Shown here: positions 1 through 51,715 of the stretch, one piece after another
Layout: each line of letters begins with the position of its first letter
Numbering within the stretch: the first letter of the stretch is position 1
Assembly: GCA_013697635.1 (NCBI GenBank)
Contig: JACCWM010000155.1
Location: 1 to 51,715 of the forward strand
DNA from: Lujinxingiaceae bacterium
GTDB taxonomy: Bacteria; Myxococcota_A; Bradymonadia; Bradymonadales; Bradymonadaceae
DNA length: 51,715 nt
Direction: 5' to 3'
Notes under the pieces: model-generated
Told to the model about the DNA's origin: nothing
What the model saw: the letters and a program-made list of their open reading frames with translations, nothing else
The model's database searches: none
Translations under genes and position numbers: made by a program

Positions 1-65
1 ACCTTGCTCAGTGCAAGGTGGCCGCCTTTTTTGTCTTTCGCGTAGAGCTTCGTCGCGCCTGCTAC
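1..65. other. Window edge downstream of the PilZ gene
   Basis: Bases 1-19 form a short perfect inverted repeat (ACCTTG, 7-nt loop, CAAGGT), and a run of six T follows at about 27-32. This could be the remains of a terminator for a gene off the left edge or for the PilZ gene, but the stem does not directly abut the T run. Nothing else is seen. Confidence 0.2.
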
Positions 66-410
66 TCAGGCCGAGAAGGCCGGCAGCGACTGCACGAGCG
101 CTTGATCGCGCAGCCAACCGCGAAGCCGCATGAAGTGGCCGTGCGAGATGTTGGTGAACTTTACGCCGACCACGGCGTCATCCTCGTAGACCTTGGTCGC
201 CCCGACCCAGATGGGCTCCTCGACGCCAGGCAGCTCAAACTGAAGCTGCACGCTGGCGTTTCGCGCCGTGTGCGCCTCGAGCATACGCTCCAGGCGCATT
301 CCACCAAGCGATACATCGAGCGCACGGCAGATGTTGGTGTGACCGTGCTCCACCTTGTTGAGAAAAATGTCGCAGTTGATGCGACCCAGTCCGCGTCGAT
401 CGTCGTCCAT
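66..410 (-). CDS. PilZ domain protein (c-di-GMP receptor)
   Basis: A single-domain PilZ protein of 114 residues. PilZ domains bind cyclic di-GMP and pass the signal to motility, polysaccharide or regulatory partners in the cytoplasm. Both binding elements are visible: R6-x3-R10 at the N-terminus and D32-V-S-L-G-G37 (DxSxxG). The rest fits the short beta-barrel of the family, and there is no second domain or membrane segment. The start is well placed because GGAGGT lies 5 nt upstream of the ATG. The gene stands alone, divergent from the lipoprotein gene to its right. The output partner cannot be inferred from this context. Confidence 0.85.
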   Translation of the reverse strand: MDDDRRGLGRINCDIFLNKVEHGHTNICRALDVSLGGMRLERMLEAHTARNASVQLQFELPGVEEPIWVGATKVYEDDAVVGVKFTNISHGHFMRLRGWLRDQALVQSLPAFSA

Positions 411-668
411 CTTAGACCTCCATGTCTTCGTTGCACTGTCCGGGCCGGCGGTTCACCGTGAAGCGCCGCGCTACACCTACATCGATACCATGGCCTTGGG
501 GGGGCACAAGAAAATCACTCTGGCCTGCTCGCCGCCCCTCCCCCCTTGGGCCGCAATCCTAGTCATTTTGCGGGACCGTTTGCTCTGCGACCTCAATCTG
601 GCACACAATGTGCTGTACCTGAGATGAGCGCATCGACGTTCAGCACCCCGACGGGAGTTTTTCAGCAA

Positions 669-1580
669 ATGAACACCACAACACCCTCTGTTCATCGCGC
701 CGGCCTGCTGGCGATCGCCCTGGTCATTGCCACATTGACCCAGATGGCCTGCTCGCCGCTGACGCCCGTGCGGCGCAGCCTGTATGCGCCGCGCCCGTCG
801 CTTCCGGCGCGCATCGGCGCGCCGCTCGAGCAAGGCGAGCTGCGCGCCTTTGCTCAGGTCAATTCGACGAGCTTGAGCGAGACCGAGGATTGGGTCTTTC
901 CGATCAGCAAGGCCGGCGATCCCGGCGTCTTTACGCCGAGCACCCAGCTCGGCGCTGGCTTTTATATGGGCCTCAGTGAGCACATCGAGATAGGCGGCCA
1001 GCTCCACTACTCCCAGATGAGCTGGGCCAAGGCCAACATGGTCGGCGTGCTACCCTTTCCTGACGCCGAGAGCCAGCGCCTGTTCATCGGCGGCCTGGGA
1101 GCGCGCGTCAACGCTGCGATGCCCGCCCAGTGGCTCTCGCTTGCGCTTTTGGCCGAGGTCAACCTGGGCCAGGTCTCTCAGGCCACCTTCGAGTGCGTGC
1201 ACGACGACTGCCGCAGCGGCAACCACACCAGCCTGACGGCTACCGAAGGCGAGGCCTACTACCGCCACAAGTCGACCGAGACCGAGGCCTTTCTCTTCCC
1301 ACAGATTGGCGCACAGATCACCGTCTCACCGCACCCCGTGGTTCACGTCTTCGGGCTGTTCGGTGTGCAAACGAACTTGCGCAACATCGGCTTTGATAGC
1401 GACGCCAACAACATCGAGAACTCCACGCTCGAGCGCTATTTCGTCTCCACGGCATCGGCGGGCATCGAGCTCAAGCTCTATCCAGTCTTTATTCTGGGCG
1501 CGATCTTCGTGCCCATACACTACGACTCGCGCATCTATGTCGGCACCTCGGCCACCGCTCAGATGGGCTTGAACTTCTAA
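669..1580 (+). CDS. Predicted outer-membrane beta-barrel-like lipoprotein
   Basis: A 303-residue exported protein of unknown function. The N-terminus has a hydrophobic signal (LLAIALVIATLTQMAC) ending in a plausible lipobox Cys. The mature part alternates hydrophobic and polar residues, has many Gly/aromatic turns, and ends in Phe (AQMGLNF), as transmembrane beta-barrels often do. Two close cysteines (CVHDDC) may form a disulfide in a loop. The ATG at 669 is preferred over one at 624 because the signal peptide then begins properly and GGGAG lies about 11 nt upstream. No family name is recognised. A surface or outer-membrane role is inference. Confidence 0.6.
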   Translation: MNTTTPSVHRAGLLAIALVIATLTQMACSPLTPVRRSLYAPRPSLPARIGAPLEQGELRAFAQVNSTSLSETEDWVFPISKAGDPGVFTPSTQLGAGFYMGLSEHIEIGGQLHYSQMSWAKANMVGVLPFPDAESQRLFIGGLGARVNAAMPAQWLSLALLAEVNLGQVSQATFECVHDDCRSGNHTSLTATEGEAYYRHKSTETEAFLFPQIGAQITVSPHPVVHVFGLFGVQTNLRNIGFDSDANNIENSTLERYFVSTASAGIELKLYPVFILGAIFVPIHYDSRIYVGTSATAQMGLNF

Positions 1581-1681
1581 GGTTTTGCCGTGTTCCTTCG
1601 CTCTATCTTTGACTTTTGTCTTGGGCTACGATGGCGCCCGTGCGTCCAGCACGCAACGAAGTCCTGCACAAAGGAGTGAGC

Positions 1682-2116
1682 ATGAGCGAGATGATCGAAC
1701 AAACCATCAAGGAATCCCCTCTCTTCAAGCACCTCACCGAAGAGGCGGTCAACGCATTGGTCGAGGGCGCATCGGTCGAGGTCTATCAGACCGGCCAAAA
1801 GATCATCGCCGAGAACTCCCCGGTCAGCCATCTCTACGTCGTCTTGATGGGTCGCGTGCGCGTCTCGACGATCGGTCCCGAAGGCGAAGTCGAGCTCAAG
1901 ACGCTCGGGCCGGGCGCCTACTTTGGCGAGGTCTCCTTGCTCAGTGGCAACAACGCCACGGCCACCGTCGAAGTGCGCACGGGACCGGCGCAGATCGTCG
2001 GCATCAAGAAAGACGACGTGCTTCGCCTCGTCGCCGAAGACGACAAGGTGCGCCGCATGCTTCAAGGCGTCACGATCGCACGCGCCAAAGATACAATCGG
2101 TAAAGTATTGAAATAG
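1682..2116 (+). CDS. Cyclic-nucleotide-binding-fold protein (CAP_ED), single domain
   Basis: A 144-residue protein made of one cNMP-binding beta-roll with no DNA-binding or kinase domain attached. The phosphate-binding cassette is recognisable as FGEVSLLSG followed by NNATATV. In nucleotide-binding members this cassette normally reads PR(T/S)A, and the Arg contacts the cyclic phosphate. Here Ala occupies that position, so binding of cAMP or cGMP is doubtful. Such stand-alone domains often act as regulatory or scaffolding subunits. The start at 1682 has AAGGAG upstream at normal spacing. It precedes the large lipoprotein gene by 24 nt and may be co-transcribed with it. Confidence 0.8.
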   Translation: MSEMIEQTIKESPLFKHLTEEAVNALVEGASVEVYQTGQKIIAENSPVSHLYVVLMGRVRVSTIGPEGEVELKTLGPGAYFGEVSLLSGNNATATVEVRTGPAQIVGIKKDDVLRLVAEDDKVRRMLQGVTIARAKDTIGKVLK

Positions 2117-2140
2117 CTGCCTCATCTTTTGCAGGGCACC

Positions 2141-3859
2141 ATGACCATTTTGTACGCACAACGTCTTCGTCGCATTTTCCTGGCCGCCCTGGCAGTGGTC
2201 TTGTTGTTCTCTGGCTTGAGCTGTGGCGATCACGGCGACGAGCCCTACCACCCGCCCGTGGGCGAGGGACCCTGGATTTTGGTCGACCTCTACCACACGC
2301 GCATTCAAAACCCTGAGGACTACCGCCTCACCAAGGGCAACTACGCCTACCAGGGCGTCTTTGGCTTCCATCGCCTCTTTGAGCACCTGCGCGTTCACGA
2401 TTACAAGTGGACCTCGATTCGCGAGATGCCCCTGTCCAAGCCCCGATTGAGCGGCTTTGACGTCTTGTTCATCAACCTCGTGCACGAGGGGCGCCCGGAC
2501 TTCTCGAGCGACGAGATCGTGGCGATCCAGGAGTTCGTCTACAATGGCGGCGGCCTCTTCATCATCGCCGACCACACCAACGTTTACCGCCACGCGGAGC
2601 GCGTCAACCCGATCATTGCCCCGATGGGCCTCGAGATCTTGTTCCACACTGCGGTCGACTTTCCGCCGCAATTCTCGGTGGGCGGCAACGGTTGGATCAT
2701 GATGTTCGATTTCGCCGAGCACGCGGTCACCGCCGGCGTCGACATGATAAGCTTTCAGACCGGCGGCGCGATGCACGCCTGGGAGAATCCCGCGATCGTC
2801 ATCGACGGTGCCCCCCTGGCCCAGGGCGGCGAGGGCGTGGCCTTCACCTCCGATCGCAGCTTCGCCGATCTATGGAACGAGGAGGAGACCAGTGGCTTTT
2901 ATGGCGACTGGCTGTGGAACGCCGACGCGACGGCTGAGCCCAAGGGCCCGCTCAACGGCGTGGTCACAGGGCGCTATGGTGCCGGGCGTATCGCGATCGC
3001 CGGCGACCAGAACATGTTCGGCGATGCCTGGCTGCACTTTGGCAACAACTTCGAGCTCGCCTTGAACATCTTCGAGTGGACCGCCCAACAGGAGACCACG
3101 GGCGATCTGCGCCTGCGTGACACCAAACCGGTGGGCTTGGACATCGGGCTCGATGCCTCGCGCAACAGCTACAACACCGGCCGCGTTGCCGCTGACGGCT
3201 ATTACACCTTCTTTGTGCATGCCAACCGCGACACGGACGTGACCGCACGTGCGACCACGCGCCTTGAAAACCACCACGACGCGCTCATCCTGCTCTCACC
3301 CACCAGCGATTATTCGCCCGCCGAGATTGCGATCATTGGCGGCTACCTCGAGAGCGGGCGAAGGGTCGTAATCACCTTCGAGGCCGAGAGCATCCACGCG
3401 TCGACGGCAAAGCTGGTCGAGGCGCTGGCACCGGATTTTTCGGTGAGCGCGCGCGGCGAGTCGGCGACCATCACCCAGGGCGCCGCGGCATTTCACGCCC
3501 TCGATATCGAACGCATCAACGCCCCGCTCACGCTGCAGTCGCAAAAGCTCATGGTCTCGGACATTGAGCTTGCGACGGCCACCGGCAGCCGCGATCAACC
3601 GCCCACCAACCGTTACCTGCTCGACGTCACTTCGAGCTGGGGTGAGCCGCTATTGACGGCGAGTAGCGGGACTGTCAGCGTGGACATCGCGCGATCAAAA
3701 CTCGTCGGCCAGGGTGAATTGATTATATTCTTGCAGGATGGTTTCTTTCGCAACCGCACGATGGGCTACAAAGAGACAGAAGCGCCCCGAGCTCATTCGA
3801 CGGCCTCGGTCAAATTGCAGTACAAATTTCTCGATTATCTGAAGAAACCCTCCGAATAG
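2141..3859 (+). CDS. Large secreted lipoprotein, GATase/DUF4350-like fold
   Basis: A 572-residue exported protein. The N-terminus is Arg-rich and then hydrophobic (FLAALAVVLLFSGLSC), consistent with a lipoprotein signal. Residues of roughly 40-320 resemble the Rossmann/GATase1-like domains of DUF4350-type proteins: VLFINLVHEG, then NGGGLFIIADHTN, and later GRYGAGRIAIAGDQNMF. The C-terminal half holds a second beta-rich region with a repeat of similar logic (LILLSPTSDYSP, GYLESGRRVVITFEAE). No catalytic triad is evident. ATG 2141 is chosen over the TTG at 2129 because the signal peptide begins there. It lies 24 nt after the cNMP-fold gene. Function is unknown; sensing or scaffolding at the cell surface is a guess. 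Confidence 0.6.
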   Translation: MTILYAQRLRRIFLAALAVVLLFSGLSCGDHGDEPYHPPVGEGPWILVDLYHTRIQNPEDYRLTKGNYAYQGVFGFHRLFEHLRVHDYKWTSIREMPLSKPRLSGFDVLFINLVHEGRPDFSSDEIVAIQEFVYNGGGLFIIADHTNVYRHAERVNPIIAPMGLEILFHTAVDFPPQFSVGGNGWIMMFDFAEHAVTAGVDMISFQTGGAMHAWENPAIVIDGAPLAQGGEGVAFTSDRSFADLWNEEETSGFYGDWLWNADATAEPKGPLNGVVTGRYGAGRIAIAGDQNMFGDAWLHFGNNFELALNIFEWTAQQETTGDLRLRDTKPVGLDIGLDASRNSYNTGRVAADGYYTFFVHANRDTDVTARATTRLENHHDALILLSPTSDYSPAEIAIIGGYLESGRRVVITFEAESIHASTAKLVEALAPDFSVSARGESATITQGAAAFHALDIERINAPLTLQSQKLMVSDIELATATGSRDQPPTNRYLLDVTSSWGEPLLTASSGTVSVDIARSKLVGQGELIIFLQDGFFRNRTMGYKETEAPRAHSTASVKLQYKFLDYLKKPSE

Positions 3860-3920
3860 ACCGTCTGACCTGGTGTTGCTGTCCGGTGGAACCTTGCTCA
3901 ATCGCTTAGTGGAGATCGTG

Positions 3921-4556
3921 ATGCATTCCTTTGTGCGCTGCTTCTTGCTCCTGGTTATGGCCTGCTCCCTGGTGGGGTTGGCCTTCGGCACCGCCTTTGC
4001 CAGCACCGTGCTTCGCCTCGACCTCGAGAGCCTGGTCGCCAACTCCGATCAAATCGTCGTCGGCCGCGTCGCCGAGCTCACCAGCAAGGTCGAGGGCGAC
4101 GGGCGCGTCTACACCTCGATCACCATTGACATCGACGAGACGCTCAAGGGCGAGCATCAACGCCGCGTGGTCGTGCGCCAGATTGGCGGGCGCTCAGGCG
4201 ATCTGGCCACGATCGTGCCCGGCATGCCCGACTTCAAGCCGGCCGAGGAGGTCGTGCTCTTCTTGGAACACGTCACCGCGCGCAAGCTGCCCGTGATCAC
4301 CGGCATGGCCCAGGGCAAATTCCACGTCGCCCTTGGGCCCGATGAGAGCACGCGCTTTGTCGTGCCCCAGCTCGCCAAAGATCTGCATCTGGTCAAGCCT
4401 ACGCCCCTGCCCCCGCAGGAGGGCTTACCCAAGGCACTCGGCCGGCTGCGCGAGGTGCCCGCCGACGAGCTGTACTCAACGGTCGTCGCGCTCGACAGCT
4501 TCAAAGAGCAGGTTCAGGCGATCGTCTCCGATCAGCACTCCACAAAGGATCATTGA
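3921..4556 (+). CDS. Secreted protein of unknown function, coupled to protease
   Basis: A 211-residue protein with a clear signal peptide (FVRCFLLLVMACSLVGLAFGTAFA). The mature domain opens with SDQIVVGRVAEL and continues through TSITIDIDETLKG and FKPAEEVVLFLE. This beta-rich pattern recurs in uncharacterised exported proteins of deltaproteobacteria. GGAG lies 6 nt upstream of the ATG. Its TGA stop shares one base with the ATG of the matrixin-like protease that follows, so the two are very likely translationally coupled. A partner or inhibitor role for the protease is a reasonable guess, but nothing in the sequence proves it. Confidence 0.65.
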   Translation: MHSFVRCFLLLVMACSLVGLAFGTAFASTVLRLDLESLVANSDQIVVGRVAELTSKVEGDGRVYTSITIDIDETLKGEHQRRVVVRQIGGRSGDLATIVPGMPDFKPAEEVVLFLEHVTARKLPVITGMAQGKFHVALGPDESTRFVVPQLAKDLHLVKPTPLPPQEGLPKALGRLREVPADELYSTVVALDSFKEQVQAIVSDQHSTKDH

Positions 4557-5422
4557 TGCACACCCGACGTAATCTGGGTGTGACCACAGCCTTGCTCGTG
4601 GTCGTGCTCATCAGCCTGCCCTCGCCGTCTGAGGCCTTTGTGCAGACGATGACCTGCTCGCCGGACGGCGTTTTTCGCTGCCGCGCCGGCGAGACGCCCT
4701 TGCCCGTGCAATGGCCCTTTCTCAAGCTCTCCTACTACATCCATGAGCAGGGCGCCGCCGATCTGCCCCCCGGCCCTGACGGGTTGATCAGCGACGAGCT
4801 CGAGGCGGCGATCATCCAGTCTTTCGATTCGTGGAACGCCCCCAACTGCAGCGAACTCGAGCTTGTCTACCAGGGCTTGAGCAAGCGCACCGAGATCGGC
4901 TATCAGGACACACAAAACCCTGAGGGCAACATCAATCTGGTGCTCTGGCAAGACGAAGCCTGGCCCTATGGCAGCTATGCCGCCGTCGCCCTGACCACCG
5001 TGACCTTTCGCCCGAGCACGGGTTTTATCGTCGACGCCGACATCGAGCTCAACGGCGATCTCTACCGCTTTACCAACAGCGACAATCCGGCCAACACCAT
5101 CGTCGACGTTCGCAACACCCTGACCCACGAGGTCGGCCACTTCATCGGGCTCGACCACTCATCGATTCCTGCCGCCACAATGTTCTCCACGGCGCCGCCC
5201 GGCGAGCTCTCCAAGCGCATCCTGCACAGCGACGACATCGCCGGGCTGTGCCACATCTATCCTGTGGGATTCATCGAGAACCGCCCGCCGACGGCTCCTG
5301 AAGACGATGGCTGGTGCTCGGTTGCGCCCAGGCACACCACGCCGACGCTGCCTGCGGGCGCAGCCCTTTGCCTGCTCGGCCTGGCGGCCTGGATTCGCAC
5401 AAGGCGCCGAAGCACGATCTGA
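4556..5422 (+). CDS. Matrixin-like zinc metalloprotease with MYXO-CTERM-type tail
   Basis: A 288-residue secreted protease of the metzincin group. A signal peptide covers about residues 8-27. The zinc site is H191-E-V-G-H195-F-I-G-L-D-H201, with a Met-turn candidate at M209. The C-terminus has a Cys (C254), a spacer, a hydrophobic segment (about 265-280) and an Arg-rich end. This is the layout of MYXO-CTERM sorting signals, which myxobacteria use to anchor or process surface proteins. The start overlaps the upstream stop (TGATG), with AAAGGA about 8 nt before it. A TTG one codon earlier is possible but less likely. The expected role is surface or extracellular proteolysis. The substrate is unknown. 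Confidence 0.8.
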   Translation: MHTRRNLGVTTALLVVVLISLPSPSEAFVQTMTCSPDGVFRCRAGETPLPVQWPFLKLSYYIHEQGAADLPPGPDGLISDELEAAIIQSFDSWNAPNCSELELVYQGLSKRTEIGYQDTQNPEGNINLVLWQDEAWPYGSYAAVALTTVTFRPSTGFIVDADIELNGDLYRFTNSDNPANTIVDVRNTLTHEVGHFIGLDHSSIPAATMFSTAPPGELSKRILHSDDIAGLCHIYPVGFIENRPPTAPEDDGWCSVAPRHTTPTLPAGAALCLLGLAAWIRTRRRSTI

Positions 5423-5433
5423 TTGTCGAGATT

Positions 5434-6303
5434 CTAAACCGGCAGCGTCACCCGCTCGCTCAACGCCACGAACTGCTCAAAGCCCAGCTCCTCGGCCCTC
5501 GCGCTGGTCTTGAGCCCCATCGCCTCGAGCGCGGCGGCGACCTCGTCTTTGTCGAGGCCGATCGTGCGAAGCGCGTTGGGCAAGGTCTTTCGCCGCGTCG
5601 AGAAGGCGCCCTTGACCACCTTGATGAAGCGACGTCGTTGCACCTCATCCTCGATCCGCGTTTTCACCAGCGGCACCATGCGCACGACGGCGCTGTGCAC
5701 CTTGGGCGGCGGCACGAACGCCCCCGGCGGCAGATTCATCACGATCTCGGCATCACAGTGCAGCCGGCACATCAGGCTGAGCGCCCCGTAGCCGTCGTCC
5801 CCGACCCGGGCCACGAGCCGGCGCGCGACCTCCTTTTGGAACATCAAGACCATCACCGCGATGCGCTCACGCTGCTCGACGAGGCGAAAAAATATTTCGG
5901 TCGCCACGTTGTAGGGCAAGTTGGCCACGACCTTCCAGGGCCCCCCGCTGCCATCATCCGCTTCACCGGCCAGCAGCACCGACAAATCCTTTCGCAACAC
6001 GTCGCCCTCGACGATCGTCAGCGGCCAGTAAGGCTCGAGCGCCTCGCGCACAAAGGCTATCGCGTCGCGATCAAGCTCCACGGCCTGCACGCTCGCCCCG
6101 TGCTGCAACAACGACAACGTCAGCGTCCCACAGCCAGGCCCAATCTCCAGCACCCGGTCCCCTGCCCCAACCCCCGCCAACGTGGAGATCGCATCAAGGA
6201 TGCGCGGATCGGTAAGAAAATGCTGGCCAAAGCGCTTCTTGGCCCGGTGCTCGAAGCCGCGCAGAAGCTGCGACGGGGTCTCGTAGGGGGATTGGGACGA
6301 CAT
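5434..6303 (-). CDS. rsmA: 16S rRNA dimethyladenosine transferase
   Basis: RsmA/KsgA transfers four methyl groups from SAM to two adjacent adenosines in the 3' terminal helix of 16S rRNA, during late 30S assembly. The 289 residues match the family length. Motifs seen: GQHFL at 26-30, the SAM loop E53-I-G-P-G-C-G, acidic E76 and D101, and the catalytic NLPYN at 128-132, followed by the C-terminal helical domain (FVPPPKV, FSTRRKTLPN). It converges with the protease gene, leaving 11 nt between stops. The universal stress protein gene lies 62 nt upstream on the same strand. Confidence 0.95.
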   Translation of the reverse strand: MSSQSPYETPSQLLRGFEHRAKKRFGQHFLTDPRILDAISTLAGVGAGDRVLEIGPGCGTLTLSLLQHGASVQAVELDRDAIAFVREALEPYWPLTIVEGDVLRKDLSVLLAGEADDGSGGPWKVVANLPYNVATEIFFRLVEQRERIAVMVLMFQKEVARRLVARVGDDGYGALSLMCRLHCDAEIVMNLPPGAFVPPPKVHSAVVRMVPLVKTRIEDEVQRRRFIKVVKGAFSTRRKTLPNALRTIGLDKDEVAAALEAMGLKTSARAEELGFEQFVALSERVTLPV

Positions 6304-6365
6304 GGGAAGACAGCCTGTTCTAGAGATTCAATCGGCACAAACAGTAGCGCTCATTGGCCAAGCGA

Positions 6366-6845
6366 TCAGCTTGTGGGGTTGGGGCCGTTATCAAAGGGCA
6401 CAATCAACACCGGCCGGTGGCTGGCAAAGTAGACCCGTTGGCTCGTCGTGCCAAGCGGAACGCTCTCATGTTCGCGGTATGAGCGTCGCCCGATCACCAC
6501 CAGATCGGCGTCTTCGGCCTCGGCTCGCTCGAGCACGATCTGCCAGCGCTGGCCGACCTCGACATGGTATCTGGCCGAAATCCCCCGCTCGGTGGCCTGG
6601 ACGACGCGGCCCTGAAGGTCCAAGCGTGCGCGCGAGGTGAGACGCGCGTAAAACTCGACGAACTCCTCGGAGCCGTCGTCCTCTTGCAAACCGAGGATCG
6701 CCTCGATCGCGTGCACAAAGACCACGGTAGCGCCAAACTTTTGGGCCAGAGCCAGGGCATAGGTCTCGGCCTGCTCGGAGCGCTCGCTGAAATCGGTTGC
6801 GACAACGATGCTTTGAATCAACGCTGCTGGCTGCCCGGTCACCAT
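6366..6845 (-). CDS. Universal stress protein (UspA family)
   Basis: A 159-residue Usp domain. The core begins SIVVATDFSERSEQAETYALALAQ and ends HRPVLIVPFDNG, both typical of the family. The ATP-binding signature G-x2-G-x9-G-(S/T) is only partly kept: it reads G-R-R-S, nine residues, then G-T, so the second Gly is Ser. Nucleotide binding is therefore uncertain. The start at 6845 is chosen because the Usp fold begins there. A frame upstream is open but has no family similarity. The gene is divergent from the PAP2 phosphatase gene, with 167 nt between them. Confidence 0.85.
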   Translation of the reverse strand: MVTGQPAALIQSIVVATDFSERSEQAETYALALAQKFGATVVFVHAIEAILGLQEDDGSEEFVEFYARLTSRARLDLQGRVVQATERGISARYHVEVGQRWQIVLERAEAEDADLVVIGRRSYREHESVPLGTTSQRVYFASHRPVLIVPFDNGPNPTS

Positions 6846-7012
6846 GTCATCCTCGCCAATGTGCTTGCTGAAATCACCGCTGAATATGGTCCAAAGATAC
6901 GCACATCGGCGGCGGCGATCAACCGGTGGTCGTTTTCGTTGCGAAGCGCACACGAAACTCTCATTGTTAGCCGGTTGCACTGCGCGTCTCACCTCATTAG
7001 GAGCAATTTCGT

Positions 7013-8011
7013 ATGCGCCGTAAATTGACCGTGTTCTTTTGCGCCTGGCTAGTATGCATGGCGTCAACCATGACGCCTGCCCACGCCCAAACGCTGCAAG
7101 CAGGCGAGCCTGACCCCGACACGGTTCCGCTGCTGGCGACCTATTCACCGACCGAACTGGTGCTCATTGGTGCGCTCTACCCATCGTCCATGCTGCTGAT
7201 AACGCTCGGGGGCCATATTTTCTCGCAGCCCATCCCGTCCATGTCGGCGCCTTTGCCGGGAAGCTTCGATTACCGCATAAGCGAGGGCTTTCATGGGGAT
7301 TTGACCAGCGGCAAACCGCTCTTCCTCGGCATTCCCGATCAAGCGGCCTACGCGCTGGCGGCGCTGCCGATGGCCTACTACGCCGGTTCTTCGGTCTACC
7401 GGCTCATCACGGGCAGTAATTTCTTTGAGTTCCAGGGCACGAGCGTGCACCACTCGACGCTGGCCTTTGCCGAGGCCTACGGTTGGACGGCCTTCTTGAC
7501 CACGGTCGCCAAATTCATGGTCGGGCGCCCGCGACCCTATGTTGCTCTCGATCGTCCGGCGTTTGCCTGGAACAGCGAGGAGGAGAACCTCTCCTTTTTC
7601 TCGGGTCACGCGTCGCTGAGCTTTGCGGCGGCGACCTTTCTCTTTTTGGATATCTCCGATGGAGCCCATGCCCGCATGGGCGATGAGTTCGGCACCTTTA
7701 GCCGCTTTCTGATCGGCACCGCCCTGCCCTTTACGTCGTTTTACGGGCTGGCGGCCTTGATCTCGGTCAGCCGCATCTATGACCAGAAGCACTATTTTTC
7801 CGACGTGCTCATCGGCGCCATGGCCGGCACACTGACGGCGAGCCTGGTCTATGCGCTGCGCTTCGACAGCCGGGGCGTGCCGCACCGGCGGCGCATTCTC
7901 TTTGAAAAGGCTACGACGCCGGCGTCGGCCTCGGCGCTGATGATGACGCCGACGCTGGTCTCAGACGGCCAGTCGGTCGTGCCGGGATGGGGCGCTATGC
8001 TTCAGTGGTAG
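7013..8011 (+). CDS. Secreted or membrane PAP2-family phosphatase
   Basis: A 332-residue member of the PAP2 (type 2 phosphatidic acid phosphatase) superfamily. All three catalytic motifs are present: K167-F-M-V-G-R172-P, S197-G-H199, and S253-R254 followed by H260 and D264. The N-terminus carries a signal sequence ending AHA. Several hydrophobic helices (residues 45-70, 108-130, 155-170, 232-252, 262-280) fit a membrane-embedded enzyme acting on lipid phosphates. TAGGAG lies about 9 nt upstream of the ATG. The 3' end overlaps the convergent TatD-like gene by 17 nt. The substrate (phosphatidate, undecaprenyl pyrophosphate or other) cannot be told. Confidence 0.85.
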   Translation: MRRKLTVFFCAWLVCMASTMTPAHAQTLQAGEPDPDTVPLLATYSPTELVLIGALYPSSMLLITLGGHIFSQPIPSMSAPLPGSFDYRISEGFHGDLTSGKPLFLGIPDQAAYALAALPMAYYAGSSVYRLITGSNFFEFQGTSVHHSTLAFAEAYGWTAFLTTVAKFMVGRPRPYVALDRPAFAWNSEEENLSFFSGHASLSFAAATFLFLDISDGAHARMGDEFGTFSRFLIGTALPFTSFYGLAALISVSRIYDQKHYFSDVLIGAMAGTLTASLVYALRFDSRGVPHRRRILFEKATTPASASALMMTPTLVSDGQSVVPGWGAMLQW

Positions 8012-8801
8012 TGATGCCGGGCAAGAAGAGCTGCATGGCGTTGGCCCAGACGAGCTCTTCGATGACGCCGCTCGCAACACCCAACTCTTGCAGAGCGACG
8101 ATCGTCTTGGGCACGCCCAAGACGTCGGCGCCTCCGGAGCGAAGCCCGGAGTTGAGCACGATGCGCTCGGCGCTGCCCAGCGCCTCGATCACCGCGCAGA
8201 CCAGACCCGCCGCCTGACGCGGCTCGTGGGAGGAGGCGCCCACGGCCAGCCCCGCAACGCAGCCGCTTTGAACGACGTTGGCCACCAGGCGCTCGTCGAG
8301 AAAGTTGATCATGGCGCGCTCGGGCGGATAACCCACGCGCTCGAGCACCTGCAACATCTTGTAGGTCATGGTCGCGCGCAGATACAGCGGTGGCGTCAAG
8401 AGCAACGGCTTGGGGCCATGCTCCATGGCGATGCGCACCTGGCGCTCGAAGAGATCCCACTGGGTCTTGCTGTCCTCGAGCACGCCGACCTCGCCCAGGG
8501 CCACGACCTCGTCGCACTCGAGCAGCGCAGGCAACTCGCGCCAGACCTCATAGTGCGTGCGCCGGGGGCTGGCCTTTGGAACCACGCCGAGCGCCACGTG
8601 GGGAATCAGCCCGCAGCGACGCAGCCGAGGGCACTCGCTGTCGATCAGCTCGCGAAAATAATCGAGCAGGTCGGCGGCGCGCTCAAAAGCCCTGGGCGCG
8701 TGCGCAGCCGTGAGCACGCGCCTGGTCTCGAAGTAGCTCAGGTTCTTCAGATCCGCGTCGCTGCACGTGTCGCTATGTATATGTGCATCGAATATCTTCA
8801 A
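7995..8801 (-). CDS. TatD-like amidohydrolase-fold protein with degenerate metal site
   Basis: A 268-residue protein resembling the archaeal-type TatD hydrolases (MJ0761-like, from memory). It starts KIFDAHIHSDTCSDADLKNL, keeps the HxH pair and GEVG, and has the family's late VPKT segment. Other ligand positions are altered. The usual IH before the mid domain reads LLTPP. The usual DH reads INFLDE. The usual NSD reads LNSG. Hydrolase activity is therefore doubtful. The start is TTG at 8801 because GGGAG lies 6 nt upstream and the protein then begins directly at the family N-terminus. An earlier TTG at 8837 is the alternative. It is divergent from the TPR lipoprotein gene. Confidence 0.7.
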   Translation of the reverse strand: MKIFDAHIHSDTCSDADLKNLSYFETRRVLTAAHAPRAFERAADLLDYFRELIDSECPRLRRCGLIPHVALGVVPKASPRRTHYEVWRELPALLECDEVVALGEVGVLEDSKTQWDLFERQVRIAMEHGPKPLLLTPPLYLRATMTYKMLQVLERVGYPPERAMINFLDERLVANVVQSGCVAGLAVGASSHEPRQAAGLVCAVIEALGSAERIVLNSGLRSGGADVLGVPKTIVALQELGVASGVIEELVWANAMQLFLPGITTTEA

Positions 8802-8863
8802 CTTTTGCTCCCACAGTGGTATCGATACATGCGCCAACCTGCCCCACTGCTGGACGGATCACC

Positions 8864-9727
8864 ATGCATCGTCACACCAAACCAATCATCGCCCTGCTCC
8901 TGCTCTCGAGCTGCCTGGTCTATTCGAGCTGCAACCACGGCAAAGACCAGAGCAAAGCCTATCTCGAAGATGCCCAGGAGGCGATCAGAGATGCGCGCTG
9001 GGACGAGGCTAAGGTCATGGCTGAGCTGGCCCTCGAGGACCACGAAGATCACCGCGAAGCGCGCGAGATCCTCGCCCATATCCACCGCGGCCAGGCCGAG
9101 GTTGCCCGCGAAGCCGGCGAGCTGTCGATCGCCTACCAACACCACGCCGACGCCGGCGCCGCCGAGCCTTCGCGCATGCTTCGCGCTAAGGACTATCTGG
9201 CCGCCGTCACCCTGGGCATGGAGATTGGCCGCCCGGCCGACGAGCTCGCCCCCTTGGCCGAGCAATCGACCATGGCCGACCCCACATCGCTGAGCGCCCA
9301 TCTGCTCGCCGCCCAGCTCTGGGAGGACACCACCGAGCCCGAGCGCGCCATCGACCACTACCTGTGGGCCTGGGCCGCCGATCCCGGCCAGCTTCAGACC
9401 GGCCTTCGCCTGGGCATCCTCTACCTTGGCGCTCAGCGCTTCTGGGACGCCGCCGGCGTGCTCGGCCAGATCCTCGAATCCGATCCCCAAAACGTCCAGG
9501 CTGCCGTCAACCGAGCCGACGCCCTCGAGCAGGTGCGCGACCCCCACGGCGCACGCCAGGTCTACGAGGACATCCTCACCCACTACCCCGACAACAGTGC
9601 CATCTTATTTCGCTATGCAGGCTTTCTCGAGCGCCAGGGCGAGCTACGAAGCTCCGAGAGGATGCGAGATAAAGCTCGGGACACGATGCCCGGTGTCGAG
9701 CGACGCCAACTGCGTGAGCTGCGCTGA
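8864..9727 (+). CDS. TPR-repeat lipoprotein
   Basis: A 287-residue lipoprotein. The signal peptide (IIALLLLSSCLVYSSC) ends in a lipobox Cys. The mature part is nearly all TPR-like helical hairpins, for example ARWDEAKVMAELALED, PERAIDHYLWAWAADP, AQRFWDAAGVLGQILESDP and DPHGARQVYEDILTHYP. TPR lipoproteins act as assembly or docking factors on the periplasmic face of a membrane. Which complex this one serves is not shown. The ATG at 8864 is preceded by GGACGG. It converges on the repeat-kinase gene with 15 nt between stops. Confidence 0.75.
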   Translation: MHRHTKPIIALLLLSSCLVYSSCNHGKDQSKAYLEDAQEAIRDARWDEAKVMAELALEDHEDHREAREILAHIHRGQAEVAREAGELSIAYQHHADAGAAEPSRMLRAKDYLAAVTLGMEIGRPADELAPLAEQSTMADPTSLSAHLLAAQLWEDTTEPERAIDHYLWAWAADPGQLQTGLRLGILYLGAQRFWDAAGVLGQILESDPQNVQAAVNRADALEQVRDPHGARQVYEDILTHYPDNSAILFRYAGFLERQGELRSSERMRDKARDTMPGVERRQLRELR

Positions 9728-9742
9728 GTCGACAAAACCGGC

Positions 9743-12172
9743 TTAGCCCAGCAAATCGAGCACTTCTTTGGCGGTCTGGTAGCGGTTGTTGGGATCTTTT
9801 TCGAGCAGCTTCAAGATCACGCGCTCCATCTCCTTGCCGATGGCCGGGTTGATCGTGCGCGGCGAAGGCGGCGGCGTGTGCAGGTGATGGTAGCTGAGAT
9901 CGCCCTTGAAGAAAGGAACCGTGCCGGTCGCACACTCGAAGACGGTGCAGCCCAGGCTGTACAGATCGCTTCGAAAGTCGATGTCCTTGCCGATGATCTG
10001 CTCGGGTGACATGTAAAACGGCGTGCCGACCTGCTGGGTGTGGTTGTTCTGGTACTCGCGCAAGAACTTGGCCAGACCAAAGTCCATGACCTTGAGCGCC
10101 TTCTCGCGCGTGGTCATCACGTTGCCGCTCTTGATGTCACGGTGGATGATGCCCTTGGAGTGGGCGTACTGCAGGGCACGACAGCAGTTGATCAGGATGT
10201 AGCGCACCTTGTCCTCGGGCAGCGCGCCCGAGCGGCGCACGAGCTCCTTGAGGGTGGTGCCCTCGACGAACTCCATGGCCATGTAGTACTCGCCGTCTTG
10301 CTCACCGGCATCGAAGATCGTCACGATGTTAGGGTGCGAGAGCGCGGCGGCCGCGCGCGCTTCGCGCAAGAAGTATTTTACGGCCGTCTCGTTCTCGCGC
10401 AGGTTTTCGCCCAAGATCTTGAAGGCCACGATGCGCCCGAGCACGGTGTCGCGCGCCTTGTAGACGATGCCCATGCCCCCGCGCGCGATCTCCTCGAGTA
10501 TCTCGTAGCGCTGGCCGCCCTCGCCGTCGCCCTCGGAGGCCGAAAACAGCCCGCTGCCGGTCGTGCCGGTGATATTGCCCCGGCGCAACCTGCCGCGAAT
10601 CGTCTTTTGGCGAAGGCCGGCATCCTCGAAGTTGGGATCGATCTCAACAATCGCGCTGTAGCACTCCAACGCACCGGCCAGATCAGGCTCTTCTTCGAGC
10701 GCGCGCGCCATCTTGTAGTACAACCCCAGCGAGGCCTTCTCGGCGTTGCGGTTGCCCAGCGCGGCGCGGTACTTGCTGTAGGCCTTCTCAGCGCGCCCCT
10801 GGGCACGGAAGATATCGCCCTGCAGCTCGAGTCCGCGCGCGTAGATCGGGTCGCGCGAATCGATGTTCTCCAGGCTACGGATCGCCTCGTCAAAGCGGCG
10901 GTGCTCGAACTGCAGGCGCCCGGCGCGAAAGAAGTCGCCCTGGGCGTTGAGCACGCGAAGCTGGCCCTCGACGTCGCCAGCCTCGCGGTAGAGCTCGGCG
11001 GCGCGCGCGAGCTGATCGCAGAGCTCGGCACAGCGCGCGGCATGGGCCTGCATATTGGCCGAGACGTAGAGTTCGAGCGCACGCGCGTGGTTCTCGAGCT
11101 TCTCGAAGAGCGTGGCCGCCTCGCTGGCCTGGCCGGCCTCGTCGAAGAGCTGGGCTGCGCGCTCGAGGTCACCGGCATCACGAAACAAATGGGCGGCAGC
11201 GCCCTTGTCACCCTCATCGAGGGCCGCCTCGGCGCGCATGCGCGAGGCCTCTTGCTGCTCGCCGGCGTCTTCGAGCACCTTGGCTGCGAGTAGCGGCTGG
11301 TGGGCCTGCATCAAGAGCTCGGCTGCGCGGGTGTAATTGCCCGTCGAGCGCAGGCTGTCGGCCGCCTCGGTCAAGAATCCACCCTTGATCAGGATCTCGC
11401 TTGCGCGATCGCCCTGGTCGGCCTCGAGCAACAGATCGCCGGCACGGCGCGCATACTGACGTTCGGACTCGACGGCCTCCAGATCGCCGCCGGCCTGTGC
11501 CAGCGCCTGCTCGAAGTGGTTTTGAAAGTGCTCGGCGGCTTTGAGCTTGATGCCGGCCTCCTCAAAGCACTGCGCCGCGCGCAGCGGCTCCTGAGCGCGC
11601 TCGAAGTTCTCGGCGGCGCGGCGAAAGTCGCCCGCGAGCTGGTACTGGCCGGCGGCCAGCGCCCACTCGCCAACACGAAAAAACTCGGCGGCAGCATCGC
11701 GCGGCTGGCCGTCGGCCTCATAGATGCGCGCGGCCTGGCGGTAGTCGCCGGCCTTTTTGAAGCAATAGATCGCCTGGCCGTGGCTGCCCAGCGCCTGGAA
11801 AGTTCGCGCCGCCTTGAGAAAGGCCGCGCCCTTGACGTAGGTCTCGGCGGCCTCTTCATTCTCACCGGCGCGAGCCAAAATGTCACCGGCCTCTTCGAGA
11901 TTGCCCGCCTCGATCGCGCGCTGAATGTCGCGGCGCACGTCGCGCGAGAGGATACTCACCGGAGGCGCCGTGCTCTTGGAGTAATTGGCATGAAACCAGC
12001 GCATGCCAACGTAGGATCCGCCGGCCAGCGCCACCAGCCCGACCATGCTCGCGAACAAGGCAAAGACCGAGCCTATGCCGGCGCCCTGCCCGGCGACCTC
12101 GGCGATGTCGATGTACAAGCCGGCCTGCGCGACGATGCCAAACAACGTCAACTGAGCGATCATCGTGCCCAT
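9743..12172 (-). CDS. Membrane Ser/Thr protein kinase with long N-terminal helical-repeat domain
   Basis: An 809-residue Hanks-type kinase with its kinase domain at the C-terminus (about 545-805). It has the Gly-rich loop ARGGMGIVYKA, Lys in VAFKIL, HRDIKSGN, DFGLAK and GTPFYMSPEQ, so it should be active. A transmembrane helix lies at about 34-56. Residues of about 83-505 are an alpha-solenoid of about twenty 13-residue units of the form G-x3-x-A-A-x2-(F/Y/L)-x2-A, such as GDFRRAAENFERA, GDLERAAQLFDEA and DQLARAAELYREA. Most bacterial kinases carry the kinase domain first and the sensor last, so this order is unusual. It follows the PEGA protein gene by 9 nt and is surely co-transcribed with it. 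Confidence 0.9.
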   Translation of the reverse strand: MGTMIAQLTLFGIVAQAGLYIDIAEVAGQGAGIGSVFALFASMVGLVALAGGSYVGMRWFHANYSKSTAPPVSILSRDVRRDIQRAIEAGNLEEAGDILARAGENEEAAETYVKGAAFLKAARTFQALGSHGQAIYCFKKAGDYRQAARIYEADGQPRDAAAEFFRVGEWALAAGQYQLAGDFRRAAENFERAQEPLRAAQCFEEAGIKLKAAEHFQNHFEQALAQAGGDLEAVESERQYARRAGDLLLEADQGDRASEILIKGGFLTEAADSLRSTGNYTRAAELLMQAHQPLLAAKVLEDAGEQQEASRMRAEAALDEGDKGAAAHLFRDAGDLERAAQLFDEAGQASEAATLFEKLENHARALELYVSANMQAHAARCAELCDQLARAAELYREAGDVEGQLRVLNAQGDFFRAGRLQFEHRRFDEAIRSLENIDSRDPIYARGLELQGDIFRAQGRAEKAYSKYRAALGNRNAEKASLGLYYKMARALEEEPDLAGALECYSAIVEIDPNFEDAGLRQKTIRGRLRRGNITGTTGSGLFSASEGDGEGGQRYEILEEIARGGMGIVYKARDTVLGRIVAFKILGENLRENETAVKYFLREARAAAALSHPNIVTIFDAGEQDGEYYMAMEFVEGTTLKELVRRSGALPEDKVRYILINCCRALQYAHSKGIIHRDIKSGNVMTTREKALKVMDFGLAKFLREYQNNHTQQVGTPFYMSPEQIIGKDIDFRSDLYSLGCTVFECATGTVPFFKGDLSYHHLHTPPPSPRTINPAIGKEMERVILKLLEKDPNNRYQTAKEVLDLLG

Positions 12173-12181
12173 GAGTGGACC

Positions 12182-13264
12182 TTAGAAGCGGCCGTTGACG
12201 CCAAGCCAACCACCACTTCGAACCACGCCGACGTCGAGCTTGAACGACGGGCCCTGCACCGATGCAGCGGTGTCATCGCCGCGATTCATCGCATCGTAGG
12301 CCAAAATACCCACGCCGGCCGCTGCAATCACGCCGCCGGCGATATAGGAGACGAGCGCCATGGTGTGGTAGCCATTGGCATCATCCTTGAGTTGGTCGAT
12401 GCCAGCTGGCGAGGCGCCGGTTGCGCGCTTGTTGTAGCTGTTGACATCTTCGGTTGCGCTCATCTGCAAAATCGAAAACGCACCACCTGCTGCAAGCACG
12501 GCCACGCCGGTGCCCACCGTCACCCAACCCCAGGTCGCCAGAGTGCTTGACTCCTCAGCGGGCGGGGGCACAACCTTGGTCTTTTCGGCCACGAAGGGAA
12601 TTGGGCTGTCGACCGCGTCGCCCTGCTCCGGGCTGCGCGTGATCAAATCGGCCTCGTCACCCTCGACGGGATCGGCCTCGAGCAGCTCGAAGCTCAAAGC
12701 CTGCTCGGTTCCCGCCCTGAGCATCACCGTCTTGGTGGCGGGCTCGTGGGAGGGAAAGGTCACGACGAAGGTCGCCTCGCCAGCCTCGACGTCGATCTCG
12801 ACCGGCGTCTTGCCAAGGGGCTTACTCTCGCTCGATCCCAGAAACACCGACGCGCCCTGCGGCGTGCTGTCAATGCGCACCAGCGCCGGCAGCGTCGCAC
12901 GCAACGCCGTGATCCGGGTGCGCGCGCGTTTGGCTGCATCGCCCTTGGACTCCAGCGCCACGAAGGCCTCGTAGTGCTCGATCGCCGCGCGCGGGCGCTG
13001 CAGTTCCTCGGCCGTCTGGGCCAGACGAAACAAAATCACCGGCTCCGGGCGAATCGTGTTGGCCTGGAGATAGAGATCGTAGGCTTTCGAATAATCCTTG
13101 GCGTCAAAGGCGTCGTTGGCCGAGCGGACCAAGGTGAGCACTTGCTCGGCGCTGTTGTCCTTGGTCTGTGCAAAGGCCGGAGCCCCGAACAACAGGCCTG
13201 CGGCCAAGAAAAACACGGCCAGCAGGCGGCTGGATCGAACGATCTGGGTATGAGCTTGCACCAT
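12182..13264 (-). CDS. Secreted PEGA-domain protein with TPR-like N-terminus
   Basis: A 360-residue exported protein. After a signal peptide (AVFFLAAGLLFGAPAFA) come TPR-like helices (FDAKDYSKAYDLYLQANTI and PRAAIEHYEAFVALE). Next is a PEGA-type beta-domain (VRIDSTPQGASVFLGSSESKPLG and KTPVEIDVEAGEATFVVTFP), an acidic linker, and two transmembrane helices (about 248-270 and 300-325). PEGA domains are extracytoplasmic and common in myxobacterial kinase systems. TAGGAG lies 7 nt before the ATG. The kinase gene begins 9 nt after the stop, so this protein is a likely sensor or partner of that kinase. This is inference from gene order. Confidence 0.8.
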   Translation of the reverse strand: MVQAHTQIVRSSRLLAVFFLAAGLLFGAPAFAQTKDNSAEQVLTLVRSANDAFDAKDYSKAYDLYLQANTIRPEPVILFRLAQTAEELQRPRAAIEHYEAFVALESKGDAAKRARTRITALRATLPALVRIDSTPQGASVFLGSSESKPLGKTPVEIDVEAGEATFVVTFPSHEPATKTVMLRAGTEQALSFELLEADPVEGDEADLITRSPEQGDAVDSPIPFVAEKTKVVPPPAEESSTLATWGWVTVGTGVAVLAAGGAFSILQMSATEDVNSYNKRATGASPAGIDQLKDDANGYHTMALVSYIAGGVIAAAGVGILAYDAMNRGDDTAASVQGPSFKLDVGVVRSGGWLGVNGRF

Positions 13265-13609
13265 CTTCTTTGCTCCTAAAAATCATTCTCGATAGGCCCA
13301 CGATTGCGCGTGAGCATCATCAACGCTTGGCCGGGGCGTGACCCTCTGCATACCGCACCTACGATCAAGGCGCGTTTGCGCCACAAAAAAACGCACTGCG
13401 CACCATGGCGCGATGCTCTCAATCGTGAGCGTCAGCTTGCTACACATGCAACCAAACGTCCATCTGGGAGCGAATCTTACGATAAATTCGCTGCGCTAGA
13501 CAGCGCCAACAAGCCTTTGGGATAAAATAGCCGCATCGACAAGCGCACGACACCCAGCTACAAGAGGAACGCGCGCTTTTGCGCCTCGGACATCGACCCC
13601 CTCGATCCC
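13265..13609. other. Divergent intergenic region, PEGA operon / tamB
   Basis: This stretch separates the minus-strand PEGA-kinase operon from tamB and must hold both promoters. The best -10 candidate for tamB is TAAAAT at 13523-13528 (5 of 6 matches to TATAAT), about 82 nt before the tamB ATG. No good -35 accompanies it. No RNA gene or convincing small gene is seen. Confidence 0.3.
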
Positions 13610-16600
13610 ATGAAACGCATTCTCAAAACGGGCGCCAAAGTCCTCATCGCACTGCTCCTCCTGCTGGTCGTGCTGGTACTGGGGCTGCTGCTGCTCTTGC
13701 AAACCTCCTTCGTCAAAGACCAGGTGCGCGATCGGGTGGTGGCCGGCGTCAACGCGGAGCTGCTCGGCTCGGTCGAGGTCGGGCGTATCGAGGGCAACCT
13801 GCTGACAAGCGCGCGCTTGATCGATGTCACCGTGCGCGATGAGCAGGGCCATATCGTCGCCCGCGTGCCGCGCGTCGAGGCAAGCTATAGCCTGTTCGGG
13901 CTTGCCCGCGGCCAGATGACCGTGAAGAGCGTCGAGCTCGATCGCCCCGTGGCGGTCGTGCGCCGGCGCGAGGACGGCCACTTCAACTATACCAACATCG
14001 GCGGCCCCTCCGAGGACGGCTCACCCAGCGCGCTGCAGGTCTTCGTCGATGCGATCGTGGTGCACGACGGCCTCGTGCTCTACCTCGATCAGTCGCTGAG
14101 GATCTCGCCGGCGCGCGAGCGCGCTTTGGCCGAGTTCGTCGCCCTGGTCGAAGCGGAGGAAAGCTTTGCACTGGCGCCCGACGAGTTCGCCGCCCTGGCC
14201 GACGCGATCATCCGCCGCGCCCGGCGAGACGGCGAGCAGGCCTCCACCGATGCCCCGGTTCTGGCGCGCGCAAGCGAGCTCAACGCCGCGTTGAGCGTCG
14301 CGCTGCACGGTGATCAGCGCGTGCGCTTCGATGTCGACCGACTCGACGCCGACGCCTTGACCGACACGCTGGCCGTCGAGCTGCCGATGCGCAGCCAGAA
14401 CCTGCGCGGCTTCTTCGATCCGGCCTTTCTCGAGATCGAGCACGAGCGCTTTGACCTGGGCCTGGAGACGGGCTGGCAGGACTTGAGCCTTCGCATCGCC
14501 TTTGTTACCTCGACCGACGCCTTTGGCCGCCGCACACCGGAGACGATCGAGCAGATCTTTGCGCGCTTCGAGCAGTTTCGCGCAAGCCAGCAGTTCCTCG
14601 AGCAGGTCGTGCCCAATCCGCGCATGCTCATTGGCCTGAGCCTCACCGGCCAGGTGGCCGGAAGCCTCGACGATCTGTGGTTCGACCTCGCCATCGAGCC
14701 GATCGGCCAGCCCGGAAACATCAGCGTGGTAGGAAACGCCTCGCTGGCTGATGAGGCCCTGGACAAGCCGATGCGCTACCGAGCCATTGTACGCGCCCAA
14801 GAGATCGAGCCCGGGCTCTACGCCGTGCTCGACGACCTGATCGCGCTGTCCGTGGGCGATGCCACGATCATCGTCGAGGGCAGCGGCAGCGACCCACAGA
14901 CGGCCCTCGTCAGCGTCGGCGTGAGCGCCGAGACCATCACGGTCGACGCCTACCAGCTCGACACCGTTTATCTGCGCGCGCGCTACGACGCCGGCCACAT
15001 CAGCGTCGAGCCGGTGGCCCTGCTCACGCCCTATCTCGACCTCGTCGCGAGCGGGATCTTCGATCCCAGCGGCGTCTTCTCCGCGGAGCTGCGTACCACG
15101 GCCGAGCCGGCACAGGCCGAGCGCGCCGCCAAGATCGCGGCCATTCGTCCCTCGCGCGCCGACCTCAACTTCGAGGTTACCGGCACCTTCGACCCGCAAA
15201 TCGAGCCGATCAGCGACGCACTCAAGGATGCGCAGCTCACCGGACGTTGGGATTTCAGCGACTTCGAGGCCGCCGAGATCAAGATCGGCTCGAGCAGCGG
15301 CGCGATCGACGCCGGCGTCCACCGCGTGGGCAGCGCCAATGAGCAGACCTATGAAGCGAACTTTCGCCTGGCCGCCCAGGGCACCGGCCTGCAGACCGCC
15401 CAGGGGCGCATCACCTCGCTCTCGACGCGCGCAAGCGGTAGCGGCGCGCTGAGCTTGCCCATCGACGAGCCGCTGCTCGCGCTTCGCAACCTGGCGACCA
15501 CCTGGCAAGTCAACGCATCGGGTGTTCGCGTCGAGGGTGCCCGCATCAACGACACCACGCTTGTTGCCCAGGTCAGCCAGGCGCCCGGTGACCAGGGCAG
15601 CTTCACCTACAGCCTTCGTGGCAACATGGCCGGCGTCAGCGCCGCCGACGCGCGCCTCGACCTGCTCGCCACCGATCTGCGCGGACAGATCAGCTTGAAC
15701 CCCGGTAAAGACGGCCTCGAGGCGCTGCGCCGCATCTCCACACGCGGAAGCATCGATGTCCACGAGCTTCGCTCCGGCGAGATCCGTGCGCACCGCCTTC
15801 AAACCTCGCTGGACTTCGCCGGCCCACCCGACGGGCTGCTGGGCCACATCGAGGCGGCGGCCACCAACACGACCGCAGCCGGCCAACGCTTCGAGAACGT
15901 CGATCTGCGCCTTGAGCTGGCCGCCGGGCGCGCCTTTCAGATCTCTGCGCGCGCCGTGCCCCACGAGGCGCCCGTGCGCACACTGCGCGCCGAGTTGGGC
16001 GGCGCCTACCACGCCGATCTCGAGGGCGTCGACCTCACGCAATTGCAGTTCGCCACCCGGCGCCTCGCCTGGAGCCTGCAACAAGATGGCCGCTTGAGCC
16101 TTCGCGCCGATCGGTTGGTCTTCGACCAGTTCTACCTGCAAAGCGGCGCGCAGCGAATCGGCGCACACGGCACATTTCGGCCCAGCGGCGGCGCCCAAGA
16201 ACTCGACATCCTCGCCGAAAACCTCGATCTGGCCGTGCTGCGGCGCGGCTTCTTCCTCGACGAGATGGCCGAGGTGCCCGACGTCGGCGGCCAGATCAAC
16301 ATGGATGCCAGCCTGCGCGGCACCTTTCGGCGACCGACGATTACCGCTCGCCTTCAGGCCCGCGATCTGCGCCTCGAGGAGAACCCACCGGTCTCGGTCG
16401 ACATGACAGCCCACTACGCCAATGAGCGCCTCGAGCTTCGCGATTTGGTGGTCCAGGCCTTCGAGCAGCGCCTGCTCACCGGTTCGGCGTCCTTGCCCGC
16501 AAGCGTCGACCTCACCGGCACCTCCCGGATCTACTGGGACCGCCCGCTCAGCGCGAATCTCAACCTGGTCGACTTTCAGCTCGCTGACTTTCACCCTTAT

Positions 16601-19015
16601 ATCGAAGCTCTGGCCGAACAAAACGTCGAGGGCGCCGTCGCCGGCTCGATCGTGCTTGCCGGCACGATCGACGAGCCCCGCGTCGACGCCAAGCTCACGG
16701 TCGACAATTTCACATTCCAGGGCGAGGTCGACGCCGACTTTCTCGACCTGCGAGAGGTCAACCTCGCCACCGAGCTCAGCTATCGCCCGCCGGTGGGCAA
16801 CCAGGGCGGTCTGGTGGCCATCGCCAAGGTCGATTGGAAAGGCGAGCGCGTGGTCGATCTCGACATGGCCGCGCCCATTCCTCTGGCCCGTTGGATTCGT
16901 GAGCCGCTCGACGGCAGCGGCCCGGGCTTTGTGTGGAACAACGCGCTGCTCGCCACGCCCTTTCGCCTGGCCCTGAAGGTGCCCCGTCTGGAGGTGAGAA
17001 GCATCCCGCTGCAGTCGCTGCGCGAGGCCGACGCCAGCGGCATCGTCTCGATCGACATCGACGCACGCGGCACGCTCGGTGATCCGCGCGGTGACGTCAA
17101 GATCGCGCTCGAGAACTTCGGCTGGACGCACTTTCGCGACATCTTCATCAACGTCGACGCCAGCGTCGCCAACCAAATCATCAACATCGACCGGCTGCGC
17201 CTGGAATGGGATGCCGACGAGATCCTCGTCGCCCGCGGCACCGTCCCGCTGCCGATCGCGTCGCTGGCCAGCGGTGTCGCGCTTCAGGATCTTCCCGGCG
17301 ACTTTGCCATCGAGCTGCGCGAGATCCCGATCGCCAAGCTCTCGGCCATCGACTACGGCTTCGCACGCATTCGCGGCTCCGTGGCTGGCTACGTGCGCAT
17401 GACCGGCACGCTTCGAAACCCCAAGTTCGACTCTCGCGTCGGTCTTTTCAACACCGAGCTTGGCGACGGCCGGCTGGGCACCGTCTCGGCCTCGATCGTT
17501 GGCCACGACAACGTCGTCGAGGCCCACGCCTCGTTTTGTCGCGAGTTCGAGACGATCCTAAAGGCCGATGCCCGCTTGCCGATCACGACCGACATCATCG
17601 AGCTCAGCCGCGGCGCCTCGGTGTTTGCACCCGGCGCGCTCGACATTGCGGTGACCAGCGAGCAGATGAACCTGGCCCAGATGCTTCCCAACCGTCTCAT
17701 CGAGGACTACGTCACCGACGCCAGCGGCCAATTGCGGATCGGCATGCAGATCAGCGGCACCTGGGCACAGCCTACCGCCGCCGGCGAGCTGCGCCTGACC
17801 AACGGCGCGGCCACCTTGCCGCTGGTCGCGCGACGCTTTGAGAGCATCGAGGCCAACATCGCCCTCGACGACCAGCGCCTCGCAATTCGTGAAGTCTCGC
17901 TTCGCGACGGTCCAAGCTCGGTTCGCCTGGAGGGCCAAATCGCGCACGATGCGCTTCGTCCGGGCCGCCTCGACCTAACGGCCACCACCCGTGACTTCAA
18001 CCTGGGCGGCCTGGCTACCGAATTTCCTGCCTACGTCAGCTCCGATGTCACCGCGCGAGGCGACCTCTCGGCCAGCCCCAGCGAGGTCAACGTCGAGGTG
18101 AGCGGCCTCAACGTCGTCTTGACCGAGACGCAGGCACGCGACACCCATCCGGTCGACCTGCACGAAGACATCATCGTGCTCGACCGAAACGCCAAGCGCG
18201 TTGCCCGCGATCCACGCGATCTGACCGAGCTCGCCACCATGCGTGACAGCAACGTCGATCTGCTCAACATGCGCGTCAACGTCAACGTCGCGCGCGACGC
18301 CTGGGTGCGCCACCCCACAGGCGACGTCAATATCCAGGCCGAGATCCAGGCCGACATGCTCGGCACCGTCGTGGCGGTCACCGGCCAGGTCGAGGCCCTA
18401 CGTGGCGAGTTCGAGTTCATCGGCCGGCGCTTCGTCGTCCAACAGAGCACCGTGCTCTTCACCGGCTCGATCCCGCCCAACCCGCGCCTGACAATCGAGG
18501 CGATCCATCCCCTCGATCGCGCGATCGTCGCCGCCGTCGGCGAGCCCACCACTGGCGAGGCGCGCATCATCTTTCGCATCACCGGCACGGCCGAAGATCC
18601 CAGGCTCGAGCTGCTCAGCGATCCGCCCATGACCGACTCCGAGATCCTCTTCGTGCTCGTCACCGGCCGCCCGCCCGATCGCAGCGATGTCGGCCAAGAC
18701 GAGAGCGTCGCCGGGCGAGCCTTCGACGCCGTCAGCGGCATCTTCGCCGGGGTCGTGCGCGATCGCCTCGCCGGCACGATCGACGTCGACTTGCTACGCG
18801 TCGAAGCTGGCCAGGAGGGCATCGGCCGCATCGAGGTCGGCAAGTACATCACCCCGAGCATCTTCGCCAGCATCCGCCGACAGTTCGGCAGCGAAGAGGT
18901 CGACGCGACCAACATCATCCGCATCGAATACCACTTTTTGCCGCGATGGATGTTCGAGGTCGTCTACTCCGACCGCGCCGAAGGCGAGCTCAACCTGTAC
19001 TGGGATGTTTACTGA
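13610..19015 (+). CDS. tamB: TamB/AsmA-like translocation and assembly protein (DUF490)
   Basis: A 1801-residue protein anchored in the inner membrane by one N-terminal helix (about 10-34) and otherwise a very long repetitive beta-rich stretch. It ends in a TamB (DUF490) domain: GQVEALRGEFEFIGRRF, FTGSIPPNPRL, TDSEILFVLVTGR, then a C-terminal IEYHFLPRWMFEVVYSDRAEG. TamB-like proteins form a hydrophobic groove across the periplasm that moves phospholipids, and some assist beta-barrel assembly with TamA. It is longer than E. coli TamB (about 1260 residues). No TamA/BamA gene lies beside it here. The ATG has no clear Shine-Dalgarno. Confidence 0.85.
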   Translation: MKRILKTGAKVLIALLLLLVVLVLGLLLLLQTSFVKDQVRDRVVAGVNAELLGSVEVGRIEGNLLTSARLIDVTVRDEQGHIVARVPRVEASYSLFGLARGQMTVKSVELDRPVAVVRRREDGHFNYTNIGGPSEDGSPSALQVFVDAIVVHDGLVLYLDQSLRISPARERALAEFVALVEAEESFALAPDEFAALADAIIRRARRDGEQASTDAPVLARASELNAALSVALHGDQRVRFDVDRLDADALTDTLAVELPMRSQNLRGFFDPAFLEIEHERFDLGLETGWQDLSLRIAFVTSTDAFGRRTPETIEQIFARFEQFRASQQFLEQVVPNPRMLIGLSLTGQVAGSLDDLWFDLAIEPIGQPGNISVVGNASLADEALDKPMRYRAIVRAQEIEPGLYAVLDDLIALSVGDATIIVEGSGSDPQTALVSVGVSAETITVDAYQLDTVYLRARYDAGHISVEPVALLTPYLDLVASGIFDPSGVFSAELRTTAEPAQAERAAKIAAIRPSRADLNFEVTGTFDPQIEPISDALKDAQLTGRWDFSDFEAAEIKIGSSSGAIDAGVHRVGSANEQTYEANFRLAAQGTGLQTAQGRITSLSTRASGSGALSLPIDEPLLALRNLATTWQVNASGVRVEGARINDTTLVAQVSQAPGDQGSFTYSLRGNMAGVSAADARLDLLATDLRGQISLNPGKDGLEALRRISTRGSIDVHELRSGEIRAHRLQTSLDFAGPPDGLLGHIEAAATNTTAAGQRFENVDLRLELAAGRAFQISARAVPHEAPVRTLRAELGGAYHADLEGVDLTQLQFATRRLAWSLQQDGRLSLRADRLVFDQFYLQSGAQRIGAHGTFRPSGGAQELDILAENLDLAVLRRGFFLDEMAEVPDVGGQINMDASLRGTFRRPTITARLQARDLRLEENPPVSVDMTAHYANERLELRDLVVQAFEQRLLTGSASLPASVDLTGTSRIYWDRPLSANLNLVDFQLADFHPYIEALAEQNVEGAVAGSIVLAGTIDEPRVDAKLTVDNFTFQGEVDADFLDLREVNLATELSYRPPVGNQGGLVAIAKVDWKGERVVDLDMAAPIPLARWIREPLDGSGPGFVWNNALLATPFRLALKVPRLEVRSIPLQSLREADASGIVSIDIDARGTLGDPRGDVKIALENFGWTHFRDIFINVDASVANQIINIDRLRLEWDADEILVARGTVPLPIASLASGVALQDLPGDFAIELREIPIAKLSAIDYGFARIRGSVAGYVRMTGTLRNPKFDSRVGLFNTELGDGRLGTVSASIVGHDNVVEAHASFCREFETILKADARLPITTDIIELSRGASVFAPGALDIAVTSEQMNLAQMLPNRLIEDYVTDASGQLRIGMQISGTWAQPTAAGELRLTNGAATLPLVARRFESIEANIALDDQRLAIREVSLRDGPSSVRLEGQIAHDALRPGRLDLTATTRDFNLGGLATEFPAYVSSDVTARGDLSASPSEVNVEVSGLNVVLTETQARDTHPVDLHEDIIVLDRNAKRVARDPRDLTELATMRDSNVDLLNMRVNVNVARDAWVRHPTGDVNIQAEIQADMLGTVVAVTGQVEALRGEFEFIGRRFVVQQSTVLFTGSIPPNPRLTIEAIHPLDRAIVAAVGEPTTGEARIIFRITGTAEDPRLELLSDPPMTDSEILFVLVTGRPPDRSDVGQDESVAGRAFDAVSGIFAGVVRDRLAGTIDVDLLRVEAGQEGIGRIEVGKYITPSIFASIRRQFGSEEVDATNIIRIEYHFLPRWMFEVVYSDRAEGELNLYWDVY

Positions 19016-19089
19016 GCCGTGGACTCGCAATAAAACGTTGTGCTCAAGCCACACGATTCTGACCCAGACTGACGTCTCATCAAGTAACT

Positions 19090-19121
19090 ACGCCAAACGT
19101 CGTGGCCTCAGGGGACCCGAC
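19090..19121 (+). repeat. Dispersed repeat, copy 1
   Basis: A 32-nt element running from ACGCCAAACG to GGGACCCGAC. It matches the copy at 24962-24993 in 29 of 32 positions. Weaker similarity extends about 20 nt to the left in both copies. It lies between the convergent tamB and PLP-enzyme genes and ends on the stop codon of the latter. Confidence 0.75.
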
Positions 19122-20293
19122 TACGCGAGCGCCAGGGCTTGCTCGAGATCGGTCATCAGATCGTCGCCGTCCTCGATGCCCACCGACAAACGCACCAGAC
19201 CGTCGGTGATCCCGAGCTCGGCACGCACCTCCACGGGTATCGAGGCGTGCGTCATGATCGCCGGATGCTCGATCAGGCTCTCCACGCCGCCCAGGCTCTC
19301 GGCCAGTGAAAAGATGCGCACGGACTCCAGGAGCGTGCGCGCCGCCGCAAGGCCGCCCTTGAGCTCGAAGCTTATCATGCCGCCCGAGCCCGACATCTGG
19401 CGCGCAGCAAGCGCGTGCTGGGGATGGGATTCGAGGCCGGGGTAGATCACGCGTGAGATCGCCTTGTGGCTCTCCAGATACGGCGCGATGCGCGCGGCGT
19501 TGGCCGCGTGCTGGCGCATGCGCACGCCCAGGGTCTTCACGCCGCGAAGCGTCAGCCAGGCGTCCATCGGCCCCGGAACGGCGCCGATGGCGTTTTGCAA
19601 AAAGCGCAAGCGCTGGGCGGCCTCCTCGTCGTTGGTGATCACGACGCCACCGACGACATCGGAGTGGCCGTTGATGAACTTCGTCGTCGAGTGCACCACC
19701 AGATCGGCGCCCAGGCTCAAGGGCTGCTGGAAATACGGGCTCATGAAGGTGTTGTCGACGACCACCGGCACGCTCATCTCATGGGCAATCGCGCAGATCG
19801 CCGCGATGTCACAGATCTTGAGCAGCGGATTGGTCGGCGATTCCAACCACACCAGGCGAGTCGCCGGGGTCAGGGCCTGGCGAAAACGATCCAGGTCGGT
19901 CATGTCCACAAAGCTAAAGCCCATGCCCGCTTCCCGAAACACCGTGTTGAACAGCCGGTAGGTTCCCCCGTACACATCATCGCCACAGACCACGTGATCG
20001 CCGGCCTTGAGCATGTGCATGATCGTCGCCGTCGCCGCACAGCCCGAGGCAAAGGCCACGCCGTGCGCCCCACCCTCCAGACTCGCCAGGCAATCCTCGA
20101 GCGCGTGGCGCGTTGGATTGTGCGTGCGACTGTACTCAAAGCCCGTATGCTCGCCGGGGCTTCGCTGCACATAGGTCGACGTCTGAAAGATCGGCGTCAT
20201 GATCGCGCCCGTCGTCGGATCCGGTGCCTGGCCGGCATGAATCGCCCGCGTATCAAACCCGAATTCTTTATAGCTCAGCTTTGGATCGTGCAT
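19121..20293 (-). CDS. Cys/Met-metabolism PLP enzyme (cystathionine gamma-synthase/lyase type)
   Basis: A 390-residue fold-type I PLP enzyme of the trans-sulfuration family. It shows the N-terminal FDTRAIHAGQ, the substrate and cofactor region YSRTHNPTR, SGCAATATIMHMLKAGDHVV, the Asp of VVVDNTFMSPY, and the PLP Schiff-base Lys in HSTTKFINGHSD. The C-terminus is typical (SLGGVESLIEHPAIMTHAS and GLVRLSVGIEDGDDL). Cystathionine gamma-synthase (O-acyl-homoserine plus Cys) and gamma-lyase (cystathionine breakdown) cannot be separated reliably by eye, so no symbol is given. It stands alone, with tamB converging from the left and rpsA diverging on the right. Confidence 0.9.
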   Translation of the reverse strand: MHDPKLSYKEFGFDTRAIHAGQAPDPTTGAIMTPIFQTSTYVQRSPGEHTGFEYSRTHNPTRHALEDCLASLEGGAHGVAFASGCAATATIMHMLKAGDHVVCGDDVYGGTYRLFNTVFREAGMGFSFVDMTDLDRFRQALTPATRLVWLESPTNPLLKICDIAAICAIAHEMSVPVVVDNTFMSPYFQQPLSLGADLVVHSTTKFINGHSDVVGGVVITNDEEAAQRLRFLQNAIGAVPGPMDAWLTLRGVKTLGVRMRQHAANAARIAPYLESHKAISRVIYPGLESHPQHALAARQMSGSGGMISFELKGGLAAARTLLESVRIFSLAESLGGVESLIEHPAIMTHASIPVEVRAELGITDGLVRLSVGIEDGDDLMTDLEQALALA

Positions 20294-20694
20294 CGTCTTC
20301 CCTCGCTTTTGGTTTGGTCATCTGTGCTCACACCAGCTTTATCCCTTCTTTCTCCCTCCCCTGTCCAGAGCCCGCATGCATTCCGGTCGCGACGGACAAA
20401 AATATTGCCCGCCAACGATTGACAACCTCAATCACCGCCGTTAGTGTTCGCCGTCGCTTACCCCCTGAAAGTCTTTTTTTCACCAGGGTATAGAGACGTA
20501 GTGAAGGCGCTCAAGCACAGCATTCAACCATGCTGCCCGCTTTGCGCCCAGCAGTGTTTGTAGCCATCAGATGGGCTCCCGGGGAGCGAAATAAGTCACA
20601 GGAATACGCTGTTAGTCTCCGTTCGCGCCGAGCGACGAAGAGGCGTAGGTCCCACAACCGATCATTATTCGTAGAAATAAGGCCAAGGTCGTCA
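20294..20694 (+). promoter_or_regulatory. rpsA upstream region with candidate promoter and long leader
   Basis: This 401-nt region holds a perfect -35 hexamer TTGACA at 20419-20424, followed 16-17 nt later by TTAGTGT, a poor -10. GATTG (20417-20421) and CAATC (20429-20433) flank the -35 as a short inverted repeat. If this promoter is used, rpsA has a leader of about 240 nt, long enough for autogenous control by S1. A frame reading into rpsA from 20530 is open, but its codons look unlike protein and it is not called. No tRNA or riboswitch is recognised. Confidence 0.35.
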
Positions 20695-22473
<1,779 letters not shown>

Positions 22474-22507
22474 GATTGAGCGCTGATTGAGCGTCTTCAA
22501 GCACAAT

Positions 22508-22545
22508 GAGAGCCCCGGCACATGCCGGGGCTCTCTTAGTTTCTT
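22508..22545 (+). terminator. Rho-independent terminator of rpsA
   Basis: A perfect 13-bp stem (GAGAGCCCCGGCA at 22508-22520, TGCCGGGGCTCTC at 22523-22535) with a 2-nt apex is followed by the T-rich TTAGTTTCTTGTTT. It lies 34 nt after the rpsA stop. Confidence 0.9.
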
Positions 22546-22688
22546 GTTTCGCCGCACACGCACTGCCGATGGGGGTTTACAAATAGCCCACGTATTTCTA
22601 GGTTAGGCGTTCTGAATGTTGCCCATCCCTTGTGCGTTGCATGAGCGGGTCGTAGGCATTTCGCCACAGACTTTGGCGTCATACCAAG

Positions 22689-23696
22689 ATGATTAAAAAA
22701 CTCCACGAAAACCGCTTGATCTTCGTCACCGGCAAGGGCGGCGTTGGCAAGAGCACGGTCACCGCCGCGCTTGGCCAGGCACTGGCCAACCAGGGCCGGC
22801 GCACGCTGATCCTCGAGACCGACACCTATTCGGCCATGGAGGATCTGTTCAACTTTCGCTCCTCTGGGCTCAAGCCGGTCAAGCTTGGCCCGAACCTCTG
22901 GGCGAGCAACCTGCTCGCTGAGGACTGCTTCATCGCCACCTTGCGCCGCTTCGTTCCCAGCGAGCGTGTCGCCCGCGCGATCATCAACAACCGCGTGGCC
23001 CGCGTCTTCTTCAAGGCGGCGCCCTCGGTCAACGAGGTCACGATCCTCGACCAGGTTCGCGTCTTCTTTGAGGAGACCGAGGGCGGTCGGCCGCGCTTTG
23101 ACCACGTGATCGTCGATCTGCCCGCCAGCGGCCACGCCGTGACCTTTCTCAACGTGCCGGCGACCATGAGCGGCATGATGCGCGGGCTGGGCCCGATCGC
23201 CAAAATGGCCATGCAGGTCAGTGACATCATCAAAGACGAGCGCACCACGGCCGTGGTCGCCGTCTGCCTGCCCGAGGAGATGCCCGTCAACGAGACGATC
23301 GAGCTCTCCGAGAATCTGCGCACGATCATCGGCCGCCCGCTCACACTGGCCATGGTCAACATGGTGCACCGCCCTCCCCTCGACGCCAGCCAGCGCCAGG
23401 TCTTCGAACGCCTGCGCCACGAGCTCAGCCCCAGCGACGAGCGCGAGGCCAACACGCTCTTCGACGGCAGCTCGACGCACGCCAACCCGATCGTGCGCCT
23501 GATCGAGGGCAATGCCATGGCCCTGGGATGGCATGACCGCGATCAGAAGTATCTGCGAATCCTCCACGAGCGCATGCGCGAGCCTGTCGTCGAGATTCCG
23601 GTCTTCTTCGAGGCAAACGGCACCGAGATCGTCGACCACATTGCATCCTTTCTCATTCACGGCGACAATGACGCCGAGCAGAATCTCGCATCGTAG
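22689..23696 (+). CDS. ArsA/Get3-like ATPase, first of a pair
   Basis: A 335-residue SIMIBI-class ATPase of the ArsA/Get3 group. The deviant Walker A GKGGVGKS is at 15-22, with its signature first Lys. The DLPASGH segment corresponds to the switch region. It lacks the metal-binding cysteines of true arsenite pumps, and no arsB or arsenic gene is near, so arsenic transport is not supported. The following gene encodes a second, different ArsA-like ATPase 13 nt downstream. Paired ArsA-like proteins are known in mycobacteria (Rv3679/Rv3680, from memory), where they form a heteromeric complex. A similar two-subunit ATPase that handles membrane proteins is the likely reading here. Confidence 0.85.
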   Translation: MIKKLHENRLIFVTGKGGVGKSTVTAALGQALANQGRRTLILETDTYSAMEDLFNFRSSGLKPVKLGPNLWASNLLAEDCFIATLRRFVPSERVARAIINNRVARVFFKAAPSVNEVTILDQVRVFFEETEGGRPRFDHVIVDLPASGHAVTFLNVPATMSGMMRGLGPIAKMAMQVSDIIKDERTTAVVAVCLPEEMPVNETIELSENLRTIIGRPLTLAMVNMVHRPPLDASQRQVFERLRHELSPSDEREANTLFDGSSTHANPIVRLIEGNAMALGWHDRDQKYLRILHERMREPVVEIPVFFEANGTEIVDHIASFLIHGDNDAEQNLAS

Positions 23697-23709
23697 AAGG
23701 GAGTCAGCG

Positions 23710-24921
23710 TTGAGCAAGGAAGTACAGCTACAATCCGAGGCCGCCGACACGATCGGCGATTTGCTCGAGACTTCGCGCCTGATCGTCTGCGTCGGCCCCG
23801 GTGGCGTCGGCAAGACGACCACCGCCGCAGCCCTTGGCCTTCGCGCAGCGATGGCCGGGCGAAAGACGATCGTCTTGACGATCGACCCGGCCAAGCGCCT
23901 GGCCAACAGCCTGGGCCTCGACACCCTCACCAATCAGCCCCAGCTCATCAACCTGAGCGAGATGCTCGGCCAGCCCGAGCCCGACTTAAACGGCGGCGAG
24001 CTCTGGGCGATGATGCTCGACTCCAAGCAGACCTTCGACGAGCTCGTCAACCGGCTCGCCCCCGATCGCGGCGCGCTCGAAAAAGCCCGCGAGAACAACA
24101 TCTACCGCCTGCTCTCCTCGGCCTTGCACGGCATGCAAGAGTACATGGCGCTCGAGAAACTCCACGACCTCTACACCGGCGGCTACTTCGATCTCGTCGT
24201 GCTCGACACGCCCCCGACCAAAAACGCCCTGGAGTTTCTCGAGACCCCCGGCCGCGCCAGCCAGTTCTTCGACGAGCGCATCATCCGCTGGTTTTTGCCC
24301 AGCAAGGGCGCCGGGCTCTTCGGCCGCGTCTTCAACGCCGGCTCGATCGTGATCAGCCTGCTCGGCAAGATCTTGGGCGAGGCCTTTGTCACCGATCTGG
24401 TCGAGTTCTTCGACACCTTCCAGTATCTGCAAGAGGCGCTCAAGCATCGCGGCGACATGATCGAGTTCATCTTGCGTGACCCCGACACCTACTTTCTCGT
24501 GATCACCAGCGCCGATCCGCGCCGCATGAAAGAGGCCGTCTTCTTTCACGAAAAGCTCGCAGCCCTCGACCAAAAGGCCGAGGTCTTCATCGTCAACCGC
24601 GTGATCCCCAGCTTCTCGGCCGAGGACATCGCCCACATCGACGACACCGAACTCGACCGCCTGCTCGCCACCCACGGCCTCGACAACGCCCACGACGCCG
24701 CCACCATGCGCCTGCGCCTCGAGACCCACTACGCCCGCCTGGCCATGCTCGCCGTACGCGACCACGACGCCATCTCCAAGCTCGGCCGCCTGGTTGGCAA
24801 AGAGGCCCTACGCCTCGTCCCCCTGCTCGGCGAGGACGTCCACAACCTCGGCCACCTGCTCAAGCTCGGCAGCTTCCTGACCCCCTCCCGCACAGCCGCG
24901 CCCGCCGCCGCCGGCAAATAG
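23710..24921 (+). CDS. ArsA/Get3-like ATPase, second of a pair
   Basis: A 403-residue ArsA/Get3-like ATPase. It has GPGGVGKTT at 29-37 (first Lys of the deviant Walker A replaced by Pro), TIDPAKRLANSLG at 58-70, and LVVLDTPPTKNALEFL. The pattern closely recalls mycobacterial Rv3680. A hydrophobic stretch (SIVISLLGKILGEAFV, about 215-235) could form a client groove or membrane-contacting helix. The start is taken as TTG 23710: AAGGGAG lies 7 nt upstream and the protein then begins just before the P-loop. The frame is open much further upstream inside the first ATPase gene, but that stretch is not coding. It is co-transcribed with the first ATPase. Confidence 0.85.
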   Translation: MSKEVQLQSEAADTIGDLLETSRLIVCVGPGGVGKTTTAAALGLRAAMAGRKTIVLTIDPAKRLANSLGLDTLTNQPQLINLSEMLGQPEPDLNGGELWAMMLDSKQTFDELVNRLAPDRGALEKARENNIYRLLSSALHGMQEYMALEKLHDLYTGGYFDLVVLDTPPTKNALEFLETPGRASQFFDERIIRWFLPSKGAGLFGRVFNAGSIVISLLGKILGEAFVTDLVEFFDTFQYLQEALKHRGDMIEFILRDPDTYFLVITSADPRRMKEAVFFHEKLAALDQKAEVFIVNRVIPSFSAEDIAHIDDTELDRLLATHGLDNAHDAATMRLRLETHYARLAMLAVRDHDAISKLGRLVGKEALRLVPLLGEDVHNLGHLLKLGSFLTPSRTAAPAAAGK

Positions 24922-25324
24922 CCGCAAAAATCGCGAGCGATCGTCCGATCATCCAGCAACGACGCCAAGAGTCGTGGCCTCAGGGGACCCGACCCACAGG
25001 GGACCCGGCCCGCCACAATCTGTGCCAAAATCGACGTGGTGCGCCGGCCAGATGCCCATGCAGCGCTGGCGGATTTATTTTCCCCAAGATCAATCATCGG
25101 GTTGACAATCCCCACACCCCGGCCACATAGTGATCTCCTTGCAACAATCCGGCGATGGGGTGCTCGCGCAGTTTGGGCCATTGACTCGCCACTGTCACAA
25201 AACGAAACGACTATCGTTTTACGCTTTGCGTGCGGTCGCGGAAGGGACCGTGGTGGCGATCCCAGGGGGTTCGTCACATCTGCGCGCGGAGCACCTGGGC
25301 CTTTTGGGGCAAAGGGGCAAGAGT
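24922..25324 (+). promoter_or_regulatory. Upstream region of orphan gene: promoter and inverted repeat
   Basis: This 403-nt gap holds the dispersed repeat (annotated separately), then TTGACA at 25102-25107 with CATAGT (4 of 6) at 25126-25131, spacer 18, a candidate promoter. Further down, AAAACGA (25199-25205) and TCGTTTT (25214-25220) form a perfect 7-bp inverted repeat with an 8-nt spacer. It lies about 105 nt before the ATG and could be an operator or a small hairpin. No RNA gene is recognised. Confidence 0.35.
24962..25008 (+). repeat. Dispersed repeat, copy 2, with partial duplication
   Basis: The first 32 nt (24962-24993) match the copy at 19090-19121. The end of the unit is then repeated directly: CAGGGGACCCGACC is followed by CAGGGGACCCGGCC after two bases. 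Both copies lie outside genes, just after a stop codon region. Confidence 0.75.
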
Positions 25325-26137
25325 ATGCGGTTGAGAGAATTGAGTGATGAAACGAAGCTGGCGATCTCGACGAACTGGCTCAAACGTGACCGAGCAAGGT
25401 TTACCGATCATTCACTGCTGGTGCATGGCCTCAATGCCATCGAGGCAGCCCACAATCAGCTTCGCACCACCTACAGGCAAAAGGGCACCGTCGAGCAGCT
25501 CATCGCCGAACTGACGAGCGAGATCACCACCAAGGACGCCTACCACGACCGCAAGGCGCGTGGCGCATGGCTGGCCCTTGGCGCAGGCATCGAGTTGGCC
25601 GACTCCGACGAGGAGGCCACAGCTTACGCCGACGCGCGTGATCTGCTCTATCCCAATGGCATGTTGGTCATAACTTTCAGCTACCGAGATCAGCGGGGTA
25701 CCGCCGAGAAGGTTCGCGAACGAATCACGCCGGAGATCGAGCGCGCATTGTCCAAGGTACAGTTCGATCAGCGCTCGCTGCTCGAGGAGGTCAACAACTG
25801 GCTCGCCAGCGCAGACCTTATTGGTGAGATGGTCTCCGAGCGCGCCGTGCTGATCGGTGACGCCGACGATACGGTGAGCCGCGCCGATGTCCATGCCGCC
25901 CGCCTGGGCTGGATCGGCGCGGTCAACGACCTGCTGCGCCTGATCAAGATCGCCCGCGTCGACGCCGAAACCGAGCGCGTCCTGCTGGCCGACCTTCGCG
26001 AGGCCGAGCGCAAGGCCGCGAGCCTGCGCGCGAGGCAAAGGTCGGCCAAGGTATCGGCTGGCTTCTCAGATGCAGGCGCCAGCGCCGCCGAAATATCGCC
26101 TCAACCACAACTCGATGAGCAGCCCGAAAGCCTTTGA
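25325..26137 (+). CDS. Orphan helical protein of unknown function
   Basis: A 270-residue protein with no family I recognise. It is predicted to be mostly alpha-helical and soluble, with charged helices (for example RQKGTVEQLIAELTSEITTK and VDAETERVLLADLREAERKA) and no signal peptide or membrane segment. A Gly/Ala-rich segment (ARGAWLALGAGIELADSDEE) sits near residue 85. The C-terminal 30 residues are low complexity (Ala, Ser, Pro, Gln). The ATG at 25325 follows AAGGGGCAAGAGT; the frame upstream is open but unlike protein. It lies alone between a dispersed repeat and a decayed tandem array, which suggests an accessory insertion. Confidence 0.6.
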   Translation: MRLRELSDETKLAISTNWLKRDRARFTDHSLLVHGLNAIEAAHNQLRTTYRQKGTVEQLIAELTSEITTKDAYHDRKARGAWLALGAGIELADSDEEATAYADARDLLYPNGMLVITFSYRDQRGTAEKVRERITPEIERALSKVQFDQRSLLEEVNNWLASADLIGEMVSERAVLIGDADDTVSRADVHAARLGWIGAVNDLLRLIKIARVDAETERVLLADLREAERKAASLRARQRSAKVSAGFSDAGASAAEISPQPQLDEQPESL

Positions 26138-26573
26138 CGTGCTCGAAACCCGCGACGCCGGTTGACCTTCTGGCGAGTCATTGCCTTGGGTCGAACCGGC
26201 GTCGTCGCTTTGCCCCCGGTCATTGCCCTTGATTGGCCTGGCGGGTTTGAACCGGGGCAATTTATTGCCCTTCAACTGAGCCACACCGTCGGGTTCGAGG
26301 CAATTTGTCGAAACCCGACAAGCTCTGGCAGGCCTCTCTCAACAACAAGTTACCGGCAAACAAGCTCTGCGGTGAGTATTCAGCCAATTCGTTGCCCGGC
26401 GCCTTGGCCACGTCGTCATCGAGCGGGCAAAAAACAAGTCGATTCCTACCGAGCCACCTTCCGATCGACCAATACATTGCCCGGCGTTGAACTTGCTGAG
26501 TCGAGGGCCGGCCAACTTAGTGCCCGCCAGTCGACGCCTGAGTATGTTTTTCGCCAATTTATCGCCGAAGCCC
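26138..26573 (-). repeat. Degenerate tandem array of ~42-nt units (decayed 14-residue repeat)
   Basis: The whole gap between the orphan gene and the permease is filled by about ten units at 42 or 43 nt spacing. Cores on the plus strand start at 26180, 26222, 26264, 26307, 26349, 26391, about 26434, 26476, 26519 and 26561. The core is close to CCAATTNNTTGCC. On the minus strand the units read GNDS, GNDR, GNKL, FDKL, GNLL, GNEL, (poor), GNVL, GTKL and GDKL. Units spaced 42 nt share a frame, and the 43-nt steps shift it. No intact gene spans them. A decayed repeat-protein gene or a minisatellite fits; units have diverged too much for CRISPR. Confidence 0.7.
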
Positions 26574-27872
26574 TCACGACACACCCTTTGCGTACAGACG
26601 CTGTGCGATGCGCTGCCACACCAACCCCACGCCAATCAGCGCGATGCCCACGAGCCATATCCGCGTATCGACCCAGAACGCCAAGAACACCGACGCCCCA
26701 AGCCCCAGCCACGAGATCAGGCGCGGATAATAGCGCTCCTCGGCCTTGAGCTTGAGCGCAGCGAGGTTGGTGATCGCGTAGTAGAGCAGCACGGTGAAGG
26801 CGCTAAACGACCAGGCCACGCCGATGTCGCCCAGCGCGACGAGCGCGGCGATCGCCAGCGTGACGACGACCACGGCGATCGTCGGCGTGTTGCGTCGGGT
26901 GTCGATTCTGGCCATCCAGGGTGGCATGTCGCCGCGCCGGCCCATGGCGAGCAGCACGCGCGAGAGGCCGAGCACGAGGTTGAGGAGCACGCCGAGCATG
27001 GCGGCCGTCGCGCCGACGGCGAGCAGGAGCGCGCCCTGGGAGAAGACAAAGGCGCGGGCGACGACCTCGAGCGGTGCGGCGGCCTCGACGGTGGCGGCGG
27101 CAAAGCTCGGGGCGCCGACGGTGGTCAGGGCCACCCAGGCCACGGCCACGTAGAGCAACGAGGAGACAACGAGCGTGGTGATGATCGCGCGCGGGATCGT
27201 GCGCCGGGGCTCCTTGACCTCCTCGCCCATCGTGGCGATACGCCCGTAGCCGGTGAAGGCGACGAACATCAGGGCGCTGGCCTCGAGGGTGACGCGCACC
27301 ATCTGGCCGGGGCCCTCGGCCTCGCCAAAGAAGGGACGAAGCCCGTCCAGGCCCAGTTGGCCGCCGCCCACCGTGGCGCCGTAGAAGACGAAGTAGCCGA
27401 GCGATAAGAGCGTCAGGCTGACGATCGCCACGTTGGCCGCGCTCGAGCGGCGAAGGCCGACCAGCACGAGCAACGAGACGCCGCCTAGGCCAGCGAGCGC
27501 GACGGGAACCACCGGCCAGTCGCGCGCGCCCAGGGCGTTGAGCAGATAGCCGCTAAAGCCCAACGCCGCGGTGGCCGCCGAGGCCGTCTTGGCGCACAAA
27601 AACAGCCAGCCGGCGCAAAAACCCATACGGGCGTCCAGGTAGCGGTAGCCGTACTCGTAGGTTCCGCCGCTGACGGGGTGATTGGCGGCGAGCTGGGCGC
27701 TGTTCAGGCCGTTGCAGGTGGCCACAGCCGCAGCGAGCACGATGCCGAGCAAGACGGCCGGGCCGGCCACACCGGCGGCGATGCCGATGCTCACGAACAC
27801 GCCCGTGCCGATGATCGAACCCAGACCCATCATCGTCGTGCCGAAGACGCCAAGCTCGCGCTCAAGTTTCAT
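26574..27872 (-). CDS. APC-family amino acid permease
   Basis: A 432-residue secondary transporter of the amino acid-polyamine-organocation family, with about twelve hydrophobic helices. The first helix carries the family's broken-helix substrate motif (GLGSIIGTGVFVSIGIAAG), and helix 6 carries MFVAFTGYGRIATMGEEVKEPRRTIPRAI, both standard. It takes up amino acids or related solutes across the inner membrane. The substrate cannot be assigned. There is no strong Shine-Dalgarno before ATG 27872. Its stop lies at the edge of the degenerate repeat array. The Cys-rich lipoprotein gene ends 22 nt upstream on the same strand, so read-through from there is possible. Confidence 0.9.
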   Translation of the reverse strand: MKLERELGVFGTTMMGLGSIIGTGVFVSIGIAAGVAGPAVLLGIVLAAAVATCNGLNSAQLAANHPVSGGTYEYGYRYLDARMGFCAGWLFLCAKTASAATAALGFSGYLLNALGARDWPVVPVALAGLGGVSLLVLVGLRRSSAANVAIVSLTLLSLGYFVFYGATVGGGQLGLDGLRPFFGEAEGPGQMVRVTLEASALMFVAFTGYGRIATMGEEVKEPRRTIPRAIITTLVVSSLLYVAVAWVALTTVGAPSFAAATVEAAAPLEVVARAFVFSQGALLLAVGATAAMLGVLLNLVLGLSRVLLAMGRRGDMPPWMARIDTRRNTPTIAVVVVTLAIAALVALGDIGVAWSFSAFTVLLYYAITNLAALKLKAEERYYPRLISWLGLGASVFLAFWVDTRIWLVGIALIGVGLVWQRIAQRLYAKGVS

Positions 27873-27894
27873 GTGGCACTCTTACGTCGCAGTC

Positions 27895-28797
27895 TCAGGC
27901 GGCATTGCACGTGGGGCGCGGGCAGAGCGCGTCGACGCACTTTTTGACGCAGCAGGTCTGAAAGCAAACGGCTTCGTCGTGAACCGTGGACGCGCACTCC
28001 TGGCCGTTGTTTCCGGCATCTTCGATCGTGCAATCCTCCTCGACGAGCTCCTCGTGGTCCTGGCAGGTTCCGCTGTCGTTACAGGTGTAGGTGACGACGA
28101 AGTGCCCACGTTTGCCTGCATAGGAGCAGGACGTCTCGTCGGCGCGACGGCAAAGCCCAGGCCGTGTCCAGATCGTGTCACCACAGGTGAGCCCTTCGGT
28201 CACGCGCGTGCAAGCGCGTGGCACGGTCTCGGTCGCGAACTTACATGCGCCGGCGGCGCAGGTGCCGCTCGTGATCGTAACGTTCTGGCGGCCGGTGGTC
28301 TCGCAGATACCGGCGTTTTCGCATGCCGTAACGTCGCTCTCGACGATCTCGCCGCACGCCACGCCGTCGGTATCGCCACGCTCACAGCTGCGGGTGATCG
28401 TGTCGCTCTCTTCGGTGCCGCTAAACTCGCATTGGCCGGCAGCGGAGCACGTGCCCACCTGCATCATGCGTCGCTCGACACCCTCGGAGGCGCAGGCATT
28501 TTCGCCATTGTCAGCCGCCCCACAGTTGCCCCAGCCGGCCGCCACGCCGTCGGCACCCAGCGGTGCCTCGCACCTCGCGCCCGTGTTTAAATCCTTGCAG
28601 GCCGCATCAGGCTGCCAGTTGTCGACGTCATCGCCCGGGAGCTTGGAGTCTGCGCCGGTGTCCGTGCCGGTATCATCACCGGTGACATCGGGCTTCTTCG
28701 TCGGGGTCAGCTCGGCGTCATCGCTGAGATTGCACGCCGTCAACGCGCACGTCAGCACGAAACACCACAAGATCATTATACAGTTCGATAAGCGCAT
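27895..28797 (-). CDS. Cys-rich lipoprotein, paralog 1
   Basis: A 300-residue lipoprotein with signal MRLSNCIMILWCFVLTCALTAC (lipobox ALTAC), then an Asp/Thr-rich linker and a Cys-rich body. The body is built of short modules of the type (T/S)CxxxGxC or GxCxxAGxC alternating with C-x4-GxxC, for example RMMQVGTCSAAGQC and TITSGTCAAGAC. The C-terminus has a CCVKKCVDALCPRPTC cluster. The cysteines likely form disulfides outside the cell. No family is recognised. GGAG lies 8 nt upstream of the ATG. The next gene is a clear paralog in the same orientation. Confidence 0.75.
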   Translation of the reverse strand: MRLSNCIMILWCFVLTCALTACNLSDDAELTPTKKPDVTGDDTGTDTGADSKLPGDDVDNWQPDAACKDLNTGARCEAPLGADGVAAGWGNCGAADNGENACASEGVERRMMQVGTCSAAGQCEFSGTEESDTITRSCERGDTDGVACGEIVESDVTACENAGICETTGRQNVTITSGTCAAGACKFATETVPRACTRVTEGLTCGDTIWTRPGLCRRADETSCSYAGKRGHFVVTYTCNDSGTCQDHEELVEEDCTIEDAGNNGQECASTVHDEAVCFQTCCVKKCVDALCPRPTCNAA

Positions 28798-28854
28798 CTT
28801 CAGCTCCGCATTTCGTTGGTCAATTGTCACACAGCATGTCACGCGCGGACACAC

Positions 28855-28880
28855 TACTCAGGTCGGCACCTCGATGCAAA
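28855..28880 (-). promoter_or_regulatory. Upstream element shared by the two paralogs, copy 1
   Basis: TACTCAGGTCGGCACCTCGATGCAAA on the plus strand, split here as positions 28855-28880, matches 29946-29971 except at a few positions. Both lie 57-58 nt upstream of their paralog's ATG. It may be a conserved promoter or simply part of the duplicated segment. Confidence 0.5.
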
Positions 28881-28911
28881 AAGCCTGAGCGCATGTCGGG
28901 GCTTCAGGGCC

Positions 28912-29889
28912 TCAGCTCACGATACAGGTCGGTTGCTGGCAAACCTGGCCAGACGGGCACTTCGGAATACAGCAGGTCTCGAAGCAATATCCATCCGTGA
29001 TCGTCGAGGTCTGACAGTCCAGGTTATTATTGGCGCCGGCGGCCAGCGTGCATTGCTCTTCAACGGCCTCCTCATCGCCCTGGCACGTGGCGCTGTCGTC
29101 GCAGCTAAAGGTCGTGACCGTATGGACGCGCTTGCCTGCCGAAGAGCAGGAGTTGATGTTGGCACGGGTGCACGGCCCAGGTGCGGTCGTCAGGGTGTTC
29201 TGGCACGTGTCGCCTTCGGTCTGGCGAGCGCATGCGCGGGTGATCGTCTCCGATCCGCTGTTGCAGACGCCGCTGCCGCAGGTGTAGCTCGTGATCGTGA
29301 CCTTCTGGGTGCCGGTCGTCGCGCAGATGACGGCGTTTGTGCAGGCCGTCAAGTTGCTCTCCTCGGGATCACCGCACGGCAGATCGTCGGTCACCCGCTC
29401 ACAGCTGCGGGTGATCTCGGCGCTCTCTTCGGTCTCGGTGAACACGCACTGCCCGCTCTCGGAGCAGGTGCCCACCTGCATGATGCGACGCTCAATGCCG
29501 TCGGTCCCACAAACGTCGTCGCTGTCGAGCGACTCGCAGGCGCCCCAATTGGCCGCCACGCCGTCGGCACCGAGCGGCGCCTCGCACCGAGCCTGCGGCT
29601 CCAGCTCGGAGCAGGCCGCATCGGGCTGCCAGGTGGCCACGTCGTCGCCGGGCAGGTTGGCGTCCGCGTCGGCGTGCGCCTTTGCATCGGCGTCTGCACC
29701 CGTGTTCGCATCCTCGCCGGTGCTCGTGTCCACGTCCGTGCTTGCGTCAGCATCGACGCCGGTGTCCTCGTCGGTGACATTGGGTTTCTTGTTGGGATTG
29801 AGAGCGGTGTCATCGCTTACATTGCAGGCCGTCAAAGCGCACGCCAGCAGAAAACACCACACGATCATTACACAATTCGACAAACGCAT
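28912..29889 (-). CDS. Cys-rich lipoprotein, paralog 2
   Basis: A 325-residue paralog of the preceding protein. It has nearly the same signal (MRLSNCVMIVWCFLLACALTAC), the same modules (EAPLGADGVAANWGAC, GIERRIMQVGTCSESGQC, TITSYTCGSGVC) and the same CCIPKC end. It differs by a longer acidic linker of Asp/Ala/Thr dipeptides (DADASTDVDTSTGEDANT), a region prone to length change. The second of two in-frame ATGs is the start: GGAG then lies 6 nt away, exactly as in the paralog, where the first ATG is CTG. Function unknown. Exposure on the surface is inferred from the signal and Cys content. Confidence 0.75.
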   Translation of the reverse strand: MRLSNCVMIVWCFLLACALTACNVSDDTALNPNKKPNVTDEDTGVDADASTDVDTSTGEDANTGADADAKAHADADANLPGDDVATWQPDAACSELEPQARCEAPLGADGVAANWGACESLDSDDVCGTDGIERRIMQVGTCSESGQCVFTETEESAEITRSCERVTDDLPCGDPEESNLTACTNAVICATTGTQKVTITSYTCGSGVCNSGSETITRACARQTEGDTCQNTLTTAPGPCTRANINSCSSAGKRVHTVTTFSCDDSATCQGDEEAVEEQCTLAAGANNNLDCQTSTITDGYCFETCCIPKCPSGQVCQQPTCIVS

Positions 29890-29945
29890 TTTCATCTCCG
29901 CATTTCACTTGATTTGGTGTCAAAAATTTGGCACGACCGCCATGT

Positions 29946-29971
29946 TACTCAGGTTGGTACCCGCATGCAAA
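29946..29971 (-). promoter_or_regulatory. Upstream element shared by the two paralogs, copy 2
   Basis: This element matches the one at 28855-28880. Between it and the ATG the two regions also share TTGAC(A/C) and AAATGCGGAG. Its function is unproven. Confidence 0.5.
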
Positions 29972-29994
29972 CGGCCGTGTTTGATGTGTAATCG

Positions 29995-30660
29995 TCAGGG
30001 GATCGCGAGGGCATGCACGGCAGCGAGCAGCAGTTGGACGATCTCTTCGACCTCGACCTCGGTCGAGTCGAGCGCGATGGCATCGTCGGCGCGGCGCAGC
30101 GGCGCAACCTCGCGCTCGGAGTCGCGTCGGTCGCGGTCGAGGATCTCCTGGAGCACGTCGTCGTAGGAGGCCTCGAGGCCTTGTTCGCACATCTGCTCGA
30201 CGCGGCGCTCGGCGCGCACCTCGGGCGAGGCGGTGATGAAAGCCTTGAGCTCGGCGTCAGGAAAGATCACGGTGCCGATGTCGCGGCCTTCGAGCACGCT
30301 GGAGCGCTCACGGCCGACCTCGCGCTGCTGCTCGAGCAGCACCTGGCGCACCGCCGGCAACGCCGAGATGATGCTGGCGTTGCGGCTGACCTCGGCGCTT
30401 CGGATCTCTTGTTGCATGGCAACGCCGTTGCAGTAGACGACGTTGTCGCCCGCCTCCCAGCGAAACTCGAAGCACAGCCGGCGCGCGAGCGCGGCGACGG
30501 CCTGCTCGTCGTACAAATCGAGCCCGGCGCGCTCGGACTCGAAGGCGACCGTGCGAAACATCGCGCCGGTGTCGATCAGCTGAAAGCCCAGCTCCTCGGC
30601 CAGGCGGCGCGCTACCGTGGATTTACCGGCGCCTGCGGGGCCGTCGATTGCAATGATCAT
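29995..30660 (-). CDS. cmk: Cytidylate kinase
   Basis: Cmk phosphorylates CMP and dCMP with ATP to give the diphosphates, which feed RNA, DNA and CDP-lipid synthesis. The 221 residues match the usual length. Motifs: P-loop GPAGAGKST at 7-15, LIDTGAMFRTVAF, the NMP-binding EVSRNASIISALPAVR, and GRDIGTVIFPDAELKAFITA, all diagnostic. It follows hisC by 22 nt and ends a minus-strand run mutL-miaA-hisC-cmk. Cmk often precedes rpsA, but here it does not. Confidence 0.95.
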   Translation of the reverse strand: MIIAIDGPAGAGKSTVARRLAEELGFQLIDTGAMFRTVAFESERAGLDLYDEQAVAALARRLCFEFRWEAGDNVVYCNGVAMQQEIRSAEVSRNASIISALPAVRQVLLEQQREVGRERSSVLEGRDIGTVIFPDAELKAFITASPEVRAERRVEQMCEQGLEASYDDVLQEILDRDRRDSEREVAPLRRADDAIALDSTEVEVEEIVQLLLAAVHALAIP

Positions 30661-30682
30661 GGTCTACTTCGTTTTGCGTATT

Positions 30683-31810
30683 TCACTCAGTGGGCGACGA
30701 AAGTTCAACGAGCACATCCAAGAGCGCCGCACAAAAGCGCTCGATCTGCTCGGCGGTGCCGATCGAGACGCGCAGGTCACAGGCCAGCGGGCCAACCGCT
30801 CCAAGGGGCCGCACGATCACGCCCTTTTGCAGCAGGCGCTCGTAGAGCAATCTGCCATCGCGCTGCGTGCGCACAAGCAAAAAGTTCGTCTGGCTGGGAA
30901 TCCAGCTCACCCCCAGATGGGCCATCGACGCCAGACGGGCCTCCATCAGCCGGCGTCCTTCGGTGTTGAGCTCGACCGTGCGGCGCAAAAAATCGTGGTC
31001 TTCGAGCGCGGCACAGGCCGCGCGCTGAGCCAGCAGATTGCAGTTGAAGGGCTCGCGCACCCGGTTGACCATGTCGATCATCTCGGGCGTGCCGATCATA
31101 TAGCCCACGCGAAGGCCAGCCAGCCCGTAGCACTTGCTGAAGGTGCGCACGATCAAGAGACGCTCGCGCTCAGCGCGCATGGTCTCGGCGCTGGCATAGT
31201 CCTCGGCCGTGACATACTCGTGGTAGGCCTCGTCGACGACGACGACCACGTCCGGCGGTACCTCGCGCAAGAAGCGGCGCAGCGCCTCGGCCGTCACATA
31301 AGTCCCGGTGGGATTGTTCGGATTGGCGACGAAGACGAGCTTGGTCTGCTCGGTGATCGCCGCCTGCAGCGCCCCCAGATCGTAAGCTAGCGCCGGGGTC
31401 ATCGGCACGACGCTCATCGCCACGTTATGGGACTGCAAAATGATCTGGTAGGCCGCAAAGGCACACTCCGAGGTCACCGCGTGGTCGTGATACGAGCGAC
31501 AAAAGGTGCGAACCGCCAGCGTGAGCAGCTCGTTGGAGCCATTGCCCGTGGTGATCTCGCAGGGATCGACGCCGTGAAAGGCCGCAAGGCTCGCCTTGAG
31601 CTTGAAGGCCGCGCCGTCGGGATAGATGTGAAGCTCGCTCATGTGGCGCGCCACGGCCTCGAGCGCCTTGGGGCTTGGCCCTAGCGGGTTCTCGTTGCTC
31701 GCAAGCTTGATCGATCCGCTCACACCGAGCTCGCGCTCGAGCTCCTCAATGGGTTTTCCGGGCACATAGGGCTTGAGCGTTGCAATGTGGGTGTCGACCA
31801 GTGGCTTCAT
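30683..31810 (-). CDS. hisC: Histidinol-phosphate aminotransferase
   Basis: HisC converts imidazole acetol phosphate and glutamate to histidinol phosphate, using PLP, in histidine synthesis. The 375-residue protein shows ASNENPLGPSP at 37-47, TTGNGSNEL, NPNNPTG, VVVVDEAYHEY and the PLP-binding R-T-F-S-K226-C-Y-G-L-A-G-L-R. Related enzymes also handle aromatic amino acids, so a broader role in Tyr/Phe synthesis is possible, as no other his gene is here. ATG 31810 is chosen because the family N-terminus begins there; the upstream open stretch has no similarity. The gap to miaA is 49 nt and to cmk 22 nt. Confidence 0.9.
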   Translation of the reverse strand: MKPLVDTHIATLKPYVPGKPIEELERELGVSGSIKLASNENPLGPSPKALEAVARHMSELHIYPDGAAFKLKASLAAFHGVDPCEITTGNGSNELLTLAVRTFCRSYHDHAVTSECAFAAYQIILQSHNVAMSVVPMTPALAYDLGALQAAITEQTKLVFVANPNNPTGTYVTAEALRRFLREVPPDVVVVVDEAYHEYVTAEDYASAETMRAERERLLIVRTFSKCYGLAGLRVGYMIGTPEMIDMVNRVREPFNCNLLAQRAACAALEDHDFLRRTVELNTEGRRLMEARLASMAHLGVSWIPSQTNFLLVRTQRDGRLLYERLLQKGVIVRPLGAVGPLACDLRVSIGTAEQIERFCAALLDVLVELSSPTE

Positions 31811-31859
31811 AAAATTCTTTGGACGCAAGAGACAGATCAATTCGAATCGGGGGCCTACA

Positions 31860-32882
31860 TCAGTCGCGGCTGACAGCGTAAGTGTTGACGCGCGCCCACT
31901 CGAGCGCCGGCGCGCCGCCCTCAAAAAACCAACGCACGTCGGCCAAAACCTCGGCCGGAATCATACCCTCTCGAAGAATCGGGGCAAGTGCCCAATTGAC
32001 GCCCGGCTCACGGCGAAGCCAGGAGATCTGCTGCTTGGCATAGCGGCGCGTCTCGCGCTTGATCTCGGCCACGGCCTGCTCGAGGCCGACGTCCTCAAAG
32101 AGATGCTCGCCCATTTGCCGATACCCCAGGCTGCGAAGCGGCTTGAGCCCTGGCTCAAAGCCCTGCGCGATCAGCGCCTTGTACTCCTCGAGCAAGCCCT
32201 GCGCCATCATGGCGTCCACCCGCGCATCGATGCGTCCGTAGAGCTCCGGGCGCGGGCGAATCAGCGCGAGCTTGAGCGCGTTGTAGCTGGGCTTGGAGAA
32301 GCTGTGCTCGCGCTGGTGCTCGCTCAAAGGGATGCCGGTCTGGTCGAAGACCTCGAGCCCGCGCGTGACCCGAATCAAGTCGTTGGCATTGACGCGCGCG
32401 GCAAGCTCGGGGTCCACCTGGACCAGGCGCGCGTGCAGCTGCTCGGCGCCAAGCTCGCCAGCCTGCTGGCGGTAGCGCTCGCGAAGCTCGGCGCTGGGCT
32501 CGGGCGCCTCAAAGAGCCCGTGCACCAAAATACGGATGTAGAGCCCCGTTCCCCCGACCACGATGGGCAGCTTACCGCGTGCTAAGATGTCGGCTATCGC
32601 CGCGTTGGCCATCGCCTTGAAGTCGGCGACGTTGAAGTCCTCGCGCGGATCGAGCACGTCGACTAAGTGGTGCGCGATGCGCGCGCGCTCGTCGTGGCTG
32701 ACCTTGGCTGTGCCGATATCGAGGTGTCGGTAGACCTGCAGGCTGTCCGCGCTGACCAGCTCACCGCCCAGCGCCTCGGCCAGCGCCAGCGAGAGGTCGG
32801 TCTTGCCCACGCCCGTTGGGCCAGCGAGCACGAGGATGCGAGGCAGCCCTTCGAGATCGGCGGCGGTGTATTGAAAATCCAT
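31860..32882 (-). CDS. miaA: tRNA dimethylallyltransferase
   Basis: MiaA adds a dimethylallyl group to N6 of A37 in tRNAs reading codons that begin with U. The P-loop GPTGVGKT is at 21-28, followed by SADSLQVYRHLDIGTAK, HHLVDVLDP, VVGGTGLYI and RQMGEHL, all diagnostic. The 340 residues match the family plus a C-terminal extension of about 40 residues (LREGMIPAEVLADVRWFFEG and beyond). The ATG at 32882 lies 16 nt after the mutL stop, with GAGGA upstream, so mutL and miaA are co-transcribed, as in many proteobacteria. Confidence 0.95.
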   Translation of the reverse strand: MDFQYTAADLEGLPRILVLAGPTGVGKTDLSLALAEALGGELVSADSLQVYRHLDIGTAKVSHDERARIAHHLVDVLDPREDFNVADFKAMANAAIADILARGKLPIVVGGTGLYIRILVHGLFEAPEPSAELRERYRQQAGELGAEQLHARLVQVDPELAARVNANDLIRVTRGLEVFDQTGIPLSEHQREHSFSKPSYNALKLALIRPRPELYGRIDARVDAMMAQGLLEEYKALIAQGFEPGLKPLRSLGYRQMGEHLFEDVGLEQAVAEIKRETRRYAKQQISWLRREPGVNWALAPILREGMIPAEVLADVRWFFEGGAPALEWARVNTYAVSRD

Positions 32883-32898
32883 GGCGCGGTGTTCCTCG

Positions 32899-34842
32899 TT
32901 AACGGCGTTCGAAGGCCTTCTCCAGCTCCATGAGCGGGATACGGTAGTACACCGGGCGACCATGCGGACAATTGGCCCGAAAGTCTATGGCGTCCATCTG
33001 CTCGAGCAGCCCCTCGCACTCCTCGATGCCAAGCGGCGTCGGCCCGCGCACCACCGAATGGCAAGCCATGCGGCTCAAGACGGCCTCCATGGCCTCTTCG
33101 ACGCGATCGGAGCGGCCCAGATTGGTCAAGTCGTCGAGCGCGTCGCGGATCAGACGCTCATGGCGCGCGCTGCTGAGCACGGCCGGCACGCTCTTGAGCA
33201 CGAAGGACTGGCCACCAAAAGGCTCGATCTCAAAGCCCGCGCTCTCAAAAAAGGCGATGTTCTCCTCGAGACAATCGGCGCGAAGCGCGTCGAGCTCGAA
33301 GCGAAGCGGAAAGAGCAGCGGCTGGGTCTGCTTGTGCTCGGTCGAAAACAAGAGGCGCAGCCGCTCAAAGGCGATGCGCTCGTGGGCGGCGTGCTGGTCG
33401 ATGACGACCATGCCCGAGGCGTCCTCGCAGACGATATAGGCGCGGCGAAACTGGCCGATCACGCGCAGCTTGGAGAAATAGGCGCTGCGCCCTTCCCCAT
33501 CGATGGGCGGCGCACTTGCCAACTCGCCAAGATCGATGCGCGGCGGCAGGCCAAGCGGCGAGGCGGCCGCCAGGCCAAAGCCCTGCTGCAGGCTCTCGCG
33601 CTCGCTGTCGCCCTCGATCGTGCCAAAAAACGGCGAGGTGAACCCGCCGCCCTCGCGCCCAGCCTCGATCTCCGAGAGGCGCCGGTGGCGCGCATTGAGC
33701 GGCTCGAGCTGCGCCATCGCCGGCGAGACCAGCCGGCGGCCCAACTCGCCGGCGTCGTTGTCGACGGCGCCGCGTGGGCGAAGCGCATAGCTCTTGGCCG
33801 CATTGTCGAGCCAGGGGGCCTGGGCCAGCGCGTCGGCCAGCGCGTGGTAGACGGCGCGGTAGATAGGCTGGGTGTCGTGAAAGCGCACCTCGGTCTTGGC
33901 CGGGTGCACGTTGACGTCGACCAGGTTAAAGGGCACGTCGACAAACAAGATCACCGACGGGTAGCGCCCGCTGTCGAGCAGCATGCGGTAGGCGCCGCTT
34001 ATCGCTGCGCGAATGGTGCGGTCGTTGACATAGCGCCCGTTGACGTAGGTGTAGATGTTGGTCGCGCTTCGCTGGGTGTGGCCGGCGCGCGAGAAGTAGC
34101 CTCGGGCGAGCACGCCGCCAATCGATGGGTATTCGAAGGTCGCATAGAGATCATCGTAGACCTCGCGCCCGAGCAGCTCGAGAATGCGGTCCTTCAAGCG
34201 CTCCACGGGCGGCAGATTCAGGCGCACCTTGCCGTCGCGCCGCAGCACGAAGCCCACATCCGGGCGGCTCAGCGCCATGCGCATGAGCATCTCGGTGATG
34301 TGGCGCGACTCGGTGGCCGGCGCCTTCATGAACTTGAGGCGCGCCGGCGTATTGAAGAAGAGCTCCTCGATCGTTATCGCCGTGCCCGGCGCCATGCCGA
34401 CGTCTTCGACCTCGTGGAGCAGGCCGCCCTCGATGTAGAGCCGTGTGCCGCTGAGCTCGCCGTGGGGCTTGGTGCGAATCTCCATGCGCGAGACCGAACC
34501 GATTGAGGGCAAGGCCTCGCCGCGAAAGCCCAGCGTGCCGATCGAGAACAGATCGTCGACGCAGGTGATCTTGCTCGTGGCGTGGCGCTCGAGGGCGCGA
34601 AGCGCGTCCTCGCGCTCCATGCCGCAGCCGTCGTCCTCGACGCGGATGACGTTGCGACCGCCGTGCTCGATCGTGATCTCGACGCGGCGCGCGCCGGCAT
34701 CGAGGCTGTTCTCGACGAGCTCCTTGACCACCGAAGACGGCCGTTCGACGACCTCGCCGGCGGCGATCTGATTGGCCAGCTCCGGCGAGAGCACTGCCAC
34801 ACGACGCGGCGCCTGGGGCCGACGGTTGGTTTCCACGCTCAT
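32899..34842 (-). CDS. mutL: DNA mismatch repair protein MutL, endonuclease type
   Basis: MutL couples mismatch recognition by MutS to strand removal. The 647 residues begin with a GHKL ATPase: ENSLDAGA at 44-51, DGCG at 71-74, GFRGEAL at 105-111. A poorly conserved linker (about 340-450) follows, then the C-terminal dimerisation domain. That domain has DQHAAHERIAFE at 482-493, which fits the DQHA-x2-E-x4-E endonuclease motif, plus ACHS at about 593-596 and CPHGRP at 625-630. These are the metal-site motifs of nicking MutL proteins, so repair here is likely methyl-independent, without MutH. There is no clear Shine-Dalgarno before the ATG. Confidence 0.95.
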   Translation of the reverse strand: MSVETNRRPQAPRRVAVLSPELANQIAAGEVVERPSSVVKELVENSLDAGARRVEITIEHGGRNVIRVEDDGCGMEREDALRALERHATSKITCVDDLFSIGTLGFRGEALPSIGSVSRMEIRTKPHGELSGTRLYIEGGLLHEVEDVGMAPGTAITIEELFFNTPARLKFMKAPATESRHITEMLMRMALSRPDVGFVLRRDGKVRLNLPPVERLKDRILELLGREVYDDLYATFEYPSIGGVLARGYFSRAGHTQRSATNIYTYVNGRYVNDRTIRAAISGAYRMLLDSGRYPSVILFVDVPFNLVDVNVHPAKTEVRFHDTQPIYRAVYHALADALAQAPWLDNAAKSYALRPRGAVDNDAGELGRRLVSPAMAQLEPLNARHRRLSEIEAGREGGGFTSPFFGTIEGDSERESLQQGFGLAAASPLGLPPRIDLGELASAPPIDGEGRSAYFSKLRVIGQFRRAYIVCEDASGMVVIDQHAAHERIAFERLRLLFSTEHKQTQPLLFPLRFELDALRADCLEENIAFFESAGFEIEPFGGQSFVLKSVPAVLSSARHERLIRDALDDLTNLGRSDRVEEAMEAVLSRMACHSVVRGPTPLGIEECEGLLEQMDAIDFRANCPHGRPVYYRIPLMELEKAFERR

Positions 34843-34886
34843 AATTTGGCTATCTCGGCTTGGGGTTCGACCAGCGCGCGCGCTCT

Positions 34887-37091
34887 TTAAGGCGCGCTCT
34901 TGGCGCAGCGAATGCCCATCTCGTCAAGGCCCAGACTCCCTGCCCGATTGGCGACGCGACCATAACGCAGGTGCTGCTTGAAGCTGCCGCCGCGCCGGGT
35001 TCGCCCATAACCCTTGCTGGTCGTCTGGTGAGGATTGACCGTGTAGCTGTCCGTATAAAAGTTCGGGTCGTAGTAGTCGCTGACATACTCGGCCACGTTG
35101 CCGGCCATGTGCAACACGCCATAATAACTCGCCCCTTGGGCATAACTATTCACCTGGGCCACACAGTTGCCCAGTCCATTGCTACAAGACATGACCGCCC
35201 TGGACGCATCCTCGCTGTCGCCCCAGGGCCAGAGCACGGTGCGATCGTAGGGCCCCCGGGCGGCCTTCTCCCACTCGGCTTCGGTGGGCAGGCGCTTGTT
35301 TCGCCACTGGCAGTAGGCCTGGGCCTGCGAAAAGCTCACACAGCCCACGGCCTTGTCGACATCGCTGCCAAAAGCATTCTGGTAGGGGCACGACAGATCC
35401 AGGCGTTCGCACTGGCCGGCCAGCACGCAGTTGATGTAGTTGCCCCGCGTCACCTCCGTGCGGTCAATATAGTAGGGGTTGAGCTCGACTGTGTGGCGCG
35501 GGCGCTCGTCGGGCTCCGAGTAGCTCGACGATTGCAGCGAACCCATGATGAAGCTGCCTCCCGGGATGTAGACCATGCCGGCCAGCCCATTGGCGATCGG
35601 ACAGCCGCCGTCGATCACCCCGTCGCAGTTGTTGTCGATGCCGTCGCCACAGATCTCGGCGGGCATCGTGCACTGGGCAACGCCGCCCACACAGCGCTGC
35701 GTGCCCACGGCGTGTCCGCCACCGTCACAGACCCGGTAGCAGGCCGATTGGTTGTCGATGACCGAATCACAGTTGGTGTCCACGCCGTTGCAGAGCTCGA
35801 CGCTTCGCACGTCACAGGCCGACCAGGCCCCGTTGAGACAAAGGCGCACCGCCGCCGCCGGGCAGGCCTGCCCGCAGGACTCGGTGAGCACGAGCCCGTC
35901 GATGCGGGCATCGACCTTGCCGTCGCAATTGTTGTCGAGCCCGTCACAGATCTCGGCGCTGGGACTGACCTTGGGCTCACATGAGAGGCTGCCAGCGGCG
36001 CACTTGAACTCGCCGGCGGCGCAGACGCCGAGCAGTCCGGTGTCACAGCTCTGGCCCTTCTCGGGAAAGTCTTCGTCGATCTCTCCGTTGCAATTGTTAT
36101 CGAGCCCATCGCAAATCTCCGGGTTGGCCTGGGCGACGATACACTCACTCCACTGCCCCGCAGCGCAGCTCTGGGTGCCGGCGCCGCAGTTGTTCGTGCA
36201 AGCGCGCTGAAGGCCTTCGTCGAGCTGGCCGTTGCAATTGTCGTCAAGCCCGTTGCAGCTCTCGGCACGCGGCGCCTGGGTGGCCCGGCAATAGAGCTCG
36301 CCGGCCTCGCAGGCCGTGAGGCCGGGAGCGCAAATACCTTGCAGCCCGCTCGCACAGGCTGCGCCCACACCGGTAGGTGCGTTGTCGACCACGCCGTCGC
36401 AGTCGTCGTCGAGCCCATTGCATCGCTCGGCGCGTGCGCTCACACCACCGCTGCAAACGCCCCAGCGGCCGCCGACACAGGCCTGCGTGCCGCGCTCGCA
36501 GCGGCCCTCGTTGCTGCCGCAGCCGCGCGTATCCAGATCGGTGCACTCGCAGCCTTCGTCGATGGTGCCATCGCAGTTGTTGTCGATGCCGTCGCAAAGC
36601 TCGGGGCTCGGGCCCGTGCCGCCCTCGCAGGGGCCCCACTGGCCGTCGACACAGACCGACGCTCCCTGCACACAGGCGCCCTCGGAGATACCGCAAGATA
36701 CCACGAAGCCCTCGGCACAGATGGCGTTTCCAGCGTCGCCCCCGTCATGGCGGGCGTCGTGGCGGGCGTCGTGTTGGACGTCGATGGGCGGTTGAACGAC
36801 GTCCACGTTGCCTGGGCCAGAATCCGGCGGCAAAACCCCATCGCGATCGCCGCTGGCGTCGAGATCGAGGTCGGCATCGGGCAAATTGGCGCCGGGATCG
36901 GCGCAGACGCCACCGGTGCACACTTTCCCATCGAGGCAGTCACGCTCACTCGCGCAAACAAGGCGCACGTTTTGCCCAACGTCAAATGAGCACCCTGCAG
37001 CCAGGCAGACCAGTGCCAGCCCCAGCACCATCGCCAGTGACAACACCGGGCATCGTAGACCAAAAACGTTGAGCATATCGCGACTTATCAT
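34887..37091 (-). CDS. Lipoprotein with MopE-type repeats and C-terminal FGE-like domain
   Basis: A 734-residue lipoprotein (signal LSLAMVLGLALVCLAAGC). Residues of about 160-490 carry seven repeats of the MopE/putative-metal-binding type, C(D/N)G(I/L/V)D(N/D)NC(D/N)G, such as ELCDGIDNNCDGTIDEGC and EICDGLDNNCNGEIDED. Residues of about 502-734 are an FGE/SUMF1-type C-type-lectin-like domain: MVYIPGGSFIMGS, RLPTEAEWEKAARG, MAGNVAEYVSDYYDP and TRRGGSF. The catalytic cysteines that follow RGGS in active formylglycine enzymes are absent, so it is probably a binding domain. Extra cysteines suggest disulfides. It precedes no obvious partner. Confidence 0.85.
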   Translation of the reverse strand: MISRDMLNVFGLRCPVLSLAMVLGLALVCLAAGCSFDVGQNVRLVCASERDCLDGKVCTGGVCADPGANLPDADLDLDASGDRDGVLPPDSGPGNVDVVQPPIDVQHDARHDARHDGGDAGNAICAEGFVVSCGISEGACVQGASVCVDGQWGPCEGGTGPSPELCDGIDNNCDGTIDEGCECTDLDTRGCGSNEGRCERGTQACVGGRWGVCSGGVSARAERCNGLDDDCDGVVDNAPTGVGAACASGLQGICAPGLTACEAGELYCRATQAPRAESCNGLDDNCNGQLDEGLQRACTNNCGAGTQSCAAGQWSECIVAQANPEICDGLDNNCNGEIDEDFPEKGQSCDTGLLGVCAAGEFKCAAGSLSCEPKVSPSAEICDGLDNNCDGKVDARIDGLVLTESCGQACPAAAVRLCLNGAWSACDVRSVELCNGVDTNCDSVIDNQSACYRVCDGGGHAVGTQRCVGGVAQCTMPAEICGDGIDNNCDGVIDGGCPIANGLAGMVYIPGGSFIMGSLQSSSYSEPDERPRHTVELNPYYIDRTEVTRGNYINCVLAGQCERLDLSCPYQNAFGSDVDKAVGCVSFSQAQAYCQWRNKRLPTEAEWEKAARGPYDRTVLWPWGDSEDASRAVMSCSNGLGNCVAQVNSYAQGASYYGVLHMAGNVAEYVSDYYDPNFYTDSYTVNPHQTTSKGYGRTRRGGSFKQHLRYGRVANRAGSLGLDEMGIRCAKSAP

Positions 37092-37247
37092 GCGTATTTA
37101 TCTTCTCAGGCTTGCGAAAAATTGCCCCATCTGGGAGGTTCTCTGGCCGCGAGCGCCAAACCCTCATCTATAGGGTAACGAGGCCGGCTTCGCAAATCCA
37201 TGTGCACCCACGTCCTGCTCCCTCCTCCCAACGATGTTTGAACTGCT

Positions 37248-38075
37248 ATGAACGATCGGATCAAGCGTGTAACGGCCGCCTTCAGCGCGGCCGTCGCTAC
37301 TATCGAGAACGACAGCCAGATCAGCATGGCCGGGCGTCCGGCCGGTCGAATCGACGGCCATCTGGTGGGCATCCTGATCGTCAGCGCGGTCGTGCTCAGC
37401 TTTCTCGAGTACTACGGTGCATCGAACCACTGGCAGGCGCTGAGCAAACCGCTGGGCCTCTTCGTCGATGATCCCAACGCCATTCTCAACCCGATCTTTC
37501 GCCAGGGCGAGTACAGCCGACTCGCGCGTCTGGCCTACTGGTCGGCGACGACCTTTGTCGGCTACCTGATTGTGCCGGTGCTCTACATCAAATTGGTGAT
37601 GCGGCGAAGCCTACTGGACTTCGGCTTCTCGCTGGCCGGCGCGTTCAAACACTGGTGGATCTATGTCGGCCTCTACCTGCTGGTGATGCCGGCGGTCTAC
37701 ATCGTCTCGCACACCGAGAGCTTTCAGCGCACCTATCCCTTCTACGAGTTCGCCCAGCGCAGCCCGTTTGACTTCTTTGCCTGGCAGCTCGTCTACGCCG
37801 CACAGTTTTTGGCCCTGGAGTTTTTCTACCGCGGCTTTCTCATCCACGGCCTCAAACACCGCTTCGGCGTCTACGCGATCCTCGTCTCGACGATCCCCTA
37901 CTGCATGATTCACTTCGGCAAGCCGCTGCCCGAGACGCTAGGCGCGATCATCGCCGGCGTCGCTCTGGGTGGCCTCGCCCTGTACACCCGCACCATCTGG
38001 CTGGGCGTGGCCATCCATATCTCGGTCGCCGTCTCGATGGACGCGCTCTCGCTGCTAAATCAGGGCAAGATCTAA
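37248..38075 (+). CDS. CPBP-family intramembrane protease (CAAX type)
   Basis: A 275-residue membrane protein with about six hydrophobic helices (from about 40 onward). The CPBP/Abi motifs are present in variant form: L-E-F-F-Y-R-G (motif 1, first Glu replaced by Leu), M-I-H-F-G-K-P-L-P-E, and G-V-A-I-H. These residues form the glutamic-protease site that cleaves CAAX-like or other membrane peptides. It is divergent from the MopE-repeat gene. Its stop lies 6 nt from the stop of the convergent lexA gene. No Shine-Dalgarno is obvious, so the start is less certain; a methionine at residue 27 is an alternative. Confidence 0.8.
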   Translation: MNDRIKRVTAAFSAAVATIENDSQISMAGRPAGRIDGHLVGILIVSAVVLSFLEYYGASNHWQALSKPLGLFVDDPNAILNPIFRQGEYSRLARLAYWSATTFVGYLIVPVLYIKLVMRRSLLDFGFSLAGAFKHWWIYVGLYLLVMPAVYIVSHTESFQRTYPFYEFAQRSPFDFFAWQLVYAAQFLALEFFYRGFLIHGLKHRFGVYAILVSTIPYCMIHFGKPLPETLGAIIAGVALGGLALYTRTIWLGVAIHISVAVSMDALSLLNQGKI

Positions 38076-38081
38076 AAGCCC

Positions 38082-38762
38082 TTAGATCCGGCGAAAGACA
38101 CCGACCACGCGCCCGAGCACGGCCGTCTCGCGCGCATCGCTCTCTAGAATGTAGATCGGCGCCAAGGCGTCGTTGGCAGGCTGCAGGCGCACACGGCCAT
38201 TCTCGCGGTAGATGCGCTTGACGGTGGCCTCGCCATCGACCATCGCGGCGACGATCTCGCCGTCGCGCACGTTTTGCTGTTGCCTGACGAAGATGTAGTC
38301 ACCATCGTGGATGCCGTCATCGATCATCGAGTCGCCCCGCACCCGCAGGCTGAAAAGCCCGTCGCTGCGCCCGAGCAGGCTCTCGCCAATCTTGACGTAC
38401 TCCTCGGTGTGCTCGATGGCGGCAATCGGCGCACCGGCGGCGATGCGGCCAACCACCGGAATGTCGAGGATGCCTTCAATTGCGGCGAGCTCCTCGGTGA
38501 TCGGCGCGCCGGGGCTGCCCTCAAAGCGCCTGCCATCGGAGCAAAAGACCGCGCGCAGCGCCCGCGACTTGGAATCCTCGCGCAAGATGTAGCCCTTGCG
38601 CTCGAGCGCCTTGAGGTGATCGTTGACCCCGTTGGTCGAGCGAATCCCTAGACGATCGCCAATCTCACGAATCGTCGGCGGATAGCCCGCACCTTGAATG
38701 TGCTCGGTGATCGCATCGAGAACGAGCGCCTGACGGTCGGTAAGCTTCTGTGGTTGTTCCAT
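38082..38762 (-). CDS. lexA: LexA repressor of the SOS response
   Basis: LexA represses DNA-damage genes and cleaves itself when RecA filaments form. The 226 residues show the winged helix (residues 8-70, TIREIGDRLGIRSTNGVNDH), the self-cleavage site A109-G110 in VVGRIAAGAP, catalytic S145 in GDSMIDDG and K182 in ATVKR. The start is placed at 38762 because the HTH domain begins there, preceded by AAGAGA. A LexA-like operator lies 67 nt upstream (see separate entry), so autoregulation is expected. It is divergent from the nuo operon. Confidence 0.95.
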   Translation of the reverse strand: MEQPQKLTDRQALVLDAITEHIQGAGYPPTIREIGDRLGIRSTNGVNDHLKALERKGYILREDSKSRALRAVFCSDGRRFEGSPGAPITEELAAIEGILDIPVVGRIAAGAPIAAIEHTEEYVKIGESLLGRSDGLFSLRVRGDSMIDDGIHDGDYIFVRQQQNVRDGEIVAAMVDGEATVKRIYRENGRVRLQPANDALAPIYILESDARETAVLGRVVGVFRRI

Positions 38763-38828
38763 TTTCTCTTGTCCGATTCTAGAGTGGTTGAACACAAACA
38801 ACAGCGACTGAAATTTGACATATCAATA

Positions 38829-38872
38829 ACTGAACAAGTGTACCATCATCCGCACACAACGCACAAGGTCAA
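38829..38872 (-). promoter_or_regulatory. lexA promoter with LexA operator
   Basis: On the minus strand, TTGACC (38867-38872) and GATGAT (38845-38850), 16 nt apart, are fair -35 and -10 elements. Immediately downstream is TGGTACACTTGTTCAGT (38829-38845). It contains GTTCAG and fits 14 of 17 positions of the M. xanthus LexA box CTRHAMRYBYGTTCAGS (from memory). On the plus strand it reads GAAC-N4-GTAC, near the palindromic GAAC-N4-GTTC box of other bacteria. Its place at the likely transcription start fits autorepression. Confidence 0.6.
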
Positions 38873-39146
38873 AGTGATTTCCGTGAATTGCTGTCAAATT
38901 TGCGGCAGACGGCACTCTGTAAGAGCCGCTCGGGCGCACGCTCCAAGGCCCAGCGACCCTTGCACCGGTTTTTGAGGCATGGGCTGCTCGGCGCCCGATC
39001 TTGGGCAATTGTGATCGGATTTGGCTGCGCTCTCTTTGACCGCAGGGCGCGGCCCACCGAACGCCGCCGCAGCGGGGAGTATGATCCAGGATTCGGGCGT
39101 TACGTTTGAGCCCGCCGGGCGAGGCGCCGTTTTCCTCACCCCGTGT

Positions 39147-39176
39147 TTGACACTTCGCGAGCGAGCGTGTTAGTGG
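39147..39176 (+). promoter_or_regulatory. Candidate nuo operon promoter
   Basis: TTGACA at 39147-39152 is followed after 17 nt by TTAGTGG, about 115 nt before nuoA. The -10 is poor, but the same TTGACA plus TTAGTG pairing occurs before rpsA, which may reflect a local -10 preference. Confidence 0.3.
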
Positions 39177-39289
39177 TGTGGCGGATTTTCGCCCGGCTCT
39201 CAATTCATGGGACTCAGGGGCATAAACACTGGTCGATCTCTGTGGCCGCCCCCGATCGGGCAGGCCTCGCGATACGGATGAAGTAAGTT

Positions 39290-39667
39290 ATGGAGATAGC
39301 CGATTATTTACCGCTGATACTGCTCTCGGTCATGGCCTTCTCGACGGTCGCGGTGATCATCGTATTGGCGACCTTTTTTGGGCCGAAAAACCCGACCAAA
39401 GAGAAGCTCATCCCCTACGAGTCGGGCTCCGACCCGGTAGGCGAGGTGCGCGGTGTACGCTTCAGCGTCAAATTCTACATGGTCGCCATCAGCTTCATCC
39501 TCTTCGACCTCGAGACGATCTTCGTGATTCCTTGGGCGATGTCCTGGCGCCAGAGCGCGTCGCTTGGCTTTGGATTTTACTCATTTGCCGTCATGGCCAT
39601 TTTCCTCGCGATCTTGACGATCGGTCTCGTCTACGAGTGGAGTCAAGGAGGTCTCGAATGGGACTAG
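39290..39667 (+). CDS. nuoA: NADH-quinone oxidoreductase subunit A
   Basis: A small membrane subunit of complex I, 125 residues with three transmembrane helices (about 9-30, 62-80, 90-115). Family signatures: [37 protein letters not shown], which includes the Asp/Glu of the quinone-proximal loop. It opens the operon nuoABCDGHI. Its stop overlaps the start of nuoB by 10 nt. Confidence 0.95.
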
Positions 39668-40206
39668 AACATCAGCTACCCGAGGTCATCACGACCCGAT
39701 TGGAAGAAGCCGTCGGTTGGGCGCGCAAGCACTCACTGTTTCAGTATCCCTTTGTCACGGCCTGCTGTGGCATGGAGTACATGGCCACGGCCTGTGCGCG
39801 CTATGATATCGCCCGCTTTGGCGCCGAGATCCCGCGCTTCTCGCCGCGCCAGGCCGATCTGCTCTGGGTCGTGGGCACGGTCAATCACAAGCTTGCGCCC
39901 TTTTTGCGCCGTATCTACGAGCAGATGGCCGAGCCCAAGTGGGTCATCGCCTTTGGCGTTTGTGCCTCGACCGGTGGCTTCTACGACAACTATGCGACGG
40001 TTCAGGGCATCGACAAGATCATCCCGGTCGATGTCTACATCCCCGGCTGCCCGCCGCGCCCGGAGCAGGTGATCGACGGACTTTTGAAGTTGCAGGAGAA
40101 GATCCAACAAGAGCCGTGGCGAAAGTACGACTACGAAGAGAAGCGCCGTCAACGCGAGGCCGATGGCATCATCGAGGGGCCGCCCTTGTTCCAGCGCCCG
40201 GAATAG
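39658..40206 (+). CDS. nuoB: NADH-quinone oxidoreductase subunit B
   Basis: NuoB (182 residues) holds the terminal 4Fe-4S cluster N2, which passes electrons to quinone. The four cluster cysteines are in ACCGMEY (adjacent pair), GVCASTGG and IPGCPPRPE. The ATG lies inside the end of nuoA, with a strong AAGGAGGT about 6 nt upstream. The C-terminus has a charged tail ([16 protein letters not shown]) beyond the core. Confidence 0.95.
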
Positions 40207-40282
40207 CTCTTTTGTTTGGGTCGGCTCCCACCGTTTATCCACACGCCGAGCGATGCTCGGCCGATGCCCAGTTGCTGCAGTC

Positions 40283-40834
40283 ATGGCCAAGAAACTAATC
40301 AATTTCGTCCAGAACAAGTTCGCCGACGAGGTGCTCGACTCCCACTCCAGGTTGGGAAACGACACCGTGATCATCAAGCGTGAGCGGCTGGCCGAGATCG
40401 TCGAAGCGCTTCGCGACGAAGCGACGACCAAGATGGACTTTCTGCGCACGATCACGGCGGTCGACTACATGCAGCGCCTGCCGCGCTTCGAGGTGGTCTA
40501 CGTGCTCTACTCGATGACGCACAAGCACATGCTGACCCTGCGCGTCGTGCTCGAGGAGAGCGATCTGCGCCTTGCCAGCCTGCACAAGCTCTACGGCACC
40601 GCCGGCTGGCAGGAGCGCGAGGTTTGGGACATGTACGGCGTGCGCTTTGATGGCCACCCGGATCTGCGCCGCGTGCTGCTCTATGAGGAGTTCGAAGGCC
40701 ACCCCCTTCGCAAGGACTACGCCAAGCAAGCAAGCCAGCCGCGCGTCGAGCTGCTCGCGCGCGAGCGCGACAGCGTCGAAGAGTTCAATGTCTACGTCAA
40801 GGATCGGCCCGCGACCGGTTCGCGAAACGGCTGA
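40283..40834 (+). CDS. nuoC: NADH-quinone oxidoreductase subunit C
   Basis: NuoC (183 residues) is a peripheral-arm scaffold subunit. Signatures: RFEVVYVLYSMTHKHMLTLRVVLEE, WQEREVWDMYGVRFDGHPDLRRVL and EGHPLRKDY. It is a separate gene from nuoD, not a NuoCD fusion. The ATG at 40283 is chosen because the family N-terminus begins there. An in-frame ATG at 40253 is possible, and neither has a strong Shine-Dalgarno. It lies 76 nt after nuoB. Confidence 0.9.
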   Translation: MAKKLINFVQNKFADEVLDSHSRLGNDTVIIKRERLAEIVEALRDEATTKMDFLRTITAVDYMQRLPRFEVVYVLYSMTHKHMLTLRVVLEESDLRLASLHKLYGTAGWQEREVWDMYGVRFDGHPDLRRVLLYEEFEGHPLRKDYAKQASQPRVELLARERDSVEEFNVYVKDRPATGSRNG

Positions 40835-40890
40835 CGAGCAACGCAACGCATCGACTTGACGCGCTTTGAGAGACAAACGGAAAAAACATT

Positions 40891-42105
40891 ATGGCCCACG
40901 ACATCAACGATACTTACGAGCCAATCGACCAGGATCTGCATACCGAGCCGATGATCCTGCAGATGGGACCAAGCCATCCGGCCACCCACGGCACGGTGCG
41001 CTTTACCCTGACGCTCGATGGCGAGAAGGTGCTCAAGTGTGAGACCGAGGTCGGCTACCTGCATCGCGGCTTCGAGAAGGAATGCGAGGCCTCGACCTGG
41101 ACCCAGGTCTTCCCCTACACGGACCGTCTCAACTACGTCAGCCCCCTGCTCAACAACTTCGGCTACGCGCTGGCCGTCGAGAAGCTGCTCGGCATCCAGG
41201 TTCCGGAGCGCTGCGACTGGATTCGCACGATCATGGGCGAGATCAGCCGGCTCTCCGATCACTGGACTTCGGTCGGTGCCGGCGCGCTCGAGCTGGGCGC
41301 GATGACGGCGTTTTTGTACGCGATCGAGGCCCGCGAGCTGGTCTGGGACTTGACCGAACAGGTCACCGGCGCGCGCATGACGGTCAGCTACGGGCGCATC
41401 GGCGGCCTCAAGGACGACTTGACGCCGGACTTCGCCGCCAACTGGAAGCACGTGCGCGAGCGCCTGCTCGAGGTCCATGCGACCACCCACAAGCTGCTCA
41501 CGCGCAACCGCATCTTCGTCGACCGCATGCAGGGCACGGGCGTTTTGACCCGCGAGATGGGCATCAGCTACGGCTACACCGGCCCGGTCTTGCGCTCGAC
41601 CGGTGTCGACTACGACGTTCGAAAAGACCACCCCTACTTCAAGTATGGCGAGATCGACTTCGAGGTTCCCGTCGGCTCGACCGGCGACAACTACGACCGC
41701 TACCTGGTGCGCATGGACGAGATCGTCCAGAGCGTGCGCATCATCGACCAGTGCCTCGAGCGCATCCAGCCCGGACCGGTCAACTCCGACGATCCGCGCG
41801 TGATGCTGCCCGACAAGCAGAAGGTCTACAACACGATCGAGGGCATGATCTCGCACTTCAAAATCGTCTTCGAGGGCATCCAGGTGCCGCCCGGCGAGAT
41901 TTACAGCTACACCGAGGCCGGCAACGGCGAGCTCGGCTTCTACATCGTCTCAAACGGCACCGGCAAACCCTGGAAGATTCACGTGCGCTCGCCAAGCCTG
42001 ATCATGATGGGCGGCGTGCACAAACTCTTTGAGGGCAGCATGCTGGCCGACATCATCCCCACCTTCGATACGATCAACATGATCGGCGGTGAGTGCGACA
42101 AGTAA
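40891..42105 (+). CDS. nuoD: NADH-quinone oxidoreductase subunit D
   Basis: NuoD (404 residues) forms the quinone pocket with NuoB. It shows QMGPSHPATHGTVRF near residue 25, the conserved GYLHRGFEK, PYTDRLNYVSP, RIGGLKDDL and the C-terminal SYTEAGNGELGFYIVSNG, ending IIPTFDTINMIGGECDK. The HxxxH of the quinone site is kept in SHPATHG. Usual length for the family. It precedes nuoG by 60 nt; the NuoE and NuoF genes that usually come between are absent. Confidence 0.95.
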   Translation: MAHDINDTYEPIDQDLHTEPMILQMGPSHPATHGTVRFTLTLDGEKVLKCETEVGYLHRGFEKECEASTWTQVFPYTDRLNYVSPLLNNFGYALAVEKLLGIQVPERCDWIRTIMGEISRLSDHWTSVGAGALELGAMTAFLYAIEARELVWDLTEQVTGARMTVSYGRIGGLKDDLTPDFAANWKHVRERLLEVHATTHKLLTRNRIFVDRMQGTGVLTREMGISYGYTGPVLRSTGVDYDVRKDHPYFKYGEIDFEVPVGSTGDNYDRYLVRMDEIVQSVRIIDQCLERIQPGPVNSDDPRVMLPDKQKVYNTIEGMISHFKIVFEGIQVPPGEIYSYTEAGNGELGFYIVSNGTGKPWKIHVRSPSLIMMGGVHKLFEGSMLADIIPTFDTINMIGGECDK

Positions 42106-42165
42106 GCGTTTTAGGCGGGCTTTTTAATCAAAAGGCCCCCAGATAAGGCTCAGGAGTAAGACGCA

Positions 42166-43719
42166 ATGCCAAAAGTCACAGTAAACGGCACCGAGATCGA
42201 GGTCGACAAGGGAACGACCATCTTGCGCGCCGCCGCCGAAGCGGGCTTTGAGGTGCCGCACTTTTGTTACCACCCGGCGCTCTCGATTCCGGCCAATTGC
42301 CGCATGTGTTTGGTCGAGGTCGAAGGGGCCTGGAAGCTGCAGCCTGCCTGCTACAGCCAGGTCACCGACGGCATGGTGATCAACACCAAGAGCGAGCGCG
42401 TGGTCAAAGCCCAAAAGGCCGTGCTCGAGTTCATCCTGGTCAACCACCCGGTGGACTGCCCGATCTGCGATCAGGCCGGCGAGTGCAAGCTCCAAGACTA
42501 CTACGTCGCCTACGACTCCCAGGAGTCGCGCCTTCGCGCCGAGAAGGTCCACAAGGTCAAGGTCTTCCCGATCGGCCCTGAGGTGCTCTACGACGGCGAG
42601 CGCTGCATCCTTTGCACGCGCTGTGTGCGTTTTTGCGAAGAGATCACGGCCACCAACGAGTTGACGATCGTGCAGCGCGGCGACCGCGCCGAGATTCGCG
42701 CCTTTCCCGGCCGCGAGCTCGACAACAAGTACTCGGTGTGCACGGCCGACATCTGCCCGGTGGGCGCTCTGACCGCGCGCGATTTTCGCTTCAAGTGCCG
42801 CGTCTGGCTGCTCAACTCCACGGACAGCGTCTGCACGGGCTGCTCCAATGGCTGCAACATCCATCTCGAGCACTTTCGAAACGAGATCCAGCGCTATCGG
42901 CCTCGCTTCAACCCGGCGGTCAACGACTACTGGATGTGCGACGCCGGCCGGCTCACCTACAAAGAGGTGCACACCGACCGCCTCTTGCATCCGACGAACA
43001 ACGGCGCCGAGCTCAACTGGCATGCCGTCTGCGAGACGGTGGCCGACAAGCTCAAGCGCGCGATCGACGAGGTCGGCTCGGACAAGATCGCGCTCGTGCT
43101 CTCGCCGCAGGCGAGCTGCGAGGACCTTCATCTGGCGCGCAAGTTCGCCAGCGACGTGATCAAGACCAGCCGCTTCTACATGGGCGGCAAGCGCGACGGC
43201 GACTCGGACGATTTCCTGATCAAGGCCGACAAGAACCCCAATCGCCGGGGCATCGAGGCCGTCTTTGGCTCGACGACGGCGGCGCTTCCCTTTAGCCAGC
43301 TCGTCGACGACATCGAGGCCGGCACGGTTCAGGTCGTCTACATGATGGACCAGTACATGCCCGTCGATGCGGCCACCGCTGCGCGCTTTGTCGAGCGACT
43401 CGACAAGCTCAAGCTCTTCGTCTTTCAGGCACAGCACCAGGGCGCGCTCGCCCAAAAGGCGCACATCGCCCTGCCCGTCTGCAGCCACGCCGAGAGCGAG
43501 GGCACCTTCGTCAACTTCGAGGGCATCGCCCAGGGCTTCGAGCGCGCCTTTGCAGCGCATGGGGAGTCGCTTCCTCACTGGCAAATCTTCATGCGCCTGG
43601 CCCAGGCCATGGGCAAACCGTTTAGCTACACCTTCATCCAGCAAATTCGAAAAGAGATGTTCGCTCCACGGCCTGATTCCGTGGCCAGCGGTACCGCCGA
43701 AGGCGTGCCCGTCGAGTAG
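42166..43719 (+). CDS. nuoG: NADH-quinone oxidoreductase subunit G, compact form
   Basis: NuoG carries several Fe-S clusters of the peripheral arm. The N-terminus is a 2Fe-2S domain (CYHPALSIPANCRMC plus a later Cys). Then come HPVDCPICDQAGEC (the His/Cys N5 cluster) and CILCTRC plus CTADICPVG (4Fe-4S). A CTGCSNGC motif with a later WMCDAG fits the extra N7 cluster. The remaining domain resembles a shortened molybdopterin-oxidoreductase fold. At 517 residues it is shorter than typical NuoG (about 680-900). NuoEF are not adjacent, so they must lie elsewhere or another electron input is used. Confidence 0.9.
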   Translation: MPKVTVNGTEIEVDKGTTILRAAAEAGFEVPHFCYHPALSIPANCRMCLVEVEGAWKLQPACYSQVTDGMVINTKSERVVKAQKAVLEFILVNHPVDCPICDQAGECKLQDYYVAYDSQESRLRAEKVHKVKVFPIGPEVLYDGERCILCTRCVRFCEEITATNELTIVQRGDRAEIRAFPGRELDNKYSVCTADICPVGALTARDFRFKCRVWLLNSTDSVCTGCSNGCNIHLEHFRNEIQRYRPRFNPAVNDYWMCDAGRLTYKEVHTDRLLHPTNNGAELNWHAVCETVADKLKRAIDEVGSDKIALVLSPQASCEDLHLARKFASDVIKTSRFYMGGKRDGDSDDFLIKADKNPNRRGIEAVFGSTTAALPFSQLVDDIEAGTVQVVYMMDQYMPVDAATAARFVERLDKLKLFVFQAQHQGALAQKAHIALPVCSHAESEGTFVNFEGIAQGFERAFAAHGESLPHWQIFMRLAQAMGKPFSYTFIQQIRKEMFAPRPDSVASGTAEGVPVE

Positions 43720-43737
43720 GACAAGTGAGGTTTTTTC

Positions 43738-44886
43738 ATGGTGGAAGTACTCATTACCGTTATCAAGATCGTGGCCATCGTCTTTGTCTTCGCCATGGGC
43801 GTGGCCAGTCTGATGACGCTGCTCGGCGACCGCAAACAGTCGGCCAAGATCCAAAACCGTGTTGGCCCCAACCAGGCCAAGTTCTTCGGTTTTAGCCTCG
43901 GCGGCATACCCCACTTCATCGCTGACGGCATCAAGATGATCTTGAAAGAGAACACCATGCCCAACGGCGCCAACAAGTGGCTGCACACGCTGGCGCCGGC
44001 CTTGATTTTCTTTCCGGCGCTGGTCGGCTGGGCGGTGATTCCCTTTATGGATCACTACTGCACGGGAAGCGTGCGGACACTGGCCGATTACACCGAGGTG
44101 TGCATCGACGGCGAGTGGAAGAACTACTTCTCGATCATGCACAGCGACGCCGGCCTGCTCTTCGCCTTTGCGATCGCCGCGGTCAGCGTCTACGGCGCGG
44201 CGATCGCCGGTTGGGCGTCGAATAACAAGTTCAGCCTGCTCGGCGGCCTGCGCTCCTCGGCACAGATGATCTCCTACGAGGTCTCGATGGGCCTGAGCCT
44301 GGCCGGCGTGCTCATGATCTACGGCACGCTCAATCTCAACGAGATGGTGCGCGCCCAGGGCTATCTATTCGGCGGCTGGCTGCCTATGTGGGGTATCGTC
44401 GTGCAGCCGCTGGCCTTCTTCTTGTTCTTTTTGGCAGGCCTTGCCGAGACCAAGCGCGCGCCCTTTGATCTGCCCGAGGACGAATCGGTGATTGTCGCCG
44501 GTTATATCACCGAGTACAGCTCGATGAAGTTTGCGATCATGCAGCTCAGCGAGTACGTGGCCACGGTCTTCATCGCCGCCTTGATTGCGATCCTGTTTTT
44601 GGGCGGCTGGCAGGTGCCCTTCTTGTACGCCGACGGCATCCGCTTTTTGGGCAACCACTGGCAGCCCTTCGCCGAGAATCCCGACCTGTGGTACTACTTC
44701 ACGATCATGCTGCGCATCGGCGCGATGGTGCTCAAGGTGCTCTTCTTGGTCTGGCTGCAGTTCATGATGCGCTGGACGCTTCCGCGCTTTCGCTATGACC
44801 AGGTCATGACGCTGGGCTGGAAGATCTTGTTGCCGCTGAGCATCGCCAACCTGTTCATCACGGCCCTGATCCTCACGATCCTTTGA
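43738..44886 (+). CDS. nuoH: NADH-quinone oxidoreductase subunit H
   Basis: NuoH (382 residues) is a membrane subunit with about eight helices at the junction of the peripheral and membrane arms, helping to form the quinone chamber. Signatures: QNRVGPNQAKFFG, LRSSAQMISYEVSMGL, AETKRAPFDLPEDES, and FTEY-type VIVAGYITEYSSMKFA. A loop of about 30 residues with two cysteines (CTGSVRTLADYTEVC) sits between helices 2 and 3. It follows nuoG by 18 nt. Confidence 0.95.
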   Translation: MVEVLITVIKIVAIVFVFAMGVASLMTLLGDRKQSAKIQNRVGPNQAKFFGFSLGGIPHFIADGIKMILKENTMPNGANKWLHTLAPALIFFPALVGWAVIPFMDHYCTGSVRTLADYTEVCIDGEWKNYFSIMHSDAGLLFAFAIAAVSVYGAAIAGWASNNKFSLLGGLRSSAQMISYEVSMGLSLAGVLMIYGTLNLNEMVRAQGYLFGGWLPMWGIVVQPLAFFLFFLAGLAETKRAPFDLPEDESVIVAGYITEYSSMKFAIMQLSEYVATVFIAALIAILFLGGWQVPFLYADGIRFLGNHWQPFAENPDLWYYFTIMLRIGAMVLKVLFLVWLQFMMRWTLPRFRYDQVMTLGWKILLPLSIANLFITALILTIL

Positions 44887-44914
44887 TACGAGCAATCCCA
44901 TCTGGGAGAACGAT

Positions 44915-45448
44915 ATGGCACTTGTAGAGACACGACCGGTCAACCGCATCAAGCAGAACCTCTGGGACAAGAGCTACATCCCCGAGATCGTGCGCGGTCT
45001 GGCGATCACCACCCGGCACTTCTTTCGCAACATGAACCCGGACAAGAGCCAGCGCTCGACGTTTACCCGCGAGTACCCGGAGGTGCCCACGGTCTACCCC
45101 GAGCGCTACCGCGGCCTGCATCGGCTCATGCTTCGCGCAGACGGCCAGGTGCGCTGCGTGGCCTGCATGTGCTGCTCGACGATTTGTCCGGCCGACTGCA
45201 TCCACATCGAGGCGGCCGAGCACGACGATCCGGCGATCGAGAAGTATCCGCGCGTTTTCGTGATCGACGAGCTGCGCTGCATCGTCTGCGGCCTGTGCGT
45301 CGAGGCCTGCCCCTGCGACGCCATCCGCATGGACGGCGGCGTGCACATCCCGCCCTACACCGAGCGCGGCGCAGCCTTTTTCGACCGCGACCTGCTCATG
45401 GAGCGCGGCGGCCTCTCGCTGGCCGTTCAGGGCGGCGAGAGCAAGTAG
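44915..45448 (+). CDS. nuoI: NADH-quinone oxidoreductase subunit I
   Basis: NuoI (177 residues) is a two-4Fe-4S ferredoxin-like subunit that holds clusters N6a and N6b. The motifs are CVACMCCSTICP and CIVCGLCVEACP; the first has one extra Cys inside. It is the last recognisable nuo gene here. NuoJ to NuoN do not follow, and a gene of unknown function starts 7 nt after its stop. Confidence 0.95.
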   Translation: MALVETRPVNRIKQNLWDKSYIPEIVRGLAITTRHFFRNMNPDKSQRSTFTREYPEVPTVYPERYRGLHRLMLRADGQVRCVACMCCSTICPADCIHIEAAEHDDPAIEKYPRVFVIDELRCIVCGLCVEACPCDAIRMDGGVHIPPYTERGAAFFDRDLLMERGGLSLAVQGGESK

Positions 45449-45455
45449 ACCGCCC

Positions 45456-46382
45456 TTGAGCTTACGACCTTCCACATCGCCCAAACGACTGAGCCCGCTG
45501 ATCGCCGCGGGCTTGATCGTTTTTGCAGGCATCGCAAGCCTGCTGGCCCAGCTCTTCGTCTTTCCAGGCAACGCCGTCGACGCCGATTGGCAGCGCGCCG
45601 CCGCCCATGTCGTCGAAGCGGTCGAGGCCGACGACGTCGTGCGCGTCCACCCGAGCTGGACCGAGGCGCCGATGCCCTATCTGCAAACCATCGGCAACCA
45701 GCTCAACCGCCTCCACCACCCGCTGGCCGAGGACATCCAAGGCGTCGAGCGCATCTGGATCATCTCCGAGACCGACCGCCTGGCCGAGGCCCTGGCCCGC
45801 ATCCCCTTCGACACCGCCAAGGCCCAGCTCGAGCGCTTCGACACCATCACCGTCGCTCTCGTCGAGGTGCCGGCCTCAACGCAGTTCCCCTTCGCTTTGC
45901 ACGAGCACCTCGACCAGGCCATCGTCACCCGCGGCAGCGGCAAAAAGCAGGAGAAGTGCACCAACTGGGATGCCCAAAAGCGCGAGTGGCAGTGCGCCAA
46001 GCGTGACCGTTGGCTGTACGTGGGCGAGAGCGTGCGCGAGCTGGACAACGATCCGCGCACCTGCATCTACGCCCACGCCCTGCCCAACCAGCGCGTGCTG
46101 CGCATCGAGTTTCCCGAGGTCCCGCTCTACGAGACGCTGCGCATCCGCGCCGGTCTGGATTTGCGCGGCGCGCGCAACGCCCGCGCAACACAAATCGATT
46201 ACCGCATCTATGTCGACGACAAGCTGCTCACGAGCGAGTCCATCGCCAAGGCCGCCTCCCCCTGGACGGCGCACGACATCGACACCACCGAGCGCACCGG
46301 CGAGTCCGTGCGCCTGGCCGTCGAGGTTCAGGCCGAGGCTGTGCACGGGCGTTTTTTCTGCTTTAACGGCTGGTCGTTCTGA
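45456..46382 (+). CDS. Membrane-anchored protein of unknown function
   Basis: A 308-residue protein with one N-terminal transmembrane helix (about 13-36, LIAAGLIVFAGIASLLAQLFVFP) and a large outside domain. That domain has a mixed alpha/beta start (WQRAAAHVVEAVEADDVVRVHP) and a beta-rich C-terminal half. The latter has jelly-roll-like strands (RIEFPEVPLYETLRIRAGLDLRG and ATQIDYRIYVDDKLL) and two close Cys pairs. No family is recognised. It begins with TTG 7 nt after nuoI, without a good Shine-Dalgarno, so the start is uncertain. The gene is probably transcribed with the nuo operon, but no link to complex I is evident. It converges on the PEGA-kinase gene. Confidence 0.6.
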   Translation: MSLRPSTSPKRLSPLIAAGLIVFAGIASLLAQLFVFPGNAVDADWQRAAAHVVEAVEADDVVRVHPSWTEAPMPYLQTIGNQLNRLHHPLAEDIQGVERIWIISETDRLAEALARIPFDTAKAQLERFDTITVALVEVPASTQFPFALHEHLDQAIVTRGSGKKQEKCTNWDAQKREWQCAKRDRWLYVGESVRELDNDPRTCIYAHALPNQRVLRIEFPEVPLYETLRIRAGLDLRGARNARATQIDYRIYVDDKLLTSESIAKAASPWTAHDIDTTERTGESVRLAVEVQAEAVHGRFFCFNGWSF

Positions 46383-46399
46383 CCCCTCCCCACTCGTGA

Positions 46400-47878
46400 C
46401 TACAGATCGAAGCGATAGCGCTGGACGAGCTTGCCCGGCTCGACCTTGATTGGCACCGTGCGCCGGTTCGCGCCGCTCTTGAGCTCGAGCTGGTAGTCTC
46501 CCGGGCGCAAGTTGGTCTGAAACGGAGTCTCGCCGACCTTGGCGCCGTTGTAGAAGACCTCGGCCTTGATGTTGGTGGAGAGGTAGACCTCGAGACCGTC
46601 GCCGTGGCGCAAGGCGTTGGGCTGCGCCGTGGCGGTTTTGGTGGGGGTCGTGACGGTTTTGGTGGGGGTGGCCGTCTTGGTGATCGGCGGCGGTGTGACA
46701 ACGGGGGGCTCAGGAGCGGTGTCGCCGATGACGAGGTAGCCGATGATTAGAAAGGCCGCGACGATGGCGATTAGAATGCCAAAAAAACCAAGAATCATCA
46801 GCGGTTGCATCTTGCCGCCGCCGTTGGCGTCGTCCACCGCTATGGACGGCACGGGCATCGTCGTGGTGGGAGGCAGCGCGCCGCTGTCGAATTTGCGCGC
46901 GCCCGGAAGCGCCGCCGTGGGTGGCACCGCTCGGGCCGTGGCGCGCGGTGTGGGCAGGCCGCGCAGCTGGCGTACAAAGGCCGAGAGCTCGCGGGCGCTG
47001 GCCACGAGGTTATTCTGGTAGAGAAAGTTCTCCAGGTCGCGAAGCATGGCGTCGGCCGAGGCGTAGCGCTCGTCGCGGTCTTTGGCCAGCGCGTGCTGGA
47101 TCGCGTGTAAGACGGGCTCGGGCAGATCGGCGCGGTGGATGCGCGGGTCCTGGGCGTGGGATTGCAGAATTTGGGAGACAGCGAGCAAATCGTCGCCAAA
47201 GGGTTTGACGCCGGTGAGCAGCTCGTAGAGCAGCACGCCCATGGCGAAGACGTCGACACGGCGGTCGAGCGGCTGCACGTTTTGAATCTGTTCGGGCGCC
47301 ATGTAGGCGAACTTGCCTTTGACCGCGCCAGCCTCGGTCTTGGACTGATTGACGGCCGCCTTGGCCACGCCAAAGTCGACGAGCTTGACGATGCCGTCAT
47401 TGGAGACGAGCACGTTTTGCGGCGAGATGTCGCGGTGCACGAGGCCAATGGCCGTTCCGTCGCGATCGGTGTATTCATGGGCGAAATCCAGCGCCGCGAG
47501 CACGTCACAGACGATGCGCACAGCGAGCTCGACGGGAAGCTGTTCGCCGCGTTCGTGCATCAACTGCAGCAACTTGGAGAGATCGAGGCCGTCGATGAAC
47601 TCCATGGCAATGAAGTAGTTGCCATCAAGCTCGCCCAGCTCATAGATCTGGCCGATGTGCGGATGGCTGAGCTGGGCGACGAGGCGCGCCTCATCGAGAA
47701 ACATGTTGGTGAAGTGCTGGTCGCGGGCCAGATGCGGCAAGATGCGCTTGATCACCAGCTCTTTGTTGAAGCCGCCCGGCCCCTTCTGCTCGGCTAACCA
47801 TATCTCGGCCATTCCGCCCGTGGCGATATGGCGAACGAGCGTATATTTTCCGAGCGTTTCAACGTTCATAGGGGCCAT
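46400..47878 (-). CDS. Ser/Thr protein kinase with C-terminal PEGA domain
   Basis: A 492-residue membrane kinase. The kinase domain is residues 11-280: Gly-rich loop ATGGMAEIWLA, K44, H148-R-D-I-S-P-Q-N155, D168-F-G, and GKFAYMAPEQ. HRDISPQN is the form common in myxobacteria. A TM helix (about 355-378) is followed by a Thr/Pro linker and a PEGA domain (AEVFYNGAKVGETPF, YQLELKSG). This is the usual order: kinase inside, sensor outside. Two ATGs (47878 and 47869) are possible starts. Its divergent neighbour is the lipoprotein gene at 48103. Confidence 0.9.
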   Translation of the reverse strand: MAPMNVETLGKYTLVRHIATGGMAEIWLAEQKGPGGFNKELVIKRILPHLARDQHFTNMFLDEARLVAQLSHPHIGQIYELGELDGNYFIAMEFIDGLDLSKLLQLMHERGEQLPVELAVRIVCDVLAALDFAHEYTDRDGTAIGLVHRDISPQNVLVSNDGIVKLVDFGVAKAAVNQSKTEAGAVKGKFAYMAPEQIQNVQPLDRRVDVFAMGVLLYELLTGVKPFGDDLLAVSQILQSHAQDPRIHRADLPEPVLHAIQHALAKDRDERYASADAMLRDLENFLYQNNLVASARELSAFVRQLRGLPTPRATARAVPPTAALPGARKFDSGALPPTTTMPVPSIAVDDANGGGKMQPLMILGFFGILIAIVAAFLIIGYLVIGDTAPEPPVVTPPPITKTATPTKTVTTPTKTATAQPNALRHGDGLEVYLSTNIKAEVFYNGAKVGETPFQTNLRPGDYQLELKSGANRRTVPIKVEPGKLVQRYRFDL

Positions 47879-48102
47879 TTACCGCATAGCAGGTGATCCT
47901 TCAAACCGTTGCCAAACTAAATCAGTGCGCCATCGGACGCAAGTTTGCCGGCCACTTTGCGCGTTGGCGGACCGCGACCAAAAAACTTGGACCCTTTGGC
48001 TTCTCTCGTACACTGGAGGATAGCAGCCGTGCATGTCCTACATCAGGGCACGCCAACTGTGTAGACCGTCCAAGGATCTGGACTGTGTCAAGGAGACCCA
48101 TG

Positions 48103-48996
48103 ATGGCCACACCCCACGACTCGAAATTCTGGTTGAAGACCACGGCGACCTGCCTTGTATGTGCAAGCCTCAGCGTGGCATGCGCCACGGCAGGCTCGGG
48201 CTCGGGCTTCCATATGTACGGATCGCCTCTGATCGAGGGCGAGATGCGCGCACAGCGCCCGGCGATGAGCGGCTACGATCCCTTTGAGCTTGGCGACCAC
48301 ACAAGTGGCGAGGACGTCTACGTGCTCGAGGATTCGCAGCGGCCGACGACCACCCGGCCCGCCCGCGCTGCGGCCAAGTCGGCGCCGGCGCTCAGTGCCA
48401 ATCGGGCAACCGGTGCTTCACAGAGCACGGCCCAGCAGAGCGCACGGCCCAAGCCCAAGGGCGCAGATCCGGCGCCGGTCACGACCAACGCCCAGAGCGC
48501 GCTCGCTGCCGAGTATGTCTGGTCGATGTACGCCTTCAACGGCGCCTCGCTGGCCGAGTCGGCCCGCACGAGCGTGCCGGCCGTCTACAGAAGCTGTCGC
48601 GAGAGTGGAAAGGTCTACCATCACAGCCGGCCGACGATCGGAGACTTGGCCTTTTTTCACAACACCTTTGATGCCAACGACGATGGCCGCAACAACGACT
48701 GGTACACCCATGTGGCGATCGTCGAGAGCGTGCGCCCATCGGGCAGCGCCGAGCTGCTCGGCTACCGCAACGGGCGCGTCGAGCGCTTTCACCTCAACCT
48801 CGAGCAGGTCGACGCGGCCACGCTCAGCGGCAACGAGCCGGCCAATACAGCCCTTCGCGAGCGCGGCAGCGACGATGCGCCCTTTACGCAGTATCTCTCC
48901 GGCCAGCTCTTCGCGGGCTTTTGCACCACACTGGGCGAGCAGACCGAGCTGATTATCGTGGACAACTGGCAGCCCGGCATGGTGCTCGAGCGCTGA
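48103..48996 (+). CDS. Lipoprotein with NlpC/P60- or CHAP-like C-terminal domain
   Basis: A 297-residue lipoprotein (signal ATCLVCASLSVAC). After a low-complexity Ala/Pro/Arg linker (residues 75-130), the C-terminal domain has the late motifs of NlpC/P60 or CHAP hydrolases: ARTSVPAVYRSC, IGDLAFFHNTF, and WYTHVAIVESV with the expected His. The catalytic Cys, normally in a DCSG-type motif before these, is not found; the matching stretch reads SALAAEYVWSMYAF. It may be an inactive binding domain, or the match may be misleading. Two starts (48100 and 48103) share AAGGAG; spacing favours 48103. Confidence 0.65.
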   Translation: MATPHDSKFWLKTTATCLVCASLSVACATAGSGSGFHMYGSPLIEGEMRAQRPAMSGYDPFELGDHTSGEDVYVLEDSQRPTTTRPARAAAKSAPALSANRATGASQSTAQQSARPKPKGADPAPVTTNAQSALAAEYVWSMYAFNGASLAESARTSVPAVYRSCRESGKVYHHSRPTIGDLAFFHNTFDANDDGRNNDWYTHVAIVESVRPSGSAELLGYRNGRVERFHLNLEQVDAATLSGNEPANTALRERGSDDAPFTQYLSGQLFAGFCTTLGEQTELIIVDNWQPGMVLER

Positions 48997-49004
48997 CCCC
49001 CTCC

Positions 49005-49044
49005 GGCGCGAAAGCGCCACCTCCCCACGCGTGGGAGGGGTTTT
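49005..49044. terminator. Double-hairpin bidirectional terminator
   Basis: Between two convergent genes are a GAAA-tetraloop hairpin (GGCGC at 49005-49009, GCGCC at 49014-49018) and then a GC-rich stem CTCCCCACGCGTGGGAG (49021-49037) followed by GGG and TTTT at 49041-49044. On the other strand the mirrored hairpins also precede T-poor sequence, so it is stronger for the plus-strand lipoprotein gene. The arrangement resembles a class of intergenic palindromes seen widely in GC-rich genomes. Confidence 0.65.
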
Positions 49045-49047
49045 GCG

Positions 49048-49620
49048 CTAACCCCTGCGGCCCATGCCCGAGACCCGATCGGGCGGCTCGGCCAGCGGGA
49101 TGGCGAACTCAAGGCCGGGTCGATGCATCGTGCCGCTGATCAGAGCCAAGTTGTCGATTGTTAGCTCCCAGTAGAATCGGCGATCGCAAAGAAAGCGAAT
49201 CATCTCGGGGAAATCGACGTCATGTTGGTCGGCTTGCGCCAGCGTGATGTGCGGGATCCAACGGTCCTCGAGATAGTGCTCGCCGATGTTGAGACCCTCA
49301 TCGAGCAACGTGTCTGCGAGCTGCTCGTGAAACTCACTGAGCTGTGGCGAGCGCACGATCGGGATGTGCAGCACTGGCCGCGTGCCGGGAAAAAAGCCCA
49401 GCCCGGCGGTGCACACGTGAAAGGGCTTCCAGCGCGCGGCAAAGAGGCGCAGGCGCTCCTCGAGGCCGGCGTCGGGCGCCAGCGAGAAGACCTGGTAGGA
49501 GATGTGGGCAATCGGGCTTTGAAAGGGGCTGTGAACGCAGAAGTGACGCTCCAGCTCGCGCCAGATCTCACGAACTTTCGCGTCGTGAGCGCTGTCTAGC
49601 AGTGAAGATACGGCAAACAT
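49048..49620 (-). CDS. 2H phosphoesterase (2'-5' RNA ligase-like)
   Basis: A 190-residue protein with both HxT/S motifs of the 2H phosphoesterase superfamily: H39-I-S41 in PIAHISY and H124-I-T126 in WIPHITLAQA, each at the end of a beta strand. The family includes RNA ligases, cyclic phosphodiesterases and enzymes that act on nucleotide 2',3'-cyclic phosphates. The substrate cannot be told. It is the third gene of a minus-strand run MBL-SDR-2H, 50 nt after the SDR stop. Confidence 0.8.
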   Translation of the reverse strand: MFAVSSLLDSAHDAKVREIWRELERHFCVHSPFQSPIAHISYQVFSLAPDAGLEERLRLFAARWKPFHVCTAGLGFFPGTRPVLHIPIVRSPQLSEFHEQLADTLLDEGLNIGEHYLEDRWIPHITLAQADQHDVDFPEMIRFLCDRRFYWELTIDNLALISGTMHRPGLEFAIPLAEPPDRVSGMGRRG

Positions 49621-49670
49621 GATGGCAAGTCCTCAAACGCATGGACGCTGCCGGATTGCATTGGACACTG

Positions 49671-50504
49671 TCAGTTCGGGTCCCGGTTGAGCTTCTCGAG
49701 CTTGATCTGTGCGGCGCGTCCTTTGCGCTGCAACACCGGTGCGAGCACACGGGAGAACTCGGGCAAGCAGTTGGCTACCATCGCCAACGTGCCCCGGCCG
49801 ATGGGTAAGACCACCTCCATGGGCCGCTCCACTAATATGCGCTCGACAATGACCCGCTCGACATCGCCCAGGCTCAAGGGCGCCGAACCCGAAAAGGTCA
49901 GCGCGGCTTCCTCGTAGCTTGCCTGCAAATCCAACATGGGCGTCTCGACGGCATCGGGTAACAACAGGCTGACGTAGACGTTGTGCTTTCGCAATTCCTG
50001 GGCCGCGGCCAGCGTGAATCCACGCACAGCAAACTTCGAAGCGCTGTACATGCTCAACCCGGGTACGGGCGCCAGAGACGCCAACGAACCCAGGTTAATA
50101 ATATGACCGGAGCGCTGTTTGACCATCTGAGTGGCCGCCGCCTGCGTGCCCAAAATCGTGCCCTTGACGTTGATGTCGATGTGCAAATCGACCTCCTCAG
50201 GCGCCACTTCGTGCAGGTAGCCCGGCTTGAGATAGCCCGCGATGTGCATGAGCACATCGAGCTTGCCCCACAATCTAACAGCCTCGTCGATGGCATATTT
50301 CCAGTCCTGGGCCTGGCGCACATCGAGCTTTCGCACGACCACCTGGCTGGGATCCCAGTCCTCTTGCTCGCCCAGCGCCTCGAGCGCTTCGATGTTGATG
50401 TCGGTGCACACCAGACGGTGGCCCTTGTTGGCCAAAACAATGGCCATATGTCGCCCAATGCCGCTTGCGCAGCCCGTGAGCAACATCGTCTGCAAACCAC
50501 TCAT
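49671..50504 (-). CDS. Short-chain dehydrogenase/reductase
   Basis: A 277-residue classical SDR. The NAD(P) loop TGCASGIG is at 10-17, N112 in DINVKG, S140 and the catalytic Y153-S-A-S-K157, so it should be active. D35 after strand 2 (LVCTDINIEA) favours NAD over NADP. The C-terminal 60 residues are hydrophobic and basic and could contact a membrane or lipid-like substrate. GGGAG lies before the ATG. It follows the MBL-fold gene by 21 nt, so the two are probably one operon acting in the same pathway. Confidence 0.9.
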   Translation of the reverse strand: MSGLQTMLLTGCASGIGRHMAIVLANKGHRLVCTDINIEALEALGEQEDWDPSQVVVRKLDVRQAQDWKYAIDEAVRLWGKLDVLMHIAGYLKPGYLHEVAPEEVDLHIDINVKGTILGTQAAATQMVKQRSGHIINLGSLASLAPVPGLSMYSASKFAVRGFTLAAAQELRKHNVYVSLLLPDAVETPMLDLQASYEEAALTFSGSAPLSLGDVERVIVERILVERPMEVVLPIGRGTLAMVANCLPEFSRVLAPVLQRKGRAAQIKLEKLNRDPN

Positions 50505-50525
50505 CGCTCAAACTCCCTTCTTGCG

Positions 50526-51605
50526 TCAGCGGCTGACCAGGCCAAACTCGAGGTCACCGAACTGAAAGCTCGGTTTGATGCCTGGAAATGCCCAGTAGGC
50601 CCCAAACTCCGAAGAGCAGACGACGTTGGGAAAGCGCTCGTCGCGCACGCTCGGCCCGGCGATCTCTTTTTCGAGCACCATCGAGATGTACTGATCGACG
50701 GCGCGCTCGAGCGTATTGCCGTTCATCACGACCTCCATGCCCGTCGAATAGGCGTACTCGCGAACGGCCGCCATATCCGAGTGCAGCGGCGCGTACGCAT
50801 CCGGCCCCACGCCGTTCTCGCTCGTGACCATCAGCCCCTCGGGCGTATGCACCACGATCGAGTGGTTACCCTCCGTGTGCCCGGGCGTTCGCACCAGCCA
50901 CACGCACTCACCTAGCTGCACGTCCGAGTCGAGCAGCACGACGCGCGTCTCATCGATGTCCTTGATCCCATTGGGGCAGTACCACTGGCGCTGCGGAGGC
51001 AACAGGCCCAGCGTCGACTCCCACTCCTGGCGCATCACCAACAATTTGGCATTGGGAAAGAGCCCGGGCCGGTCCTTGGTCCCCATCCAGCGGCGCACAT
51101 CCTGGGTGTGCAAATGATCGTAGGTGATGTAGTCGACCGCCTCCGGCGCCACACCGACCCGCGCAAGAATCTGCTCGACGCTCGCGGCCTTGGGCGCGAT
51201 CAGACGCTGACCCAGAGCCTTGGCCGGCCCAAACGAATCCGAGAGCCGCTTGAAAAACGGCGTCTCCGCGTTGGCATCGGCATCCGACGGCGAGACCAGC
51301 AGCGTCTTGACCCCCGACTCCGTATCAAACTGCACAATGAAGAGCCGATTGACGATGTGCATAAAAGGCGTATGCAGCCCGCGCACATTCAAGAAGCCAT
51401 AGCGCGTCGGATACGGCACCCGCACCAGCTCATGCGATCCGTAGTAGCGAGCCACCGGCCCCCCGAGCATCTCCTCTCGAAACCTCGCTGCCCGCTTTCG
51501 CACCTCCCGCAACCGGTCCTGCGGCCGCGCCAGGGCGTGAACGCCGTCAAAATGGTCGATCGGACGAATCACACCGTCGCCCACCACGCGTCGCTTCTTT
51601 GCCAT
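50526..51605 (-). CDS. Metallo-beta-lactamase-fold hydrolase
   Basis: A 359-residue MBL-fold protein. The metal site motif HxHxxD is H164-L-H166-T-Q-D169 in ITYDHLHTQD, then H243 in RTPGHTEGNH; further ligands are likely near the end. The first 50 residues are a basic helical extension that is unusual for small MBL enzymes. The long fold and the TPGHT context fit lactonases or glyoxalase-type hydrolases, not antibiotic resistance. ATG 51605 is chosen since GAGGAG lies 5 nt upstream. A GTG one codon earlier is possible. It heads the MBL-SDR-2H run. Confidence 0.85.
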   Translation of the reverse strand: MAKKRRVVGDGVIRPIDHFDGVHALARPQDRLREVRKRAARFREEMLGGPVARYYGSHELVRVPYPTRYGFLNVRGLHTPFMHIVNRLFIVQFDTESGVKTLLVSPSDADANAETPFFKRLSDSFGPAKALGQRLIAPKAASVEQILARVGVAPEAVDYITYDHLHTQDVRRWMGTKDRPGLFPNAKLLVMRQEWESTLGLLPPQRQWYCPNGIKDIDETRVVLLDSDVQLGECVWLVRTPGHTEGNHSIVVHTPEGLMVTSENGVGPDAYAPLHSDMAAVREYAYSTGMEVVMNGNTLERAVDQYISMVLEKEIAGPSVRDERFPNVVCSSEFGAYWAFPGIKPSFQFGDLEFGLVSR

Positions 51606-51715
51606 CACAACTCCTCTTCACGCACCACACCGCCACCATTTCTACGCAGCGCCACACTATGACACACTGTTTTGACGACGAAAAGGCGCAGGGCCTTGGG
51701 GCCCCGACCTGGCAA

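Follow-up and report, generated by a model that had tools for sequence, protein, structure and literature searches.

A predicted short-helix solenoid between a membrane helix and a C-terminal Ser/Thr kinase in a bradymonadial bacterium

The PknB/Stk1 PASTA kinases are built in the order kinase, transmembrane helix and extracellular PASTA domains. LapB (YciM), which has no kinase domain, is anchored by a transmembrane helix and carries a cytoplasmic TPR-type arm. Bacterial TPR-kinases are well known, and their TPR part lies C-terminal to the kinase and is mostly periplasmic when the protein is membrane-bound (PMC11032199, PMC1262709). The TPR- and WD40-kinases of Planctomycetota and myxobacteria are membrane Ser/Thr kinases of this kind, with helical repeats that are C-terminal and mostly periplasmic (PMC11032199). 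PknG likewise has its TPR domain after the kinase; through this domain, detection of a signal is coupled to phosphorylation of OdhI, an FHA protein (PMC8546545). Here we describe a kinase gene from a Lujinxingiaceae bacterium, located in a window of 51,715 nucleotides (the whole stretch of DNA analysed). Its 809-aa product has the same catalytic core as the PASTA kinases, joins a TPR-type domain to a Ser/Thr kinase as PknG does, and combines a membrane helix with helical repeats as the Planctomycetota and myxobacterial kinases do. Unlike all of these, it runs from transmembrane helix through solenoid to kinase: there is no PASTA domain, and the arm is N-terminal, built of 13-residue units and, judged by charge bias, cytoplasmic. 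The kinase itself is ordinary, whereas the arm and its position are unusual among bacterial TPR-kinases. The gene, its parts and its two neighbours are as follows.

9743..12172 (−), whole gene, encoding an 809-aa protein with a transmembrane helix, short-helix solenoid, TPR and Ser/Thr kinase
11981..12076 (−), transmembrane helix, residues 33–64, N-out/C-in by charge bias (hydropathy, AlphaFold model)
10868..11899 (−), predicted short-helix solenoid, residues 92–435, 24 helices with a 13-residue period (periodicity, model)
10580..10843 (−), predicted ordinary TPR hairpins, residues 444–531 (model)
10514..10579 (−), low-confidence, poorly conserved linker, residues 532–553 (model, alignment)
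9755..10510 (−), Hanks-type Ser/Thr kinase domain, residues 555–806, catalytic residues intact (Pfam, alignment)
12182..13264 (−), co-oriented gene upstream, coding for a PEGA-domain protein with TPR, a signal peptide and two hydrophobic helices
8783..9727 (+), convergent neighbour, conserved at most family loci, a TPR protein that is likely a lipoprotein

Pfam finds one kinase domain in the protein (residues 556–805, 2.1e-55); the domain ends at residue 806 of 809, with nothing C-terminal to it. The single membrane helix lies at about residues 29–57 by hydropathy and at 33–64 in the full-length AlphaFold model, so the original prediction of a C-terminal kinase behind a membrane helix and a helical repeat is borne out for the open reading frame at 9743–12172 (−). 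The nearest solved kinase domains are PknB chains (4e-57). The catalytic residues are all present (K585, E604, HRD at 677–679, N684, DFG at 697–699 and T712 in the activation loop), and among 21 homologues the catalytic Lys and Glu, the HRD motif, the Asn, the Asp and Gly of DFG and Thr712 are invariant, with the DFG Phe replaced by Leu in one remote homologue. The domain with its conserved motifs is thus that of a Hanks-type Ser/Thr kinase, and its intact catalytic residues suggest that it is capable of Ser/Thr phosphotransfer. The NCBIfam PASTA-kinase model scores 324.5 against a cut-off of 450, which places the protein outside the PASTA kinases.

The region preceding the kinase gives modest Pfam matches to SNAP, Clathrin, IFT140/IFT172, GEMI5, WDR35 and TPR models. 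Over residues 80–545, sequence identity at lag 13 is 0.196 compared with 0.090 in shuffles (z 8.4) and lag 26 reaches z 6.9, whereas lag 34 does not rise above z 2.5; the repeat is therefore genuine, and it is of another kind than the 34-residue TPR. AlphaFold2, run on residues 72–530 with the 21 homologues, returns a model of the arm (mean pLDDT 94.6) in which one helix is predicted for each 13-residue unit. These helices are mostly ten residues long with three-residue gaps, and the 13-residue spacing extends over 92–218, 254–319 and 323–435, with one longer insert in the solenoid near residues 219–253. The original prediction had named a 13-residue repeat, which stands, and had put it at about twenty units, which is slightly low: the models contain 24 short helices, with starts at 92–209 (ten, exactly 13 apart), 254–306 (five) and 323–427 (nine). 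Structure prediction had been proposed as the check on whether 34-residue hairpins occur, and it divides the arm. Residues 92–435 form short helices and no such hairpins, but longer helices at 444–531, the C-terminal end of the arm, form ordinary TPR hairpins, the one part that conforms to the 34-residue helix-turn-helix of the TPR family. The full-length model concurs, with the membrane helix, a low-confidence linker at 532–552 and the kinase from 555; its pTM of 0.45 leaves the relative placing of the domains undefined.

The units of the 21 homologues yield the consensus A-G-D-x-x-x-A-A-x-L-Y-x-x, with 88% Ala at the first position of the AA pair, and invariant Ala columns include 95, 108, 121, 134, 160, 186 and 199. 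A 26-residue unit with alternating A and B helices was considered and rejected. The first block shows no clear alternation (lag-1 similarity 3.49, lag-2 3.41), and in the second block alternation is weak (lag-1 3.00 versus lag-2 3.21).

Run against PDB sequences, a profile restricted to the short helices (residues 89–436) matches IFT144 (1.9e-13) and IFT172 (1.6e-12) best, followed by IFT140, IFT122, IFT121 and alpha-SNAP (3.8e-07). Mere composition was rejected as the source of these matches: the reversed-sequence profile has no match to PDB sequences at 0.01 (8 rows, versus 17 for the forward profile). Of the 21 homologues, 17 are matched by the Pfam SNAP model and 16 by the Clathrin model; Pfam IFT models likewise match most of them. 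Whole-fold comparison returns OGT, IFT-A and APC/C, all at low TM-scores; most of the top VIA-align rows fall on the TPR end of the arm, and middling Z values are unspecific for repeats. By the sequence likeness of its repeat, then, the arm belongs to the short-helix, TPR-like class known from IFT subunits (IFT-A and IFT172) and alpha/gamma-SNAP, and true TPR hairpins follow on from it. A compact solenoid unlike standard 34-residue TPRs had been anticipated, and this holds in part: the 13-residue helices do differ, but the class is not alien to TPRs, being IFT/SNAP-like and joined to true TPR.

This likeness lies at the level of sequence, where both descent and convergence of a simple repeat are possible. 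We think it improbable that the gene stands for an ancient and so far undescribed family of bacterial kinases in which the arm is related by descent to the short-helix solenoids of IFT, coat and SNAP proteins, as their bacterial counterpart. The protein differs from those proteins in being a membrane-anchored bacterial protein that carries a kinase; no other IFT parts are matched, and Pfam finds no WD40 propellers in the 809 residues at 0.01, which separates it from IFT-A subunits. From the arm it can be seen that IFT- and SNAP-like solenoids have a firm place in bacteria. Elsewhere in the window, a DUF4350 protein (2129–3859 (+)) also passes the cut-off of the IFT52 GIFT domain model by a small margin (1e-06); this second IFT-like match in the window is probably coincidental.

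To place the arm relative to the membrane, we counted Lys and Arg within fifteen residues on each side of the last transmembrane helix, over the homologues in which hydropathy finds one (a few distant members have no clear helix in this simple scan). There are 59 before the helix and 155 after it, a statistical bias by which arm and kinase are assigned to the cytoplasm. The topology would thus be one transmembrane helix at the inner membrane with both arm and kinase on the cytoplasmic side, and the ectodomain of the window protein is almost nil. An ordinary membrane TPR-kinase with its domains merely reordered, in which the repeat is a periplasmic sensor as in Planctomycetota, would be in keeping with the TPR models that match part of the repeat region and with the mostly periplasmic TPR arrays of membrane-spanning kinases in that phylum (PMC11032199). 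The single helix, however, precedes both repeat and kinase, which must then share a side, and the kinase needs ATP; the charge bias agrees with a cytoplasmic arm, the period over residues 92–435 is 13 rather than 34, and the reported arrays are C-terminal to the kinase. A periplasmic sensor arm is accordingly disfavoured by the charge-bias topology, and we regard this explanation as very improbable.

The same genome offers a direct comparison. In its 6.2 Mb the kinase query has 113 matches, nearly all of them to the kinase part, and the arm is found in only one. The kinase domain is N-terminal in each of the 36 paralogues sampled (starting before residue 120 in 35 and at residue 135 in one), which agrees with the earlier statement that the usual order is kinase first and makes the 809-aa protein the exception. 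The 113 matches in themselves amount to an unusually large kinase set, and a second kinase lies inside the window, at 46400–47878 (−).

A single-copy orthologue (E below 1e-80) is kept in 19 of the 21 genomes of the window's family, and both exceptions fall in one genus. Across the phylum, the arm profile at 1e-20 matches 123 of 284 sampled genomes, about 65 of them over nearly the whole arm length (counted from the table). Among the matches listed in a search of genome contigs, which used the full-length query and hence leans on the kinase, an arm with a C-terminal kinase occurs in Myxococcota, unplaced Deltaproteobacteria, Nitrospirota, Aminicenantes, Acidobacteria, Methylomirabilota and Hydrogenedentes. 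Far from being limited to one genome, the architecture is widespread, recurring in several phyla. The order of transmembrane helix, short helices and kinase is without a description in the open-access papers searched; one elsewhere is possible. A kinase-domain tree sorts the homologues largely by phylum, with an unresolved backbone, and a constraint that keeps the arm-kinase set together is not rejected by the AU test (p-AU 0.825, or 0.61 with the Hydrogenedentes row included), so that one origin of the set is possible. A differently built kinase, kept as a single orthologue and present in several phyla, offers an entry point to the role of a core, non-expanded kinase in kinase-rich bacteria. 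The same region of the tree holds a second group of C-terminal kinases (L089–L116), mostly of 1,070–1,680 aa and with weaker arm-profile matches; at several of these loci the neighbour is an EPSP synthase or a sigma factor.

The genes beside the kinase are conserved within each lineage and differ between lineages. Within the window's family, the PEGA gene is directly upstream, about 10 bp off in the window, and it is found at every family locus whose upstream flank is covered. We consider the PEGA protein, whose hydrophobic helices are judged by hydropathy alone, a candidate membrane partner of the kinase. The convergent TPR protein is a conserved neighbour with no sign of joint action. At six Nitrospirota loci, the gene immediately upstream instead encodes an FHA-domain protein, and in most cases it overlaps the kinase gene by a few bases; an FHA protein is also the substrate of PknG. 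In all 20 sampled Myxococcota genomes outside the window's class, from seven families, the order ruvC-ruvA-ruvB-kinase-lpxC is found on one strand. Because the neighbour varies with lineage, neither PEGA nor FHA can be a universal partner. The ruvCAB-kinase-lpxC cluster and the FHA-kinase pair point to possible substrates that are directly testable.

The lpxC gene raises the question of an envelope-biogenesis kinase that steers LPS synthesis through LpxC, as a kinase analogue of LapB/YciM. The invariant adjacency in those 20 genomes would suit such a role, and LapB, a membrane protein, regulates FtsH-mediated degradation of LpxC (PMC9356133). The kinase and LapB also have in common a membrane-anchored TPR-type arm and, through synteny in part of the phylum, a link to lpxC. 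TamB, divergently upstream at several loci of the window's family, would fit an envelope role more broadly. Set against this, none of the 21 family genomes, the window's own among them, has LpxC (PF03331), although 19 keep the kinase; LPS control via LpxC therefore cannot be the function of the kinase there. The same absence rules out LpxC as a universal target. Furthermore, the Nitrospirota loci bear the FHA gene instead, and conserved adjacency may reflect plain operon history. The LpxC version is thus already refuted for the window's family; a broader envelope role is still compatible, and as a whole we judge the explanation unlikely. Several other families of the window's class do have LpxC, and bacteria of the window's family may lack canonical lipid A. 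At the 20 Myxococcota loci (L141–L160), DNA repair genes, the kinase and the first committed enzyme of LPS synthesis form an unexplained link. Near an Aminicenantes kinase, about 3 kb away, one protein combines a response-regulator receiver domain with LpxC (L110:1289–2623 (−)), and a ClpB-like AAA gene stands between the two.

We favour, with moderate confidence, a scaffold kinase tethered to the membrane, with a solenoid that recruits a partner and so controls or aims the kinase. The one transmembrane helix would hold the protein at the inner membrane with solenoid and kinase in the cytoplasm, and the alpha-solenoid would act as a protein-binding arm for a membrane or cytoplasmic partner. 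That partner may bring a signal or a substrate to the kinase, which would hang from the arm by a flexible linker and in this way be controlled or aimed. In the window's family the partner would most likely be the PEGA protein encoded just upstream, the best candidate given that the kinase protein itself is almost without an ectodomain; in Nitrospirota it would perhaps be the neighbouring FHA protein. That the arm may collect partners or respond to the state of an assembly, as first proposed, is plausible. Within the family, the end of the arm (residues 389–531) is better conserved than the first units (0.64 versus 0.47), as would be expected of a specific site.

An arm that serves mainly for self-assembly would lead to a different mechanism, in which packing of solenoids against one another gathers the kinases at the membrane and trans-autophosphorylation serves as the switch. 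TPR-type arrays are capable of self-association, the repeat units here are nearly identical, and the invariant Thr712 of the activation loop fits autophosphorylation. The better conservation of the arm end than of its beginning, however, is more in keeping with a specific site than with uniform packing, and self-assembly as the main purpose of the arm seems doubtful to us. Partner recruitment by the scaffold kinase is the reading we retain.

Apart from the kinase locus, the window encodes a protein (34887–37091 (−)) that has a sulfatase-modifying-factor domain alongside six MopE-type Cu-binding motifs.
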